A stretch of 64,000 bases of DNA from Lachnospiraceae bacterium (GTDB taxonomy: Bacteria > Bacillota > Clostridia > Lachnospirales > Lachnospiraceae). The notes below the pieces were generated by a model, which saw only the letters and a program-made list of their open reading frames with translations, made no database searches and was not told the DNA's origin. Made by a program: the position numbers and the translations under genes. Shown piece by piece: positions 1 through 64,000 of the stretch. How positions within the stretch are numbered: the first letter of the stretch is position 1; each line of letters begins with the position of its first letter. The DNA is taken from the NCBI GenBank assembly GCA_017439675.1, contig JAFSIQ010000010.1, forward strand, positions 1 to 64,000, given 5' to 3'.

Positions 1-160
1 ACATAATACGAAATTGATATCAAATCGGTTGATGCGACCAGACTGTTTGTTCATTTTATCAAGAGAAGGTAAGTTGACTTCGTTATGTGATGCAACGACA
101 AGAGAATTAAGAGAAGGTCACAATTTGGAAAAAATGTATATCGATGGAGAGTTTGACTAG
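1..160 (+). CDS. C-terminal end of an AAA-type ATPase, cut by the window edge
   Basis: An open frame enters from the left edge (first full codon at base 2) and stops with TAG at 158-160, giving about 52 residues. It starts H-N-T and continues with LLSN/RPD-like features (SNRLMRPDCLF) and ends RELREGHNLEKMY followed by a short tail. From memory, this resembles the C-terminus of large defence-associated AAA ATPases, in which the conserved His motif (TTHN) is followed by L-x-RPD and a terminal GHNLEKxY block. The first base of the window is consistent with a preceding Thr codon. The catalytic N-terminal part lies outside the window, so the family is inferred from the tail only. Confidence 0.55.
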   Translation, partial: HNTKLISNRLMRPDCLFILSREGKLTSLCDATTRELREGHNLEKMYIDGEFD

Positions 161-208
161 TACAAATAGAATGTTAGTACTGTGACAAAGTATGGGGTGA
201 GAATAATT

Positions 209-388
209 ATGGTTGGAAAAACTTTAGATTATGAAGCAAAGAGAATACGAGATAATAACATGATGGAAAAATTACAGGCAGAGGTTGAAGTTTATGCAGA
301 GTTAGTTGAAGATAGAATGTTGCCTATAGAGGTTGTGATTGAGCGCTTGGAAAAGACTATAGGTGAGTTGAAAAATCAATTACGATAA
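209..388 (+). CDS. small hypothetical protein, 59 aa
   Basis: A short, charged, probably helical protein with no motif I recognise. I start it at ATG 209, preceded by GGGGTGAG at 194-201. An in-frame upstream start at 182 is possible but has no good ribosome binding site. It lies between the ATPase tail and the broken ATPase gene in the AT-rich island. Its helix-rich sequence (MEKLQAEVEVYAELVEDRML) could be a small accessory protein or the surviving end of a longer gene. Function unknown. Confidence 0.4.
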   Translation: MVGKTLDYEAKRIRDNNMMEKLQAEVEVYAELVEDRMLPIEVVIERLEKTIGELKNQLR

Positions 389-406
389 GATTGTGAGGGT
401 ATTGTA

Positions 407-698
407 TTGAATATTGAGAAACTAATTATTGGCAATTACAAGGCAACAGAATGCATAGAAATTGATTTGCAATCTGGGATTAATTTACTTATTGGTAATA
501 ATGGTCTTGGCAACTACACATTCGCCAATTGTTGTTTCATCTTGTGAAAAGGGAAATTTAATTAGAATAGAAGATAATCAGGAAGTGAGTTATCAGCCTG
601 ATACATATATGTATTCTGGAGAAGCCATATTGGTATCATGTAGGGAATGTGCTCTTGAATCTAAAGATATTAAGATTTCAATTGTGGGATTAGAATAG
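407..698 (+). pseudogene. remnant of an AAA/OLD-like ATPase, internal deletion plus frameshift
   Basis: From TTG 407 one frame reads a typical ATPase N-terminus: a short beta strand (IEKLIIGNYKA), then a truncated Walker A (NLLIGNNGLG) that breaks before the expected Lys-Ser. At about base 510-514 the sequence switches to another frame, which reads TTHSPIVVSS, the conserved strand and His switch from near the C-terminus of the same family, and runs on to TAG at 696-698. The whole centre (Gln loop, signature, Walker B) is missing. This fits one deletion of roughly 1 kb that joined the two ends out of frame. The product cannot be an active ATPase. Confidence 0.6.
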
Positions 699-755
699 GT
701 TAATAAAAATATTTACGATTTTAAAAATAGTTGGTGCTTGGAAAGGAATAATAAC

Positions 756-1700
756 ATGAAGAAGTATTTTTTGATATGGGACGAAATAGAAAAGAAGAAT
801 CATATTTATTTGGAAACATTGATAGGAGTGCAGGAGCAACTTAGAGAAAATGAAAATGAGATGGTTATAAAAAGCTTATTTGCTTATGGTGTATCAATGT
901 TTGAAAATGCTATGACAGAAATTCTGAAATCGTTTTTTCTGGCTTTTCCAGAAAAAATGACTGAAAAAGATGTATCAGTTAAAAAAGAACAAATATTGAA
1001 TCATAATTTTGAACTGGAAATGAAGATATTAGAAACAACGATTAATAAACTTACATATGGTCCGTTAAATAAATATGTTTCTGAATTTACAAAAGTTTTA
1101 TCGATTGAAGATATAAATGAAGAGAAAGTTGGAAAATTGCTTGAAATCAAAGAAACAAGAAATTTAATGATACATAATAATTTAATTGTAAATACAATTT
1201 ATTTGTCTAAATGTGGAGAGAAGTATGTTAGGGCTGACATAAAGATGATTAATAAGCAATTACCATTTAATAAACAATATGCATGTGAATCTATGAAATT
1301 ATGTATAGACATACTTCGGGATGAGATTATTAAGCCATTAACAGAGAAGTACAACTCGTTTACTAAAATTAAAGCAATGAAAGAAATATGGAATTATCTA
1401 TTTGATTCTCCTATTCTAAATTTTGATGAGTATTGGCAGTATGATACGAATGGAAGATTGAAACAATTTTGTTTGGATAAAGATACGATAGAGGGACGAT
1501 TAGAGGCAGGATTTTCATCAACTGAGAAAATGTTAGTTTCGTATATTTTAATGCATTATTGGGGAACATTGAGAAGGGTTGAGAATGTTGATGCTGATGT
1601 GTTTAATCATAATTATTTATATGGAGAAAGGAAAGAAAAGTTCTTGTATTTGCAGGATGTGTTATTTAGATATCCACAATTATTTGAGCAAGATATATAA
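756..1700 (+). CDS. HEPN-domain protein, probable RNase, 314 aa
   Basis: Start chosen at ATG 756 because GGAAAGG lies at 740-746; an in-frame TTG at 738 is less likely. The central part carries E-T-R-N-L-M-I-H-N-N, an R-x4-H motif with Asn after the Arg. That motif is the active site of many HEPN-superfamily metal-independent RNases, which act in abortive infection and toxin-antitoxin systems. The motif is at about residue 137-142. The rest is largely helical, with no membrane segment or signal peptide. It follows the broken ATPase gene with a 57-base gap. HEPN membership is inferred from the motif and helical context; the cellular target is unknown. Confidence 0.5.
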   Translation: MKKYFLIWDEIEKKNHIYLETLIGVQEQLRENENEMVIKSLFAYGVSMFENAMTEILKSFFLAFPEKMTEKDVSVKKEQILNHNFELEMKILETTINKLTYGPLNKYVSEFTKVLSIEDINEEKVGKLLEIKETRNLMIHNNLIVNTIYLSKCGEKYVRADIKMINKQLPFNKQYACESMKLCIDILRDEIIKPLTEKYNSFTKIKAMKEIWNYLFDSPILNFDEYWQYDTNGRLKQFCLDKDTIEGRLEAGFSSTEKMLVSYILMHYWGTLRRVENVDADVFNHNYLYGERKEKFLYLQDVLFRYPQLFEQDI

Positions 1701-2031
1701 ATGTGGATGATAATAAACAAAAGCTTCTCTCGTAGACATTGTTCAGAGACATATGAACTATATCTGAACTGCCACAGGAGTATATACATTTAGAAGAGTT
1801 ATGATGATAATCATGGAAATAATAAAGCCGAAATAAATATAACAGACATCAATATTTTAATGTTGAAGAATCCTTATTTGCAACATTATTTCGCGATACG
1901 ATTATAATAACACGCAGATTGAAAGGTTGGAAAAATCGGTTATATAGACATTTTATCGGAAAACAGATATAATGTAAGCAGAAGATGATATATGGATATG
2001 AGAAAATCATGAAAAAAAGTAGGTGATTAGA
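1701..2031 (+). other. intergenic stretch in the accessory island
   Basis: No gene of convincing length. There are short scraps of open frame near 1840-1910 but no start with a ribosome binding site, so it may be decayed sequence. The right end carries the promoter of the MNT/HEPN pair. Confidence 0.5.
1945..1973 (+). promoter_or_regulatory. sigma-A-type promoter for the MNT/HEPN pair
   Basis: A -35 box TAGACA at 1945-1950 (5 of 6 to consensus), a 17-base spacer, and a perfect -10 TATAAT at 1968-1973. It lies 58 bases before the ATG of the nucleotidyltransferase gene, so the pair has its own transcription unit. Confidence 0.6.
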
Positions 2032-2370
2032 ATGAATAAGAAATTAATAGAAAACGTGATTGCTGACTTTACGAAGATGGTTCAAGAACGTATTGGTGAA
2101 GATATTATACAATGCCGTTTGTTTGGTTCTTGTGCCCGTGAAGATTATGATGACGATTCGGATATTGATATTATTCTTCTAACCAACTGCAATAGACAAG
2201 AATCCGAACAATACACAGATGTTTTAATTGATATTGTGACAGAATTGGCAATGAAATATTTTGTGGTTGTGAATGCGCTTTGTGTTCCTTATAAAGAATA
2301 TGAGGAAAAGAAATCCTGGTACGATTTCTTTGTTAATATCGAGAAGGAGGGACAAGTGATTTATGGATGA
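2032..2370 (+). CDS. mntA: MNT-type nucleotidyltransferase (antitoxin-like), 112 aa
   Basis: A minimal nucleotidyltransferase of the DNA polymerase beta fold. The diagnostic motif G-S-x-A-R-x-D with SDIDIILL is present at about residue 35-53, including the two Asp residues that bind metal. Family knowledge: MNT proteins paired with a HEPN partner act as antitoxins, in studied cases by adding AMP to the HEPN RNase. Start taken at ATG 2032, with AGGTG at 2021-2025; an in-frame GTG at 2023 overlaps that site. The stop overlaps the start of the next gene (ATGGATGA), so the two are translationally coupled. Confidence 0.8.
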   Translation: MNKKLIENVIADFTKMVQERIGEDIIQCRLFGSCAREDYDDDSDIDIILLTNCNRQESEQYTDVLIDIVTELAMKYFVVVNALCVPYKEYEEKKSWYDFFVNIEKEGQVIYG

Positions 2371-2767
2371 GAATAATTATATTGATTTGGCAAAAGCAAG
2401 AATTGAACGTGCCAAAGAATTGTTAGGAGATGCAGAATTGTTATTGGAGAGGGGTTCTTATGCATCTGCGAATAACAGAGCATATTATGCATTGGAGAAG
2501 GCTTGTAATGGTTTGCTTGCCAGTGCACAGATACCATCTAAGTCACATAGAGGTGTGATTGCACAGTTTAATCAATATTTTGTAAGCAATGATCAAACCC
2601 CATTTGATGCAGAGGACTATAAGGTTGTAGCCAGAGCAGAGACCATTAGAAGTAAGTCAGATTATGATGATTTCTACATTGCGAGTAAGGAAGAGACCAA
2701 ATTACTGATAAGTAATGCTAGGTTGGTGATTACAAAAGCAGAGACTTATCTAAAAGAGAAAGAATAA
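2363..2767 (+). CDS. hepT: HEPN-domain protein, partner of the nucleotidyltransferase, 134 aa
   Basis: A small helical HEPN protein with the family pattern YASANNRAYYALEKACNGLL at about residue 34-53, followed by a Ser-His-Arg-rich loop (KSHRGV). This length and position downstream of an MNT gene are typical of the HEPN toxin half of MNT/HEPN modules. The canonical R-x4-6-H site is not obvious: the closest Arg and His lie in the KSHRG loop and the later RSKSDYDD segment. It may therefore be a non-canonical or inactive HEPN. The 8-base overlap with the upstream gene supports a two-gene operon. Which partner is toxic is inference. Confidence 0.75.
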   Translation: MDENNYIDLAKARIERAKELLGDAELLLERGSYASANNRAYYALEKACNGLLASAQIPSKSHRGVIAQFNQYFVSNDQTPFDAEDYKVVARAETIRSKSDYDDFYIASKEETKLLISNARLVITKAETYLKEKE

Positions 2768-2770
2768 GGG

Positions 2771-2813
2771 TGATGTCTCTCTGACACACTTTGACATCAA
2801 CCCTGACATCAAC
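2771..2813. repeat. short repeated motif beside the attachment site
   Basis: TGACATCAAC occurs twice in direct orientation (2792-2801 and 2804-2813, period 12). Its inverse TGATGTC lies at 2771-2777. They sit about 100 bases inside the proposed island end, where tyrosine recombinases and excision factors usually bind arm-type or accessory sites. The role is inference. Confidence 0.35.
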
Positions 2814-2911
2814 GCGAAACAAAACGTATACCAATCGGATGACACGATTTCGACGAACCCACGCAAAATAAGCATTTCTTGGACGTGCAAAAATCCTATA
2901 GACACTATATA

Positions 2912-2964
2912 TTAGACTTAGGATCTAGTGGGAGACCGTGCAGGTTTAATTCCTGTCATCCGCA
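2912..2964 (+). other. 3' fragment of tRNA-Leu(UAG), probable attachment site of an integrated element
   Basis: Reads as the 3' part of a tRNA-Leu: anticodon stem TTAGA/TCTAG around a loop with anticodon TAG, a long variable arm (TGGGAGACCGT), a T-arm GCAGG/CCTGT, and a 3' acceptor strand CATCCGC with discriminator A at 2964. The upstream sequence does not supply the matching 5' acceptor strand or a D-arm, so this is not a complete tRNA. CCA is not encoded. A 3' tRNA copy followed by the native-looking tRNA terminator is the standard footprint left at the far end of an element that integrated into a tRNA gene. The intact tRNA should lie left of the window. Confidence 0.75.
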
Positions 2965-2979
2965 CTAGGTTTAAAGATA

Positions 2980-3019
2980 CTGGAAGCCTTGAATTTACAA
3001 GGTTTCCAGTGTTTTTTAT
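2980..3019 (+). terminator. intrinsic terminator behind the tRNA-Leu fragment
   Basis: Stem CTGGAAGCCTTG (2980-2991), loop AATTTA, stem CAAGGTTTCCAG (2998-3009), with one G-T pair, followed by TGTTTTTTATTG. It lies 15 bases after the tRNA end and is probably the original tRNA-Leu terminator. Confidence 0.85.
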
Positions 3020-3280
3020 TGTTCTGAAATTTGCTGATTTTTTTGAGAACAGTTGAGAACAAGATGATACTATCTATCATTATGTTTAGTTATGTAAACG
3101 GATTATGTAAATATGTTATATGGATTGAAGAGTGGATGAAAAAATTTTTGCAATGTTAAAAATAAAAAAGGAAAAATGAAAAAAAAGTGGAATATTTTTA
3201 AATGAGTGACTCTTTATGCAAGATAGTTGCCTACAATATATTGCAGATAACGACAGAAATAGATTATGGGAGGCAATAAG

Positions 3281-4285
3281 ATGAATGTTCGTGAAAAATT
3301 AGAGGCATGGGAACATGAATATTTGTGTCAATATGCAGCATTTTCTGACCAGTCAAAGGGTAGAGACATGGACGAGCCAATGTGTGATGTGAGGACCATA
3401 TACCAAAGGGATCGTGACCGTATTCTTCACAGCAAGTCCTTCCGTAGATTGAAACAAAAGACACAGGTTTTTCTTTCTCCGGAGGGAGACCACTACAGAA
3501 CTCGTTTAACCCATACACTAGAGGTGGCTCAGACTGCCAGAACCATTGCTCGTGCACTTCGCTTAAACGAAGAATTAACAGAAGCGATTGCGCTTGGTCA
3601 TGATTTGGGACATACTCCATTTGGACATGCTGGAGAACGGGCGTTGAATGAGGTGTGCTCAAAGGGTTTTAAGCACAATGAACAAAGTATACGTGTGGTG
3701 GAACGGTTAGAGAAGAAAGGAAAGGGATTGAATCTGACTGTGGAGGTTCGGGATGGCATTTTGAATCATAAGACAACTGGGCATCCAGGTACGTTAGAGG
3801 GAAAGATTGTCCAGATTGCGGATAAGATTGCGTATATTAACCATGATATAGATGATGCCATTCGTGGTGGCATTTTGTTAGAGGAAGATTTGCCAACGAA
3901 TTGTACAGATAAGCTTGGCAACAGCACTAGAAATCGTTTGAACACGATTATTCATGATGTGATTGCCAACAGTGAGGGGCAGGATGACATTGTATGCTCC
4001 GCAGATATCAGAGAAGCCATGACAGGACTTCGGAGCTTCTTATTTGAAACCGTATATACCAATTCGGTGGCAAAGGGAGAAGAAGGCAAGGCGAAGCGTA
4101 TGTTGCAAGAACTGTTTCATTATTACATTTCCAGACCGGAGTTTATGCCGGAGGAGTATGTGAAAATGATTGAACAGGGCGAAGAAAGAGAAATTGTGGT
4201 GTGCGATTATATTGCAGGAATGACCGATACCTATGCGGTTATGAAATTCCAGGAAGCATTTGAACCGCTTGGATGGAATCGATGA
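3281..4285 (+). CDS. dgt: deoxyguanosinetriphosphate triphosphohydrolase, HD family, 334 aa
   Basis: Hydrolyses dGTP (and in related enzymes other dNTPs) to the nucleoside and tripolyphosphate. The HD metal site is visible as TRLTHTLEV at about residue 73-81 and GHDLGHTPFGH at about 106-116, plus DKIAYINHDIDD near 185. Start chosen at ATG 3281 because GGGAGG lies at 3268-3273; the in-frame ATG at 3266 overlaps that site and is rejected. It is the first chromosomal gene after the island. It lies 122 bases upstream of dnaG, a frequent neighbourhood in Clostridia. No obvious defects. Confidence 0.92.
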   Translation: MNVREKLEAWEHEYLCQYAAFSDQSKGRDMDEPMCDVRTIYQRDRDRILHSKSFRRLKQKTQVFLSPEGDHYRTRLTHTLEVAQTARTIARALRLNEELTEAIALGHDLGHTPFGHAGERALNEVCSKGFKHNEQSIRVVERLEKKGKGLNLTVEVRDGILNHKTTGHPGTLEGKIVQIADKIAYINHDIDDAIRGGILLEEDLPTNCTDKLGNSTRNRLNTIIHDVIANSEGQDDIVCSADIREAMTGLRSFLFETVYTNSVAKGEEGKAKRMLQELFHYYISRPEFMPEEYVKMIEQGEEREIVVCDYIAGMTDTYAVMKFQEAFEPLGWNR

Positions 4286-4301
4286 TATGATAAAATAGAT
4301 A

Positions 4302-4370
4302 ATTGCGAAATTCGTGAAAAATGATATTAAATCTGTACAATGTTTATAATGTAGATTAGAGTTTCGCAAT
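4302..4370 (+). promoter_or_regulatory. dnaG-rpoD promoter region inside a 9-bp inverted repeat
   Basis: A perfect -10 TATAAT lies at 4345-4350; the -35 is weak (no good TTGACA at 16-18 bases). The -10 is enclosed by the perfect inverted repeat ATTGCGAAA (4302-4310) and TTTCGCAAT (4362-4370). The repeat could be an operator or a long-range stem in the transcript leader. Regulatory role not established. Confidence 0.4.
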
Positions 4371-4407
4371 CGTCTATAGGGTGAAATAGCTAAAAGGAGG
4401 TGGAAAG

Positions 4408-6177
4408 ATGTATTATGCAGATGAAGTGATTGAAGAGATTCGTTCCCGAAATGACATAGTAGATGTGATAGGTAGTTATGTAAACCTAAAACGTAAAGGG
4501 AATTCTCATTCGGCTTGTTGTCCATTTCATCATGAAAAGACACCATCTTTCCATGTTAGCAGAGAAAAGCAGATGTATCATTGCTTTGGTTGTGGTGTGG
4601 GCGGTAACGTGTTCACCTTTTTGATGGAGCATGAGAATTTTACCTTTCCAGAGGCATTGGAAGCCTTGGCAGAGCGTGCAGGAGTGACGCTGCCGGAAAA
4701 AGGGATGTCACCGGATGCCAAGAAACAGGCAGATGCAAGGACAAGAATTAAGGATATGAATAAGCTAGCTGCAGGTTATTTCCATTATCTGTTAAAAACA
4801 GAGCGTGGAGAAAATGCGTTGCAGTATTTAAAGGATAGAGGATTGTCCGATGATACCATACAGAAGTTTGGTTTGGGGTTTTCGGACGTATACAGTGATG
4901 ATTTATACAAATACCTACGAAATAAAGGCTATCGGGATGAAGAGTTAAAGGATTCCGGTTTGGTCAAGTTTGATGAGAAATACGGTTTTTCTGACCGGTT
5001 CTGGAACCGAGTCATGTTTCCAATTATTGATACCAACAATCGCGTAATCGGCTTCGGTGGTCGTGTGATGGGAGACGCAAAACCGAAGTATATAAATACT
5101 CAGGACACGTTGGTGTTTGATAAAAGCCGCAACCTGTATGGGCTTAATTTGGCAAAGAAGAGTAGGCGAGCTGGGATTATTTTCTGCGAGGGGTATATGG
5201 ATGTCATTTCTATGCACCAAGCCGGGTTTGATAATGCAGTTGCCTCTCTTGGAACAGCACTTACGGTGGGACAGGTTAATCTGATAAAGCGGTTTACAGA
5301 CAGAGCATATCTAGCATATGACAGCGATGAGGCAGGAACCAAGGCGGCACTTCGGGCGCTAGAGATTATGCGAGAGTTTGAAATGCCAGCAAGAGTGATT
5401 TCGCTTGCCCCTTATAAGGACCCGGATGAACTCATTAAAGCTGAGGGATCAGAGGGCATGGAACGGCGTATTGAAGAGGCAAAAAGCGGAATTATGTTTG
5501 AAATTGATATTTTGGCACATAATTATAATCAAAATGATCCACAGGAGCGAACGCAGTTTCAAAAGGAAGCTGCCAAGCGATTGTCCATTATTATCGAACC
5601 GATGGAGCGACAGAATTATATCGACAGTGTGGCAAAACAATATGGAATTGACGGAACGAGCCTGAAAGAAGCAGTCACCCAATACGGTATCAGTGGTGCT
5701 ACAAGGGTGGATACCACAGTCTTTCGGGAACGAAGTCGCAAGTCGCCAGAGGAAGAGAAGGAAATGCAGCAATTAAAAACAGAACGGTTGCTCATATCTT
5801 GGATGATAAATGAAAACTCTTTGTTTGACACCTTGAAGGGTGTGATAACACCAGATGATTTTTTTGAACCAGTATACCATGATGTGGTGAAGGAGCTGTT
5901 TTCTCAATATGAGAGAGAAGGTTCAGTTACACCAGCAGCCATCGTCAATCATTATCAAAGCAAGGAGGATCATGAAAAGGTGTCTGCTATTATGCAACAG
6001 GACTTTGATATGCAGGTCACACAGGCGGAAAAGTCAAAGGTGATTACTGATTTGGTGAAAACAGTTAAGCTCCGAAGCGTGGAGCATCAGATGACTATGG
6101 CAAAGGGCGATTTGCAAAGACAAAGTGATTTGATTATGGAAAAAGCATCCTTAAATAAACTAAAGGTAACTATGTAG
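4408..6177 (+). CDS. dnaG: DNA primase DnaG, 589 aa
   Basis: Synthesises RNA primers at the replication fork. The N-terminal CHC2 zinc finger is clear ([12 protein letters not shown] at about residue 37 and HCFGCG at about 60). The TOPRIM catalytic core follows with FCEGYMDVI at about residue 258 and [12 protein letters not shown] near 307. The C-terminal third is the helicase-binding region. Length is normal. ATG 4408 follows AAAGGAGGTGGAAAG, an ideal ribosome binding site. It ends 13 bases before rpoD, forming the classical macromolecular-synthesis pair. Confidence 0.97.
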
Positions 6178-6190
6178 AAAGGAAACTACA

Positions 6191-7717
6191 ATGACAAAGA
6201 AAAAGGTTGAAATGGAAGATACAAGAATAGAAGAAGGAAAGGACACGACAAAGTCAGAGGGTAAGAAAATGAGTAAAGGAAAAGAAGAGGTAGTGACTGA
6301 AGTGGAAGAGACAAAGAAGACAACAAAGAAAAAGGCGACAAAACAGGAAGTGGCAGAGGAAGTAGTAGAAGCAGTAGTATCAGAGGAAGAAGCTGCAGCG
6401 GAGAAGCCAAAGAAGAGAAGTCGCAAAGCAAAAGCTGATACAGCAGAACAAGAAGTAAAGGCTGCAAAGGTAGAGGTGACAGCGGATGCCGAAACGCAGC
6501 AGGCTGGAAATCCAGAGGAGGATGCCAAATTCCAAGAAAAACTTACAGAGCTTTTGGCTCTAGCGAAGAAAAAGAAAAATGTAATCGAAGACAATGAGAT
6601 TATCGCATGCTTCGCAACTAGTAAAGATGTAGAACTTACTACAGAACGTATGGTAGAGATTTTTGATTTCCTAGAACAGAATAAAGTAGATGTGTTGACC
6701 ATTACAGAGGATGAAGAGGAACCGGATGAGGACGCACTCCTTGAGGTGGAAAATGAAGAAGAAATCGCTGTAGAAAAGATTGATTTGTCGGTTCCGGAAG
6801 GAACTAATATTGAGGATCCAGTCCGCATGTATCTGAAGGAAATCGGTAAGGTTCCACTTCTCAGTGCAGATGAAGAAATTGCCCTTGCAAAGAAGATGGA
6901 AGCTGGTGATATGGCGCAAGCTCAGGTGGATGAACTGAGTGAAGAACTATCAGAAGATGCCAAGAAGGAATTGGAGAGCTTGATTAGAGAAGGTGATTAT
7001 GCCAAGAAGAAGTTGGCAGAAGCCAATCTACGTTTGGTGGTAAGTATTGCCAAGCGTTATGTGGGACGTGGAATGCTGTTCCTTGACTTGATTCAGGAAG
7101 GTAACTTAGGTCTGATTAAAGCAGTTGAAAAGTTTGATTACAGTAAGGGATACAAATTCTCTACTTATGCCACGTGGTGGATTCGTCAGGCGATTACAAG
7201 AGCCATTGCAGACCAAGCAAGAACTATTCGTATTCCAGTCCATATGGTAGAGACAATTAACAAATTGATTCGTGTTTCCCGTCAGCTTCTTCAGGAACTT
7301 GGAAGAGAGCCGTCTCCAGAAGAAATTGCAGAGGAAATGGATATTCCGGTAGAGCGCGTTCGTGAAATTCTTAAGATTTCGCAGGAACCAGTTTCCTTGG
7401 AAACTCCAATCGGTGAAGAGGAAGATAGCCATTTGGGTGATTTTATTCAGGATGAAAATGTTCCTGTTCCTGCGGATGCAGCAGCATTTACTCTTTTGAA
7501 GGAGCAGTTAAGTGAGGTGCTTGACACCTTAACTGATAGGGAGCAGAAGGTGCTAAAGCTACGTTTTGGTTTGGACGACGGACGTGCAAGAACCTTGGAA
7601 GAAGTTGGTAAAGAGTTCAACGTTACAAGAGAGCGTATTCGTCAGATTGAAGCGAAGGCGCTTAGAAAGCTTAGACATCCAAGCCGTAGTAAGAAGCTTA
7701 GAGATTATTTGGAGTAG
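6191..7717 (+). CDS. rpoD: primary sigma factor RpoD (SigA), 508 aa, long charged N-terminus
   Basis: Directs RNA polymerase to housekeeping promoters. Residues 1-112 or so are a low-complexity Lys/Glu/Ala/Val tract. Region 1.1-like sequence follows to about 190. Region 1.2 begins at [12 protein letters not shown] (about 209), region 2 holds [18 protein letters not shown] (about 325) for -10 recognition, and region 4 ends with the helix-turn-helix [18 protein letters not shown] (about 470) for the -35. The total is longer than the roughly 370-390 residues common in Firmicutes because of the N-terminal tract. The start follows GAAAGG at 6178-6183; an internal start would be possible but all sequence upstream of region 1.2 is in frame. 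Confidence 0.96.
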
Positions 7718-7721
7718 GATT

Positions 7722-8486
7722 ATGAACAGAAGAGACGTTCATTTGTCAAAGAGAATGGAGGCTGTGGTGAGTATGGTTTCACCACAGTCCTTTACTATTG
7801 CCGATGTAGGGTGTGATCATGCATATGTTTCGATTGCCTTGATGCAGCGTGGACTAGCCAATAAGGTTATTGCTATGGATGTGCGAACCGGTCCTTTAGA
7901 TATTGCAATACGCAATATTACTGAGGCTGGTTATGGCGAGGTGATTGATGTTCGTTTGGGTGACGGTCTAGAACGGTTACGACCTGGTGAGGCGGACGGA
8001 ATTATCATTGCCGGTATGGGTGGATTGTTGATGAAAGGTATTTTGGAGCGAGGAATGCATATTTTGACTTTTGAGGACAAAAGACCGGAGTTGATTTTAC
8101 AACCACAATCGGATATTAATGCGATTCGTATATTTTTGCATGAACAAGCATATGATATTGTTCGGGAAAGTATGGTTTTAGAAGAGGGTAAATATTATAC
8201 AGTCATATACGCAAAGCCGTGCGAGAGACAGGAACAAGTTTCGTATACTGAGGAGCAATGGCTTTACGGAAAATATAATTTGGACACCCGTAATGAAGTG
8301 TTGCAGGAGTATCTGTTGAAAGAGGAAAATGTGTTGGCGTGCATTTTGGAAAAATTGCAAGACATCATACAAAAGGCTGAACAGCAGGGAAAAGAGGTTC
8401 CGAAATCCACGAGAGAGAGGATGGAAAGTGCGGAGAAGGAGCTAGAGATAAACAGGCGGGCATTGAGCTATTATGTCGGCGAGTAG
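7722..8486 (+). CDS. trmK: tRNA (adenine(22)-N1)-methyltransferase TrmK, 254 aa
   Basis: Methylates N1 of A22 in the tRNA D-loop region using S-adenosylmethionine. The SAM-binding motif IADVGCDHAYVSIAL is at about residue 25-39, and the catalytic-type block GMGGLLMKGIL is near 101. The C-terminal half is a coiled, helical region, as in the family. ATG 7722 lies 4 bases after the rpoD stop, with GGAG at 7711-7714 inside the end of rpoD. An open frame extends further upstream inside rpoD but has no start signal. Translationally coupled to rpoD and followed 9 bases later by the Nif3 gene, the usual Firmicutes order. Confidence 0.92.
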   Translation: MNRRDVHLSKRMEAVVSMVSPQSFTIADVGCDHAYVSIALMQRGLANKVIAMDVRTGPLDIAIRNITEAGYGEVIDVRLGDGLERLRPGEADGIIIAGMGGLLMKGILERGMHILTFEDKRPELILQPQSDINAIRIFLHEQAYDIVRESMVLEEGKYYTVIYAKPCERQEQVSYTEEQWLYGKYNLDTRNEVLQEYLLKEENVLACILEKLQDIIQKAEQQGKEVPKSTRERMESAEKELEINRRALSYYVGE

Positions 8487-8495
8487 GAGGTGGAT

Positions 8496-9290
8496 ATGGT
8501 GAAGTGTAGAGAAATTATAGAACGGTTAGAGAAACTTTCTCCCAAGAATTATGCGTGCGATTGGGATAATGTAGGCCTCTTGGTGGGCCGCAAGGAGAAG
8601 GAAGTACATAAAGTGATGGTCGCATTAGACGCATCCTGTGAGGTGGTGAAAGCCGCAGTGGAAGCAAAGGTTGATCTACTGGTCACCCACCATCCTATGA
8701 TATTTTCCGGTATGAAACAGATAAATGAGGATAGCTTTACTGGAGAGAAGATACTTACGCTAGCTGAGAATGGAATATGCTATTATGCTATGCACACCAA
8801 CTTTGATGCGGTAGGAGGAATGGCGCAGCTTGCAGCGGGAGAGGATTATCTTTCACTTACTGATACGAGTCCTATTGAGGAAGGTGAGGAAGCCGGTGTA
8901 GGCATGGGGCGTTACGGAAAACTACCGAAGCCAATGACAGCAGAACAGGTGGCGGTGTATGTAAAGGAAAAATTTGAACTTCCATTTGTTATGGTATATC
9001 AGGCAAAGAATCAGAGAGGAAAGGTGTTTGACCGAATTGCAGTGATGCCAGGTTCTGGTAAAAGCGATAAGAAATTGGTGGCAAAAAATGGATACGAATT
9101 ATATTTGACTGGTGATTTCGGTCATCATGATGGACTAGATGCCATGGACATGGGGTTGACGGTGATTGATGCTACCCATTATGGATTAGAGCATATCTTT
9201 GTAGCATTTATTCGTCAGTATTTGGAAAATACATGTCAGGGTGTTCAGGTGGTGGCGTCTGACGCAACTTGCCCAGTGCAGGTGTTGTGA
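8496..9290 (+). CDS. Nif3-like dinuclear metal protein (GTP cyclohydrolase 1 type 2 family), 264 aa
   Basis: Belongs to the Nif3/YqfO family, whose members bind two metal ions and form hexamers; the physiological substrate is unsettled. Metal-ligand motifs are visible: LLVTHHPMIFSG near residue 60, DAVGGMAQ near 105, and THYGLEH near 227. It is the short form without the PII-like insert. Start at ATG 8496, with AGGAGG at 8485-8490 overlapping the trmK stop; an upstream in-frame GTG at 8490 lies within that site. Conserved partner of trmK. Confidence 0.9.
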   Translation: MVKCREIIERLEKLSPKNYACDWDNVGLLVGRKEKEVHKVMVALDASCEVVKAAVEAKVDLLVTHHPMIFSGMKQINEDSFTGEKILTLAENGICYYAMHTNFDAVGGMAQLAAGEDYLSLTDTSPIEEGEEAGVGMGRYGKLPKPMTAEQVAVYVKEKFELPFVMVYQAKNQRGKVFDRIAVMPGSGKSDKKLVAKNGYELYLTGDFGHHDGLDAMDMGLTVIDATHYGLEHIFVAFIRQYLENTCQGVQVVASDATCPVQVL

Positions 9291-9379
9291 CATGTGGAAC
9301 AATAGAAATTTAATTGTGAAGAATAATGGATGATGTTTTTATTCAACAATCCGTTTATGGACGAAAAGGAGGAGTTACT

Positions 9380-11038
9380 ATGGTAAAGGTTACAATTTAT
9401 GGCGAGCAGTATGAGGTTGCAAAGGGGACTTCTTTACAGGAGATTGCCAAGCAGTACGGCGAGTGCGATAAGGGGGAGATTGTACTTGCATATCAAAATG
9501 GACATTTGTGTGAATTACATAGAAAAGTAAATGAAGATGCAGAGCTTGTCTTTGTGTCTACCACAGATAAGGTTGGTTTTTCGAGCTACAAGAGAAGTAT
9601 GATTCTTATGATGATGAAGGCGTTTCGTGACGTGTTAAAGGAGAGGGGAACAACGGGAAGGATTCGCGTGCTATTCTCTCTTAGCAAAGGTCTTTATTGT
9701 GAGTTGGAAAGTAAGGGAGCAAGTGTGTCACAAGAACTTCTCAAGGAAGTGGAAGCGCGAATGAAGGAACTTTGTGAGGCAGATATGTCTATCGAAAAGA
9801 GTACCTATAAGTCTCATGATTTGATGAAGCGCTTTGAAGCGCAGGGAAGAACTGATAAAGTGCAATTGTTCCGGTATCGCCGTGCATCCAATGCAAATGT
9901 GTATCGTTTGGATGATTTTGAGGATTATTATTATGGATTTATGGTGCCAAGTACAGGGTATTTGCGCTATTTTGAACTGCATACCTATGAGGATGGATTT
10001 GTACTGCAAATGCCAGAGAGAAAGGAGCCTTCTGTAGTTCCTGCCTTTAATCCACAGCACAAGCTGTTTCAGGTGTTGAAGCAATCGGATGATTGGGGCG
10101 TTATGTTGAAGGTGGATACAGTTGGTGGTTTAAATGACGCTATTGCTGGAGGAAATATCAACGACCTCATGTTGGTACAGGAAGCTTTACAAGAGGGGAA
10201 TATTGCGGCTATTGCCCGTCAGATTCAGGCACAAGACAAGAAGGTGATTCTTATTGCAGGTCCGAGTTCTTCCGGCAAGACCTCGTTTTCACACCGTTTG
10301 AGCATTCAGTTGCGGGCGTTAGGACTTTCGCCACATCCAATTGCATTGGATAACTATTTTGTTGACAGGGAGAAAACACCACGGGATGCAGATGGCAATT
10401 ATGATTTTGAGTGTTTGGAAGCAGTGGATGTTGCTCAGTTTAACGAAGATATGGCGAGACTTCTTGGGGGAGAAGAAATACAGATGCCAACCTTTAATTT
10501 CTTAATCGGAAAGAGGGAGTATAGGGGTAACACTTTGAAATTGGAAGAGAGCGATGTTTTGGTAATCGAAGGTATTCATGGATTGAATCCAAAGATGTCA
10601 GCAGGTTTGCCAGATGAGAGCAAATTCAAGGTATACATCAGTGCATTGACGCAGTTAAATGTTGATGAACACAACCGCATTGCGACTACAGACGGAAGGT
10701 TGATTCGAAGAATTGTTCGTGATGCCAGAACGAGAGGAAATTCTGCTCAGAGAACGATTGCGATGTGGGACTCTGTAAGACGTGGAGAGGAGCAGAACAT
10801 TTTTCCATTTCAGGAGGAGGCAGATGTGATGTTTAACTCCGCTTTGATTTATGAGTTGAGTGTAATTAAACCGTATGTAGAGCCGTTGTTGTTTGCTATT
10901 CCACGTGATTCTTCGGAGTATCAGGAAGCAAAGCGTTTGCTCAAGTTCCTAGATTATTTTTTGGGGGTTAGCTCCGAGAATATTCCGAATAACAGTATTT
11001 TAAGAGAATTTGTAGGCGGTAGTTGTTTTCCTGTATAA
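9380..11038 (+). CDS. nucleoside kinase with N-terminal TGS domain, 552 aa
   Basis: Residues 1-65 form a TGS-like domain (VTIYGEQYEVAKGTSLQEIA), as in threonyl-tRNA synthetase. The middle resembles the tRNA-synthetase second additional domain. The C-terminal half is a uridine kinase/PRK-type P-loop kinase: Walker A GPSSSGKTS at about residue 293, followed by ALDNYFVDREKTP and VLVIEGIHGLNP. Such proteins of about 550 residues are common in Clostridia and are annotated as uridine kinases or nucleoside kinases; the true substrate is not proven. ATG 9380 is set by AAAGGAGGAG at 9365-9374; an in-frame ATG at 9326 has no such site. Follows nif3 by 89 bases. Confidence 0.88.
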   Translation: MVKVTIYGEQYEVAKGTSLQEIAKQYGECDKGEIVLAYQNGHLCELHRKVNEDAELVFVSTTDKVGFSSYKRSMILMMMKAFRDVLKERGTTGRIRVLFSLSKGLYCELESKGASVSQELLKEVEARMKELCEADMSIEKSTYKSHDLMKRFEAQGRTDKVQLFRYRRASNANVYRLDDFEDYYYGFMVPSTGYLRYFELHTYEDGFVLQMPERKEPSVVPAFNPQHKLFQVLKQSDDWGVMLKVDTVGGLNDAIAGGNINDLMLVQEALQEGNIAAIARQIQAQDKKVILIAGPSSSGKTSFSHRLSIQLRALGLSPHPIALDNYFVDREKTPRDADGNYDFECLEAVDVAQFNEDMARLLGGEEIQMPTFNFLIGKREYRGNTLKLEESDVLVIEGIHGLNPKMSAGLPDESKFKVYISALTQLNVDEHNRIATTDGRLIRRIVRDARTRGNSAQRTIAMWDSVRRGEEQNIFPFQEEADVMFNSALIYELSVIKPYVEPLLFAIPRDSSEYQEAKRLLKFLDYFLGVSSENIPNNSILREFVGGSCFPV

Positions 11039-11111
11039 TAAAGTATGCGGTTTGCTATATAAATACAATTTGTAGAATATTACAAAAATGGAATAATTTT
11101 TTGTGCAAATG

Positions 11112-11140
11112 ATGACAAAATTCGACAAGTGTGGTATATT
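11112..11140 (+). promoter_or_regulatory. promoter candidate for the gene at 11264
   Basis: -35 ATGACA (11112-11117, 5 of 6), 17-base spacer, -10 TATATT (11135-11140). It predicts a leader of about 115 bases that contains the hairpin at 11191-11233. Confidence 0.5.
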
Positions 11141-11190
11141 TAAAGTTAGTAGTGGTTATCGATGCTATACACACAATGATGTAGTTTTTT

Positions 11191-11233
11191 GTAACTGTTC
11201 AGAATCGTAACGATGAGGATGCTGAATAGTTAC
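11191..11233 (+). promoter_or_regulatory. leader hairpin before the gene at 11264
   Basis: GTAACTGTTCAG (11191-11202) pairs with CTGAATAGTTAC (11222-11233) apart from one G-T pair, closing a 19-base loop that itself holds a small ATCG/CGAT stem. It is followed by CATCTCTTTT, a poor T tract, and then the ribosome binding site AGGGGG at 11251-11256. It could be an attenuator, an RNA-stability element or a dispersed repeat. Confidence 0.45.
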
Positions 11234-11263
11234 CATCTCTTTTATAAGTAAGGGGGAATGGTT

Positions 11264-11983
11264 ATGGGCGTTTCAGGACAGAAATTTGATTTGCAACAGA
11301 TGAAGGACTACTTTGAAGAGCAGATGCCGAATATTCGATTGATTAGCGATTTGACATTGAGTGAAAGCGACTTCAAGAGCTTAGGAGCAAAGCTTAAGTC
11401 AGCATTTGTGTTTAAGGATAATAAGGATGGAATAGAGGAGATTATCCTGTGTTATCTGGTGTATTGGGTATATGCATTACTTTATTGGAATGAGGATACT
11501 GGTATTCATGATGAGTTGACAGATTACTGTGCACAATTGCCGCAATACCAGATTAGACGTCATTTTCAGATGCTTGTAGATACCTTTGCAGATTATGGTA
11601 TCTGTGATTTTGGTTATCAGTCAGATAATGTGGAGGAGCTTTGTTCTTTACTCATTGCCCGTCATGCAGGTATACCGAATGACGAGAAGTATCAGGTGTT
11701 TGAATTGATTGACGATTATCGCAATCAGAATGTTTCGGTGGATACTATGGTGGCGGATATTTATTCCCATCTTCCATATAAGAGCCAGTACATATTCTCA
11801 TTGTTAGATAGCAATACCCGTCAGGATGTAATATGGGAAATTCGTACGATTATGGCGGAGATTTCATCTCAAGTATATGCTAGGGATGAGATGTTAGAGA
11901 AGTATCCGAATACCTCGGTTAGCTTGATTGATTATTGCTTCTACTGGAAAGAAGGGCGAGCATTGCTAGAGAAAGCAAAGTAG
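11264..11983 (+). CDS. hypothetical protein, 239 aa
   Basis: Not recognised. A soluble, mostly helical and acidic protein without signal peptide, membrane segment or catalytic motif I can name. The sequence has several aromatic-rich helices (YLVYWVYALLYW at about residue 67-78, IDYCFYWKEGR near the C-terminus). Start chosen at ATG 11264, 7 bases after AGGGGG; ATG 11258 would sit only one base after that site. It is a single-gene unit with its own promoter and hairpin leader, closed by the bidirectional terminator at 12053-12097. It may be lineage-specific to Lachnospiraceae. Confidence 0.75.
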   Translation: MGVSGQKFDLQQMKDYFEEQMPNIRLISDLTLSESDFKSLGAKLKSAFVFKDNKDGIEEIILCYLVYWVYALLYWNEDTGIHDELTDYCAQLPQYQIRRHFQMLVDTFADYGICDFGYQSDNVEELCSLLIARHAGIPNDEKYQVFELIDDYRNQNVSVDTMVADIYSHLPYKSQYIFSLLDSNTRQDVIWEIRTIMAEISSQVYARDEMLEKYPNTSVSLIDYCFYWKEGRALLEKAK

Positions 11984-12052
11984 GATGGAAACACTTTGCA
12001 GACCAATTTGACGAGTAAGGTGGTACAGAGTAGATTTTGACTCAGTATACCG

Positions 12053-12097
12053 GGAACAAGAAAAGACACGATAGAGTATCGTGTCTTTTCTTGTTCC
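12053..12097. terminator. perfect bidirectional intrinsic terminator
   Basis: A perfect 21-bp stem around a 3-base loop (GAG at 12074-12076). The stem core is GACACGATA/TATCGTGTC, flanked by AAAA and TTTT inside the stem, so either strand gives a GC-containing hairpin followed by TTTTCTTGTT. It serves the plus-strand gene ending at 11983 and rnpB on the minus strand. Confidence 0.85.
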
Positions 12098-12165
12098 AAG
12101 CATACGACTTGGAAGGTCAGGAAGGTCCATGGAAATATCCTGTCAATGTTAATGAATTTGAAAAA

Positions 12166-12515
12166 TTGACTCAGCCGATAAGCCGGGTTATGTCGTTGAA
12201 TGATCATCTATCTAGACCTGCTGTTACCAACAGGTTCGAGCGACCTACCCGAGAACGTGACGGGCAGCCACATAGTCCTCTATTCGGTCTTGCTTCGAGT
12301 GGGGTTTACAGAGCCTGTCTTGTTACCAAGACAGCGGTGAGCTCTTACCTCGCCTTTCCACCCTTACCAGTTTGCACTGGCGGTATATTTCTGTTGCACT
12401 AGCCTGGGAGTCGCCTCCACCGGACGTTATCCGGCACTCTGCCCTATGAAGCCCGGACTTTCCTCACCTGCAACCTTTCGGTTTTGCAGCCGCGATCATT
12501 TGTCTGAGTCGAGCC
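12166..12515 (-). ncRNA. rnpB: RNase P RNA, bacterial class A
   Basis: The catalytic RNA of ribonuclease P, which matures tRNA 5' ends. On the minus strand the 5' and 3' ends pair as P1 (GACTCAG with CTGAGTC). Conserved core elements are present: GAGGAAAGTCCGGGC near the 5' end, the GGCTAGTGCAACAGAAA block, GGTAAGGGTGGAAAGG, and near the 3' end CCCGGCTTATCGGCT, which includes the segment that contacts tRNA CCA. About 350 bases, normal for this class. Ends are set from P1 and may be off by a few bases. Confidence 0.93.
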
Positions 12516-12517
12516 TT

Positions 12518-12546
12518 ATTGTAGCACAAATTCAAAGGTTCATCAA
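12518..12546 (-). promoter_or_regulatory. rnpB promoter
   Basis: On the minus strand: -35 TTGATG (12546-12541), 17-base spacer, -10 TACAAT (12523-12518). The predicted start falls right at the 5' side of helix P1 of rnpB. Confidence 0.7.
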
Positions 12547-12613
12547 TTCCTTTTTCCTGCCTTTATCTTCCAGATATATTACGGTTTATGCTACTTTGCC
12601 ATGGGGGTTAGGT

Positions 12614-13420
12614 CTATTTTTTCGTATTGTTTTTCTTGTAGTCCGCAATGTGCTTTGGCATTGTAATTTTGTTATATTCTTCATGATAACGTGAAGAGGA
12701 ATAATCATTAATATAATTTTGGACGTATTTTCGATGGATTCCCTTCTGGGCGAGCGTGTCTACTGCTTTGTTATAGGCAACCGCCGCAATATTTTTGTCA
12801 GGATAACGCCCCACTAAAAAGTTACCATTTATATGAATTACAGTTTCGTAAAGAGTTTTGCCGTCCTGCTCGATTTCTGTCACACCGGTATATTCATTGA
12901 TAATCTTAATGTTTTCGTATCGGAAATCATATTCGTTTTGGTTGACGAAAATATAGTCCACGCCTTTTTTGGCATAATTTTTGATGCCGTAGCGGGGTAA
13001 AATACTGTACTGGCTGCCATAATCACATATGAAAAAATAACCACCGCGGGTCTGTAATTTGTGGTTGGCATAGAAGAATAGGTCTTCTCGGTCAAAAATG
13101 AGATATTTTTCCGGTGACAAATAGTAGTAGAAGAAATCAGGAGTTAGATAAATTGGAGTCTTAAAGTATATGTTTGTGTTGCGATAATTCATTAAAATTA
13201 TAAACTTTGTGAAGTCTAGCGCAAAATGTTCTCCATAATCAGCAAGCTCATATTTTCCTTCCCGCAGAATGGAACAAGCTTCCTGGTAGGCTTTATTTGC
13301 TTGTTCTTCTGTGTCAAAGCTTCCGAGGCTAACGTGTTTCCGTTGTAAGGTAATAGATGAACGATAATAGATGGTTCCATTTTTCTTTTTTGCAGTAGAT
13401 ACGCCTGGTAAATTTGCCAT
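12614..13420 (-). CDS. AP2-domain protein with degenerate HNH-like core, 268 aa
   Basis: Two AP2-like beta-sheet DNA-binding repeats flank a central region. Repeat 1 is near residue 5-52 (GVSTAKKKNGTIYYRS, then VSLGSFDTEEQANKAYQEA). Repeat 2 is near 180-226 (GVTEIEQDGKTLYET, then LVGRYPDKNIAAVAYNKA). Just before repeat 2, residues about 152-176 read VDYIFVNQNEYDFRYENIKI, which aligns with the HNH homing-endonuclease pattern DHIN-x-DN-R-x-EN-L. The catalytic His of DH is Tyr and the DNR is DFR, so nuclease activity is doubtful. ATG at 13420 follows AAAGGAGA on the minus strand. It is probably a DNA-binding protein or regulator derived from an HNH-AP2 endonuclease; the function is inference. 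Confidence 0.7.
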   Translation of the reverse strand: MANLPGVSTAKKKNGTIYYRSSITLQRKHVSLGSFDTEEQANKAYQEACSILREGKYELADYGEHFALDFTKFIILMNYRNTNIYFKTPIYLTPDFFYYYLSPEKYLIFDREDLFFYANHKLQTRGGYFFICDYGSQYSILPRYGIKNYAKKGVDYIFVNQNEYDFRYENIKIINEYTGVTEIEQDGKTLYETVIHINGNFLVGRYPDKNIAAVAYNKAVDTLAQKGIHRKYVQNYINDYSSSRYHEEYNKITMPKHIADYKKNNTKK

Positions 13421-13461
13421 GTCAGTTATCTCCTTTGTACATAGACATTATTTTAGATAAT

Positions 13462-13490
13462 ATAATAAATGGTAAGTTAAGAATTTGCAA
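13462..13490 (-). promoter_or_regulatory. promoter candidate for the AP2-domain gene
   Basis: Minus strand -35 TTGCAA (13490-13485), 17-base spacer, -10 TATTAT (13467-13462). The divergent plus-strand promoter starts 26 bases away. Confidence 0.5.
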
Positions 13491-13516
13491 ACAAATCATA
13501 AAAACAGATACAATGC

Positions 13517-13545
13517 TTGACCTTTTCCTAGATAAAAATTATAAT
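13517..13545 (+). promoter_or_regulatory. promoter for the 3D-domain gene
   Basis: -35 TTGACC (13517-13522, 5 of 6), 17-base spacer, perfect -10 TATAAT (13540-13545), 45 bases before the start codon. Confidence 0.65.
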
Positions 13546-13590
13546 TTAGATACATATGTTTACAAGTAGAAGAACAGAGGTGGTTTTCGA

Positions 13591-14466
13591 ATGAAGAAAA
13601 AATTTTCTGTGAAAAACCTGGTTGGGACCATTTTGTTGATTGCTTTTACCGTTGCATTGGTGGTAGTGGGATACCGGGTTGTGGTAACGGCGGATGAGTT
13701 GCCGGGAAAGCTAGGTTGTGTCGCGAGTGCCGCCGAGAACACGCAGTATTATGGTGTTACCATGGAAGCAGTTCAAAAAGTGGAATACGATACAATGAAA
13801 TATGGTTATATGGATGATGTGCTTTTGGCACAGATGGATTACATGGATAAGCAATATGAGGCGGAGCGGATGGAAGAGATTCGCGAGATTAATAATCTTA
13901 CCGCTATGAGTGAAAAGACGTCGGACAAGCTGGCCTATGAAGCTGCGCGAAAACAGTTGGAAGAGGAAGCTAAGAAGGCGAGAGAGGCAGCGGCCATAGC
14001 CGAAGCGGCAAAGCAGGCAAGATTGGATGCTTTGGTTGCAGCTGCGAAGGCTGAATATTATCAGGAGGATGTAGTGGATATTGATACCGGTGATAGCAGT
14101 GATACCGGTTCTGGTGATACCGCTTCAAAGGGTGGCAGGAAAGGAAAGCCAGTATATGCAACCTCGCATGGGAAGAGTCTTGGAAAGTTTGTTATCACTG
14201 CATATTGTACCTGTCGTGTTTGCTGTGGTGTATACTCTGGTGGTAACCGTACCGCAAGTGGAACTGTACCGACTTCGAACCGGACGATTGCGGTGGATAC
14301 GAGTGTGATTCCATTTGGTACCAAGGTAGTTATCAATGGTCAGGTCTATGTGGCGGAGGACCGTGGTGGTGCAATTAAAGGAAAGCGAATTGATATGTTT
14401 TTTATGACCCATAAGGAGGCACTTCGTTGGGGAAGAAGGACTATGGAGGTTTATCTGTACAAATGA
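13591..14466 (+). CDS. membrane-anchored 3D-domain cell-wall protein, 291 aa
   Basis: Residues about 10-32 form one hydrophobic anchor. Residues 60-155 are a charged, Ala/Glu-rich coiled coil (EEEAKKAREAAAIAEAAKQA), then a Ser/Gly/Asp linker. Residues about 195-291 form a 3D domain: FVITAYCTC, GTVPTSNRTIAVD, VAEDRGGAIKGKRIDMFF, giving the three conserved Asp residues (AVD, AED, IDM). The 3D domain has the double-psi barrel of MltA-type lytic transglycosylases, so a peptidoglycan-cleaving role outside the membrane is likely. GAGGTGG upstream supports ATG 13591. Monocistronic by position. Confidence 0.85.
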   Translation: MKKKFSVKNLVGTILLIAFTVALVVVGYRVVVTADELPGKLGCVASAAENTQYYGVTMEAVQKVEYDTMKYGYMDDVLLAQMDYMDKQYEAERMEEIREINNLTAMSEKTSDKLAYEAARKQLEEEAKKAREAAAIAEAAKQARLDALVAAAKAEYYQEDVVDIDTGDSSDTGSGDTASKGGRKGKPVYATSHGKSLGKFVITAYCTCRVCCGVYSGGNRTASGTVPTSNRTIAVDTSVIPFGTKVVINGQVYVAEDRGGAIKGKRIDMFFMTHKEALRWGRRTMEVYLYK

Positions 14467-14614
14467 TTTTTCTGTAATTGTTCTTGCTTCTAGGCAGTAT
14501 TTGTGGTAAAGATATAGAGGGATTTAATAAAATGTTTCAAAATCTGCTATACAGAGAGTGTGGGCGGATGATTTTAAACAAGTATGGAATATATTAAGAA
14601 AAGAGGATATAGAA

Positions 14615-16102
14615 ATGGCAGTAACTTACAAAAGTACACGTAACAGCAATGAAACGGCAACCGCATCGGAAGCAATTCTTAAGGGATTAGCAGAGAACGG
14701 TGGCTTGTTTGTACCAGATTCCATCCCGGCATTGGATGTGGATTTGAATGATTTAGCAAGGATGAGCTATCAGGATGTGGCATATGAGGTGATGAGCCGT
14801 ATGCTTACAGATTTTACAGAAGAGGAATTGAGACACTGTATTAACAGTGCTTACGATAAGAAATTTGACACACCAGTGATTGCACCGCTTGTTAAGAAGG
14901 CTGGTGCACACTATCTTGAGTTGTTCCACGGTTCTACCATTGCATTTAAAGATATGGCACTTTCAATCTTGCCATACTTACTTGTTACTTCTGCGAAGAA
15001 GAATAATGTAAAGAATGATATTGTGATTCTTACAGCAACCTCTGGTGATACCGGTAAAGCTGCTCTTGCAGGCTTTGCAGACGTTCCTGGAACTAAGATT
15101 ATTGTTTTCTATCCAAAGAATGGTGTTAGCCCAATCCAAGAGAAGCAGATGGTGACCCAGAAGGGTGACAATACATCCGTTGTTGGGATTATTGGTAACT
15201 TTGATGATGCTCAGACTGGTGTTAAGAACATGTTTAATGACAAAGAGCTTGCCACGGTAATGGATGAGAAGGGATTCCAGTTCTCTTCTGCAAACTCCAT
15301 CAACATCGGGCGTTTGGTTCCACAGATGGTTTACTATGTATATGCTTATACCCGCTTAGTTGCCAATGGTGAGATTCAGGCGGGTGACAAGATTAACGTG
15401 GTAGTTCCAACAGGTAATTTTGGTAATATTTTAGCGGCGTACTATGCAAAGGAAATGGGACTTCCGATTGCAAAGTTTATCTGTGCTTCTAACGATAATA
15501 AGGTATTGTATGATTTCTTTGAGACAGGTGTATATGATAGAAACAGAGAGTTCATTTTGACAACCTCTCCATCTATGGATATCTTGATTTCAAGTAACTT
15601 AGAGAGATTGATTTATCGCATTGCTGGTGATGATGCAGAGAAGAATGCAGAGCTTATGAAGGCACTTACATCGGATGGTAAGTACGAGATTACTGAAGAT
15701 ATGAAGAATAACCTTGCTGAGTTCTACGGCAATTATGCAAGTGAGGCAGAGACTGCTGAGACAATCAAGAAGGTATATGAGTCAGATAACTATATTATGG
15801 ACACGCACACAGCCGTTGCCGCTTGTGTCTATGATAAGTATGTTGCGGCTACTGGAGACCAAACTCCAACTGTGATTGCTTCAACAGCAAGCCCATACAA
15901 ATTTACAAGAAGTGTTATGGAAGCAATAGATGTAGCTTATGCATCACAGTCAGATTTTGAGTTGGTTGATGAGCTTAACAAGCTTTCTGGCGTGGCTGTT
16001 CCACAAGCAATCGAAGATATTAGAAGTGCAGCAGTACTTCACGACACAGTTTGCGACAAGAGTGAGATGGAAGCTACTGTTCGTAGCATTTTAGGATTAT
16101 AA
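14615..16102 (+). CDS. thrC: threonine synthase, 495 aa
   Basis: PLP enzyme converting O-phosphohomoserine to threonine. The PLP Lys lies in HGSTIAFKDMAL (about residue 105-116), and the phosphate-binding Ser/Gly loop is TATSGDTGKAAL near 145. Length near 495 matches the long, fold-type II threonine synthases of Clostridia and proteobacteria. Start at ATG 14615 with GAGG at 14603-14606; an in-frame upstream start lacks a site. There is no terminator between its stop and the preQ1 riboswitch 10 bases later, so thrC transcripts may run into the que leader. Confidence 0.94.
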   Translation: MAVTYKSTRNSNETATASEAILKGLAENGGLFVPDSIPALDVDLNDLARMSYQDVAYEVMSRMLTDFTEEELRHCINSAYDKKFDTPVIAPLVKKAGAHYLELFHGSTIAFKDMALSILPYLLVTSAKKNNVKNDIVILTATSGDTGKAALAGFADVPGTKIIVFYPKNGVSPIQEKQMVTQKGDNTSVVGIIGNFDDAQTGVKNMFNDKELATVMDEKGFQFSSANSINIGRLVPQMVYYVYAYTRLVANGEIQAGDKINVVVPTGNFGNILAAYYAKEMGLPIAKFICASNDNKVLYDFFETGVYDRNREFILTTSPSMDILISSNLERLIYRIAGDDAEKNAELMKALTSDGKYEITEDMKNNLAEFYGNYASEAETAETIKKVYESDNYIMDTHTAVAACVYDKYVAATGDQTPTVIASTASPYKFTRSVMEAIDVAYASQSDFELVDELNKLSGVAVPQAIEDIRSAAVLHDTVCDKSEMEATVRSILGL

Positions 16103-16112
16103 TTATATTGAA

Positions 16113-16154
16113 AGACAGTTCGTTAGTACCATCCTGTCTATAAATAAAACTAGG
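16113..16154 (+). ncRNA. preQ1-I riboswitch aptamer
   Basis: P1 is a perfect 6-bp stem, AGACAG (16113-16118) with CTGTCT (16134-16139). The loop (TTCGTTAGTACCATC) carries the TAG segment and the ACC of the class I consensus. The A-rich tail ATAAATAAAACTAGG at 16140-16154 supplies the A-minor strand and CTA for the H-type pseudoknot. It lies upstream of the complete preQ0 operon, which fixes its target: queuosine-precursor feedback. Confidence 0.85.
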
Positions 16155-16207
16155 GCTGAATAGAAGAAGAGTATTTCATAATATTGTATGATATAGAAAT
16201 GATGAGG

Positions 16208-16253
16208 AGACACTTATATTCAACCGCTTGAGTATAGGTGTCTTCTGTTTTGC
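16208..16253 (+). terminator. terminator hairpin of the que leader
   Basis: AGACACTTATATTCAA (16208-16223) pairs with TTGAGTATAGGTGTCT (16228-16243) over 16 positions, two of them G-T, with loop CCGC, followed by TCTGTTTTGC. It lies 54 bases after the preQ1 aptamer and before queD, so it is probably the expression platform. Confidence 0.75.
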
Positions 16254-16304
16254 ACCAATATAGGCGATTGCCTATTACACCAATAGATTGAAAGGAGAAT
16301 CAAT

Positions 16305-16724
16305 ATGTACACATTACAAACCAGTGCAAGCTTTGACAGCGCACATTTCTTGAAGGGCTATGAAGGAAAATGCAGTAACATCCACGGACATCGTTGGACG
16401 GTGGAAGTGACCGTTGCATCCGAATCGGTGGAAGAAGAAGGACAGACCCGCGGAATGGTTGTGGATTTTAAAACATTGAAGGATGACTTGAATGCGTTGA
16501 TAGATGAGCTAGACCATAGTCTTGTGATTGAAGAGGGCAGCTTGAGGGAAAAGACAAGGGAAGCCTTGTTGGAAGAGGAGTTTCGGATTGTAGAGCTACC
16601 ATTTCGCCCTACTGCAGAGAATTTGGCAGAGTACTTTTATGATGAAATGGAAGAAAAGGAATATCAGGTGGTGTTGGTAAAGGTGTATGAGACTCCAAAT
16701 AATTGCGCAGGTTATAGCAGGTAA
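16305..16724 (+). CDS. queD: 6-carboxytetrahydropterin synthase QueD, 139 aa
   Basis: Second step of 7-deazaguanine synthesis: 7,8-dihydroneopterin triphosphate to 6-carboxy-5,6,7,8-tetrahydropterin. Zinc ligands are seen in SFDSAHFL (His near residue 13) and CSNIHGHRW (His 28 and 30), with the catalytic Cys in the same motif. Length is normal for the family. Start at ATG 16305 after GAAAGGAG. It leads the que operon downstream of the riboswitch and terminator. Confidence 0.93.
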   Translation: MYTLQTSASFDSAHFLKGYEGKCSNIHGHRWTVEVTVASESVEEEGQTRGMVVDFKTLKDDLNALIDELDHSLVIEEGSLREKTREALLEEEFRIVELPFRPTAENLAEYFYDEMEEKEYQVVLVKVYETPNNCAGYSR

Positions 16725-16743
16725 TAGATGAAAGAGGGATAAG

Positions 16744-17445
16744 ATGGATACGAATAAATACACGTTTCGTGTGGTGGAACAGTTTATCAGTGTTAATGGG
16801 GAAGGACAACGGGCAGGACAACTTGCCCTGTTCATTCGTTTTGCTGGGTGTAATTTGAATTGTGAGTATTGTGATACACAATGGGCGAACGAAACCAATG
16901 TTGAATACAAAGAATATACAATCGAGGAAATTTGTCATATAATAGCAGAGTCTGGTGTCAATAATGTTACACTAACCGGTGGTGAACCTTTGATTCAGCC
17001 AGGGATAGATGTATTGTTGCGACGACTTCGCAGGGAACAGACCATCCGTATAGAGATTGAAACCAATGGAAGTGTTGCTATTCAACCTTTCCTACAGGAG
17101 CAATCCGTCGACGATTTTTCAGATAACGTATCGTTTACTGTAGATTACAAAACAGCAGTCAGCGGTATGGAAGAGAAAATGCATATGGAGAATTATGTAA
17201 ACCTTCGTAGTCGGGACACTGTGAAATTTGTGGTGGGAAGCCAAGAGGATTTGCAAAAGGCGAAGAGTATTATTGAGTCATATCATTTAGTAGAAAAAGG
17301 ATGTGGTATCTATTTGAGTCCCTGTTTTGGAAAAATAGAGCCTGCTGAAATGGTTGACTTTTTGGTAGAGCATCGATTGAATGATGTGAATATACAATTG
17401 CAGCTTCATAAGTTTATCTGGGCTCCGGACAAACGGGGCGTGTAA
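16744..17445 (+). CDS. queE: 7-carboxy-7-deazaguanine synthase QueE, 233 aa
   Basis: Radical-SAM enzyme that contracts 6-carboxytetrahydropterin to 7-carboxy-7-deazaguanine. The [4Fe-4S] ligands are C36, C40 and C43 (FAGCNLNCEYCDTQW). The substrate/SAM Gly-rich motif is LTGGEPLIQPG near residue 78-88, and the N-terminal VNGEGQRAGQ is a QueE hallmark. Follows queD by 19 bases with GAGGGATAAG upstream. Confidence 0.94.
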   Translation: MDTNKYTFRVVEQFISVNGEGQRAGQLALFIRFAGCNLNCEYCDTQWANETNVEYKEYTIEEICHIIAESGVNNVTLTGGEPLIQPGIDVLLRRLRREQTIRIEIETNGSVAIQPFLQEQSVDDFSDNVSFTVDYKTAVSGMEEKMHMENYVNLRSRDTVKFVVGSQEDLQKAKSIIESYHLVEKGCGIYLSPCFGKIEPAEMVDFLVEHRLNDVNIQLQLHKFIWAPDKRGV

Positions 17446-17538
17446 AGATGTTGCACGAGTATTATAAATGAGTTATAAGAAAATAGCATTTATTGGCGAT
17501 AATCACTAGGATGGTTGAAAATAGAAATGGAGGATATT

Positions 17539-18117
17539 ATGGCAATTGATCAAAAGGCAATTGAGGAACATATCAGAGGGATATTGGTAGCACTTGGAGA
17601 TAATCCGGAGAGAGAAGGGATTAAGGATACTCCTAGGCGCGTGGCTCGCATGTATGCAGAGGTGTTTGAGGGGATGAATTACAGCAATGAAGAGATTGCG
17701 GCTATGTTCACGAAGAACTTTGAGGTTCCTACTAACAGTAACGGTGATATGGTAGTGGTAAAGGATATAGAAGTTTTCTCCTATTGCGAGCACCATTTGG
17801 CTCTTATGTATGATATGAAGGTAACGGTGGCGTACATACCAAAGGGAAAGGTAATTGGATTAAGTAAGATTGCAAGGATTGCAGATATGGTAGCGAAACG
17901 TTTACAGCTTCAGGAGAGGATTGGTACGGATATTGCGGAGGTCATCTGTATGGCAACTGGTTCAGAAGATGTGGCAGTGTATATTGAGGGCGTACACAGT
18001 TGCATGACGGCAAGAGGAATTAAGAAGGATTCTGCAAAGACATTGACTACAACATTCCGAGGAAGATTTGATACTGATGTAAATTTGCAGAATAAGCTGT
18101 TGTTAATGATAAAGTGA
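17539..18117 (+). CDS. folE: GTP cyclohydrolase I FolE, 192 aa
   Basis: Converts GTP to 7,8-dihydroneopterin triphosphate, the common precursor of folate and queuosine. Conserved motifs: [10 protein letters not shown] near residue 32, the zinc/active site YCEHHLALM near 76, and [12 protein letters not shown] near 147 with the second zinc Cys. Start at ATG 17539, with GGAGG at 17529-17533; an upstream TTG frame extension is not needed. Its place between queE and queC suggests that it feeds QueD under preQ1 control. Confidence 0.94.
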
Positions 18118-18222
18118 TTTTTTGTGATGAAATGAAGATGCGAAAAATGATGTAAGGTGAGAGGACTTTCGCTGAAATGTTGTCAGGTGATGGAAAGACT
18201 TATGGATTCGGAGGAAATGAAC

Positions 18223-18897
18223 ATGAATATGAATACACGGAACAAAAAGGAAGCGGTGGTTGTGTTTAGCGGAGGGCAGGACAGTACTACCTGCCTGTTT
18301 TGGGCACTGAAGCGTTATGAAAAGGTAATTACTGTGTCCTTTGACTATGGTCAAAGACACAAGAAAGAATTGCAGTGTGCCAAGGAAATAACAGATGAAT
18401 TGGGAGTGGAATTTCATGTGATGGACATGTCTTTGTTAAATCAGCTGGCCCCAAATTCGCTTACTCGTGGTGATATTGATGTGGATGAAGAGGCACCGGA
18501 AGAGGGCGCACCGAATAGTGTGGTGGATGGAAGGAATATGTTATTCCTCACTTTTGCTGCGGTGTTTGCAAAACAGAGAGGGATTACAGATTTGGTTACA
18601 GGTGTATCTCAAAGTGATTTTTCCGGATATCCAGATTGTAGAAATGTGTTTGTTAAGTCGTTAGAAACCACGCTTTCTTTGGCAATGGATTATACATTTT
18701 GTATCGAGACGCCGCTTATGTGGATTGACAAGGGAGATGTGTGGAAATTAGCGGATGATTTGGGTTGTCTTAATACCATTCGAGAAAAAACACTTACCTG
18801 TTATAATGGTATTAAGGGAGAAGGCTGTGGAAATTGTCCAAGCTGTAAGCTTCGCAGAGAGGGATATGAACAATTTTTAGAGAGATATAGAAGGTAA
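18223..18897 (+). CDS. queC: 7-cyano-7-deazaguanine (preQ0) synthase QueC, 224 aa
   Basis: ATP-dependent conversion of 7-carboxy-7-deazaguanine to preQ0. PP-loop [13 protein letters not shown] is near residue 10-22. The C-terminal zinc site is [13 protein letters not shown] with an upstream Cys (TCYNG). Three ATGs are close together (18217, 18223, 18229); 18223 gives the best 8-base spacing from GGAGG at 18210-18214. It ends the operon. No preQ0-to-preQ1 reductase (QueF) is present in the window. Confidence 0.94.
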
Positions 18898-19022
18898 TAC
18901 ATCTAAATTACACAAAATAAACATAGTATGTTTTGGAAAATTGTGGTATTATTTGTGGGGAAATAAAAGAAAATATTTTAAAGAGTAATATATTGTTATA
19001 AAATCAGGAGTGTACAAAGGAT

Positions 19023-20444
19023 ATGAAAAACAAAAAAAGATTAGTTCAGGTATTGGTTGGTCCATTGCTATTTGCATTGTGTTATATGCTGTTACCGACA
19101 TCGGTTTTTGAAGAGGTAGTTGCTCGTGCGGCGGTCGGAACGGTGGCTTGGATGGCATATTGGTGGATTACAGCACCGGTGGATTTGGCAGTGACTGCAT
19201 TTTTGCCAATGGCGATTAATGCACTGTTTCAGATTACAGATATGTCGGCGGTGATTGCTAACTATGCGTCGGAGACTATCATTTTGTTGTTGGGCGCTTC
19301 TATCTTGTCAGCCTCATGGGAAGAAACGGGACTAGATAGTCGTATTGCAGCAAAATTTCTTGCTTTGTTGGGTAGCAACCTGCGTACACAGATTGTGTTC
19401 TGGTTTATGCTTTGCGCTTTGCTTTCTGCAGTGCTTCCAAACGCGGTGGTTTGTGCAACCATTACACCGATTGCAGTATCCATGCTTCGATATGTAGGAG
19501 AAAAGGATATTGCCAAGAGCCGTGTGGGTTCATTGCTATTGTTGACCATTGCCTATGCAGCAGGCGTGGGTGGTTTGGCATCTCCTTTGGGTGGTGCAAT
19601 GAATCTGGTTACGGTGGATTATCTTCAACAGTTGACCGGTGAAGAATATATGTACATCTCCTGGGTAGTGCGTTTTTTACCGATTGTGGTTGTGTTAATT
19701 ACTAGCAACATTCTTATGCTCTTAATTGGTGTGAAGAAGGACGAGAAGCTTGGCGGTTCTAAGGAATATTTTGTAGAGCAATATAAGAAAATGCCTCCAA
19801 TGAGCAGAGAGGAAAAATGGTCCCTTGGATTGTTCCTGGTGGCAATGACATTGGCATTTACGAGACAGTTTTATCAGGATTTGTTACCGGGACTTAAGCC
19901 GGCATATGCATTTATTATATGTGCAATTATTTCCTTCTTGGTTACTCGTCATGATGGCGAACGTCTCATGATGTGGAAGGCGACGGAGAAGAGAATCGGC
20001 TGGGAGCTTATCTATGTGTTTGCTGGTGGTTTGGCATTAGGAACATTAGTGAACAACAGTGGTGCGGCTGCAGCAATTGGTGATTGGGTTGCTGGCACCA
20101 ATCTAGATGGTGGATTTGCCACAATTGTCGTAATCATTACAGTTACCTTATTGCTTTCAGATGTAACCAGTAATACTGCAACAGCGGCAGTTGCGATTCC
20201 GATTGTGATTGGAATTATTCAGGGAATTGGAAAGAATCCAATTCCGTACATATATATTGCGTCCATCGGTGTGAATTTATCTTATATGTTGCCGACTTCT
20301 ATTAGAGCGATTCCAGTGGGATATGGTTTAGAGCCGAAGTATATGTTGAAAAAAGGTGTGCCAATTACGTTAGTTGTGATTGCGTTGATGAGTATCACCA
20401 GTTATTTCATGTTGAATTATTGGTCTGCGTTTAGTACAATCTGA
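19023..20444 (+). CDS. DASS/SLC13-type anion transporter, 473 aa
   Basis: A polytopic membrane protein with about eleven or twelve hydrophobic segments. The C-terminal half carries the signature SNTATAAVAIPIVIG (near residue 381), the SNT motif of sodium-coupled dicarboxylate/sulfate carriers. The matching first-half motif is degenerate (PNAVVCATITPI near 139). Substrate could be a C4-dicarboxylate, citrate or sulfate; the sequence does not decide. It starts at ATG 19023, 125 bases after queC, with no clear terminator between them. Its relation to the que operon or to the following surface genes is unclear. Confidence 0.82.
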   Translation: MKNKKRLVQVLVGPLLFALCYMLLPTSVFEEVVARAAVGTVAWMAYWWITAPVDLAVTAFLPMAINALFQITDMSAVIANYASETIILLLGASILSASWEETGLDSRIAAKFLALLGSNLRTQIVFWFMLCALLSAVLPNAVVCATITPIAVSMLRYVGEKDIAKSRVGSLLLLTIAYAAGVGGLASPLGGAMNLVTVDYLQQLTGEEYMYISWVVRFLPIVVVLITSNILMLLIGVKKDEKLGGSKEYFVEQYKKMPPMSREEKWSLGLFLVAMTLAFTRQFYQDLLPGLKPAYAFIICAIISFLVTRHDGERLMMWKATEKRIGWELIYVFAGGLALGTLVNNSGAAAAIGDWVAGTNLDGGFATIVVIITVTLLLSDVTSNTATAAVAIPIVIGIIQGIGKNPIPYIYIASIGVNLSYMLPTSIRAIPVGYGLEPKYMLKKGVPITLVVIALMSITSYFMLNYWSAFSTI

Positions 20445-20494
20445 TGGTCGATTGTTATTGAGCAGCGTTAGAAGCTTACAAAGAGAAAAAAGCC

Positions 20495-20518
20495 AATTGG
20501 TTATGTGAATAACCAATT
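20495..20518 (+). promoter_or_regulatory. hairpin in the leader of the Dlt-like operon
   Basis: AATTGGTTAT (20495-20504), loop GTGA, ATAACCAATT (20509-20518): a perfect 10-bp stem. No T tract follows, so it is not a standard terminator. It lies 32 bases before the start codon of the first operon gene. Confidence 0.4.
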
Positions 20519-20549
20519 TGTTGGTGTGTGGAAACGATTAGGAGTAACT

Positions 20550-21578
20550 ATGAAATTAGTAAAAAGATTGGTAATAGCAGGATTATTTATATGTAGCGTT
20601 TTTGCGCTGATGATTCCGTTGTCCTATGCATTGCGACCACTGAATGAAGCAAATGTGGGAACAAGGAATCGAATTACAGGATTCTACGCAGAGCCGGATG
20701 ACAGTATGAATGTGGTAATCGTGGGTAACAGTGGTTTGTATCGTTATGTGAATAATCCTTATTTGTATGAGCAGAAAGGGTTGACATCCTATTGTTTTGC
20801 TTTTTCTGGGTATAACATCTTTTTTGCTGAGGGATTGATTGAAGAGATGTTAAAAACCCAGTCACCGGAGCTTATTATTCTTGATGCAAGAAAGTTTGTG
20901 TTGACAGAAGATGATAGTGTAGATCCGATTCGAGCGCAAAGAGTATTTAACAATATAAAATATTCATCTATTCGATGCGAAATGATTAACAGGGCATATC
21001 CGAATCCCTTGGATCGAATTGTAAATTATTTTGATATTGCATTGTACCATGATAATTGGGAGCAGTTAAACTGGGAGCGATTAGAATTTGCAGACAACGA
21101 AAAGAAGAATACACTTAAGGGCTTTCAGATTGTTCCCAAGGTGGTTCCTATGAATCATGTAGATGTGTCTGGAATTGAGGAGAAGGTTCCAATTTCAGAG
21201 GCGTCTGAGGAAACTTTACGGTCTATTCTTGAAATGTGTCAAGAAGAAGGATTGGAAATCATGTTGTTGTCGACCCCATGGATGATATCGGAAGAGGAAC
21301 AAAAAAAGAGTAATTATATCAATGACATTGTGGAAGAATATGGATATTCTTATTTGGATATGAATGCGAATATCAACGAGATAGGGTTAGATTTTGCTAA
21401 TGATTTCTATGATGAGAAGCATGTCAATGTAATTGGTTCTGAAAAGGTAACAGATTATCTTGGAGATTATATCATGGAGCGCTACGAGTTTGACATGGAA
21501 CATGATGAGGTAGTCGTAAAGTCTTGGGAAAAAGCAGTGACAAGTTATAACAAAAAGATGAAAAAATATAGAAAATAG
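20550..21578 (+). CDS. DltD-like / SGNH-type extracytoplasmic protein, 342 aa
   Basis: One N-terminal membrane anchor (residues about 8-28), then an extracytoplasmic domain with a nucleophile-type motif VVIVGNSGLYRYV near residue 54 and a strand LIILDARKF near 105. The C-terminal part has NDFYDEKHVNVIGSEKV, matching the catalytic Asp-x2-His of SGNH hydrolases. That fold is shared by DltD and AlgJ/AlgX-like acyl-transfer partners. The following genes (MBOAT, AMP-ligase, carrier protein) make it the DltD-like member of a surface acylation operon. Start ATG 20550 after GGAG at 20541. Confidence 0.7.
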   Translation: MKLVKRLVIAGLFICSVFALMIPLSYALRPLNEANVGTRNRITGFYAEPDDSMNVVIVGNSGLYRYVNNPYLYEQKGLTSYCFAFSGYNIFFAEGLIEEMLKTQSPELIILDARKFVLTEDDSVDPIRAQRVFNNIKYSSIRCEMINRAYPNPLDRIVNYFDIALYHDNWEQLNWERLEFADNEKKNTLKGFQIVPKVVPMNHVDVSGIEEKVPISEASEETLRSILEMCQEEGLEIMLLSTPWMISEEEQKKSNYINDIVEEYGYSYLDMNANINEIGLDFANDFYDEKHVNVIGSEKVTDYLGDYIMERYEFDMEHDEVVVKSWEKAVTSYNKKMKKYRK

Positions 21579-21618
21579 TGAATCCTAGGGATTGTATTTA
21601 TATATTTAGGGAGGAAGT

Positions 21619-23214
21619 ATGTCGTACACATCGTTAGTTTATTTTTTGTTGATTACAATCACGTGTGTAGTTTATTACATTGTGAAGACCAACTATCGTT
21701 GGATTGTCCTGTTGATGGCTAATTTTGTTTTTTATGCATCAGCAGGTTGGGATAATCTTATATTTCTAGTTATATCTATCATTATTACCTATTTTGTTTC
21801 GGTGAAGATGAGTAATCTGCAAAATGAATGTAAAGAGGTTATCAAACAGGGCGAGTACGACAGGAAAGAAAAGAAGGAAATTAAAGAAACATACAAGAAA
21901 AAGCAGCGTCGTTATCTGCAAGTGGGATTGTTTACCGTTATTGGCATTTTGGTTGTGGTGAAGTATACCAATTTTATCTTGGGTAATGTGTACAATGTGT
22001 TAGATTTGTTTGGTGTATCCAACAAAGGTACAATGTTAGGGCTAATTGTTCCGCTAGGTATTTCTTTCTATACATTCCAGATGATAGCATATCTTATGGA
22101 TGTGTATAACGGCGAAGAGGCACAGAGAAACTTTTTCAAATATGCATTATATAGCTCCTTTTTCCCAAGTGTGGTTCAGGGACCGATTCCGAGGTATCAT
22201 CATTTAGGAGAACAGCTCTTTGTGGGACATGCATTTCAGATTGATAATATTCGAATTGGTGTGATGCAGATTCTCTGGGGTCTTGTGAAGAAGTTGGTAC
22301 TGGCAGAGAAACTTGCAGTGTTTGTAAACAAAATCTATGGTAATTATGAATCTTATGAGGGTGTTATTTTGATGGTGGCAACGGCGGCATTTTCTATTCA
22401 GATTTATGCAGATTTTGCGGGATGTATGGACATTGTTACTGGTACAGCTAGATTGTTCGGTATCCGCTTGCAACCGAACTTTATCCGACCATATTTTTCT
22501 AAGACTATGCCGGAGTTTTGGCGTAGATGGCATGCGTCATTGGGAAGCTGGTTTAAGGACTATGTATTTTATCCGTTTTCCATCTCAGACATCTCGTTGA
22601 AACTCAATAAAAATGCTAGAAATAAGCTTGGCAATGAAGCGGGCAGAATCATCGCAGCTTCCATGCCGATTTTGGTTGTCTGGTCTTTGACTGGAATTTG
22701 GCATGGTGCAGAGTGGAAATATGTTGCATGGGGATTGTTTCATGGCATGCTGATTATTCTCAGCACCATTTTTACACCATATAATGACAAGCTTTCTGAG
22801 AAACTTAAGATTAACAGGGATGCGTGGTGGTTCCGTTTGTTCCAAATGGCAAGAACCTTCGTATTGTGCTGTGTGGGTCGTGTGTTCTTCCGTGCTGCTA
22901 ATATCGGTGCCGCTGTTGGCATATTCAAGCAGACCTTTGCAACGACCGGAGTTTGGAGGATTATGGGTGATAATCTGTATAAGTATGGATTGTCCAAGAG
23001 AAGTTGTTGTTTGGTAGTGATACTTACGGTTGCATTGCTTGTGGCAAGTGTCTTAGAGGAACGTTCTAAGAGTGAGAATATTATTGAAATTATAGATAAG
23101 AAGCATGTGGTAATTAGATTTGTGGTTGCTTATATTTTACTGTTTACAGTGTTGTTGTTTGGCACTTACGGTCCTGGCGACCAAGCGGCTAACTTCATAT
23201 ATGAGCAATTTTAA
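21619..23214 (+). CDS. MBOAT-family acyltransferase, DltB-like, 531 aa
   Basis: Multi-pass membrane-bound O-acyltransferase that moves an activated acyl group across the membrane for transfer to a surface polymer. Family marks: SFYTFQMIAYLMDVY near residue 151, PEFWRRWHASLGSWFKDY near 298 and the catalytic-His region GIWHGAEWKYVAWGLFHG near 361. RBS GGGAGG precedes ATG 21619. In DltB the acyl group is D-alanine from the carrier protein. Here the acyl group is not known. Confidence 0.87.
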   Translation: MSYTSLVYFLLITITCVVYYIVKTNYRWIVLLMANFVFYASAGWDNLIFLVISIIITYFVSVKMSNLQNECKEVIKQGEYDRKEKKEIKETYKKKQRRYLQVGLFTVIGILVVVKYTNFILGNVYNVLDLFGVSNKGTMLGLIVPLGISFYTFQMIAYLMDVYNGEEAQRNFFKYALYSSFFPSVVQGPIPRYHHLGEQLFVGHAFQIDNIRIGVMQILWGLVKKLVLAEKLAVFVNKIYGNYESYEGVILMVATAAFSIQIYADFAGCMDIVTGTARLFGIRLQPNFIRPYFSKTMPEFWRRWHASLGSWFKDYVFYPFSISDISLKLNKNARNKLGNEAGRIIAASMPILVVWSLTGIWHGAEWKYVAWGLFHGMLIILSTIFTPYNDKLSEKLKINRDAWWFRLFQMARTFVLCCVGRVFFRAANIGAAVGIFKQTFATTGVWRIMGDNLYKYGLSKRSCCLVVILTVALLVASVLEERSKSENIIEIIDKKHVVIRFVVAYILLFTVLLFGTYGPGDQAANFIYEQF

Positions 23215-23281
23215 TGATATAAGTGAAAAAGTACAAAAACATTCTGTTTGCAGAAAATATGTGAATGAAAAGGAGAAGAAC

Positions 23282-24742
23282 ATGGTACAATCAATTGTAG
23301 AGGCAGTGGCTTGCCACGCGAAGCAAAATCCGGACAAGTTGTGTGCGGCAGACGGAAGATATGAGTTGACATATCGAATGTTTTGGGAACATATTTGCGG
23401 ATATGCTAAGCATTTAAAGGAACTTGGTGTGGAGAAAGGAGATTGCGTTGTTGTGCGCAATGCTCAGAACGTGGTGCAGTTAGTGACGGGCCTTGCTATT
23501 CAGCTTGTGGGTGGTATTTATGTGCCGGTGGAGAAAAATGTGGCTGACCAGAGAATCTTAGAAATTGTAGATACTGTTCAAGCGAAGTATTATATTGCGG
23601 CAAAGGTGACAGAGGTGCCTTGTGGATTTGAGCGCATTACCGAGGTTATGAAATGCCGGGATGAGAATGCTAGCTATGATGATTTTGATTTTCCAAAGAA
23701 CGAGGATGTGGCAGAGATTTTGTTTACCACAGGAACAACGGGAAAGTCAAAGGGTATTGAATTGATACACCGCAATGTGGTTGCAGTATCTGAGAACGTA
23801 ATCGATGGTGTTGAGATGAAGAAGGATAACGTGGAAATGATACCAGTTCCTCTTAGTCATTCCCATGGTCTTCGAAGATATTATGCCAATATGTTAAATG
23901 GAAGTGCAGTTGTGATTATGGCAAATGTTGTTATGACACAGGTGTTGTTCGATTGTATTGAAAAGTATCATGTTACCTCGATGGATTTAGTTCCGGCAGC
24001 ATTAGCCTCTATCTTCAATGTGAGTGAGGATAAGCTGGGAGAGTACAAGGCTCAGTTAGATTATGTGCAGCTTGGTTCTGCACCAATTCCAGATGTGGAT
24101 AAGGAGCGACTTCGCAGATTGCTTCCGAATACGAGATTATATAACTTCTATGGTACAACGGAATCGGGATGTTCTTGTATCATTGACTTTAACAAGTATC
24201 CTGAGAAAAAGAATTGTATTGGACGCCCAACCTGTAATGCACATTTTGTGTTTATTGGTGAAGAGGGGACACCGATCGAAGCAACCAAGGAGAATCCGGG
24301 CTTATTGGCATGTTCTGGTGAGATGAATATGGTTGGCTATTATAAGGATGCAGAGACCACTAATTCTATTATGAAGAATGGTTATATTCAGACAGAGGAT
24401 TTGTCCTATGTGGATGAAGATGGAATGATTTGTCTCCTTGGACGTCAGGGTGATGTTATTATATCTGGTGGGAATAAAATTGCACCAAGTGAGATTGAAG
24501 ATGTTGCAGGAAAGTACGAAGGTGTGTTAGAATGTGCCTGTGTACCTGTGGACAGTCCGATTCTTGGTAAAGAGCCGAAGTTATTTGTGGTTATGAAGGA
24601 GGGAGTTCCTTTTGACCAGGATTCCATTTACCAGTATTTGAGAGAGAGTCTAGAGACATATAAGGTGCCTAAGATTATCGTGGAAATAGACAAGCTTCCA
24701 CGTAGCTTTAATGGTAAGATATTAAGAAGAGAATTAGTTTAG
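23282..24742 (+). CDS. AMP-forming acyl/amino-acid ligase, DltA-like, 486 aa
   Basis: Member of the ANL adenylating family: activates a carboxylate with ATP and loads it on a carrier protein. Motifs: FTTGTTGKSKGIE near residue 149 (P-loop A3), NFYGTTESG near 286, the hinge GRQGDVIISGGNKI near 388, and the C-terminal catalytic Lys in NGKILRREL near 477. ATG 23282 follows AAAAGGAGAAG; the frame is open further upstream into the MBOAT gene but without a start signal. Substrate is unassigned: D-alanine is possible, but the sequence does not show it. Confidence 0.85.
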   Translation: MVQSIVEAVACHAKQNPDKLCAADGRYELTYRMFWEHICGYAKHLKELGVEKGDCVVVRNAQNVVQLVTGLAIQLVGGIYVPVEKNVADQRILEIVDTVQAKYYIAAKVTEVPCGFERITEVMKCRDENASYDDFDFPKNEDVAEILFTTGTTGKSKGIELIHRNVVAVSENVIDGVEMKKDNVEMIPVPLSHSHGLRRYYANMLNGSAVVIMANVVMTQVLFDCIEKYHVTSMDLVPAALASIFNVSEDKLGEYKAQLDYVQLGSAPIPDVDKERLRRLLPNTRLYNFYGTTESGCSCIIDFNKYPEKKNCIGRPTCNAHFVFIGEEGTPIEATKENPGLLACSGEMNMVGYYKDAETTNSIMKNGYIQTEDLSYVDEDGMICLLGRQGDVIISGGNKIAPSEIEDVAGKYEGVLECACVPVDSPILGKEPKLFVVMKEGVPFDQDSIYQYLRESLETYKVPKIIVEIDKLPRSFNGKILRRELV

Positions 24743-24753
24743 GAGGTTTCACA

Positions 24754-24996
24754 ATGGAAGATTTCACAATGGATGAGTTGTTAGAGGTGTTGAAGCGTGC
24801 GGTTCCGAAGGGAGACTGGCTTGCAGAGGGCGATTTGGTAGATGATGGAATTATTGATTCCATCGATATTATCAGTGCAATTGCGGAGATAACAGATGAA
24901 TTTGATATTAAGATTCCTTCAGATGAGATGAAGAATGAGAATTTCAATTCTGTTCAGGCAATCTATGATTTGGTTGCGAGATTATTAGAGGACTAG
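24754..24996 (+). CDS. acyl carrier protein, DltC-like, 80 aa
   Basis: Small acidic four-helix carrier protein. The phosphopantetheine-bearing Ser is S36 in DDGIIDSIDIIS. It lies 11 bases after the ligase gene with GGAGG ideally placed before ATG 24754, so it is surely co-translated and is the cognate carrier of that ligase. This ends the four-gene unit. Confidence 0.88.
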   Translation: MEDFTMDELLEVLKRAVPKGDWLAEGDLVDDGIIDSIDIISAIAEITDEFDIKIPSDEMKNENFNSVQAIYDLVARLLED

Positions 24997-25122
24997 TAGA
25001 GTACAAGGATAATATGCAATGAAGAAACAGGGGGTTTTTGTTGTGACATACAATGAAAGTCTCCTTTTCTTTTTGAGAGAAAAGGAAATTGTAGGATAAT
25101 CTGTATTTTATATCTGTTTTTT

Positions 25123-25151
25123 TTGCAAAAATCTGGTAGAGATGGTATAAT
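25123..25151 (+). promoter_or_regulatory. promoter for the lipid kinase-glmM unit
   Basis: -35 TTGCAA (25123-25128), 17-base spacer, perfect -10 TATAAT (25146-25151). A weak hairpin and an 8-T run precede it and may end the upstream operon. Confidence 0.6.
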
Positions 25152-25216
25152 GTTGATGTGATTTTGCTTGTTAGCAAGGAAGAAATAGAATAAGACTCTT
25201 GGAGGATGTATTGTCT

Positions 25217-26101
25217 ATGAAGAACATGTTGTTTATTCTTAATCCGTCAGCGGGCAAGAAACACATTAAGAACAAGCTGTTTGAGATTGTGGATTTGTTT
25301 GTTAAGGCGGAGTATAACGTAAGGGTATACCCAACACAGGCAAAGGAAGATGCTGTCCGGATTGTTTCTACAGAAGGGTGGCTTTATGATGTGATTGTCT
25401 GTGCAGGTGGAGATGGTACATTAGATGAGGTGGTAACAGGTTGTATGAAATGCAATTGTGAGACACCAATTGGATATATTCCATGTGGAACGACCAATGA
25501 TTTTGCGAGAAGTCTTGGGATTCCAAAGGATCATATACGTGCCGCAAAGAGAATTACAAAGTATCAGCCGAAGCCAGTGGATATTGGTGCTTTTAATGGA
25601 GACTCTTTTGTGTATGTGGCAGCATTTGGTGTGTTTACAGAAGTAACTTATACTACACCGCAGGAATATAAGAATTACTTTGGTCATGCAGCTTATGTGA
25701 TGGAAGGATTGAAGGGGATTACCAATCTGAGCTCATACCATATGAAGATTGAATACGATGGGAATGTAATAGAGGATAACTTTGTATATGGAATGATTAC
25801 CAATTCATTGTCCGTGGGAGGATTCAATCATCCGAATGCAAAGATTGCACAGTTAGATGATGGTTTGTTTGAGGTACTGCTGGTAAAGTATCCGAATAAC
25901 CCTTTGGATTTGCAAGCCACAGTAACTTCGTATTTCATGGGTGAATTTAATCCCAATTATATGTATCAGTTCAAGGCGAAGAAGATTGTAATTGAGAGTG
26001 ATGAGACGGTTTCTTGGACGTTAGACGGAGAGTTTGGTGGAAGAGTAACCTATGCCGAAGTGGAAAATCTTCACAATGCAGTGAGTATTATTCGAAAATA
26101 G
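25217..26101 (+). CDS. diacylglycerol/lipid kinase, DgkB/YegS family, 294 aa
   Basis: Phosphorylates diacylglycerol or a related lipid, a step that recycles lipid left by lipoteichoic acid synthesis. Motifs: NPSAGKKH near residue 9, AGGDGTLDEVV near 64 (ATP binding) and IPCGTTNDFARSLGIP near 89. The start is ambiguous: ATG 25217 is 11 bases from GGAGG at 25201-25205, while TTG 25211 in the same frame is 5 bases away. A cytosolic or membrane-peripheral enzyme. glmM follows after 88 bases. Confidence 0.88.
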   Translation: MKNMLFILNPSAGKKHIKNKLFEIVDLFVKAEYNVRVYPTQAKEDAVRIVSTEGWLYDVIVCAGGDGTLDEVVTGCMKCNCETPIGYIPCGTTNDFARSLGIPKDHIRAAKRITKYQPKPVDIGAFNGDSFVYVAAFGVFTEVTYTTPQEYKNYFGHAAYVMEGLKGITNLSSYHMKIEYDGNVIEDNFVYGMITNSLSVGGFNHPNAKIAQLDDGLFEVLLVKYPNNPLDLQATVTSYFMGEFNPNYMYQFKAKKIVIESDETVSWTLDGEFGGRVTYAEVENLHNAVSIIRK

Positions 26102-26189
26102 TGCATATAAGCGGAGTGCACAGAATAATAGAGAAAGAAAGCATAATCGCAAGATTATAGTGAATCGATATAAGAAAGAGGATAGAAAT

Positions 26190-27545
26190 ATGGGAAAGTA
26201 TTTTGGAACAGATGGTTTTCGTGGAGAAGCGAATGTGGACTTGACAGTGGAACACGCATATAAGGTGGGAAGATACCTAGGATATTATTACGGAAAAAAC
26301 CATGAAGATGGTAAGGCGACAGTGGTAATTGGAAAGGATACAAGACGTTCTTCTTATATGTTTGAGTATTCTCTCGTGGCGGGACTTACTGCTAGCGGTG
26401 CAGATGTGTACTTGATGCATGTAACTCCGACTCCAAGTGTTTCCTATATTGTGCGTTTGGATGAATTTGACTGCGGAATTATGATTTCTGCTAGTCACAA
26501 TCCATATTACGATAATGGAATTAAGATTATTAACGGTCAGGGATACAAGTTAGAGGCAGATGTGGAAAATGAAATTGAGGCCTACATTGACGGCGAGATT
26601 CCAGAGATTCCATTTGCAAAGAGAGACCAGATTGGTAAGACGGTAGATTATGCCATGGGACGTAATCGGTATATCGGTTATTTGATGACGTTGGCAACCC
26701 GTTCTTACAAACATAAGAGAGTTGGGCTTGACTGTGCCAACGGTGCTGCTTCTACTGTGGCGAAGGCTGTATTTGAGGCGTTAGGTGCTAAGACCTATGT
26801 GGTGAGCAATGAACCGGATGGTACGAACATCAACAACAATTGTGGTTCTACTCACATTGAACAATTGCAGAAGCTAGTTTTGGAAAAGCAATTAGATATT
26901 GGATTTGCCTTTGATGGTGATGCAGATAGATGTCTTGCAGTAGATGAAAAAGGCGAGATTATTGATGGTGATAAGATTTTATATGCATGTGGATGTTACA
27001 TGGCAGAGAAAGGTGCGCTTAATAACAATACTGTCGTCACTACGGTTATGTCAAATCTTGGTCTTTATAAGGCGTTACATAAGAAGGGGATTGTTTACGA
27101 GAAGACAGCGGTAGGTGATAAGTATGTGTTTGAGAACATGATGGAAAATGGTCATTCTCTTGGCGGAGAGCAAAGTGGGCATATTATTTTCAGTAAGTAT
27201 GCAACCACTGGTGATGGTGTGCTTACCTCGATTAAGTTGATGGAGGTTATGCTAGAGCGCAAGGTGAATGCATCGGAACTGTTCAGAGATTTGAAGATAT
27301 ATCCACAGCTTCTGGTGAATGTGCGTGTGAAGAGTAAGCCGGACGCAAAAGCAGATGCGGATGTTATGGCTGCGGTACAACGAGTGGAGAAAGCATTAGG
27401 TGCTGACGGAAGAATCCTTCTTAGGGAAAGTGGTACAGAGCCAGTCATCCGGGTGATGGTAGAAGCTGCTACAGATGAGCTTTGTAAGCAGTATGTGGAT
27501 GAAGTGGTTCAAGTGATTAAGGATAAGGGTCATGAAGCTATATAA
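26190..27545 (+). CDS. glmM: phosphoglucosamine mutase, 451 aa
   Basis: Interconverts glucosamine-6-phosphate and glucosamine-1-phosphate for UDP-GlcNAc synthesis. N-terminal GTDGFRGEAN, active-site phospho-Ser in MISASHNPYYDNGIKI (about residue 100), metal loop FDGDADRCLAVD near 242 and C-terminal phosphate loop RESGTEPVIRVM near 414 are all intact. Start ATG 26190 after AAAGAGGATAG. It supplies precursors for the wall polymers encoded downstream. Confidence 0.94.
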   Translation: MGKYFGTDGFRGEANVDLTVEHAYKVGRYLGYYYGKNHEDGKATVVIGKDTRRSSYMFEYSLVAGLTASGADVYLMHVTPTPSVSYIVRLDEFDCGIMISASHNPYYDNGIKIINGQGYKLEADVENEIEAYIDGEIPEIPFAKRDQIGKTVDYAMGRNRYIGYLMTLATRSYKHKRVGLDCANGAASTVAKAVFEALGAKTYVVSNEPDGTNINNNCGSTHIEQLQKLVLEKQLDIGFAFDGDADRCLAVDEKGEIIDGDKILYACGCYMAEKGALNNNTVVTTVMSNLGLYKALHKKGIVYEKTAVGDKYVFENMMENGHSLGGEQSGHIIFSKYATTGDGVLTSIKLMEVMLERKVNASELFRDLKIYPQLLVNVRVKSKPDAKADADVMAAVQRVEKALGADGRILLRESGTEPVIRVMVEAATDELCKQYVDEVVQVIKDKGHEAI

Positions 27546-27621
27546 TCCATATGCGATGTTACTGGGGTGATTTTGTGATAAGCATCGGATTAACAGAACT
27601 TAGGATGCATGGGAGTTTCGT

Positions 27622-29256
27622 ATGAATAGAAAGAGATTAGGTTATATTAGATGTATAATATGTGTGGTCATTCTGTTAGCTGCTTGTAGTCATATGAAGA
27701 CTACTGTTTCTGCAGAAGGGCGCAATGGTTGGTATAAGGGATACTATTATGTAGATGGTAAGATTCAAAAGTCTACTTGGGTTGAGACAAACAAGGGAAC
27801 CTATTACGTGAATGCGGAAGGTAAGAAGGTTACCGGTTGGAAGAAGATAAAGGGTAGATTTTACTATTTCAATGAAGCAAAAGGTGGCATTTTGCGTAAC
27901 AGTAGCCGCAAGACAGGTGTGCGGTTGTCTAAGCTTAGTAAGGATGTATTGTGCATGGGTATTGATATGTCCCAATGGCAAGGGAATGTGAATTGGAAGA
28001 AAATTAAGGCTTCCGGGGTCAAGTTTGTAATGTTGCGTTTGGGATATGGAAAAGGGCGCTATGGAGGTTCATCTTGCACCATGGATAGCAAATTCCGTTC
28101 TTATGTAGAAGGTGCAGCTAAGGTGGGATTGCCGATAGGTATCTACTTCTATTCCTATGCTACTACACCGAAGCAAGCTTTGGCGGAAGCGGAATACACC
28201 ATTGATTGTCTAGATGGAATTTCAGTAGAATTCCCTGTGGCATATGATATTGAAGATCCAGCAATTTTGGAAAAAACGGATAACGATACCCGAACCGAGA
28301 TGGCGAGAACCTTTATGGAAACCATTGAAGCAGCCGGATATACTCCAATGCTTTACTGTAACCAGAATTGGTACTTGAACTATTTGGATTCTGAAAAGCT
28401 TTCTGAGTATGAGTTTTGGTATGCAAGATACACTTATGTGGAGCCGGACCGTACCATGTATAATTGTGGTATGTGGCAGGCTACATCTACTCAGAAGCTT
28501 CCGGGAATTACAGAGAACACAGTAGATTTGAATTTCTTATACAAGGATTATTTTAATACAGTTGCGGCAAGAAGTTCTGCGTTGAAGTATGGTTGGCACG
28601 ATGAAGGTGACAAGACCTACTATTATTTCCAAGGTAAGAAGCTGAAAACTGGTTGGTTTGCTATGGCAGGAGAGCAGTACTATTTGAAAAATGGTGCCAA
28701 GTCTATCGGTTGGCTTACCATTGGAGAAGAACGCTACTATTTCAACGAGAAGGGTGAGATGCAGACAGGATTTACGAATATCAATGGAGATATTTATCTG
28801 TTGAATGATGATGGTGTAATGCAGACCGTTACGGATGAACCGGGCGTTACCATTAATGAAGATGGCACCTGTAGTATCAAAAAGGGCTGGTACAAGAATG
28901 CACAAGGAAAGTATTTCTATCGCTATGCATCCGGTAATGTTGCTAAGAACAAGTGGATTAAAACAAAGGGAAAGAAGTATTATGTAAACCAGAGTGGTTA
29001 TCGTGTCACAGGCTTAAAGAAAATTGATGGTAAGCGCTACTATTTCAACGAAAAGGGTATTATGCAGAAGGGATTTGTGACGTATAAGAATAATCGTTAT
29101 TATTTTACAAATAGCGGTGAAGCTAAGACTGGTTGGATGAAGTACAAGGGTAAGAAGTATTATTTTAAGAAGAATGGTACGATGGTAAGAGGCAAGACAA
29201 TTTCTATTAATGGAAAGAAATACAGATTTAATGACAAGGGTCATTTAGTAAAGTAG
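27622..29256 (+). CDS. GH25 muramidase with wall-binding repeats at both ends, 544 aa
   Basis: A secreted N-acetylmuramidase. Residues 1-33 are an export signal; VILLAAC resembles a lipobox, so it may be a lipoprotein. Residues 36-95 hold two or three cell-wall-binding repeats (GWYKGYYYVDGK, GWKKIKGRFYYF). The GH25 domain spans about 110-310, with catalytic Asp in MGIDMSQWQGNV and the Asp-Glu pair in VAYDIEDPA near 207. Residues 330-544 hold about nine more repeats of the GWxxxxGxxYYFxxxGxMxTG type. It lies directly upstream of the wall-polymer genes, and its repeats may bind that polymer. Confidence 0.9.
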   Translation: MNRKRLGYIRCIICVVILLAACSHMKTTVSAEGRNGWYKGYYYVDGKIQKSTWVETNKGTYYVNAEGKKVTGWKKIKGRFYYFNEAKGGILRNSSRKTGVRLSKLSKDVLCMGIDMSQWQGNVNWKKIKASGVKFVMLRLGYGKGRYGGSSCTMDSKFRSYVEGAAKVGLPIGIYFYSYATTPKQALAEAEYTIDCLDGISVEFPVAYDIEDPAILEKTDNDTRTEMARTFMETIEAAGYTPMLYCNQNWYLNYLDSEKLSEYEFWYARYTYVEPDRTMYNCGMWQATSTQKLPGITENTVDLNFLYKDYFNTVAARSSALKYGWHDEGDKTYYYFQGKKLKTGWFAMAGEQYYLKNGAKSIGWLTIGEERYYFNEKGEMQTGFTNINGDIYLLNDDGVMQTVTDEPGVTINEDGTCSIKKGWYKNAQGKYFYRYASGNVAKNKWIKTKGKKYYVNQSGYRVTGLKKIDGKRYYFNEKGIMQKGFVTYKNNRYYFTNSGEAKTGWMKYKGKKYYFKKNGTMVRGKTISINGKKYRFNDKGHLVK

Positions 29257-29269
29257 TGGTGATATAATC

Positions 29270-30676
29270 ATGGGAAACAAAGTGAGAAAGAGGGACAAAT
29301 TTAAAAGGGCGATTAATTTCTTTGAGGGATTTATTCTGTTGGGTATTCATATTGCTATTTATGCATTTATATGGTATGGCGTATATGAGAAGCAGTTGGA
29401 AAATCCATTTTCTCTAAGGGGACATTGGGCTGTAATTGGTATCTATGGTCTAATCTTGTTTTTGCTGACACATCTGTATGGAGGCTTTCGAATTGGTTAT
29501 CTGCGCTTAATGGATGTGTTGTATTCACAGGTTTTGTCTCTGGTATGTGCGAATGTAGTGGCTTATTTTGAGATGGTATTAATCATTAGAAAATATCCAT
29601 CTGCGATGCCATTGGTGAAGATGACGGTGGTTCAGATTATAGCCATATTATTGTGGGTGTTTATCTGCAAATGGATTTACGCAAAGCTATATCCGCCACG
29701 ACAGATTTTATTGGTGTTCTATGACAGAAGCCCAGACGATATGATTCGAAAGATGCATACTAGAAAGGATAAGTATGAAATCTGTGATTTGGCAGATTTG
29801 AATAACGAGAGTCTGGAAAGTGTATGTGACATGGTTGCAGATTATGAGGCGGTGCTTATTTATGATATGCCGGCATACGAGCGTAATATCATTATGAAGC
29901 GTTGTTTTATCGAATCGGTTCGAACCTATGTAACACCAAAGATTTCAGATATTTTGTTGCGTGGCTCTGACAGTATTCATTTGTTTGATACACCACTGTA
30001 TTTATCCCGTAATCAAGGGTTGACAGGAGAACAGCGAATTATCAAGCGTTTCTTCGATTTGTTGGTTTGTATTCCGGTGGCAGTAGTTTTGATGCCAATG
30101 TTCTTGGTGATAGCATTGTTGATTAAGATGTATGATGGTGGACCAGTATTATACAAGCAACCGAGACTTACCATTGACAATAAAGTATTTAATATATACA
30201 AGTTTAGAAGTATGAAGATGGATTCAGAGGAAAATGGTGCACAGCTTGCGAAAAAAGATGATGACCGCATTACTCCAGTGGGACGCGTGTTACGCGCCAT
30301 TCATTTTGATGAGTTTCCACAGCTTATCAATATTATCCGTGGTGATATGTCTCTTGTGGGACCGAGACCGGAACGTCCAGAGATTGCCGAACAGTACAGG
30401 GAAATCATTCCGGAATTTGATTTTCGCCTTAAGGTAAAGGCCGGACTGACTGGATATGCGCAGGTGTATGGTAAGTACAATACTACACCATATGACAAGT
30501 TGAAATTGGATTTGACTTATATTGAGAATTATTCATTTTGGTTAGATTTGAAATTGATGTTCCTGACATTTAAGATTTTGTTCCAAAAGGAAAATACAGA
30601 AGGAATCGATGCAAATCAGGTGACAGCTGTCAAAAATGTGGAATCTCAAACAGAGGAAAATGTGAACAATGAATAA
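29270..30676 (+). CDS. polyprenyl-phosphate sugar-1-phosphate transferase, 468 aa
   Basis: Initiating enzyme that places the first sugar phosphate on the lipid carrier. Four or five N-terminal membrane segments (residues about 15-135), a soluble middle, then the conserved transferase domain from about 255: KRFFDLLVC, KFRSMKMDSEENG, HFDEFPQLINIIRGDMSLVG and PRPERPE. The sugar cannot be read from sequence. Its end overlaps the next gene by 8 bases, tying it to the wall-polymer set. This is the polyisoprenyl-phosphate hexose-1-P transferase type, unrelated to TagO. Confidence 0.9.
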   Translation: MGNKVRKRDKFKRAINFFEGFILLGIHIAIYAFIWYGVYEKQLENPFSLRGHWAVIGIYGLILFLLTHLYGGFRIGYLRLMDVLYSQVLSLVCANVVAYFEMVLIIRKYPSAMPLVKMTVVQIIAILLWVFICKWIYAKLYPPRQILLVFYDRSPDDMIRKMHTRKDKYEICDLADLNNESLESVCDMVADYEAVLIYDMPAYERNIIMKRCFIESVRTYVTPKISDILLRGSDSIHLFDTPLYLSRNQGLTGEQRIIKRFFDLLVCIPVAVVLMPMFLVIALLIKMYDGGPVLYKQPRLTIDNKVFNIYKFRSMKMDSEENGAQLAKKDDDRITPVGRVLRAIHFDEFPQLINIIRGDMSLVGPRPERPEIAEQYREIIPEFDFRLKVKAGLTGYAQVYGKYNTTPYDKLKLDLTYIENYSFWLDLKLMFLTFKILFQKENTEGIDANQVTAVKNVESQTEENVNNE

Positions 30677-31898
30677 GAATCTTTTGAAGGTGATAGCATC
30701 GGAGTTGGTTCGTATCGGAACTGTACCATTTCGTCTGTTGCCAGTTAAGAACAATCGAATATTATTTACGGGACTTACAGGAGGTAAGAGTTATGCTTAC
30801 TCCTGTAATCCAAAGTATTTGTACGAATATCTTCGTGACAATTACCCAGGTGTTTATGAGTATGTCTGGGCAGTGGAAGAAAAGGAGCGATATTCGTTTT
30901 TGAAAGAAGAAGGAGTGAAGCTTGTAAAGCATTTTACTGTTTCTTCTTTTCCTATGTTATTGACTTCTAAGATTATTGTGACAAATGGCTCGTATGCACC
31001 ATGGTTTCCATTTCGGAAATCTCAGTATGTTATCAATACATGGCACGGTGGCGGAGCCTACAAAAAAGTGGAAAATGAAGCACCAGGAGCGGATTGGGCT
31101 ACCAGGAAAAGGGCAGCATTTTGTGCTGACAATATTGATTTGTTTCTGGCAAGCTGCAAGAATCAAGAAGAACAGATGATAAAGACCACTTATCAATATC
31201 AAGGTGAAGTGCTACGTAAGGGAACACCGAGAAATGACAAGCTAGTGAGGGGAGAGATTGCAGAAGCAGAAGGCAAGGTTAGAAAGTATTATGGGATTTC
31301 GGAGTCTGCACATATCGTTCTATATGCACCGACCTATCGGAAACCATCTACTCCGGTGGAATTGGATGGTGATAAGCTGATAGAAGCTCTGAATGAATTA
31401 AATCAGGATGAAATGAGCCGGTTGTTAGGAAGTAAAATTGAGGAAACCTCTATTGTGGAGAATGAGAACCATTCAAGATGGTATTTTTTAAACCGTTATC
31501 ACCGCTATATGGATGACAGCATGGAGGTTAAAGTGAAGGGCAAGCATGTGATGGATGTGATGGACTATCCAGATATGCAGGAATTGCTCTGTGCAGCAGA
31601 CATATTGATTACAGATTATTCTTCCTGTGTATGGGATTATATGCTATTGAAGCGTCCGTGTTTTTTGTATGTGCCTGACAAGAAGGAATACACAGCAAAG
31701 ACAGGATTTTACGTAGATTTGGATGACTGGCCATTTGCCGAGGCTGACACCACGGAAGCGTTGATTCAAAAGATTAAGCAGTATCAGCCAGACCAGGCGG
31801 TGGCGAGTATGGAAAAACACGCGGATGAGCTTGGAAGCTATGAAAGCGGTGAGTGTTGCAAGATGCTTGCAGAGAAAATAGTACAAATGTTGCACTAG
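30669..31898 (+). CDS. CDP-glycerol/CDP-ribitol transferase family protein (TagB/TagF-like), 409 aa
   Basis: A GT-B fold transferase that adds polyol phosphate from its CDP form to a lipid-linked acceptor on the cytoplasmic membrane face. Family marks: INTWHGGGAYKKVENE near residue 121, VLYAPTYRKP near 217, and DILITDYSSCVWDYMLL near 312. It overlaps the sugar transferase gene by 8 bases. Of three such proteins in this locus it is the most divergent, so it may be the primase (TagB-like) step rather than the polymerase. Confidence 0.82.
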   Translation: MNKNLLKVIASELVRIGTVPFRLLPVKNNRILFTGLTGGKSYAYSCNPKYLYEYLRDNYPGVYEYVWAVEEKERYSFLKEEGVKLVKHFTVSSFPMLLTSKIIVTNGSYAPWFPFRKSQYVINTWHGGGAYKKVENEAPGADWATRKRAAFCADNIDLFLASCKNQEEQMIKTTYQYQGEVLRKGTPRNDKLVRGEIAEAEGKVRKYYGISESAHIVLYAPTYRKPSTPVELDGDKLIEALNELNQDEMSRLLGSKIEETSIVENENHSRWYFLNRYHRYMDDSMEVKVKGKHVMDVMDYPDMQELLCAADILITDYSSCVWDYMLLKRPCFLYVPDKKEYTAKTGFYVDLDDWPFAEADTTEALIQKIKQYQPDQAVASMEKHADELGSYESGECCKMLAEKIVQMLH

Positions 31899-31912
31899 AA
31901 AGAGGGAAATAT

Positions 31913-33109
31913 ATGAATCATGTTAAAGTATCTGTAATTATTCCATTTCATAATGGAATCAATTATGTGAATGAGACAATGCGAATGATTGTGAATCAGA
32001 CCTTGAAGGAGATTGAAATTATTTGTGTGGATGACGAGTCTACGGATGGTACGTTTGAGCGATTGGTTGAGATTGCAAAGACGGATGAAAGAATATTGGT
32101 AAAGCAACAGAAGAAAGCAAATGCCGGTGCTGCCCGAAATCTTGGCATGAAGCACGCTACGGGTCAGTATCTAATGTTTTTGGATAGTGATGATATATAT
32201 GAATTAGATTTAGTGGAAAGCTTGTATGATGAGTGCGAGCGGACGAGGGCAGATATAGGCATATGCAATGCCGATCAGTATAATGTGGAGATAGAAGAAT
32301 ATATAAAGAAACCGCATTATCTGAGAGAGAAGCTATTGCCAGATGATATGCCGTTTTCATTAAATGATATGGGAAAGTACATCTTGTATTTCACATCTCT
32401 TGTGCCATGGAATAAGATGTTTAGAAGACAATTTATCTTGGACAAGGAGCTGGCTTTTCAGGAAATTGCCCGGGCAAATGACCAATATTTTTGTATTATG
32501 TCGTTGATTATGGCTCAGCGAATTACAGCGGTAAAAAGGATATTGATTCATTACAAGGTACATCAGCAAAATAATTTGACTGCTACTTTTTCAAAAACTC
32601 CACTATGCTCCTATGTGGCTATGACGAAAGTGAAAGAGGAGTTGGATGCTTGTGGTATGCTACAAAACGAAGATGTTAGATGCGCATTTGATAACAAATT
32701 ATTGAACTTGTTATTATTTAGCTTGCGGATACAAAATGATATATCAGCGTTTTACGAGTTGTATAACACAATGAAGGAAGAAGGGTTTGAAAAGCTTGGT
32801 GTTACATTACGGAATGAGGACTACTATTTTGATTCTGCGGAATATAGAAATCTTGTTTTGATTATGGAGTTGACAGCACAGGAATATCTTTTTGAAAAGC
32901 AACGGGAATATCGAGGTACAATTGAGAGAAAGAATAAGCAGATTGCCGAGAAGAATGCAGAGATTAAAGCCTTGCAAAAAGAAGAGAGCAGATTGCAAAA
33001 GAAAGAAAAGGAATTAGAAACCATTAAAAATTCCAAGAGATACCAAACGATGTGTCGTGTTGTGGGTGTTTGGGATAGAATAGCTGGTAAGAAGAAAGGT
33101 AACAAGTAA
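31913..33109 (+). CDS. glycosyltransferase family 2 with C-terminal coiled coil, 398 aa
   Basis: GT-A fold: VSVIIPFHNGINYVNETM at the N-terminus, VDDESTDGTFE near residue 38, and the metal motif MFLDSDDIYE near 85. After the catalytic part, residues about 325-385 form a charged coiled coil (ERKNKQIAEKNAEIKALQK). Start at ATG 31913 with AGAGGG upstream; the frame runs back into the previous gene without a start signal. Donor and acceptor are unknown. It is embedded between two TagF-like genes with very short gaps. Confidence 0.84.
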   Translation: MNHVKVSVIIPFHNGINYVNETMRMIVNQTLKEIEIICVDDESTDGTFERLVEIAKTDERILVKQQKKANAGAARNLGMKHATGQYLMFLDSDDIYELDLVESLYDECERTRADIGICNADQYNVEIEEYIKKPHYLREKLLPDDMPFSLNDMGKYILYFTSLVPWNKMFRRQFILDKELAFQEIARANDQYFCIMSLIMAQRITAVKRILIHYKVHQQNNLTATFSKTPLCSYVAMTKVKEELDACGMLQNEDVRCAFDNKLLNLLLFSLRIQNDISAFYELYNTMKEEGFEKLGVTLRNEDYYFDSAEYRNLVLIMELTAQEYLFEKQREYRGTIERKNKQIAEKNAEIKALQKEESRLQKKEKELETIKNSKRYQTMCRVVGVWDRIAGKKKGNK

Positions 33110-33110
33110 C

Positions 33111-34871
33111 ATGAAGTTGAATGAACAAACAGAAGTTTTAGTCGACAAATTAGCAATTCGAAGAAATATCATGACACTAGGGGTACTGGTGCGCAACACA
33201 GCAGGGAAGCCAGAAGAATTGGAGATTAAATTAGCGGTGAAATTCAGTAATGGAAAGGAATCAAGAATCTTACCGCTTGCCGTTACCGATACCAGTTTTG
33301 ATGAAAACGGAGCGTTTATTGGTTATGCCATATTTGACTATGAATTGGATGCGCTGTTTTTCAGTAATAATCTGAATGCATTTACGGTTGTGGTTCAGGC
33401 TTATGACGGAAAAGGGTATCAGGATGTTGTGGTAGAAGGGAAAGAATTTAATCAGGTAAAGGACGAAAATGAATACGCTTGCTTTACAGAGTCGGGTGTG
33501 ATTCATATTAAGAGAAAGAAACCAGTGATTTACCATAAGAATATATTAGTTTCGCTGTTTTGTTTCCTTTATCGCGCACTGGAATTTGTGATTGGCACCT
33601 TGCTACTTCCATTGTTTGTATTAGATGGGATTTATGTCCATATGCTTGGAAATAAGAGAAGATATATGGAAAACACCTATGGTGGTGGACAGCTGAAGAG
33701 AACATTACTGTTTGCTAAGTGGAGATACTCTTCTTTTTGTCGCTTGACGATGAATCGCGCAACCATTAAGAAGACATTTTTAAATGTGTTGGCATCCTTT
33801 TTGTCTTTGTTTTTCCCAAAGAACCACATTTTATTTGTGTCTTCTAGACGAACAGATTTGACTGGTAATATTGCCTATGTCAACGAAGTATTACAGGAGA
33901 AAAATGCTAAGGTTTTATTCTGGCTGATTCCGGGAAAGACTAAGTACATGACTTACCGGGCGATGTGTTCCTTGGCGTATAAGCTTGCTAGAAGTAAGGT
34001 TGTAATCGTAGATGATTTTACTCCGATTCTCAACGAGGTGTGGGTGATGGAGAAACGAACCTTGATTCAATTGTGGCACGCCTGTGGTGCTTTTAAAACC
34101 TTTGGATTTACAAGAGTGGGAAAGGATGGAGGTCCGAACCAAACCAGTACAAACCATCGTTACTATGACTATGCAATTGTCAGCTCCTCAGAAATCTGCC
34201 GATTCTATGCAGAAGGCTTTGGAATTGGTGAGGACAATGTAAAAGCTTTGGGTGTTCCTCGGACAGATGATTTCTTCAAAGAGGAACATATGGTTGAGAT
34301 TAAGGAAAAGTTATATAAGGAGTATCCACAGTTAAAGGGAAAGAAGATAATTATGTTTGCACCGACCTTCCGTGGGAATGGTGCGGGAACTGCTCATTTT
34401 CCGTTTGGCAAATTTGATGTAAAGCAGGTGTTAGAGAAGCTTGGTGACGAGTATATGATTATTATCAAGCACCATCCGTTTGTGGAAATGAAGCATCCGG
34501 TGGATGATAGTGTGAAGGACCGAGTTTTGGATTTGTCCAAGGAATCAGAGATTAACGATTTGCTGTTTATTACAGACTTATTGATTACAGATTATTCTTC
34601 CGTTATTTTTGAGGCGTCTTTGCTTGACATTCCGATGTTGTTTTATGCTTTTGATTTGGAAGACTATGTGGTAAATCGAGACTTTTACTATCCATTCAAA
34701 AACTTTGTTCCAGGTAAGATTGTTCGAAATGTAGAACAGATTTGTAGTGCAATCCAGCAGGAGGATTACGAGCAGGAGAAGGTGAAGGCGTTTAAACACC
34801 GATTCTTTGATCATTTAGACGGAAGGTCTTCTGAGAGGGTTGCTGAGTTTATATTAGAGCAGATGAAATAA
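33111..34871 (+). CDS. TagF/TarL-like polyol-phosphate polymerase with N-terminal extension, 586 aa
   Basis: Residues 1-145 are a beta-rich extension. Residues 146-180 are hydrophobic and could seat the protein on the membrane. The GT-B CDP-polyol transferase domain follows: LIQLWHACGAFKTFGF near 320, MFAPTFRGNG near 418 and LLITDYSSVIFEASLLD near 487. Its length is close to that of dual-domain TagF/TarL polymerases (about 550-720). With TarI/TarJ downstream, a poly(ribitol phosphate) product is plausible, but glycerol phosphate cannot be excluded. Confidence 0.82.
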   Translation: MKLNEQTEVLVDKLAIRRNIMTLGVLVRNTAGKPEELEIKLAVKFSNGKESRILPLAVTDTSFDENGAFIGYAIFDYELDALFFSNNLNAFTVVVQAYDGKGYQDVVVEGKEFNQVKDENEYACFTESGVIHIKRKKPVIYHKNILVSLFCFLYRALEFVIGTLLLPLFVLDGIYVHMLGNKRRYMENTYGGGQLKRTLLFAKWRYSSFCRLTMNRATIKKTFLNVLASFLSLFFPKNHILFVSSRRTDLTGNIAYVNEVLQEKNAKVLFWLIPGKTKYMTYRAMCSLAYKLARSKVVIVDDFTPILNEVWVMEKRTLIQLWHACGAFKTFGFTRVGKDGGPNQTSTNHRYYDYAIVSSSEICRFYAEGFGIGEDNVKALGVPRTDDFFKEEHMVEIKEKLYKEYPQLKGKKIIMFAPTFRGNGAGTAHFPFGKFDVKQVLEKLGDEYMIIIKHHPFVEMKHPVDDSVKDRVLDLSKESEINDLLFITDLLITDYSSVIFEASLLDIPMLFYAFDLEDYVVNRDFYYPFKNFVPGKIVRNVEQICSAIQQEDYEQEKVKAFKHRFFDHLDGRSSERVAEFILEQMK

Positions 34872-34904
34872 GCAGAGTGTTGTATGTAGAGTGCGAATCC
34901 TTTC

Positions 34905-34933
34905 TTGTGGAGTAGATGATTCTATGATACAAT
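34905..34933 (+). promoter_or_regulatory. promoter candidate before the TagGH-type exporter
   Basis: -35 TTGTGG (34905-34910), 17-base spacer, -10 TACAAT (34928-34933), 22 bases before the start codon. It would allow separate expression of the exporter. Confidence 0.45.
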
Positions 34934-34954
34934 GGTCTGATGAGGTGAAATAGA

Positions 34955-35746
34955 ATGAAACGATTTATTGCAGATGTTAAGAAATATTATAATTACGAGG
35001 TGAGAGCAGCAAAGTCTTCTTTGAAAACAGAGGTTGCCAATTCTTATCTCAATTGGATTTGGTGGATTTTGGAACCGTTGTTATCCATGATGATATACTA
35101 TGTTATTTTTGGCTTGGTGTTTAAAGCAAAGGAACAGTATTTTGTACCATTTCTTTTTATTGGACAAACCATGTGGGCGTTTTTTAATAAGAATGTGGTT
35201 CAAAGTGTGAAGATGATTAAGCGTAACAAATCCATTGTGTCTAGAGTGTATATTCCAAAGTTTGTATTGTTGTTTACCAACATGATGGTAAACGGATTTA
35301 AAATGGTGATTTCGTGGCTGATTGTGTTCCTTATGATGGGTGTTTTTAGAGTAGAATTATCGGTTCGTGTATTGTACTTTCTTCCAATTCTGCTGTTGCT
35401 TATACTAGTTACCTTTGCGATTTGCGTGAATCTGATGCACTTTGGTGTGTTTGTGGAGGATTTAGGTAATGTTGTGAATATTGCCATGCAACTATTGTTC
35501 TATATGACTGGTATTTTCTATAGCATTGACAGTCGGTTGGGTGACGATTATCCAGAGATTGCCCAGGTGTTAATATATGGCAATCCAGTTGCTTTGTTAA
35601 TCCGTGATATGAGAAGTGTACTGTTATATCAAGAAGAACCAAGTTGGATTGCATTAGGTGTGTGGATGCTGATTGCATTGGTATTTTCGGTAATTGGTAT
35701 TCGAACCATTTATAAGAATGAGAATAGCTACGTGAAGGTGATTTGA
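34955..35746 (+). CDS. tagG: ABC-2 type polysaccharide exporter permease, TagG-like, 263 aa
   Basis: Six hydrophobic segments with the family's N-terminal amphipathic helix (YNYEVRAAKSSLKTEVANSY), NWIWWILEPLLSMMIYY, and GNPVALLIRDMRSVLLY before the last segments. It moves lipid-linked wall polymer across the membrane with its ATPase partner. The last base of its stop is the first base of the next start (TGATG), so the two halves are translationally coupled. Assigned to the wall polymer rather than the capsule by position. Confidence 0.87.
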   Translation: MKRFIADVKKYYNYEVRAAKSSLKTEVANSYLNWIWWILEPLLSMMIYYVIFGLVFKAKEQYFVPFLFIGQTMWAFFNKNVVQSVKMIKRNKSIVSRVYIPKFVLLFTNMMVNGFKMVISWLIVFLMMGVFRVELSVRVLYFLPILLLLILVTFAICVNLMHFGVFVEDLGNVVNIAMQLLFYMTGIFYSIDSRLGDDYPEIAQVLIYGNPVALLIRDMRSVLLYQEEPSWIALGVWMLIALVFSVIGIRTIYKNENSYVKVI

Positions 35747-36558
35747 TGGGTGAAGATATGTCGAAGATGAATGAGAAGAATATGGCAAAGGAAGAGGATA
35801 AGAAGGATATGGGAATACCGGCAGAGATTTCGCAGGATATTGCAATTGAGGTGAAGAATCTGTGTATTGGATACAAGAATATTCAGGCATATTCAATTAA
35901 AAAGAGTCTTTTGAAATTCAAGAAATCCCATGTGGAAGAATTTCAAGCAGTAAAGGATGTGTCCTTTACCGTTCGCAAAGGAGAAATTCTTGGTATTATC
36001 GGTAAGAATGGTAGTGGTAAGTCTACCATGCTGAAGGCGTTAGCCGGTATATTTAATCCGGATCAGGGCAGTATAGATATGAAAGACAATACAGTTTCTT
36101 TGATGGCGATTGGCGTGGGATTTCAGAAGGAAGTGACTGGAAGAGAGAATATTCTGTTATCGGGTATGTTGCTTGGATTTTCTGAGGAAGAGATTCGTGC
36201 AAAGATGCCAGAGATTATTGCTTTCGCGGATCTTGGCAGATTTATTGATATGCCGGTTAAGACATATTCCAGTGGTATGCATTCCAAGCTTGCATTTTCT
36301 ATTACAGCAGTTTTGGAGACGGAAATTATGCTAATAGACGAAGTGCTTAGTGTTGGTGATGCCAATTTCAAGAAGAAGAGTTATGCCAAGATGAAGGAAC
36401 TGATTTCGAGCAGAGAGCGCACCGTTATTATTGTGTCTCACAATATAGAGACTCTGAAGAGCTTATGTGACAGGGTTATGTGGATGCATGAGGGTGAAAT
36501 TAAGCGAATTGGAAATCCAGTGGAAGTATTGGATGAATATGAGGAGTTTATGCAGTAG
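35746..36558 (+). CDS. tagH: ABC exporter ATPase, TagH-like, 270 aa
   Basis: Energises export with the TagG-like permease. Walker [16 protein letters not shown] near residue 84, signature [13 protein letters not shown] near 178, Walker [13 protein letters not shown] near 199, and H-loop IVSHN. About 30 charged residues precede the ABC fold. It lacks the C-terminal extension of TagH and of the second exporter's ATPase, so it has no polymer-binding module of its own. Start ATG 35746; ATG 35758 is also possible. Confidence 0.88.
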
Positions 36559-37703
36559 TGATAAGTAGAATTTGCAAATGGATTGTATTCAAGTGCATAT
36601 ATCCAAGCGTATATTTCATCGGAAGTCACCGTCAGGTGGATGAGCATAAGATTATCTTTGTGGAAAACCATGGTGAGCTTCTTTCGGAAAACTATCCGTA
36701 TCTCATGGAGTTGTTTCAATGCCGTGGATATGAGACGAAGGTGCATTACCTTAAGATGAATCTATCTGGTTGGGGAGCAATCGTTGGAAGAAGTATTAAG
36801 CTCATATGGGATATATCCAATGCAAAAGCTATTTTTTTAAATGAGTCCAACAGTTTGTTTGGAATGTTTACATTGCGAAATGAAACAAAGCTTATTCAGG
36901 TATGGCATGCTTGTGGAGCCTTTAAGAAATGGGGCTTTAGTGTGGCGGACAAGCAGTTTGGTGAAGATAAGAAAACGCTTCAGCAATACTCTGGTCACAG
37001 GAATTATGATTTGGTTTGTGTTAGTGGTGAGGCCGTATGTTGGGCCTATGAGGAAGCATTTGGCTTATCAAAAGATGTATCTGTGGTAAAGCCAATGGGC
37101 GTAAGTCGCACAGATGTGTATTATTCTGATGAGAAAAAAGCGCTTGCAAAGCAGAGGTTAGAGCCATACAAGGAATGGATTGGAGGACGTAAGATTGTTC
37201 TATATGCGCCAACCTTCCGTGGGGATATCAAGACGGCTTTCACGCCGGATGTGTTTGATGTGAAGGAATTATCAAGATTTTCGGAACGCTATGTATTTTT
37301 CATAAAGCAGCATCCCTTTGTGAAGCAACCCTATTCCGTTCCGAAGGAATGTGAAGAATACTGTAGGGAGATAAGAGGGGAGTTATCCACAGAGGAGTTA
37401 TTGATGGTAGCTGACGTGTTGATAACAGATTATTCCTCAATTATATTTGAATATGCCCTAATGCGTAAGCCAATGATATTTTTTTCACATGATTTAGATG
37501 CGTACTATGACGAGAGAGGATTTTATTATCCATATGATACATTTGTGCCAGGACCGATTGTAAAAACGATGCGAGAATTGGTGCGACAAATTGAGACAAT
37601 AGAAAACTTTGATAAAGAGAAAGTGGAACGGTTTGTGGATGCGTATATGAGTGGCTGCGATGGCAATGCCACAAAGCGCATTGTGGAATATGTGATTGGA
37701 TGA
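36558..37703 (+). CDS. third CDP-polyol phosphotransferase (TagB/TagF-like), 381 aa
   Basis: GT-B family: LIQVWHACGAFKKWGFS near residue 112, LYAPTFRGDIK near 214, and VLITDYSSIIFEYALM near 284. It begins with GTG at 36558, whose first base is the last base of the tagH stop; GAGGAG at 36541-36546 is the likely ribosome binding site. It is closer to the 33111 protein than to the 30669 one in the core motifs. Probably adds or extends ribitol/glycerol phosphate units. Confidence 0.82.
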   Translation: MISRICKWIVFKCIYPSVYFIGSHRQVDEHKIIFVENHGELLSENYPYLMELFQCRGYETKVHYLKMNLSGWGAIVGRSIKLIWDISNAKAIFLNESNSLFGMFTLRNETKLIQVWHACGAFKKWGFSVADKQFGEDKKTLQQYSGHRNYDLVCVSGEAVCWAYEEAFGLSKDVSVVKPMGVSRTDVYYSDEKKALAKQRLEPYKEWIGGRKIVLYAPTFRGDIKTAFTPDVFDVKELSRFSERYVFFIKQHPFVKQPYSVPKECEEYCREIRGELSTEELLMVADVLITDYSSIIFEYALMRKPMIFFSHDLDAYYDERGFYYPYDTFVPGPIVKTMRELVRQIETIENFDKEKVERFVDAYMSGCDGNATKRIVEYVIG

Positions 37704-37717
37704 CAAGGAGGATGATT

Positions 37718-38434
37718 ATGGAATCAGGTAAAGTGTATGGTGTGATTCTCGCAGGTGGTGTGGGAACTCGTATGGGAAATGTAGAGAAGCCGAAACAGTT
37801 TATGGAGCTTGGTGGCAAGCCAATTATTGTACACACCATTGAAAAGTTTGTTATGAATGGAGAGTTTTGTGGTATTTTGGTTCTTACTCCAAAGCAATGG
37901 ATGAAGCATACTGAGGACTTGATTCGTAAGTATGTTACAAAGGATGAACGTGTGAAGGTGATTGAGGGTGGTGCTACTCGTAACGAAACCATTATGAATG
38001 CCATTGCATACATTGATGGACAGGGTGATTTGGACGAGGAGACCATTATCGTGACACATGATTCGGTAAGACCATTCTTGACACACCGCATTATTGAAGA
38101 GAATATTCGTTACGCTAGAGAGTATGGTGCCTGCGACACGGTGATTCCGGCTACGGATACCATTGTGGAAAGTATGGATAATCAGTTAATTAGCAATATA
38201 CCAGATCGTTCAAAGATGTATCAGGGGCAAACCCCCCAGTCTTTCAGAGCAAAACATTTGAAGGATATTTATGAGTCCTTGACGAAAGAGGAAAAGGAGA
38301 TTCTTACAGATGCTTGTAAGATTTTAGTAATAAAGGGAGAGAAGGTTCACCTTGTGGATGGAGAGGAATCGAACATTAAGATTACTTATCCATATGACTT
38401 GAGAGTTGCAGAGGCTCTTTTAGGAGGAATTTAG
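37718..38434 (+). CDS. tarI: ribitol-5-phosphate cytidylyltransferase (TarI), IspD-like, 238 aa
   Basis: Makes CDP-ribitol from CTP and ribitol-5-phosphate. The nucleotide-binding loop is VILAGGVGTRMGNVEKPKQF near residue 9-28, with GGATRNETIMNAI near 86 and VTHDSVRPF near 110. IspD (MEP cytidylyltransferase) shares these motifs. The choice of TarI rests on the directly adjoining TarJ-type dehydrogenase. ATG 37718 is 6 bases after AAGGAGG; ATGs at 37700 and 37712 are upstream in frame. Confidence 0.82.
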   Translation: MESGKVYGVILAGGVGTRMGNVEKPKQFMELGGKPIIVHTIEKFVMNGEFCGILVLTPKQWMKHTEDLIRKYVTKDERVKVIEGGATRNETIMNAIAYIDGQGDLDEETIIVTHDSVRPFLTHRIIEENIRYAREYGACDTVIPATDTIVESMDNQLISNIPDRSKMYQGQTPQSFRAKHLKDIYESLTKEEKEILTDACKILVIKGEKVHLVDGEESNIKITYPYDLRVAEALLGGI

Positions 38435-38435
38435 A

Positions 38436-39461
38436 ATGCTGAATGCAGTATATCAATTAAAGAAACCAAGACAATTTGAATTGGTTTTTAAGGACATCAC
38501 CTTTGATGAAGAACATATCATTGTACGTCCGACGCATTTGTCTATCTGCAATGCGGACCAGAGATACTATCAGGGAAACCGGCCAGAGGAAATCTTGAAT
38601 CAGAAGCTTCCAATGGCACTTATTCACGAAGCAATTGGAAAAGTAGTGTATGACCCTACTGGAGAATTTCAGGTGGGGGATAGAGTGGTTATGATTCCGA
38701 ATCTTCCTTGCGAAGAGGACTCTGTCATTGCAGAGAATTATCTCAGAAGCTCTAAGTTCCGTGCTAGCGGAACGGATGGTTTTATGCAGGAATATGTACA
38801 GACTACAGCGGATAGATTGGTGAAGCTTCCGGAGGATATCAATCTTACAGTGGCAGCATTTACCGAGATTGTCAGTGTAAGCTACCATGCGATTGAGCGT
38901 TTTATGAGAACGGCTCATGAAAGACGCAATGTGATTGGTGTGTGGGGAGATGGCAATCTTGGTTATATCACATCGTTGTTATTAAAAAGTATGTATCCGG
39001 AGATTCAGGTGTATGTGTTGGGGCTTGACAAGTCCAAGCTTAATGATTTCACCTTTGCAGATGGAATTTATCTGGTAAATGCGATTCCAGAAGATTTTCA
39101 AATAGACCACGCATTTGAATGTGTGGGTGGTAACGGAGCACCGAGAGCAATTAATCAGATTATTGATTATATCCGTCCAGAGGGAACTATTGGAATTTTA
39201 GGAGTGACAGAGGACAATGCGCCAATCAACACCAGAATGATGTTGGAAAAGGGTCTGCGCATGATAGGAAGTAGCCGTAGCGGAAGAGAAGATTTTGTCA
39301 ATTTGGTGGATTTGTATAGAAGAAGACCAGAGGTGGTGGATTATCTTGAGAATATTGTAGGTGAACAGGTTGTGATCCGGGATATCAAAGATATGTCGAG
39401 AGCCTTTGAGAAAGATATTCACAAGCTGATTGGAAAGACTATTATGGTTTGGGAGAAGTAG
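38436..39461 (+). CDS. tarJ: ribulose-5-phosphate reductase (TarJ), 341 aa
   Basis: Medium-chain alcohol-dehydrogenase-fold enzyme that reduces ribulose-5-phosphate to ribitol-5-phosphate for TarI. Motifs: LSICNADQRYYQGNRPE near residue 35 (zinc-site Cys and acid), ALIHEAIGKVV near 61, VWGDGNLGYITSLL near 168 for the nucleotide. It starts 1 base after the tarI stop with AGGAGG at 38420-38425. Together they give the CDP-ribitol branch for wall polymer. Confidence 0.85.
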   Translation: MLNAVYQLKKPRQFELVFKDITFDEEHIIVRPTHLSICNADQRYYQGNRPEEILNQKLPMALIHEAIGKVVYDPTGEFQVGDRVVMIPNLPCEEDSVIAENYLRSSKFRASGTDGFMQEYVQTTADRLVKLPEDINLTVAAFTEIVSVSYHAIERFMRTAHERRNVIGVWGDGNLGYITSLLLKSMYPEIQVYVLGLDKSKLNDFTFADGIYLVNAIPEDFQIDHAFECVGGNGAPRAINQIIDYIRPEGTIGILGVTEDNAPINTRMMLEKGLRMIGSSRSGREDFVNLVDLYRRRPEVVDYLENIVGEQVVIRDIKDMSRAFEKDIHKLIGKTIMVWEK

Positions 39462-39547
39462 ATATACTATTGCATGATTGCGAAATGCAGGATGAGTGAT
39501 GAGGAGTTGCATAGAAGTAGAGTAAGAGAAAACGGAGGATATAGAGT

Positions 39548-40750
39548 ATGAAGATAGCAGTAGCGGGAACCGGTTATGTGGGTTTGTCAAACTCAATTTT
39601 GTTATCACAGAATAATGAGGTTTATGCGGTAGATATTATTCCAGAGAAAGTGGAAATGATTAATAATAGAAAGTCTCCACTTGTGGATGCAGAGATTGAA
39701 GATTATCTTGCAAATAAAGAACTTAATCTAACTGCAACAACGGATGCAGAGTTGGCATACAAGGGTGCGGAGTTTGTTATTATCTCTACACCGACTAATT
39801 ATGACCCACAGAAGAATTATTTTGACACATCCTCTGTTGAGAGTGTAATTGAAAGGGTCATGGAGATTAACCCAGATGCGATTATGGTGGTGAAGTCGAC
39901 CGTTCCCGTTGGATATACCATGTCGGTACGCGAGAAATATCATTGTGATAATATTATCTTTTCACCGGAATTTTTAAGAGAAGGCAGAGCATTGTATGAT
40001 AACCTTTACCCATCAAGAATTATTGTGGGTGCACCGTTAGAGGATGAAAGACTTTCCAAGGCAGCTCATACCTTTGCAGGTTTGTTGGCGGAAGGTGCAA
40101 TAAAAGAAAATATCGATATTTTATATACAAATCCTACTGAGGCAGAAGCGGTTAAATTGTTTGCTAATACTTATCTGGCTCTCCGCGTATCTTTCTTCAA
40201 TGAGTTGGATACTTATGCGGAGGTAAGAGGTCTTGACACAAAACAGATTATTGAGGGTATTGGATTAGACCCTAGAATCGGAACACACTACAACAATCCT
40301 TCCTTTGGTTATGGAGGATACTGTTTGCCAAAGGATACAAAGCAATTGCTAGCAAATTATAAGGATGTTCCAAACAACATTATTGCGGCAATTGTGGATG
40401 CCAATAGCACTAGAAAGGATTTCGTTGCAGAGCAGATACTTCGTGCTGCGGGATATCCAGAAAAGAAGAATCCGGTGGTTGGTATTTACCGTCTCACCAT
40501 GAAGGCAAATTCGGATAACTTCAGACAGTCTTCTATTCAAGGTGTTATGAAGCGAATTAAGGCAAAGGGTGTTGAGGTTGTGATTTTTGAACCGACGCTC
40601 AAAGATGAGACATTCTTCAATAGTAAAGTGATTACAGATTTTGAGGAATTTAAGAAGCTTTCAGATGTCATTGTTGCAAATCGTAAGAGTGATGAACTTA
40701 CGGATGTAGAAGACAAGGTGTATACAAGAGATTTGTATGCGAGAGATTAG
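39548..40750 (+). CDS. ugd: UDP-glucose/nucleotide-sugar 6-dehydrogenase, 400 aa
   Basis: Oxidises UDP-glucose (or a related sugar nucleotide) to the uronate in two NAD-dependent steps. Rossmann motif [13 protein letters not shown] at residues 3-15, [10 protein letters not shown] near 115, EFLREGRAL near 140, and the catalytic Cys in [12 protein letters not shown] near 258-269. About 400 residues, the short class. AACGGAGG upstream. It ends the wall-polymer block at a bidirectional terminator. Product UDP-GlcA could serve either polymer. Confidence 0.9.
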
Positions 40751-40763
40751 ATAAAGAAAAAGA

Positions 40764-40803
40764 GGATGCCTATCTTCCCTCAAGATAGGCATCCACTTTT
40801 TTG
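40764..40803. terminator. bidirectional terminator between ugd and the GT14 gene
   Basis: GGATGCCTATCTT (40764-40776), loop CCCTC, AAGATAGGCATCC (40782-40794): perfect 13-bp stem, then ACTTTTTT on the plus strand and TCTTTTTCTTT on the minus strand. The stem also encodes the last residues and stop of the minus-strand gene. Confidence 0.88.
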
Positions 40804-41636
40804 ATAAGCTCGTTGGATATATCCTCATCTATTTTACGTGCGAAAATACAGTTGCTTTGGATGACAGAATCAAAATCTGTCTCGTCCAATATTGCAGGTT
40901 TAGAACCATTTCGTTTGGTCCAGTCGGTAAAGCGTAAATTCTCCTTTATTACATGTTGCCGGTAATCGGACATCATGAAGATGGTTTGAAAGAAAAACTC
41001 TTCTGGCAACGAGACATGTTTAAGTGTTCTGAGAAAAACAGGATTCTTCTTAGAAAAATCTAGTGCATATTCAGCCGCATGCCGTGGCATGGAACACCAT
41101 ATTACACCTTTGTATACATCATCGAAGGGTTTGATTGTACTCCATGAAATGTGTAGCTTGTTCTGTACTTTTTGGTAGAATCTGTTTAATCGCTCGATGT
41201 GTTTTCTTATACATGTTCCTCTTGAGGTGACGATTCTCTGTGTGTAACGTTTTTTGATTCCCTGAGGTAAGTCCTTAGAATCGAAACAGGTCATATATAT
41301 ATTCTCACATGTGCGAAAATGGTCTTCAATGTATTCCCATGGCTTAATTCGAATATCTTGTCCAGATATGGTATGTATATAGCTGACGCGTTCATCACCT
41401 AAAGCCATTTTGAATAGGTCGAGAATTGCAAGTAAATGTGTATAGCCACCCCATGGGATGTTGTACTTAGAAATGAATTGAGTGTTTTCTAAGCCTAAAC
41501 TGTTCAATTCTTGCAGATTCAACTCAGTTGATTTCTTGTCGATATGGACAAAAACCAGAGCGTGTTTATTTAAAGAATGAATCAATTTAACTAGTTGATT
41601 TTGGTTTTTGTAAGCGGTAATTAAAAATGCTTGCAT
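40770..41636 (-). CDS. Core-2/I-branching-type glycosyltransferase (GT14-like), 288 aa
   Basis: Resembles beta-1,6-N-acetylglucosaminyltransferases of the core-2/I-branching type found in bacterial surface loci: MQAFLITAYKNQNQLVKLI at the N-terminus, VFVHIDKKS near residue 30, IPWGGYTHLLAILDLF near 65, and the later block SLPEEFFFQTIF. Start at plus-strand 41636, with AGGAG on the minus strand; a longer frame to 41672 is excluded because it would start upstream of the predicted transcription start. It is the only minus-strand gene of the polysaccharide region and has its own strong promoter. Confidence 0.8.
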   Translation of the reverse strand: MQAFLITAYKNQNQLVKLIHSLNKHALVFVHIDKKSTELNLQELNSLGLENTQFISKYNIPWGGYTHLLAILDLFKMALGDERVSYIHTISGQDIRIKPWEYIEDHFRTCENIYMTCFDSKDLPQGIKKRYTQRIVTSRGTCIRKHIERLNRFYQKVQNKLHISWSTIKPFDDVYKGVIWCSMPRHAAEYALDFSKKNPVFLRTLKHVSLPEEFFFQTIFMMSDYRQHVIKENLRFTDWTKRNGSKPAILDETDFDSVIQSNCIFARKIDEDISNELIKKVDAYLEGR

Positions 41637-41670
41637 AGTATCTCCTGCCTTCTTGTTGCTGATATATACC

Positions 41671-41698
41671 ATTATACTTTTTTTGATGTGGTTGTCAA
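41671..41698 (-). promoter_or_regulatory. strong promoter of the GT14-like gene
   Basis: Minus strand: perfect -35 TTGACA (41698-41693), 16-base spacer, perfect -10 TATAAT (41676-41671). The predicted start lies about 28 bases before the ATG at 41636. Confidence 0.75.
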
Positions 41699-41717
41699 AC
41701 TTAAGCAGAGGGTTTTG

Positions 41718-41746
41718 TTGAAAATATCGGAGAAAGTATGTATAAT
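41718..41746 (+). promoter_or_regulatory. strong promoter of the polysaccharide cluster
   Basis: -35 TTGAAA (41718-41723, 5 of 6), 17-base spacer, perfect -10 TATAAT (41741-41746). Leader of about 120 bases. I see no convincing intrinsic terminator between here and the window end, so it may drive the whole 22-kb cluster. Confidence 0.7.
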
Positions 41747-41874
41747 GTACACGTATATAGATACGACTATAAAATAGGGGTTATCTTGCATATAGCAATT
41801 GTGAATAACAGATTGATAAATTTGATGAAGATAAGTGATATGAAGGATAGATGACAATTGTAAGGATGGTATTT

Positions 41875-43878
41875 ATGAATAAGAAATGTAATATTACAGG
41901 AAAAGAAATTATTAAGGGTGCCGTAATGTTGTTAGTATTAGCCATCCTGTGTCTGCTTGTTTATAAGGCACAGTTGGAGCCTAAGCTGGATAATATAAAC
42001 ACTTGCACGCTTATGTGGGAGCATAAAGAGAATAGTTATGTAGAGTTATCTGCGCAGAAAACATCGTTAACGCAAGTGTTTACTTGTACGGTTCCAAGGT
42101 TGAGGAGACTACAGCTTCAATGTGTGGGTAAGAATATTAATCCCAACACACAGATAGAGATATCATTGACAGAACCAGGGTCTGGAAAAGAATATTATTA
42201 TCGAAATGTTCCATTAAGTGATGTTGTCAACAACAAAAAGCAAATTATTACGCTTAAGATGAAAAATCTGATTAAGAATTCTGAGAATAAACAGTTTATC
42301 TTAAGTGTTATGTTGATAAATCCTGAAGATTCTGTGGTACGCCTGTCTGCGAATTATAAGACGGGAATTGTCACTTCTTTTGATGGCGTTCAAGAGAATA
42401 AGACTAATGTTATCTATGCTATGAAATACTATAATACAGGATATTTGAAACAGGTATATGGTGTTCTTTGTGGGTTGTTGCTGTTGATAGCTGCGCTTTC
42501 TTATTATTGGATTATTGTGCGTAAATATACGGTGGAACGGTTCTACATTCCAATCGCATTGTTGCTAGGGTTAGTTGTCCAGTGTGTGATTGTGGTACAT
42601 GGTGTGCCAGATGAGCCTTGGCATATGGACACAGCATATAAGTTGTCCAATGATATCCTATTCGTTAAGGATTCAGAGCAACCGGGTGTTATCTTGAAAC
42701 GACAATGCGATATTGTTATGAGTGATATGTTGGCAAATGGTGTGGAAAGTAATTCTTATTACCAGTTGTGGAATCATACCTTTGAAAAGCCGGAGAATGT
42801 GGAATTGGTGGAAACTGCCTATACGGATTCTAGTAATCTTGTGCCTGATTTCATTTATCTACCAACTGCGTTAGGTATTAGTTTAGGTAGATTGTTAAAT
42901 CTGTCAGCTATGCTAACGTTGCAGTTGGGGCGGATATGCAATCTTCTTGTGTTTGTGCTCCTAGTGTGGCTTGCAATCAAGCAGCTTCCATACGGGAAGA
43001 ATGTAATGGCAGCACTTGGGTTTACACCAATCGCATTACAGCAGGCTGCATCGGCATCCTACGATCCTATGATTACAGGGATTGCATTTTTGTTTGTTGC
43101 TACGGTTTTGAAGCTTGTGGAGTGCGATAGATATTATAAGAGGGATATTGCGTTGACTGTAATTCTGACAGGTCTTCTTGGTCTGGTAAAGAGTGGTGTT
43201 TATCTACCAATTGCTTGTCTGCTATTGCTAGTAGTAACGAAGAGTGATGTGAAGCAGAAGCTTTTATCTGTAAAGAAGCGATGGTATGTGGTGGGATTTG
43301 GTTGTGTGATTGCTTTTGCAGGAATTATATTATACAAATTTATGCCGGTTATATCATCTCTTATGTTGACGGAAATTGATACAACCAATGAAAATTCATT
43401 GTATTCCTTGTCGTATGTATTAGACAATCCGCTACAGGTAATATGCCTTTATTGGAATACATTTATTCGAAAAGGCACCAATCATTTGGCTGGTCTGTTA
43501 GGCGGCAAATTAAGTTGGCTTGATGTTCAGATGAGTTGGGTATTCTTAGTTATCATATTGATTAGTGTATTGCTACTTGTAAATGTAGACGGGGATACCT
43601 ATAGGGGCACTAAGAAGGGGAGAGTTTTTGTTGTCGCTAGTTGTCTAGTATCCATTTTCTTAATTATGGCATCTATGTTGTTTGCTTGTACAACATTAGG
43701 GCATACCTATATTGCAGGAATTCAGGGAAGATACTATTTGCCATTTGCTCCTGCACTATTTATGGTTACAGCCAATTCTATGATTAAGGTGAACAAGGAG
43801 CAGTGCGGACGCATTTGGATGACGCTTGTTGTGGTTGATATTATGATAATAATGCAATTTTTTATTGCGGTTTTGTAG
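41875..43878 (+). CDS. DUF2142-type polytopic membrane protein, 667 aa
   Basis: One N-terminal membrane segment (residues about 10-30), an extracytoplasmic beta-rich domain of about 150 residues, then ten or so membrane segments. The motif HGVPDEPWHMDTAYKLS near residue 245 and the block ALGFTPIALQQAASASYDPM near 382 match DUF2142 proteins. These are found in surface-polysaccharide loci and are thought to be GT-C-like membrane transferases using lipid-linked sugars. Start taken at ATG 41875 (AAGGATGG upstream); ATG 41851 is an alternative. Role in this cluster is inferred. Confidence 0.75.
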   Translation: MNKKCNITGKEIIKGAVMLLVLAILCLLVYKAQLEPKLDNINTCTLMWEHKENSYVELSAQKTSLTQVFTCTVPRLRRLQLQCVGKNINPNTQIEISLTEPGSGKEYYYRNVPLSDVVNNKKQIITLKMKNLIKNSENKQFILSVMLINPEDSVVRLSANYKTGIVTSFDGVQENKTNVIYAMKYYNTGYLKQVYGVLCGLLLLIAALSYYWIIVRKYTVERFYIPIALLLGLVVQCVIVVHGVPDEPWHMDTAYKLSNDILFVKDSEQPGVILKRQCDIVMSDMLANGVESNSYYQLWNHTFEKPENVELVETAYTDSSNLVPDFIYLPTALGISLGRLLNLSAMLTLQLGRICNLLVFVLLVWLAIKQLPYGKNVMAALGFTPIALQQAASASYDPMITGIAFLFVATVLKLVECDRYYKRDIALTVILTGLLGLVKSGVYLPIACLLLLVVTKSDVKQKLLSVKKRWYVVGFGCVIAFAGIILYKFMPVISSLMLTEIDTTNENSLYSLSYVLDNPLQVICLYWNTFIRKGTNHLAGLLGGKLSWLDVQMSWVFLVIILISVLLLVNVDGDTYRGTKKGRVFVVASCLVSIFLIMASMLFACTTLGHTYIAGIQGRYYLPFAPALFMVTANSMIKVNKEQCGRIWMTLVVVDIMIIMQFFIAVL

Positions 43879-43894
43879 AGGGTGCGAAAGAAGA

Positions 43895-44680
43895 ATGAAA
43901 CATACCTTTGTAATATGTGCATATAAAGAAAGTCCATATTTAGAAAACTGCATTACGTCTTTGAAAATGCAAAAGATTCCTTCTCAGATTATCATGATGA
44001 CATCTACGCCGAATGCCTATATTGAGCTGATTGCAAAGAAGCATGATATACCATTATATGTGCGAGAAGGTGCATCGGATATTGTATTAGATTGGAATTA
44101 CGGTTATAATAAAGTGTTAACACCTTATTTGACTATTGCCCATCAAGATGACGTGTATCTACCAGATTATACGGAGCATGCGTTGAAAGCGTTGGAAGGT
44201 TCTAAGAAACCACTAATTTTCTTTAGTGATTACGGAGAAATTCGCGGAGAAAAGGTGGTTGTTAAAAATCGGTTGCTCGCGATAAAGCGTATTATGTTGC
44301 TACCGTTGCGTTGTAAGGCGTTCTTTTCCAACCGCTTTGTTCGAAGAAGAATCCTTTCCTTGGGTTCGCCGATTTGTTGTCCTTCTGTGGCTTATGCGAA
44401 GGAAAACCTTCCGGAAGAAGTGTTCCGACAAGGATTTCGCAGTAACGAGGATTGGGAAGCATGGGAAGCGCTATCCCGGTTAGAGGGAGATTTTATATAT
44501 GACAAGCAGATCCTTATGCATCACAGGATTCATGAGGATTCCGAGACGTCCGCAATTATTCAGGACAATAAGCGTTCAGATGAAGATATGGAAATGTATA
44601 GTAAGTTCTGGCCAAAGCCAATTGCGAAGCTACTAGTGAAGCTGTATGCCAGTGGTCAGAAGTCGAATGAATTGAAATGA
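43895..44680 (+). CDS. glycosyltransferase family 2-like protein, 261 aa
   Basis: GT-A fold features: FVICAYKESPYLENCI at the N-terminus and the metal-binding motif IAHQDDVYLPDY near residue 88. A helix-rich C-terminal half follows without membrane segments. The upstream frame extension to 43865 overlaps the DUF2142 gene and lacks a better start. ATG 43895 follows GAGGGTGCGAAAGAAG. Donor unknown. It resembles small GT2 proteins of capsule loci. Confidence 0.75.
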   Translation: MKHTFVICAYKESPYLENCITSLKMQKIPSQIIMMTSTPNAYIELIAKKHDIPLYVREGASDIVLDWNYGYNKVLTPYLTIAHQDDVYLPDYTEHALKALEGSKKPLIFFSDYGEIRGEKVVVKNRLLAIKRIMLLPLRCKAFFSNRFVRRRILSLGSPICCPSVAYAKENLPEEVFRQGFRSNEDWEAWEALSRLEGDFIYDKQILMHHRIHEDSETSAIIQDNKRSDEDMEMYSKFWPKPIAKLLVKLYASGQKSNELK

Positions 44681-44693
44681 TGGTGATACGAGT

Positions 44694-45380
44694 ATGAAAA
44701 AGTTAGCGATTATACCAGCTCATAATGAAAAAGAAAGTATTATATTTACGGTGGAGGATATTAAGAAGAATGCGCCGGATTTCGACTATGTGATTATCAA
44801 TGATTGTTCTACGGATAACACTATGGATATCTGTCGCTATCAGGGATATAACGTATTGAATCTACCGATTAATTTAGGAATTGGTGGTGCGGTTCAGACT
44901 GGATATTTGTATGCATATCGCAATGGATATGATATTGCCGTGCAATTTGATGGGGATGGACAGCACAAAGCGGAGTATCTCAATGACATGGCGAAATGTC
45001 TGATTGATAATAAGCTTGATATGGTCATTGGTTCCCGGTTTATCGATAATGCTGGATTCCAGTCAACTTGGCTTCGGAGAATTGGAATCCGTTATTTTAC
45101 AGTGCTTATCAAGCTATTAAGTGGAAAGACGATTACTGACCCAACTTCGGGTATGAGAATGTGTAATCGAAAGACGATAGAGATGTTTGCAAATGAGTAT
45201 CCAAGGGATTATCCAGAACCGGAAAGTACCATGCGATTGATTCGCCACAAGCGCAAGATTGCAGAGGTGCCGGTGGAAATGAGAGACCGACAGGGAGGAG
45301 TATCCTTTATCTCTCCGTGGATATCTGTATATTATATGATTAAAGTGACACTTGCAATTTTGATTGAAAGGGTGCGATAG
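44694..45380 (+). CDS. dolichol-phosphate-mannose-synthase-like GT2, 228 aa
   Basis: Transfers a sugar from its nucleotide form to polyprenyl phosphate. Motifs: LAIIPAHNEKESI, VIINDCSTDNTMDIC near residue 33, VQFDGDGQHKAEYL near 83 (metal site) and GSRF near 111, then ITDPTSGMRMCNRK near 146. A C-terminal hydrophobic segment is present. It is followed after 3 bases by a DUF2304 gene, a standing partnership in surface-glycan loci. It may supply the lipid-linked sugar for the DUF2142 protein. Confidence 0.87.
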   Translation: MKKLAIIPAHNEKESIIFTVEDIKKNAPDFDYVIINDCSTDNTMDICRYQGYNVLNLPINLGIGGAVQTGYLYAYRNGYDIAVQFDGDGQHKAEYLNDMAKCLIDNKLDMVIGSRFIDNAGFQSTWLRRIGIRYFTVLIKLLSGKTITDPTSGMRMCNRKTIEMFANEYPRDYPEPESTMRLIRHKRKIAEVPVEMRDRQGGVSFISPWISVYYMIKVTLAILIERVR

Positions 45381-45383
45381 ATT

Positions 45384-45791
45384 ATGATGACAAGCAAATT
45401 TCAGATAATCCTCATTGTGGGAATTCTTCTGATTCTATTATTAATCCTTAATATGATTCGAAAGAGAAAATTGGAACTAAAGTATTCATTAGTATGGCTG
45501 ATTGTAATGATTATGCTATTGTTTATTGCGGGTTCTCCAGAAAAATTGGCGGAGATTTCTAAGGCATTAGGAATCTATTCACCGGTAAATATGGTGTTTT
45601 TCTTAGGATTTGTATTCTCCTTGATTATCATATTTGTGTTGACAGTAACCGTTTCTAGATTATCAGCGCGTATTCGCAGACTTGCGCAGATTGTTGCAAT
45701 GCTTAACAGCTATAACGGTGAACCGATAGAGGATGACCTCAAGGAAAAAATTGAAAAGGAAGTACAGGAAATCGTAGGGGACAAGAAGTAA
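45384..45791 (+). CDS. DUF2304 small membrane protein, 135 aa
   Basis: Three membrane segments (residues about 5-24, 33-50, 67-90) and a charged C-terminal tail rich in Glu/Lys. The pattern KYSLVWLIVMIMLLF with a following amphipathic linker fits DUF2304, which regularly accompanies polyprenyl-phosphate sugar synthases and probably anchors or assists them. Spaced 3 bases from the preceding gene. Confidence 0.8.
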   Translation: MMTSKFQIILIVGILLILLLILNMIRKRKLELKYSLVWLIVMIMLLFIAGSPEKLAEISKALGIYSPVNMVFFLGFVFSLIIIFVLTVTVSRLSARIRRLAQIVAMLNSYNGEPIEDDLKEKIEKEVQEIVGDKK

Positions 45792-45802
45792 GGAGGAAGA
45801 CA

Positions 45803-46792
45803 ATGGAGACAACGAAAATGGTATCGATTGTTATTCCGGTATATAATAACGAGAAATATGTGACCAAGTGCATCGAATCTGTATGCGGACAGACTTATCG
45901 GAACTTACAGATTATTTTGGTGGATGATGGAAGTAAGGATTCGTCTGGGAAGATATGTGATCAATTTGCCGAGAACGATAGCCGCATTGTTGTGATACAT
46001 CAGGAAAATGGTGGTGTGTCCAATGCCAGAAATAGCGGAATTGCTGTTGCAACAGGGGAGTATCTTACCTTTGTAGATGGCGATGACTATATTGGTGCAG
46101 ATTATATAAAGGATTTGGTGGAGTGTGCGGAAAAGCGCGGTGCGGATATGATTATTTGTGGAATGAAAAAAGTTTCTGTGGATAATCAGGTTATAGAGGA
46201 AGTTATCCCAGGACAATATATTCGTTTTGAACATGAAGAATGGTGTTTTCGTATCTGTACGGTTGCGTGTCATTTTTATCAAAAAGAAATGTGGGATAGA
46301 TATAGTGTAAAGTTTTGGGAAGGAGAACGCGGCGAAGATATACCGATTGCTCTTTTTTTTGCTGGGATTTGTGAGAATATTATTACAATGCAGCAGGCAG
46401 AATATTATTATGTGCAGCATGAAGCTTCAGCAACCCATAATTTTAAGGGACTTAAGAGTATCAATTTGCCTTATCAGGCGTTGGAGGAAGCGATTCAGAA
46501 AGTGAGAACAGTTGGCTTAAAGAATGATATAGAATTTCACGTATTATTCGTATTGAGAGTGTTGAGTACATTTGTTCAGTTGGCAAAAGGAGCGAGTAAA
46601 GAAGAATTGGTTAAGCTTGCTGACTATATCAAATATATATTAGACGAATACTATCCCAGTTATTATAAAAATAAGAAGAACAAAATTTTTTCAAAGTTGG
46701 ATATTCCAATTTTTCAGAAGATTGCAGTTCGGTTTTTTGTGTGGATATATCGATGCGGATTAATGTCGATATTTCTTAGAATAGCATGTTGA
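45803..46792 (+). CDS. glycosyltransferase family 2, 329 aa
   Basis: N-terminal GT-A: VSIVIPVYNNEKYVTKCI, ILVDDGSKDSSGKICDQF near residue 37, GGVSNARNSGI near 70, and FVDGDDYIGADY near 90 with the metal motif. The C-terminal part is helical with the last 40 residues hydrophobic, possibly membrane-associated. AGGAGGAAG before ATG 45803. Substrates unknown. Confidence 0.86.
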   Translation: METTKMVSIVIPVYNNEKYVTKCIESVCGQTYRNLQIILVDDGSKDSSGKICDQFAENDSRIVVIHQENGGVSNARNSGIAVATGEYLTFVDGDDYIGADYIKDLVECAEKRGADMIICGMKKVSVDNQVIEEVIPGQYIRFEHEEWCFRICTVACHFYQKEMWDRYSVKFWEGERGEDIPIALFFAGICENIITMQQAEYYYVQHEASATHNFKGLKSINLPYQALEEAIQKVRTVGLKNDIEFHVLFVLRVLSTFVQLAKGASKEELVKLADYIKYILDEYYPSYYKNKKNKIFSKLDIPIFQKIAVRFFVWIYRCGLMSIFLRIAC

Positions 46793-46813
46793 TAAGATGT
46801 GCAGAGGTGTGAA

Positions 46814-47677
46814 ATGAACAAGGTGAGCTTTGTGGTATTACACTTTGGAGATATTAAAGTCACTCAAAAGTGTATTGACTCGATATTACAATTGGATAAA
46901 CAGGAGAATATCAGTATTGTTGTTGTAGATAATGATTATCTGAAAACATCAGGGGAGAGAGAAGAGTTGCAACGACAATATCAAGAAGAGAGGAATATCG
47001 AATGGGTGCAGATAGCAGAAGATATAGGATTCTCAAAAGCAAACAATGAAGGCTATCGTATTGCGAAAGAAAAGTATAGTCCGGATTACATTGTTGTTAC
47101 GAATAATGATATTATATTTCCTCAGAAAGATTTTATAGAGAGGGTCGAGATGCTTTATGAAGTGTATCCTTTTGAAGTGCTGAGCCCAGATGTTGTAAGT
47201 AGTGATACGGGACAACATCAAAGCCCAATTGATGTGCAGGGGAGAAGTTTACGGCAGGTTGATTATACGATATGGATGAATCGTATATGTTTGAAACTAT
47301 TTCCTATAATGTATCCATTGTTACAACGCAATTATGATAGGGCAAGGAATCAGAATGTTAATGTGGCATTATCAGAACGACGGGATGATGTTGTACCCTG
47401 TGGTGCGTGTCTCGTGGTGGCAGGAAAGTTTGTAACAGAAGAAAAAATGTTTGTACCAGAAACGCATTTCTATTATGAAGAATATATTCTTCATGAAAGA
47501 TGTAGGCGTGCAGGATATCGTGTTGTTTTTGAGCCGTCAGTGCAGGTTCTTCATGGAGATGGATTGGCTACCAAGGGGAAAAACAAGACAGAAAAGCAGA
47601 AATTACGGTTTGTGATGGAGGAAACAGTGAAAGCGGCAAAGATATATAAAACGTTGCTTCAGGATAAGGATCAATAA
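46814..47677 (+). CDS. glycosyltransferase family 2 (rhamnosyltransferase-like), 287 aa
   Basis: FVVLHFGDIKVTQKCIDSIL at the N-terminus, IVVVDND near residue 38, GFSKANNEGYRIA near 73 and VVTNNDIIFP near 94 (metal site), then VVPCGACLVVAGKF near 194 and the ED-type acid FYYEEYILHERCRRAGYRV near 218. The pattern recalls rhamnosyltransferase-type GT2 enzymes, but the donor cannot be read from sequence. ATG 46814 after GAGGTG. No dTDP-rhamnose genes are present in the window. Confidence 0.8.
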   Translation: MNKVSFVVLHFGDIKVTQKCIDSILQLDKQENISIVVVDNDYLKTSGEREELQRQYQEERNIEWVQIAEDIGFSKANNEGYRIAKEKYSPDYIVVTNNDIIFPQKDFIERVEMLYEVYPFEVLSPDVVSSDTGQHQSPIDVQGRSLRQVDYTIWMNRICLKLFPIMYPLLQRNYDRARNQNVNVALSERRDDVVPCGACLVVAGKFVTEEKMFVPETHFYYEEYILHERCRRAGYRVVFEPSVQVLHGDGLATKGKNKTEKQKLRFVMEETVKAAKIYKTLLQDKDQ

Positions 47678-47728
47678 CTAGGTGCCTTGTGAAGTGAACA
47701 TAAAAAATAGCAGAAGGAAATGTGGAAT

Positions 47729-48940
47729 ATGAAGAAGACATTATGGATTTCACCATATGTGCCGTATGATAAGGTGCCACATGCAGGTGGGAAAACACAT
47801 AATTATTATATAAAATATTTTCAGAAATCGAATTTGTTTGACATACATCTTATCACGTTAGCACAGCGGTGTCAGAGAGAAGACATAGACTTAGATCGAT
47901 ATGGTATAGCAAATCAAGTTGTGTTTGAGGATGGTAGTTGGGTTAAGAACTTTTTTCGCAAGTTGTATAATGTAAATTCAGTATTTAATGACAATCACTA
48001 TCTTTGTCAAACGATACTATCTTATCAATTTCAACAATTGAAGAATATGGTAGTGAAGTATTCTAAGGAATGCACACCAGAAGTTGTTATTATGCAATGG
48101 ACCGGTACTGCCTTTTTACTTCCAATTGTTAAAAAGCTATTTCCCAATGCGTATACAGTGATTATCGAGGAAGATGTAACGTTTTTGGGCTATGAAAGAA
48201 GATATAAAGAAACAAAAGATATCAATAAGAGAAAGAAACAAAAGAAACTGTATGAAAAGTTAAAGATGTGCGAATTGCAATTGTTAGAGGATTGTAGTTT
48301 GGTTGTAGTTAACAATGAAAAGGATTGTCAATTATTACGAGAAAATGGGATTGCATCGGAGAAAATATATGTAGCAACTCCGTATTATGAAGATTATTCC
48401 GATGTAAAACGAGAGAAGATTGTGCCCAAGGTGATTTTTTTAGGTGTTATGAGTCGCAATGAAAATCACGACGCTGCCATGTGGATGATACGAAATGTCA
48501 TGACACAATTGCAGGATACAGATATAAAGCTTGAAATTATAGGAAGTAATCCAAAAGAGGAGTTGAAACAATGCGTAAGTGAAAAAGTATGTGTCAGAGG
48601 TTATGTGGAAGATATACATAAGGATTTCTCTGAATGTTTATGCATGGCGGTACCGTTGCGTTTAGGAGCAGGAATTAAGGTTAAAATATTAGAGGGAATG
48701 TCAGCGGGGATTCCAGTTTTAACAAATTCTGTAGGAATAGAAGGAATACCAGCTAAAGCGGATGTTGAATATTGCTACTGTGAAAGTTCGGAAGAATATG
48801 TTACAATGATAAGACGGCTATATGAATCCGAGGTAGAATGTTATGAAATTGGCGATGCTGCCAAGAGGTTTATGAAGAATACGTATAATATTGACAAGCG
48901 TTTAGATGGTTTAATGGAACGCATACAAAAAGAAAGTTAG
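47729..48940 (+). CDS. GT4-like glycosyltransferase, 403 aa
   Basis: GT-B fold: an N-terminal half with the Gly-rich acceptor loop (HAGGKTHNYYIKYF, residues 18-31) and a C-terminal half with VIFLGVMSRNENHDA near 238, VCVRGYVEDI near 287 and PLRLGAGIKVKILEGMSAG near 303. It resembles the C-terminal domain of the 1305-residue protein downstream (same LRxGAGxKxKxxE pattern), so the two may have arisen by duplication. Start at ATG 47729; ATG 47720 is in frame but very close to AGAAGG. Confidence 0.82.
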   Translation: MKKTLWISPYVPYDKVPHAGGKTHNYYIKYFQKSNLFDIHLITLAQRCQREDIDLDRYGIANQVVFEDGSWVKNFFRKLYNVNSVFNDNHYLCQTILSYQFQQLKNMVVKYSKECTPEVVIMQWTGTAFLLPIVKKLFPNAYTVIIEEDVTFLGYERRYKETKDINKRKKQKKLYEKLKMCELQLLEDCSLVVVNNEKDCQLLRENGIASEKIYVATPYYEDYSDVKREKIVPKVIFLGVMSRNENHDAAMWMIRNVMTQLQDTDIKLEIIGSNPKEELKQCVSEKVCVRGYVEDIHKDFSECLCMAVPLRLGAGIKVKILEGMSAGIPVLTNSVGIEGIPAKADVEYCYCESSEEYVTMIRRLYESEVECYEIGDAAKRFMKNTYNIDKRLDGLMERIQKES

Positions 48941-48950
48941 AGGTTTAGTT

Positions 48951-49736
48951 ATGTTAGCTAGAACAAAGGAAATATTGAATTATAAAGACATGATATATAG
49001 TTTAGTAAAACGCGAATTACGAGGTCGGTATCAAAAATCAGTACTTGGCTTTTTGTGGTCTTTTATTAGTCCATTGTGTCAGATTGCTGTATTTACCTTT
49101 GTGTTTACGTATGTATTTCCAAGTAATATTCCCGATTACTATATTTATCTTATGACCGGCATGATTCCGTGGCAGTTTTTCTCTGACTCGATTTCTCAGG
49201 GTGCATGTTCTGTTATTTATAATGCCGACATGACGAAGAAAATATATTTTCCACGAGAGGTATTAACGATATCTTCTGTTTCGGCAAAATTTGTGAATTT
49301 GTTATTATCTATGCTTGTGGTATTTGGTTTCATATTGGTTTCGAGAATTGGTTTTAGTCCATTGGTATTATTGCTTCCAATTGTTTTGGTTATTGAGTAT
49401 GCAATTGCCTTGGGATTTGCATTGGTTTTTGCATCAATTACAGTATATTTGCGAGATATGGAGTATGTAGTTAATGTTATATTGATGGCATGGATATGGG
49501 CAACACCAATTATGTATTCACCAGATACCCTTGTTGAACAATATCGGTGGATTGCAGATTTGCTGAGAGTGAATCCGTTAACGTCTGTAATGTATTTGTT
49601 CCGTGATATTCTATATTATCATCAATACCCAACCACTATTGATTGGGTATTGCCAGCAATATGGGGTGTTGTGTTGATGGTAGTAGGTAGCTTGATATTC
49701 AAACGTTTGGAAGGCAATTTTGCGGAGGAATTATAA
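48951..49736 (+). CDS. wzm: ABC polysaccharide exporter permease, Wzm-like, 261 aa
   Basis: Six hydrophobic segments preceded by SLVKRELRGRYQKSVLGFLW, the amphipathic gate helix of ABC-2 glycan exporters. PLTSVMYLFRDILYYHQYP is near residue 209, before the last segments. Exports a complete lipid-linked glycan with the ATPase that follows, overlapping it by one base. This is a second, separate exporter from the TagGH-like pair. Confidence 0.88.
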   Translation: MLARTKEILNYKDMIYSLVKRELRGRYQKSVLGFLWSFISPLCQIAVFTFVFTYVFPSNIPDYYIYLMTGMIPWQFFSDSISQGACSVIYNADMTKKIYFPREVLTISSVSAKFVNLLLSMLVVFGFILVSRIGFSPLVLLLPIVLVIEYAIALGFALVFASITVYLRDMEYVVNVILMAWIWATPIMYSPDTLVEQYRWIADLLRVNPLTSVMYLFRDILYYHQYPTTIDWVLPAIWGVVLMVVGSLIFKRLEGNFAEEL

Positions 49737-51067
49737 TGAGTAATATGAATGATGATGTTGTGATTAGAGTTGAAAATGTAAAGAAACATTTCAAAGTATA
49801 TCCGGACAAAGGAAAAACCTTAAAGGATAAAGTGCTTTTTCGTCATAGAAATCGATATGAATTAAGAGAAGTTTTAAAAGGAATAAGTTTTGAAGTTAAG
49901 CGTGGAGAGGCTATCGGTCTGATTGGTAAAAATGGTTGTGGCAAGAGTACAACGCTCAAGATGCTTACCAAAATCTTGCGCCCTAATGAAGGTACAATTG
50001 AAATTAAGGGAAGAGTATCAAGTTTGATTGAGTTGGGAGCAGGATTTCACCCGGATTTAACAGGAAGAGAGAATATATATATCAATGCTTCTATATTTGG
50101 CATCAAAGCAAAAGAAGTGGATGAGAGATTAGATGATATTATTCGCTTTTCTGAGTTAGAGGAATATATTGATAATCCAGTAAGAACCTATTCGTCGGGT
50201 ATGTATATGCGTCTTGCGTTTGCGGTTGCTATTAATGTAGATGCGGATGTGCTTTTGATTGATGAAATTCTTGCTGTAGGAGATGTTAGTTTCCAAACAA
50301 AGTGTTTTGAAAAGTTAAAAGAAATTAAAGCAAAGGGTACTACTATTGTGATTGTTTCTCATGCAATGTCTCAGATTGAGCAGATTTGTGACCGTTGTAT
50401 TTGGATTGAAGAGGGCTTGATTTTAGAAGAGGGAAAGGCGCGTGAGATAGGTGAGCGTTATCTTGCTTCGATGGAAGAAAAGCGTTTGGAAAAGAAAGAG
50501 AAAGAGTTTCAGGAGAAATTGGAAAATTCTAAGGGCTTAGATGAAATTAAGAGTGGTGAAGTATGTGTAGAAGAAGAGGTCAAAAGAGAATCTGAAACGG
50601 AAGATGTCCCGAAAGAGAAATTGCCAGCGTTTTGTGATTCTATGGCAGTTCGTATGGGAAAACGAGACGTCGAGATTGTAGATTTTGCAATTCTGAATTC
50701 AGAAGGTGAGAATGTATTGGTTTTGCACACGGGTGAACAAATAGAGGCTGTTATCAAATACAGAGTGAATGTTGATAAAGTAAAAGTCGATTGTCGCTTT
50801 GGTATTTCAAGGGATGATGGAGTCCATTGCTATGGCAGTAGTAGTTATGGAGATGAAGGTGACTATAAAGAGTTGTCTGGAATGGGAGAAATTCATTTTA
50901 TAATTCATGATTTGAATTTGTTGCCAGGAAAGTACTTTATTGATATTGGGTTGCGTGATGAGGAACAGATTGCTTGTGATATTATAAAAAAGGTTAGAGA
51001 AATGCAAATTACTTTATCGAATACAAAAGAATCGGGTATTGTGAGCATGAAGCATAAGTGGCTATAG
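49736..51067 (+). CDS. wzt: ABC exporter ATPase with carbohydrate-binding C-terminus, Wzt-like, 443 aa
   Basis: Residues 1-250: ABC ATPase with GLIGKNGCGKSTTLKML near 61, signature TYSSGMYMRLAFAVAI near 155, Walker B VLLIDEILAVGD near 176. Residues 250-300 form a charged linker. Residues about 300-443 form a beta-sandwich of the Wzt C-terminal type (VEIVDFAILNSEGE, then FIIHDLNLLPGKYFIDIGL), which in Wzt proteins reads the finished glycan before export. This implies a defined chain end on the exported polymer. Confidence 0.9.
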   Translation: MSNMNDDVVIRVENVKKHFKVYPDKGKTLKDKVLFRHRNRYELREVLKGISFEVKRGEAIGLIGKNGCGKSTTLKMLTKILRPNEGTIEIKGRVSSLIELGAGFHPDLTGRENIYINASIFGIKAKEVDERLDDIIRFSELEEYIDNPVRTYSSGMYMRLAFAVAINVDADVLLIDEILAVGDVSFQTKCFEKLKEIKAKGTTIVIVSHAMSQIEQICDRCIWIEEGLILEEGKAREIGERYLASMEEKRLEKKEKEFQEKLENSKGLDEIKSGEVCVEEEVKRESETEDVPKEKLPAFCDSMAVRMGKRDVEIVDFAILNSEGENVLVLHTGEQIEAVIKYRVNVDKVKVDCRFGISRDDGVHCYGSSSYGDEGDYKELSGMGEIHFIIHDLNLLPGKYFIDIGLRDEEQIACDIIKKVREMQITLSNTKESGIVSMKHKWL

Positions 51068-51101
51068 TTTGATTTGTAGTAAAGAGTAAGTAGGAGACAA
51101 G

Positions 51102-54100
51102 ATGAAGCAAAGGTATGAAGTTGCACAGTTTGGAGCTTTTGATATTAATAGTTATGGAGATTCCTTATTTCCGACAGTATTACAGAATGGATTAGGGGAA
51201 AGTGTATCCATAACGCTTTTTGCACCAACGAAGAATGAATATGGATACAATAAAAATGTTGTATATGCATTTTCTGAATTTGAGGAAATCCATAATAATG
51301 TACATTTTGATTGCATTATAATTGGTGGTGGTGAGTTGTTTCATTATCACCCCATAATATTTAGTAATTCCAAAGGTAAAAGTCAGTATAAAGAAGGTGC
51401 TTTATGGAAAATCCCTTTAGAATATGCTGATAAATATAATATTCCCGTTATTATGAATGCAGTTGGGGTTCCTTATTCTTTTTCGCACGGACAGATTGAT
51501 GAGATGAAGAAGCTGCTGAACAATGTTGTGTTGTTTTCTGTGCGCGATAGATATTCTTATGAGCGTCTGAAAGGCATTATAAAAGACGATATCTTAAAGT
51601 TAGTTCCAGATACTGCTTGGGGAATGAAGGATATATATCCGAAGGAGAATTTGGTTCGAAAGAAAGAACAGGTAGCGCAGAAATTTAAATGTAATTTGAA
51701 AGCCCCATATATGGTTTTACAGTACGGAACCACGTATGATCTAGATACAGTGATTGAACAAGTTGAAATTTACTCGACAGAAAAAAAGATAAATATAGTG
51801 GTTATCCCGGTCAATTATGTACATTCCGATATTGATGTGGTGTGCAATATTGAAAAACGAAAGATACCTAACTTTATGTGTATTAGAGAATTGATGCAAC
51901 CGGAAGAAATTGCTTGCATTATAGCAAACGCGCAAGTGTTTGTAGGCACAAGCCTTCATGGGAGTCTTACTGCCATGCGATATGGGGTGACAAGTATCGC
52001 GTTAGATATGTATCCGACGATTGCCTCCAAGATAGACGGACTATATGATTATGTGGATAGAAGAGATTATGTTCTTGGCAACAATGAAATGTTAGCTGAC
52101 AAGTTGTGCTCGGTTGTAACGGAACCGATTGATAAGATAGACGCAAAACTTGTAGAGATAGATAATGTGTTAGATACATTTTATTCACAAATTTTACAGC
52201 AACTAGAAGAAAAAGAGAAACATCTTGCATCCGAAAAGGTGATTGGAGTTAATTCTGTTTCTTATAGGAAGTTATATGTAAGTTATAGAACTAATGACAA
52301 CCAAGACAGATATTATCAACTTGTTTCTAATTCGAAAGATGATGTATTCGGATTCAAGTTTAATATTGAGAATGCAGACGCTACTGATTTGAGGTGTACA
52401 TTTGTTATAGATACTCCAACATTGATTCGATTGGAAGAAACAAATCTTGATAATCACATAAAATTTACTAATAGTAATGTGCAAGATGTCTTTCTAGAAC
52501 GAGAAATTGCATTTGTTATTTCAAATGTTTCAACAGGTGAAGTGGTTTTGAGATTTAGAATACAAAACTGTCAACCAACAGAATATGAAAACGCTTATTT
52601 TGAGTTACTTAAGAATAAGAATATGCATATCCAACAGTTGATTGCTTCGGAAAGAAAGTATTTGAAAAAAATAATTGAAATTCAGAAAGATGCAGAAAAA
52701 AGAATAGACTCAAAAAATAAAATAATTGAGCAAAAAAATATTATAATAAATAACCAACGAGGTCACATTGACCAGTTGTTAGAAGTGGAGCGTCATTATC
52801 AGAATATGGTTAATTCACGTGGTTGGAAATTGGTGAGTTTCCCTGGTCGTGTGATTGAAAAGATACTTCCAGTGGGGACACCTAGAAGACAGCGTGTTAG
52901 CATGGTAGTGAAATACATTAAGGCACTTAATTGGAATAATATTAAGTTTGTATGCGGTGCTTTTAGACGTGGTGGATTTAAGCAAGTTAAGAAAGAACTG
53001 AATGACTTTGAATATCGTATGAGTGGTGACACTGATTTACCATTACAGAAACCTTTTACTATGGACGTCAAAGAGATAACAAGTATAGCTGAATGTGATA
53101 AATTAGTATTTAAGAAATACGCAAGCCCAAAAGTATCCATCGTAATACCTGTGTATAATCAGTTTACGTATACTTACTATTGCTTGCAATCCATATTAGA
53201 AAATAGTGATAATGTGTCATATGAGATTATTATCGCTGATGATGTGTCTAATGATTTGACAACTAGACTTTCTGAAGTTGTTGAAAATATTAATGTTGTT
53301 CGTAATAAGGAAAATCAGAGATTCCTTAGAAACTGTAACAACGCAGCGCAGTATGCGAAAGGGGAGTACATTCTATTTCTCAATAATGATACTCAAGTGC
53401 AGGAAAATTGGTTACAGCCATTGGTAGACTTAATAGAACGAGATGACACAATTGGCATGGTTGGATCGAAGTTGATTTATCCAGATGGAACGTTACAGGA
53501 AGCGGGCGGTATTATTTGGGGGAATGGTAATGCATGGAATTATGGCAATGGGCAGAATCCAGCAAATCCAGAGTTTAATTATGTCAAAGAAGTGGATTAT
53601 ATTTCTGGTGCTGCAATCATGATTCGGACAAGTCTTTGGAGGGAAATCGGTGGCTTTGATGAATATTTTGCACCAGCGTATTGTGAAGACTCTGATTTGG
53701 CATTTGAGGTGCGTAAGCATGGATATAAACTAATGTATCAGCCGTTGTCAGTGGTTGTTCATTTTGAAGGAAAATCCAATGGAACAGATTTGGATTCAGG
53801 TGTGAAGCAGTATCAAGTGGATAACTCTAGAAAATTGCAGGAGAAGTGGAAAGAGGAATTCTCAAAACAATCCCCGACGGAAGATGATTTGTTTCATGCA
53901 AAAGATCGTAGCCAAGGAAAGAAGACAATTTTGGTTATTGACCATTATGTTCCACAGTTCGATAAGGATGCAGGATCAAAAACAACATGGCAGTATCTGA
54001 AAATGTTTGTTAAGCAGGGCTACAATGTGAAATTTATGGGGGATAATTTTTATCAGGACGAGCCATATTGTACAGCGTTGCAGCAAGAAGGGGTGGAGGT

Positions 54101-55019
54101 GCTATATGGTCCGTGGTATGCACAGAATTATAAGCAGTGGATTCTTGACAACCAAGATAATATTGATTTTGCATACTTGAATCGCCCACACATTACAGAA
54201 AAATATATTGATTTCTTGAAAGAAGAGACTAGTATTAAGTGTATATATTATGGACATGACTTACATTACTTACGATTGAAGCGTGAATATGAATTGAATG
54301 GCGACAAGCAAGTATTAGAAGAGTCAGAAGAGTGGCGGAAGAAGGAATTTGATATTATGAGCAAAGCGGATATCAATTATTACCCTTCTTACATTGAGGT
54401 AGACGAAATTCACAAAATTAATAGTGAAATCCCTGCAAAGGCAATTACAGCATATGTTTATGATGATTTTTTAGAAAATATAAATATGAATTTTGCAGAG
54501 AAAGAAGGTTTGCTGTTTGTAGGTGGCTTTGGTCATCCACCAAATACAGATGCAGTAATTTGGTTTGTGGAGAACGCATATCCATTGATTCGTAAGCAAC
54601 AAGATATACCATTTTATATTGTAGGTTCCAATGTACCTGATAATATTAAAAGGTTAGATGGTAAGAATGGTGTTGTTGTAAAAGGATTTGTATCAGAAGA
54701 AGAGTTGGCACAGCTTTATGATTCTTGTAGAATCGTTGTAGTACCATTGCGGTATGGTGCAGGTGTTAAAGGGAAAGTGGTTGAAGCTTTATATTCTGGT
54801 ACGCCGATGGTATCTACAACTGTTGGAATTGAAGGTATTATAGGTGCAGAGCAGTTTATGGAAATTTCGGATGATGCCAATGAATTTGCAGAAAAAATAT
54901 TAGCGTTGTATAATGACATAGATAAGCTAAAGGAAACAGTGCATGCTTATCAAGTATATGTGAAAGAACATAATAGTGTTGATGCTGTTTGGGATATTAT
55001 CCGAGACGATTTTCAGTGA
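51102..55019 (+). CDS. three-domain protein: polysaccharide pyruvyl transferase + GT2 + GT4, 1305 aa
   Basis: Residues 1-370: polysaccharide pyruvyl transferase family (IIIGGGELFHYHP near 68; VFVGTSLHGSLTAMRYG near 280). Residues 375-560: a beta-rich stretch then a coiled coil (EKRIDSKNKIIEQKNIIINN). Residues about 676-900: GT2 domain with VSIVIPVYNQFTYTYYCL, FLNNDTQVQENWL and YCEDSDLAFEVRKHGYK. Residues 940-1305: GT4 domain with ILVIDHYVPQFDKDAGSKT, LLFVGGFGHPPNTDAV and VVPLRYGAGVKGKVVEALY. One uninterrupted frame. It may add a ketal-pyruvate and one or two sugars, or assemble the chain end recognised by the Wzt-like ATPase. Confidence 0.88.
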   Translation: MKQRYEVAQFGAFDINSYGDSLFPTVLQNGLGESVSITLFAPTKNEYGYNKNVVYAFSEFEEIHNNVHFDCIIIGGGELFHYHPIIFSNSKGKSQYKEGALWKIPLEYADKYNIPVIMNAVGVPYSFSHGQIDEMKKLLNNVVLFSVRDRYSYERLKGIIKDDILKLVPDTAWGMKDIYPKENLVRKKEQVAQKFKCNLKAPYMVLQYGTTYDLDTVIEQVEIYSTEKKINIVVIPVNYVHSDIDVVCNIEKRKIPNFMCIRELMQPEEIACIIANAQVFVGTSLHGSLTAMRYGVTSIALDMYPTIASKIDGLYDYVDRRDYVLGNNEMLADKLCSVVTEPIDKIDAKLVEIDNVLDTFYSQILQQLEEKEKHLASEKVIGVNSVSYRKLYVSYRTNDNQDRYYQLVSNSKDDVFGFKFNIENADATDLRCTFVIDTPTLIRLEETNLDNHIKFTNSNVQDVFLEREIAFVISNVSTGEVVLRFRIQNCQPTEYENAYFELLKNKNMHIQQLIASERKYLKKIIEIQKDAEKRIDSKNKIIEQKNIIINNQRGHIDQLLEVERHYQNMVNSRGWKLVSFPGRVIEKILPVGTPRRQRVSMVVKYIKALNWNNIKFVCGAFRRGGFKQVKKELNDFEYRMSGDTDLPLQKPFTMDVKEITSIAECDKLVFKKYASPKVSIVIPVYNQFTYTYYCLQSILENSDNVSYEIIIADDVSNDLTTRLSEVVENINVVRNKENQRFLRNCNNAAQYAKGEYILFLNNDTQVQENWLQPLVDLIERDDTIGMVGSKLIYPDGTLQEAGGIIWGNGNAWNYGNGQNPANPEFNYVKEVDYISGAAIMIRTSLWREIGGFDEYFAPAYCEDSDLAFEVRKHGYKLMYQPLSVVVHFEGKSNGTDLDSGVKQYQVDNSRKLQEKWKEEFSKQSPTEDDLFHAKDRSQGKKTILVIDHYVPQFDKDAGSKTTWQYLKMFVKQGYNVKFMGDNFYQDEPYCTALQQEGVEVLYGPWYAQNYKQWILDNQDNIDFAYLNRPHITEKYIDFLKEETSIKCIYYGHDLHYLRLKREYELNGDKQVLEESEEWRKKEFDIMSKADINYYPSYIEVDEIHKINSEIPAKAITAYVYDDFLENINMNFAEKEGLLFVGGFGHPPNTDAVIWFVENAYPLIRKQQDIPFYIVGSNVPDNIKRLDGKNGVVVKGFVSEEELAQLYDSCRIVVVPLRYGAGVKGKVVEALYSGTPMVSTTVGIEGIIGAEQFMEISDDANEFAEKILALYNDIDKLKETVHAYQVYVKEHNSVDAVWDIIRDDFQ

Positions 55020-55039
55020 TATTAAGTGAGGAATAAAGT

Positions 55040-56038
55040 ATGATTATTACAAAAACACCATTTAGAATGTCATTTTTTGGTGGAGGAACAGACATGCCAG
55101 AGTTTTTTAAAGAGCATGGTGGAGCAGTTATTTCAACCACATTTGACAAATATTGTTATGTGAATGTAAGACACCTTCCGCGGTTTTTTGACTACAATAC
55201 AGAACTAGCATATTCTAAGATGGAACGTGTGACAAACGTAGAGGATATTGTTCATCCAGCTATTCGTGAAGCAATGAAATATCTTGATATGCATGAAATT
55301 CGTTTGACTTATGAGGCGGATTTACCGGCACGTTCAGGTCTTGGAACTAGTAGCTCTTTTGCTGTTGGAATGTTATCTGCATTTTATGCATTGAAGGGGA
55401 AGTATGCAGATAAAAAACGATTAGCTGATGATGCTATTTATTTGGAAAGGACTCTCTGTGAGGAAGCGGGTGGTTGGCAAGATCAGATAGCAGCTTCTTT
55501 TGGGGGATTAAACCGCATCAATTTTAACGCAGATGGTTATACAGTGGATCCGATTATTATATCACCAGAAAGAAAAAAACAGTTGAATGATAATTTGTTA
55601 CTGTTCTTTACAGGTTTTACACATTTTTCGGCTGAGGTTCAGGCTTCTAATAAAGGTGTGGATAAGACAAAAGAGAAGTTGGAGATGTTAAGTCTTGTAG
55701 ATCAAGCACAGGATATACTTACTGACAAAACAACTGATTTGGATGAATTTGGACGATTGTTAGATTTGACATGGAGATTAAAGAGACAGACTGGTGCAAA
55801 AATATCTACTAACTCTATTGATGAGCTATATGAAAGAGGTATCAAGGCTGGCGCATTGGGAGGTAAACTTCTGGGTGCTGGTGGTGGAGGATTCCTATTG
55901 TTCTATGTGAATCCAGAAAAAAGAGAAGACGTGTTATGTGAGATGTCTGATCTGATGCATGTACCATTTGAATTCGAAAATGCAGGAACTAGGGTAATTC
56001 ATTTTACCCCTGAGACATATATTCCAATTGAAAAATAG
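55040..56038 (+). CDS. hddA: D-glycero-D-manno-heptose 7-phosphate kinase (HddA), GHMP family, 332 aa
   Basis: Phosphorylates C1 of heptose 7-phosphate. N-terminal KTPFRMSFFGGGTDMPEFF, the GHMP ATP loop ARSGLGTSSSFAVGML near residue 96, and the C-terminal GALGGKLLGAGGGGFLL near 272 are typical of HddA. It is the first of the GDP-heptose genes, 20 bases after the giant protein gene. HddA belongs to the alpha-anomer route ending in GDP-heptose, not the ADP-heptose route of lipopolysaccharide. Confidence 0.9.
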   Translation: MIITKTPFRMSFFGGGTDMPEFFKEHGGAVISTTFDKYCYVNVRHLPRFFDYNTELAYSKMERVTNVEDIVHPAIREAMKYLDMHEIRLTYEADLPARSGLGTSSSFAVGMLSAFYALKGKYADKKRLADDAIYLERTLCEEAGGWQDQIAASFGGLNRINFNADGYTVDPIIISPERKKQLNDNLLLFFTGFTHFSAEVQASNKGVDKTKEKLEMLSLVDQAQDILTDKTTDLDEFGRLLDLTWRLKRQTGAKISTNSIDELYERGIKAGALGGKLLGAGGGGFLLFYVNPEKREDVLCEMSDLMHVPFEFENAGTRVIHFTPETYIPIEK

Positions 56039-56061
56039 TTATTGTATATGGAGAGATGCTT

Positions 56062-57321
56062 ATGAAGATAGTAATTATGGCAGGTGGCAAGGGCACGAGA
56101 ATTGCAGAAGTGAATTCCGAAGTACCAAAGCCAATGATTCCAATCATGGACAAACCAATATTAGAATACGAGATTGAGTGTATTAAGAAACAAGGATTTA
56201 CAGATGTTATTCTCGTTGTAGGTTATCTCGGAGAAGTAGTGCAAAATTATTTTGGTAATGGCGATAAATTCGGTGTTCACATAGAATATGTGGTGGAAGA
56301 GAATCCATTAGGAACAGCTGGTGCATTGTATTTATTAAAGGATAAGATACAAGATGATTTCTTGTTGTTGAATGGTGATATAATATTTGACGTGGATTTC
56401 CATAGATTTTATGAGGCACATAAAAAACAAGAAGGAATTGCAACAATTCTCACGCATCCCAATAATCATCCGTATGATAGTGGTATCATTGTCGCAGACA
56501 AGGACGGAAAAGTACTTAATTGGTTACACAAAGAAGATGAGAGATTGTGGTATCAGAACCGCGTAAACGCAGGACTTCATATGTTATCACCAAAGGTATT
56601 TGAGCGCTTTACAGAGCTTAAAAAGGTGGATTTGGATCGAGATGTGTTGAAGCCGTTGATAGCAGAAGGAGAGCTATATGTATATGATTCTCCAGAGTAT
56701 ATCAAGGATATGGGTACACCTGATCGTTTCTATGCTGTGACTGAGGATATTAGAACAGGTAAAGTTGAGAATAAAAATTTATCAAATAAGCAGAAAGCCA
56801 TTTTCTTAGACAGAGACGGTACCATTAATAAATATGTAGGTTTTTTAAGAAATATTGATGAGTTTCAATTGATAGATGGTGTGGCGAATGCAATTAAGAA
56901 GATTAATCAAAGTGGTTATCTAGCTATTATAGTTAGCAATCAACCTGTGATTGCTAGAGGAGAGGTTTCTTTGGATGAACTAAACGAAATCCATAATAAG
57001 ATGGAAACATTATTGGGACAAAACGGTGCATATGTAGATGCAATATATTATTGTCCACATCATCCCGACAGGGGATTCGAGGGTGAAAGGCCAGAATATA
57101 AGATGGAATGCACATGTCGCAAACCTAAACCTGGTATGCTGTTAGCGGCTGCAGAGAAATATAATATTGATTTGCACCAATCGTGGATGATTGGTGACAG
57201 TAAGAATGATATTGAAGCTGGAAAAGCCGCTGGTTGTCAAGTTGTGTATATTGGGAGTGAAGAGATGAAAGATGAAAAAAAATGTACCAATTTATTAGAG
57301 GCGATAAATAAAATATTATAA
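56062..57321 (+). CDS. hddC: fusion of heptose-1-phosphate guanylyltransferase (HddC) and heptose bisphosphatase (GmhB), 419 aa
   Basis: Residues 1-235: sugar-nucleotide transferase (VIMAGGKGTRIAEVNSEVPK at the start, LLLNGDIIFDVDF near 105). Residues 240-419: HAD phosphatase with AIFLDRDGTINKYVGF near 249, IIVSNQPVIARGE near 292, the zinc loop CPHHPDRGFEGERPEYK followed by CTCRKPKPGM near 350, and MIGDSKNDIEAG near 377. The two halves catalyse the last two steps to GDP-heptose: removal of the 7-phosphate and transfer of GMP. ATG 56062 after GGAGAG. Confidence 0.88.
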   Translation: MKIVIMAGGKGTRIAEVNSEVPKPMIPIMDKPILEYEIECIKKQGFTDVILVVGYLGEVVQNYFGNGDKFGVHIEYVVEENPLGTAGALYLLKDKIQDDFLLLNGDIIFDVDFHRFYEAHKKQEGIATILTHPNNHPYDSGIIVADKDGKVLNWLHKEDERLWYQNRVNAGLHMLSPKVFERFTELKKVDLDRDVLKPLIAEGELYVYDSPEYIKDMGTPDRFYAVTEDIRTGKVENKNLSNKQKAIFLDRDGTINKYVGFLRNIDEFQLIDGVANAIKKINQSGYLAIIVSNQPVIARGEVSLDELNEIHNKMETLLGQNGAYVDAIYYCPHHPDRGFEGERPEYKMECTCRKPKPGMLLAAAEKYNIDLHQSWMIGDSKNDIEAGKAAGCQVVYIGSEEMKDEKKCTNLLEAINKIL

Positions 57322-57346
57322 TACATTAATGTTGTATGGAGGGTGT

Positions 57347-58672
57347 ATGAAGAAAATAAGTATATCTAATTATGGTCCTATACATGACATAGAACTCAAA
57401 TTAGAAAAAAGTATGAATGTTGTAATTGGTCCGCAGGCATCAGGAAAGAGTACACTGGGAAAGAGCATATATTTTTGTAAAAAAATTAGAGATTATTTTG
57501 TCGAATACGTTACAACAGAGAAAAATTTTATAAATACACATGATAATGAACTTTATATTAATTTTTTGAAATATATAAGAAGAAAATATATGGGATGCTT
57601 TGGAACTACAAAACATCTGAATAATTTTGAAATAGTATATCATTATGGGAATAAAAAAAAGGTAATGATTACTTTAGATAAAGGTTTTGCTTATTTCAAA
57701 TTTTCGTCGGAATTATCGGAAGAAATTAAAAAAATCTTGTATGAGGTAAAAGTGCTATATAGGAGTAATTGGGAGTCTAATAATCCAGAATATGTCTTGG
57801 ATTTTTCATACATTGTGCAATTTTACGCTAGTATGAGACAGCGATATGAGAATATAGCAAAGATTTTGTTTGAGGATGATTATGAAGTTTTATACATTCC
57901 AGCAGGTAGGAGTTTGCTATCAGTATTGTCTGATCAGCTAGATGTCGTTGATACATCTATTTTAGATTTACCTATGCAAGATTTTATTGAAAGGATTAGA
58001 TTGACAAAGAAAAATTTTGGAACAAAATTAGATTCGGTAGTCTCTAATTATCTCAAAACGGTTCAAGGGCAAATTAAAAATGCAAACTTAGATATTGCAC
58101 AAGAGCTGATTCACAATATTTTAAAAGCGGATTATGTTAGTAATACAGATGGAGAGAGATTATATTTTGATAAGGAGCGATGGGTCAAATTAATGTATGG
58201 CTCATCTGGACAACAAGAGTCGTTATGGATATTAATGCTATTGTTTCTCATTATACTTGAAAACAAGAAAACATATGTGATTATAGAGGAGCCAGAGGCT
58301 CATTTGTATCCTGTTTCACAGAAATATATGGTAGAATTAATTGCGTTAACGATGAATTCAAGTGCGAGTCAAGTGTTTATCACAACGCACAGTCCATATA
58401 TATTAAGTTCATTGAATTTGTTGATTCAGTCAAGTAAAGTGGAAGATAATGGTCGCCTTAAAGGGGAAGAAACGGTTATTAAACGACAATTGAGAATTTC
58501 TCCATCATTGATAGAGGCGTATAAAATTGATGGAAGGCAACCATTTAGTTTTGTATCTATAACAGATACTGAACTTGGTTTGATTAATTCAATGGAGATA
58601 GATACAATATCGGATGTTATCAATGAAGAAACAATGAAATTAATCGATTTGGAGATAAAGTATGATTTGTAA
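57347..58672 (+). CDS. AAA/OLD-like ATPase, candidate defence component, 441 aa
   Basis: Walker A VVIGPQASGKSTLGKS near residue 25-40 directly after a short beta strand (ISISNYGPI). Signature-like YGSSGQQESLWILML is near 284, Walker B VIIEEPEAHLYP near 310, and the His switch VFITTHSPYILSS near 344. The middle is a long helical insert. The layout is that of OLD-type and PtuA-like ATPases without the C-terminal TOPRIM nuclease, so it needs a partner effector. It overlaps the next gene by 11 bases. It separates the fused hddC-gmhB gene from gmhA and is visibly more AT-rich than its neighbours, which suggests insertion. ATG 57347 after GGAGGG. Confidence 0.75.
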   Translation: MKKISISNYGPIHDIELKLEKSMNVVIGPQASGKSTLGKSIYFCKKIRDYFVEYVTTEKNFINTHDNELYINFLKYIRRKYMGCFGTTKHLNNFEIVYHYGNKKKVMITLDKGFAYFKFSSELSEEIKKILYEVKVLYRSNWESNNPEYVLDFSYIVQFYASMRQRYENIAKILFEDDYEVLYIPAGRSLLSVLSDQLDVVDTSILDLPMQDFIERIRLTKKNFGTKLDSVVSNYLKTVQGQIKNANLDIAQELIHNILKADYVSNTDGERLYFDKERWVKLMYGSSGQQESLWILMLLFLIILENKKTYVIIEEPEAHLYPVSQKYMVELIALTMNSSASQVFITTHSPYILSSLNLLIQSSKVEDNGRLKGEETVIKRQLRISPSLIEAYKIDGRQPFSFVSITDTELGLINSMEIDTISDVINEETMKLIDLEIKYDL

Positions 58673-59159
58673 TAATTTAGATAGCTGTATTAAAAATATA
58701 GTCCTCGGATGTAAAAATGAATCTAGATGCATTCACCAAAGGGATAAACGAAAGAATATCACTTGTAAAGAGAATAGAAAAAGATATAATTTGGAAAATC
58801 CAGATTTGTATAATGTAACAGTATATCATGTGGATGGTGGCATTATATATAACGAATCAAACATGGCAAAGTGTGACTATTTGTATGTTGTAGATGATGA
58901 AATGCATCCTTCGGCTATTTTTATCGAATTGAAAGGTAAAAATATTCATCATGCAATGCAACAACTTCATTCTACGATGATGCAATTTTCTTCTGAGTTC
59001 AAACAATATAGGAAATATGCAAGAATTATATGTAGTGCGGTACCTCGCATAGCAAATGATCCTAATACTTTGAAGCTGATGAAAGAGATGAAAAAACAAA
59101 ACATTGATATTAATATGCAGGAGCATTCTATGTCAGAGGATTATTCAACATTGGTGTAA
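58662..59159 (+). CDS. hypothetical protein with PD-(D/E)XK-like motif, partner of the ATPase, 165 aa
   Basis: Not a family I can name with certainty. The first 37 residues contain five Cys (3, 9, 17, 23, 35), possibly a metal site. Then CDYLYVV with D72 and IFIELKGKN with E89-x-K91 give the spacing of a PD-(D/E)XK nuclease core. HAMQQLHSTM supplies a following Gln helix, as in RecB-like nucleases. It starts inside the end of the ATPase gene, so the two are co-translated. The arrangement suggests an ATPase-nuclease pair; nuclease activity is inference. Confidence 0.55.
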   Translation: MICNNLDSCIKNIVLGCKNESRCIHQRDKRKNITCKENRKRYNLENPDLYNVTVYHVDGGIIYNESNMAKCDYLYVVDDEMHPSAIFIELKGKNIHHAMQQLHSTMMQFSSEFKQYRKYARIICSAVPRIANDPNTLKLMKEMKKQNIDINMQEHSMSEDYSTLV

Positions 59160-59181
59160 TTTGAAGGAGGTAGTATTGGTA

Positions 59182-59814
59182 ATGAATTTGATTCTTGATG
59201 AATTGATAAAACGCTATCCGGCGTTGGATGTATGTAAGAATGATATATACAAAGCCTATGAGATTATGGTAGAAAGTTATCAACGCAAGGGAAAACTTTT
59301 AGTAGCTGGCAATGGTGGAAGTGCATCTGATTCAGAACATATTGTTGGCGAATTAATGAAAAGTTTTGTGTTAGAGAGAAAGTTAGACGAAGAATATGCG
59401 GCAGAACTAATGAAGGTGGATGCAGAAATAGGGGCAGAGTTAGCTGACAAGTTACAAGGGGCATTACCGGCCATTGCATTAGATGGACATATCGCATTGT
59501 CTACCGCATATTTAAATGATGTGGATCCGTTATTAGGATTCGCACAACAGGTGAATGGTTATGGAATTAAGGGTGATGTATTCTTAGGCATTACAACCTC
59601 TGGAAATTCAAAAAATATTCTTTATGCTAATACAGTTGCAAAGGCAAAAGGGATGAAAACGATTGCACTTACTGGTAAAAATGGTGGTAAGATTAAAGAT
59701 ATGGTAGACGTGGCTATTGTTGTTCCAGAGAACGAAACGTATAAGATTCAAGAATATCATTTGCCGATTTATCATTGTTTGTGCTTAATGTTGGAAAAAT
59801 TTTTTTTTGAATGA
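59182..59814 (+). CDS. gmhA: sedoheptulose 7-phosphate isomerase GmhA, 210 aa
   Basis: Converts sedoheptulose 7-phosphate to D-glycero-D-manno-heptose 7-phosphate, first step of heptose synthesis. SIS domain: VAGNGGSASDSEHIVGEL near residue 36, then ALPAIALDGHIAL near 95 and GITTSGNSKNILYA near 130, with QEYHLPIYHCLC near the C-terminus. The start is not certain: ATG 59182 is 11 bases from AAGGAGG at 59164-59170, while in-frame TTG 59176 is 5 bases away. Completes the GDP-heptose set despite the two inserted genes. Confidence 0.9.
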   Translation: MNLILDELIKRYPALDVCKNDIYKAYEIMVESYQRKGKLLVAGNGGSASDSEHIVGELMKSFVLERKLDEEYAAELMKVDAEIGAELADKLQGALPAIALDGHIALSTAYLNDVDPLLGFAQQVNGYGIKGDVFLGITTSGNSKNILYANTVAKAKGMKTIALTGKNGGKIKDMVDVAIVVPENETYKIQEYHLPIYHCLCLMLEKFFFE

Positions 59815-59836
59815 TAGATAATAGTGAAATTTGAGG

Positions 59837-59876
59837 AAAGGAGCATATAGATTTCAACATCTATATAAATGATTAT
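59837..59876 (+). promoter_or_regulatory. distant ribosome binding site with hairpin before rfbF
   Basis: AAAGGAG at 59837-59843 is 33 bases from the ATG at 59877. A perfect 8-bp hairpin, ATATAGAT (59845-59852), loop TTCAAC, ATCTATAT (59859-59866), lies between them. Folding it would leave 11 bases between the site and the start. No closer site is seen. Confidence 0.45.
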
Positions 59877-60656
59877 ATGAAGGTAGTTATACTTGCAGGT
59901 GGATTTGGAACTCGTATTAGTGAAGAAAGTCATTTAAAACCAAAGCCGATGATTGAAATTGGCGGAAAGCCAATATTATGGCACATCATGAAGGAATATT
60001 CTCATTATGGTTTTAATGAGTTTATTATTTGTTGTGGTTATAAGCAGCATGTGATTAAAGAATATTTTGCAGATTATTATCTCCATAATAGTGATATTAC
60101 TTTTGACTTTAGTTCTGAGAATAAGATGACAATTCATAATAATGTGGCAGAGCCATGGAAAGTAACCTTAATTGATACAGGATTGAATACTATGACAGGT
60201 GGTCGTATTAAGAGAATACAACCATATGTAGGTGGCGAAACATTTATGTTGACTTATGGTGACGCTGTCTCAGATGTGAATATTAGAGAATTGTATGAAT
60301 TCCATAAAAACGGTGGTAAGTTGGCTACATTAACAGCAATTGAGATTAATCAAAGATTTGGGGTTTTGGAAATAAATAAAGACCATACAGTGGAATCATT
60401 TAGAGAAAAGTCCAATGATGATAGTGCGCGAATTAATGCAGGCTATATGGTTTTGGAACCACAAGTGTTTGATTATCTAGATGGTGATAAAACTGTATTT
60501 GAACAAGAACCGTTGAATCGATTAGTATTAGAAGGACAGTTGCAGGCATATAGTCATAATGGTTTTTGGCAGTGTATGGACACAAAGCGGGAATTGGATA
60601 AATTGGAGGAATTGTGGTCAACAGGAAAGGCATCATGGAAGACATGGGAGGATTAA
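59877..60656 (+). CDS. rfbF: glucose-1-phosphate cytidylyltransferase, 259 aa
   Basis: Makes CDP-glucose from CTP and glucose-1-phosphate. N-terminal VVILAGGFGTRISEESHLKP, then MIEIGGKPILWHIMKEYSHYG, and LTYGDAVSDVNI near residue 122, all typical of RfbF. Length near 257 matches the family. The conserved N-terminus begins right at the Met, which fixes ATG 59877 despite its unusual leader. First of four genes for a CDP-dideoxy- or deoxyhexose. Confidence 0.94.
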   Translation: MKVVILAGGFGTRISEESHLKPKPMIEIGGKPILWHIMKEYSHYGFNEFIICCGYKQHVIKEYFADYYLHNSDITFDFSSENKMTIHNNVAEPWKVTLIDTGLNTMTGGRIKRIQPYVGGETFMLTYGDAVSDVNIRELYEFHKNGGKLATLTAIEINQRFGVLEINKDHTVESFREKSNDDSARINAGYMVLEPQVFDYLDGDKTVFEQEPLNRLVLEGQLQAYSHNGFWQCMDTKRELDKLEELWSTGKASWKTWED

Positions 60657-60657
60657 G

Positions 60658-61707
60658 ATGGTAGATTTGAGTTTTTTTAAAGGCAAGAAAATTCTGCTAA
60701 CTGGTCATACTGGTTTTAAAGGTAGTTGGATGAGCAGGGTACTTGTAAATGCAGGTGCAGATTTGACAGGTTATTCATTGGAAACACCGACGTCAGCCAC
60801 CCTTTTTGAATTGGCTGACGTGAAGAATAAAATGAATTCTGTAATTGGTGATATTCGTGATTTGGATAAATTAGTGCAGGTGTTCAAGGAAGTACAACCA
60901 GAGATTGTAATTCACATGGCAGCGCAACCAATTGTAAGAGACTCTTATAAGAATCCAGTGTATACTTATGAGACTAATGTAATGGGAACAGTCAATATTT
61001 TAGAATGTATTCGGTTAACAGATTCTGTAAAATCTTTTTTGAATGTTACAACAGACAAAGTGTATAAAAACAATGAGTGGGAATGGGGGTATCGTGAAAA
61101 TGAACCTTTGGATGGATATGATCCATATTCCAATTCTAAATCCTGTTCAGAGCTGGTAACACACAGTTATCAATCATCTTTCTTTGCGGATAGAGAGATT
61201 GCTATCTCTACTGCTCGTGCAGGTAATGTCATCGGTGGCGGTGATTTTGCTAATGATAGAATCGTTCCAGATTGTGTTCGGGCGATAGAGCAGGGAAAAG
61301 ATATTATTGTAAGAAATCCTCATTCTACAAGACCGTATCAGCATGTGTTGGAGCCGGTTATGGCGTACTTGATGATAGTAAAAGCGCAGTATGAAAATAT
61401 GGAATTACAGGGATATTATAATGTGGGACCGGATGAAGTAGATTGTGTTACCACAGGAGATTTAGTAGATATGTTTTGTAATAAATGGGGAAATGACAAG
61501 AAATGGGTGAACCAATATGATGGTGGGCCACACGAAGCAAACTTTCTGAAGTTAGATTGTTCAAAATTGAAAAGAACCTTTGGATGGAAACCATCGTGGG
61601 GGATTTCGGAAGCTTTGGATAAGGTTGTAGAATGGACGAAGATTTATTTTGAAGGTGGAGATATTCCATCAATAATGGATAAACAAATCAAGGAGTTTAA
61701 CCAATAA
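60658..61707 (+). CDS. rfbG: CDP-glucose 4,6-dehydratase, 349 aa
   Basis: NAD-dependent extended SDR converting CDP-glucose to CDP-4-keto-6-deoxyglucose. Nucleotide loop LTGHTGFKGSWMS near residue 14, NVTTDKVYKNNEWEWG near 125, and YDPYSNSKS (Tyr-x3-Lys) near 155. ATG 60658 is 1 base after the rfbF stop, with GGGAGG inside the end of rfbF. The frame runs further back into rfbF without a start. Confidence 0.94.
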   Translation: MVDLSFFKGKKILLTGHTGFKGSWMSRVLVNAGADLTGYSLETPTSATLFELADVKNKMNSVIGDIRDLDKLVQVFKEVQPEIVIHMAAQPIVRDSYKNPVYTYETNVMGTVNILECIRLTDSVKSFLNVTTDKVYKNNEWEWGYRENEPLDGYDPYSNSKSCSELVTHSYQSSFFADREIAISTARAGNVIGGGDFANDRIVPDCVRAIEQGKDIIVRNPHSTRPYQHVLEPVMAYLMIVKAQYENMELQGYYNVGPDEVDCVTTGDLVDMFCNKWGNDKKWVNQYDGGPHEANFLKLDCSKLKRTFGWKPSWGISEALDKVVEWTKIYFEGGDIPSIMDKQIKEFNQ

Positions 61708-61733
61708 GTGATACAAAAAGGGAGGAATAAATA

Positions 61734-63071
61734 ATGTTTGAGAATAAAACAGAAGAACAGGCAAAGAAAGAGATATTGAATATGGTAGCAGAGTATTGTG
61801 ATATGTATCATAATCAGAAGAAGCCATTTGAGCCTGGTGATCGCATTACATATGCGTCACGCGTATATAACCATGATGAGATGTGTAATTTAGTAGATTC
61901 TGCTTTGGAGTTTTGGTTGACCTCTGGTAGATATACCGATGAGTTTGAAAAGTTGTTTGCAGATTATTTGGGAGTTAGATATTGCTCATTGGTGAATTCT
62001 GGTTCATCTGCTAATTTGAATGCGTTTATGGCGCTTACTTCTCCATTGTTAGGTGATAGACAAGTTAAACCAGGAGATGAGATGATTACTGTGGCCGCAG
62101 GATTTCCTACAACTGTCACACCAGCTATTCAGTATGGTGTAGTTCCTGTTTTTATTGATGTGACGATTCCTCAGTATAACATGGATGTAACACAGTTAGA
62201 GGCTGCATTGTCTCCAAAGACAAAGTTGGTTATGGCAGCCCATACATTAGGTAATCCATTTGATTTAAAGGTCGTTAAAGAATTTTGTGACAAGCACAAT
62301 TTGTGGTTGATTGAGGATAACTGTGATGCGTTAGGTACAAAGTATACAATTGATGGAGAAGAGAAATTCACTGGAACAATTGGAGATATTGGAACTTCAT
62401 CGTTCTATCCACCACATCATATGACTATGGGTGAAGGCGGTGCCGTATATACCAATAATCCATTGTTGAACAAGTGCATTCGTTCATTCCGTGACTGGGG
62501 GCGCGATTGCGTGTGTGCTTCTGGTCAGGATAATCTGTGTGGTCATCGTTTCGATAAGCAATATGGAGAACTACCATTAGGATATGACCATAAGTATGTA
62601 TATTCTCATTTTGGATATAACTTAAAAGCAACAGATATGCAGGCTGCAATTGGTTGTGCGCAGATTAAAAAGTTTCCGGGTTTTGTTGAAAAGAGAAGAT
62701 TCAATTTTGACCGTTTGAAAGCAGCATTAGCAGGAACAGAGGATAAGTTAATTCTTCCGGAACCATGCGAAAATTCAAATCCAAGCTGGTTTGGATTCCT
62801 CATTACTTGCAAGGAGGGGGTAGATCGTAATAAAGTGGTTCCTTATATTGAGAGTCATGGCGTACAGACGAGAATGCTATTTGCTGGTAATTTGACAAAG
62901 CATCCTTGTTTTGATCAAATGCGCGCATCTGGCGAAGGTTATAGAGTGATTGGTGACTTGCACAATACCGATTATATTATGAATAATACATTTTGGGTAG
63001 GTGTATATCCAGGAATGACAGATGAGATGATTGATTATATGGCACAGGTGATTAAAGAAGCAATTAACTAA
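61734..63071 (+). CDS. rfbH: CDP-4-keto-6-deoxyglucose-3-dehydrase (E1), 445 aa
   Basis: PMP- and [2Fe-2S]-dependent enzyme that removes the C3 hydroxyl. The aminotransferase fold is clear (LVNSGSSANLNAFMAL near residue 86; IEDNCDALGTKY near 194). The usual PLP Lys is replaced by His in HHMTMGEGG near 228, as in true E1 enzymes. The iron-sulphur Cys cluster is C259-V-C261 and C269 (CVCASGQDNLCGHRF). It normally works with an E3 ferredoxin-type reductase, which is not seen in the window. Confidence 0.93.
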   Translation: MFENKTEEQAKKEILNMVAEYCDMYHNQKKPFEPGDRITYASRVYNHDEMCNLVDSALEFWLTSGRYTDEFEKLFADYLGVRYCSLVNSGSSANLNAFMALTSPLLGDRQVKPGDEMITVAAGFPTTVTPAIQYGVVPVFIDVTIPQYNMDVTQLEAALSPKTKLVMAAHTLGNPFDLKVVKEFCDKHNLWLIEDNCDALGTKYTIDGEEKFTGTIGDIGTSSFYPPHHMTMGEGGAVYTNNPLLNKCIRSFRDWGRDCVCASGQDNLCGHRFDKQYGELPLGYDHKYVYSHFGYNLKATDMQAAIGCAQIKKFPGFVEKRRFNFDRLKAALAGTEDKLILPEPCENSNPSWFGFLITCKEGVDRNKVVPYIESHGVQTRMLFAGNLTKHPCFDQMRASGEGYRVIGDLHNTDYIMNNTFWVGVYPGMTDEMIDYMAQVIKEAIN

Positions 63072-63095
63072 TAACAAAAGCGAGGAAGTATATAA

Positions 63096-63995
63096 TTGAA
63101 AGTTGCAAGAAAAAAAATATTAATTACTGGTGGAAGTGGTTTTGTCGGTAGAAATCTGTATGAGCATCTATCAAAAAATGCAGATTATGAAGTATATGCT
63201 CCATCGAGCAAAGAGTTAAACTGCATAGATGAGATTGCAGTAAAACAGTGTTTACAAGATAACAATTATGATTTTGTCTTTAATTTAGCTGTTTATGGAG
63301 ATGGAATTGATAGAAGTAAGGATGGAACTAAGATTCTTCAATATAATTTACAAATGTTCCAAAATTTTGCAAAGTATAGTGATTTATACGGCAAGATGAT
63401 ATACGCTGGTTCAGGTGCAGAGTATGATAAACGCTTTCCAATTCAGAAGGTTAAGGAAGAAGATATAGGAAAGACCATTCCTGTTGATCAATACGGTTTA
63501 ATGAAATACACAGTGGGACAATTGATTGAGAATAGTAGCAATATATATAATTTCCGTTTGTTTGGTATATTTGGAAAGTATGAGTATTGGCCTATTAAAT
63601 TCATATCCAATATATGTTGTAAGGCCCTATTTGATTTGCCATTATCCGTCAGACAGAATGTTTATTTTGATTATTTGTGGATTGATGATTTCTTACGGAT
63701 AGTAGATAGATTTCTTATGTTGGATAAACCGCAATATCATACGTACAATATTGTCTCGGGTCAGGCAGTTGATTTGGTTTCTCTGTGTGAACAGGTTAAG
63801 GCTGTTGCTAAGAAGGATTTAGATATCATTGTGTGCAAGGAAGGATTAGCCAATGAATATTCTGCAAGTAATGATAGAATTAATTGTGAACTCGGAGGAA
63901 TCAATTATACTTCAATTGAGAATTCTGTGGAGCAATTATACAAATGGTATGCAGAGAGAAAAACTGAATTAGATATATATAATTTATTATATTAG
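63096..63995 (+). CDS. NAD(P)-dependent SDR, probable CDP-sugar 4-reductase, 299 aa
   Basis: Extended SDR with ILITGGSGFVGRNLYEHL at residues 6-23, a short FNLAVYG strand, and the catalytic Tyr-x3-Lys in YGLMKYTV near 138. It follows the E1 gene by 24 bases, where Salmonella-type loci carry the CDP-abequose or paratose synthase (RfbJ/RfbS), so it may reduce C4 of the CDP-3,6-dideoxy sugar. It starts with TTG at 63096 behind GAGGAAG at 63082-63088. Its stop is at 63993-63995. The exact sugar is not determined. Confidence 0.75.
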   Translation: MKVARKKILITGGSGFVGRNLYEHLSKNADYEVYAPSSKELNCIDEIAVKQCLQDNNYDFVFNLAVYGDGIDRSKDGTKILQYNLQMFQNFAKYSDLYGKMIYAGSGAEYDKRFPIQKVKEEDIGKTIPVDQYGLMKYTVGQLIENSSNIYNFRLFGIFGKYEYWPIKFISNICCKALFDLPLSVRQNVYFDYLWIDDFLRIVDRFLMLDKPQYHTYNIVSGQAVDLVSLCEQVKAVAKKDLDIIVCKEGLANEYSASNDRINCELGGINYTSIENSVEQLYKWYAERKTELDIYNLLY

Positions 63996-64000
63996 TGTAG

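Follow-up and report, generated by a model that had tools for sequence, protein, structure and literature searches.

The closest described relative of the gene pair considered here is WonAB, which is encoded by the WASA-1 prophage of Vibrio cholerae and in which an OLD-ABC ATPase acts jointly with a PD-(D/E)xK nuclease to block phage ICP1 (PMC12137116). As presented in that report, translation stops while the genomic DNA remains intact, rRNA or tRNA is suggested as the target, and WonB toxicity requires WonA, a simple antitoxin role being excluded. Its authors see WonAB as related both to PD-T4-4 and to an operon termed 'OLD-ABC ATPase + novel REase', and they credit the in silico finding of this kind of system to Krishnan 2020, whose operon homologues, by the same account, encompass all of the WonAB homologues found. 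A PD-(D/E)XK domain is listed for PD-T4-4 in PMC10952713, and PMC12839542 reports pairs of an OLD-ABC ATPase with a PD-(D/E)XK nuclease from within BREX loci. An OLD-type ABC ATPase domain is also present in PARIS, Septu and Gabija, in which it is joined with a TOPRIM, an HNH and a helicase partner, respectively (given here partly after PMC12839542 and PMC10952713 and partly from general background).

We analyzed two adjacent genes, A and B, in a 64,000-nucleotide stretch of Lachnospiraceae DNA (the window; assembly GCA_017439675.1, contig JAFSIQ010000010.1, positions 1 to 64,000), together with their relatives, which are cited by locus number (L009, etc.) where needed. Judged from its sequence, the pair is a real defense candidate and not a new kind of system, and we propose, by analogy with WonAB, that it probably acts by abortive infection through translation shut-off (a probability of roughly 0.77).

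The Locus and Its Operon Setting

Genes A and B lie within a heptose operon (Table 1), of which a GHMP kinase gene, putatively hddA from its Pfam domain, is a further member. The two genes fill nearly the whole of the inserted segment, leaving spacers of only 25 bases between hddC-gmhB and gene A and 22 bases between gene B and the ATG of gmhA. The start codon of gene A is closely preceded by GGAGGG, and an alternative start at 57329 is also possible according to the open reading frame listing. The GC contents of genes A and B are 30.2 and 30.7%, respectively, versus 36.2–37.5% for hddA, hddC-gmhB and gmhA.

Table 1. Coordinates of the gene pair and of the adjoining operon genes in the window.
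Feature	Position	Strand	Remarks
hddC-gmhB fusion, upstream operon gene	56056..57321	+	NTP_transferase + HAD domains (Pfam); gene name putative
Inserted segment between hddC-gmhB and gmhA	57322..59181	+	Relatives without the pair: L141, L142, L145, L147
Gene A, OLD-type ABC ATPase (WonA-like, PDC-M29A-like)	57347..58672	+	441 aa; no TOPRIM match (Pfam)
Overlap of genes A and B	58662..58672	+	11 bases, from the sequence; translational coupling probable
Gene B, small PD-(D/E)XK-type nuclease (WonB-like), predicted	58662..59159	+	165 aa; predicted catalytic residues D72, E89, K91
gmhA, downstream operon gene	59182..59814	+	SIS domain (Pfam); gene name putative

A search for the hddC-gmhB protein across 299 host-family genomes recovered it from 30, the genome of the window included (E ≤ 1e-60). 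At 4 of the 29 other loci, those given in Table 1, a strong gmhA match directly follows hddC-gmhB, overlapping it as ATGA in L145 and L147, and at four more (L153, L162, L164, and L165) a weaker match does so, while at the remaining loci gmhA is located elsewhere or was not seen. Because gmhA directly follows hddC-gmhB in some relatives, the pair is an insertion. Nothing convincing was found by way of flanking repeats around the inserted pair, and the window contains no tRNA genes. The preliminary description of this DNA was accurate with respect to the 11-base overlap, the separation of hddC-gmhB from gmhA by the pair and the higher AT content of the two inserted genes, and the comparison that it proposed, with loci in which gmhA is not separated, gave the four strong cases above. 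It had further suggested a cargo insertion into a variable surface locus: the insertion is borne out by the four uninterrupted relatives, while the surface locus does not hold as a rule, many relatives being situated in other operons.

The ATPase Encoded by Gene A

The best Pfam matches of gene A are AAA_15 (1.2e-29) and AAA_21 (5.1e-17), and all seven of the families listed for it are either ATPase-type or DUF2813. By sequence, the closest solved structure is the OLD-family 6p74 (9e-6), followed by retron PtuA chains. The protein contains a Walker A motif (K34), a signature motif SSGQQ (286–290), a Walker B motif IEEPE (313–317) and H348-S-P-Y, and in an alignment of 63 homologues the positions of Walker A, R188, SSGQ, EEPE, and HSPY are invariant or at least 90% conserved. 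The OLD-like ATPase with a complete set of motifs that had been read from the window is therefore confirmed, the one correction being that the Walker A lysine, placed earlier in the 'K37 region', is K34. Among the homologues, the annotated start of a plasmid-encoded ATPase (WP_229092700.1; L009:2713-3927) omits Walker A, which is restored by an in-frame start farther upstream.

The PADLOC models that match gene A are AriA (3.5e-35), PDC-M29A (3.5e-21), and PD-T4-4_A (7.4e-20), so that in the window copy AriA outscores PDC-M29A. PDC-M29A matches all 63 of the homologues (best 2.3e-55), as do two AriA models (best 8.8e-42).

The Predicted Nuclease Encoded by Gene B

Homologues of gene B were aligned from 78 of 87 references, the nine left out being short, cut, split or duplicate ones, and D58, D72, E89, L90, K91, G92, and Q101 are invariant in all 78 rows. 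The invariance of E89-L-K91-G is partly biased because the scans for homologues searched for an ELKG pattern; D58, D72, and Q101 lie outside the patterns, and the 10 seeds found without the ELKG pattern show the same invariant residues. A separate set comes from loci found through the ATPase, 27 of 35 of which have a gene B (chosen by profile, with some loci overlapping earlier ones): all 27 keep the seven residues, with A replacing C71 in four. In the main alignment the core cysteine C71 is present in 77 of the 78 rows. The N-terminal cysteines are more variable, with C23 in 60 rows and C3, C9, C17, and C35 in 21, 16, 17, and 22 rows, respectively. The Cys-rich N-terminus noted in the preliminary description is thus real, and the nuclease-like core of D72...E89-x-K91 that it saw in the 165-residue partner is upheld by the invariance of these residues.

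Matches to profile libraries are weak. The single Pfam match of gene B in the window is to HSDR_N (E = 0.051, residues 65–124), and among the 78 members HSDR_N_2 is matched by 14, PDDEXK_9 by seven and HSDR_N by four (best 5.8e-5), with many other families matching a single member each. The PADLOC model PDC-M29B matches 36 of the 78 (best 3.4e-11), while gene B in the window has no match to any PADLOC model, PDC-M29B included, or to NCBIfam. NCBIfam and PHROGs gave scattered weak matches to the 78 proteins, and the one PHROG match of the window copy (0.0019) is labelled host range and adsorption. A search of the PDB by sequence returned 22 EGFR chains (E 0.18–0.44), which we take as chance, and none was returned up to E 5 with the gene B profile. 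The invariant motif and the weak Pfam matches support the assignment of gene B as a PD-(D/E)XK nuclease with a predicted fold.

That the commonest Pfam relatives of gene B are HsdR-N type DNases raises the alternative that it cuts invading DNA and not host RNA, as an ATPase-licensed restriction or backup DNase, which would still be phage defense. BREX-associated pairs of this type are indeed discussed as backup effectors in PMC12839542, but the two-gene unit includes no protecting methylase and, in WonAB, it is translation that stops and genomic DNA that stays intact (PMC12137116). We therefore consider DNA cutting unlikely, although with some chance of being correct.

Pairing and Distribution of the Two Genes

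Gene B was found in 7 of the 299 genomes of the host family (its own included), in two plasmid records and one phage-collection record, and in 126 genome-contig stretches (of which 80 were kept) and six IMG/VR loci. An ATPase gene is located directly upstream on the same strand at 92 of 96 gene B loci (L009–L103 and the window), a set that includes duplicates and is reduced to 82 when gene B is kept under 0.85 similarity. At the four exceptions (L024, L055, L091, and L098) the DNA is cut at that point, and hence none of the 96 loci has gene B without gene A in uncut DNA. The reverse search gave 10 ATPase places in 9 of the 299 host-family genomes, again including its own (E ≤ 1e-25), and nine of the ten are followed by gene B, in two cases (L137 and L139) as a weak match. 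In IMG/VR, 26 loci were found with the ATPase alignment, at least six of them on contigs already seen, and by profile 19 have gene B and seven do not (L117, L121, L124, L127–L130, with L124 near a contig end). A search with the L079 ATPase gave two phage records and no plasmid.

Some of the ATPases have other neighbors. At L135:1495-3356 an ATPase of the family is followed not by gene B but by a Schlafen (SLFN) AlbA_2 gene near the contig end, a possible partner swap. PDC-M29A-type ATPases at L117:6001-7907 and L127:1860-3744 are accompanied by partners of about 200 residues in which E-T-K or E-L-K motifs can be seen by eye; these partners have no Pfam or PADLOC match and fall outside the gene B profile, and they may represent a divergent partner family. 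The partner in L128 appears helicase-like, also by eye.

The ATPase and the nuclease are a stable two-gene unit. In the neighborhood survey that the preliminary description proposed, the pair occurs as one unit in contexts that are unrelated to each other, and even the closest kin of the window pair have differing neighbor genes. Mobile settings include two plasmids, one of the MOBV type (L010) and one other (L009), as well as IMG/VR contigs. In an ATPase tree of 63 rows, from 64 usable references, the window groups with five Clostridia rows (100/98). According to record titles, some of which are perhaps wrong (L048 is titled Beijerinckiaceae and groups with Chitinophagales), the tree spans seven phyla, namely Bacillota, Bacteroidota, Pseudomonadota, Campylobacterota, Cyanobacteriota, Nitrospirota, and Spirochaetota.

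Compact, overlapping genes with copies on plasmids and inside core operons (between sdhA and sdhB in L037, L042, and L048) could also be read as a selfish addiction module of the toxin-antitoxin type that is kept inside operons, with phage defense secondary or absent. Such a reading is very unlikely, as WonB is toxic only with WonA, which excludes a simple antitoxin role in that system (PMC12137116), and as the family includes an ATPase without gene B (L135) and, in uncut DNA of the 96 loci, no gene B without gene A.

Comparison With Known Systems

Gene A and gene B resemble WonAB, as described in PMC12137116, in that two genes form one operon, the first for an OLD-type ABC ATPase that lacks TOPRIM and the second for a small PD-(D/E)xK nuclease, which in the window is a predicted one. 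The predicted key residues K34, R188, E315, and H348 of gene A have as their counterparts K34, R182, E300, and H333 of WonA (AWB73975.1), which are reported there as essential together with K71 of WonB (AWB73976.1). In both ATPases the arginine lies between Walker A and Walker B, and the spacing from E to H is 33, whereas the K-to-R and R-to-E spacings are 154 and 127 here but 148 and 118 in WonA. The nuclease lysine, K91 in the window, ranges from position 63 to 126 across the 78 homologues, a range in which WonB (71) falls. The two pairs differ further in that gene B has extra N-terminal cysteines and that the window pair is nearest to Clostridia kin, while WonAB is reported mainly from Gram-negatives. 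The 'OLD-ABC ATPase + novel REase' of Krishnan 2020, by its description in PMC12137116, consists of the same domain pair.

The second described counterpart is PDC-M29 of PADLOC-DB 2023, the A model of which matches every ATPase homologue and gene A itself, and the B model of which matches nearly half of the nucleases, although not the window copy. PDC presumably stands for 'phage defence candidate', and the name PDC-M29 was not found in papers in a limited literature search. On account of the PDC-M29 matches, the WonAB anatomy and the reports of BREX pairs, the pair is best filed under this described, WonAB-like kind, an assignment made from where the motifs lie, from WonAB as published and from the PADLOC models rather than by alignment. 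Hence the claim that the pair is undescribed does not stand, given that PADLOC holds it as PDC-M29 and that WonAB was published in 2025 (PMC12137116).

Other systems with related ATPases were considered and set aside. The ATPase model of PD-T4-4, an E. coli system (PMC9519451), covers residues 3–421 of the 441 in gene A, but its nuclease model, PD-T4-4_B, has no match to gene B in the window and matches only three of the 78 relatives (best 0.0087). Septu would require an HNH protein (PtuB), for which there is no match in gene B or among the 25 Pfam families shown for the 78 relatives, and PARIS would require a TOPRIM protein (AriB), likewise unmatched in gene B and in the families shown, even though AriA is the best model for gene A. 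Gabija and the OLD nucleases do not fit a gene A without a TOPRIM match and a partner without a helicase match. The earlier view that the partner is unlike those of Septu, Gabija and PARIS was therefore sound.

Genomic Neighborhoods of the Relatives

The location of the pair inside a heptose operon, together with glycan neighbors at several relatives (L009, L014, L016, L018, L025, L027, and L036), might suggest that it serves glycan synthesis or the regulation of the heptose operon. Using a phmmer panel (E ≤ 1e-6, within 1.5 kb), however, glycan neighbors were found at 10 of 82 pair loci versus 16 of 164 random gaps from three host-family genomes, a rough control in that all three genomes were chosen from hddC-gmhB carriers and every random-gap match below 1e-12 is from just two (L204 and L206) of 20 stretches, both in one genome, L204 being near that genome's own hddC-gmhB. 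A first, wider panel (also 1.5 kb) included an ABC-transporter query that matched unrelated genes and was dropped for the count above; it had matches at 12 of the 82 pair loci, at 30 of the 164 random gaps, and at none of 20 hsdR loci. Compared with the hsdR loci, and with this panel only, the pair does seem closer to glycan genes. Gabija was unusable as a control, being present in only 3 of the 299 host-family genomes. Specificity of the pair for glycan loci is thus unsupported, and since some relatives have a heptose operon that lacks the pair and copies elsewhere lie in a BREX locus, between sdh genes or between pyrH and frr, a glycan role is highly improbable.

In L014, one of the glycan loci, a second AAA_21 ATPase gene overlaps a gene of 352 residues without a Pfam match (L014:13302-15486), about 3 kb from the pair, and this is perhaps another ATPase-effector pair.

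The BREX setting is that of L013, in which BrxC is followed by the pair and then by an Eco57I-type (pglX-type) methylase and PglZ (L013:3215-16155; Pfam), and it supports the WonAB-like reading because such settings are reported for pairs of OLD-ABC ATPases and PD-(D/E)XK nucleases (PMC12839542). None of the other 81 loci matched the BREX panel within 8 kb.

Several copies are located among housekeeping genes. On three Chitinophagales-like contigs the pair is flanked by sdhA and sdhB, and no gap is longer than six bases (L037:3252-4801, L042:6866-8419, L048:2771-4441). The three ATPases are 33–45% identical and the three sdhA proteins 77–81% identical, and the ATPases group together in the tree (92/77, not starred); an old insertion followed by vertical descent and fast divergence would explain these copies. 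In Emticicia aquatica (L082:5976-9034) the pair separates a putative pyrH, of the amino-acid-kinase family, from frr, which encodes ribosome recycling factor. The pair also lies behind aconitase in L052, L059, and L064 and before mfd in L086; the Pfam basis for these core-operon neighbors is L042, L082, L059, and L086. The gene upstream is co-directional with the pair at 57 of 65 loci, above 50% (p = 3e-10) and similar to the 265 of 323 for ordinary neighboring genes (p = 0.33), and the downstream gene is so at 45 of 65. The co-direction of the upstream gene argues against random orientation only.

One might go further and regard the family as an 'operon-embedded' defense unit that has hardly any promoter of its own, or none, and is under selection to lie in the same direction as the core operons that hold it (heptose, sdhA/sdhB, pyrH/frr, and BREX). 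We think this improbable. If true, host expression would set the dose of the unit, or the unit would monitor the shut-off of its operon by phage, and long residence with fast divergence would mark a host-guarding sensor and not a passenger. A limited search of the literature on defense genes in housekeeping operons found nothing on operon embedding and is no proof of absence.

Proposed Mechanism and Implications

We propose that the pair, which looks like a portable ATPase sensor joined to a small nuclease, is a candidate for phage defense that would operate much as WonAB does. It may be transcribed by read-through from the heptose operon, because gene A starts so closely behind hddC-gmhB. The gene A protein, as an ABC-type ATPase, probably forms a dimer around ATP and, by analogy with WonA, would hold the gene B protein in a complex, sense infection or a phage event and control the nuclease. 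Once activated, the gene B protein may stop translation in the cell, with cleavage of tRNA or rRNA as a possible means, and we infer from WonAB that this stop would abort the infection.

The finding would place a WonAB-type system in the Clostridia, and the family to which it belongs is a near-constant two-gene unit across, by record titles, seven phyla. The deep alignment of gene B yields clear candidate catalytic residues for the nuclease, and the distribution of the pair raises the question of why its copies settle inside core operons.
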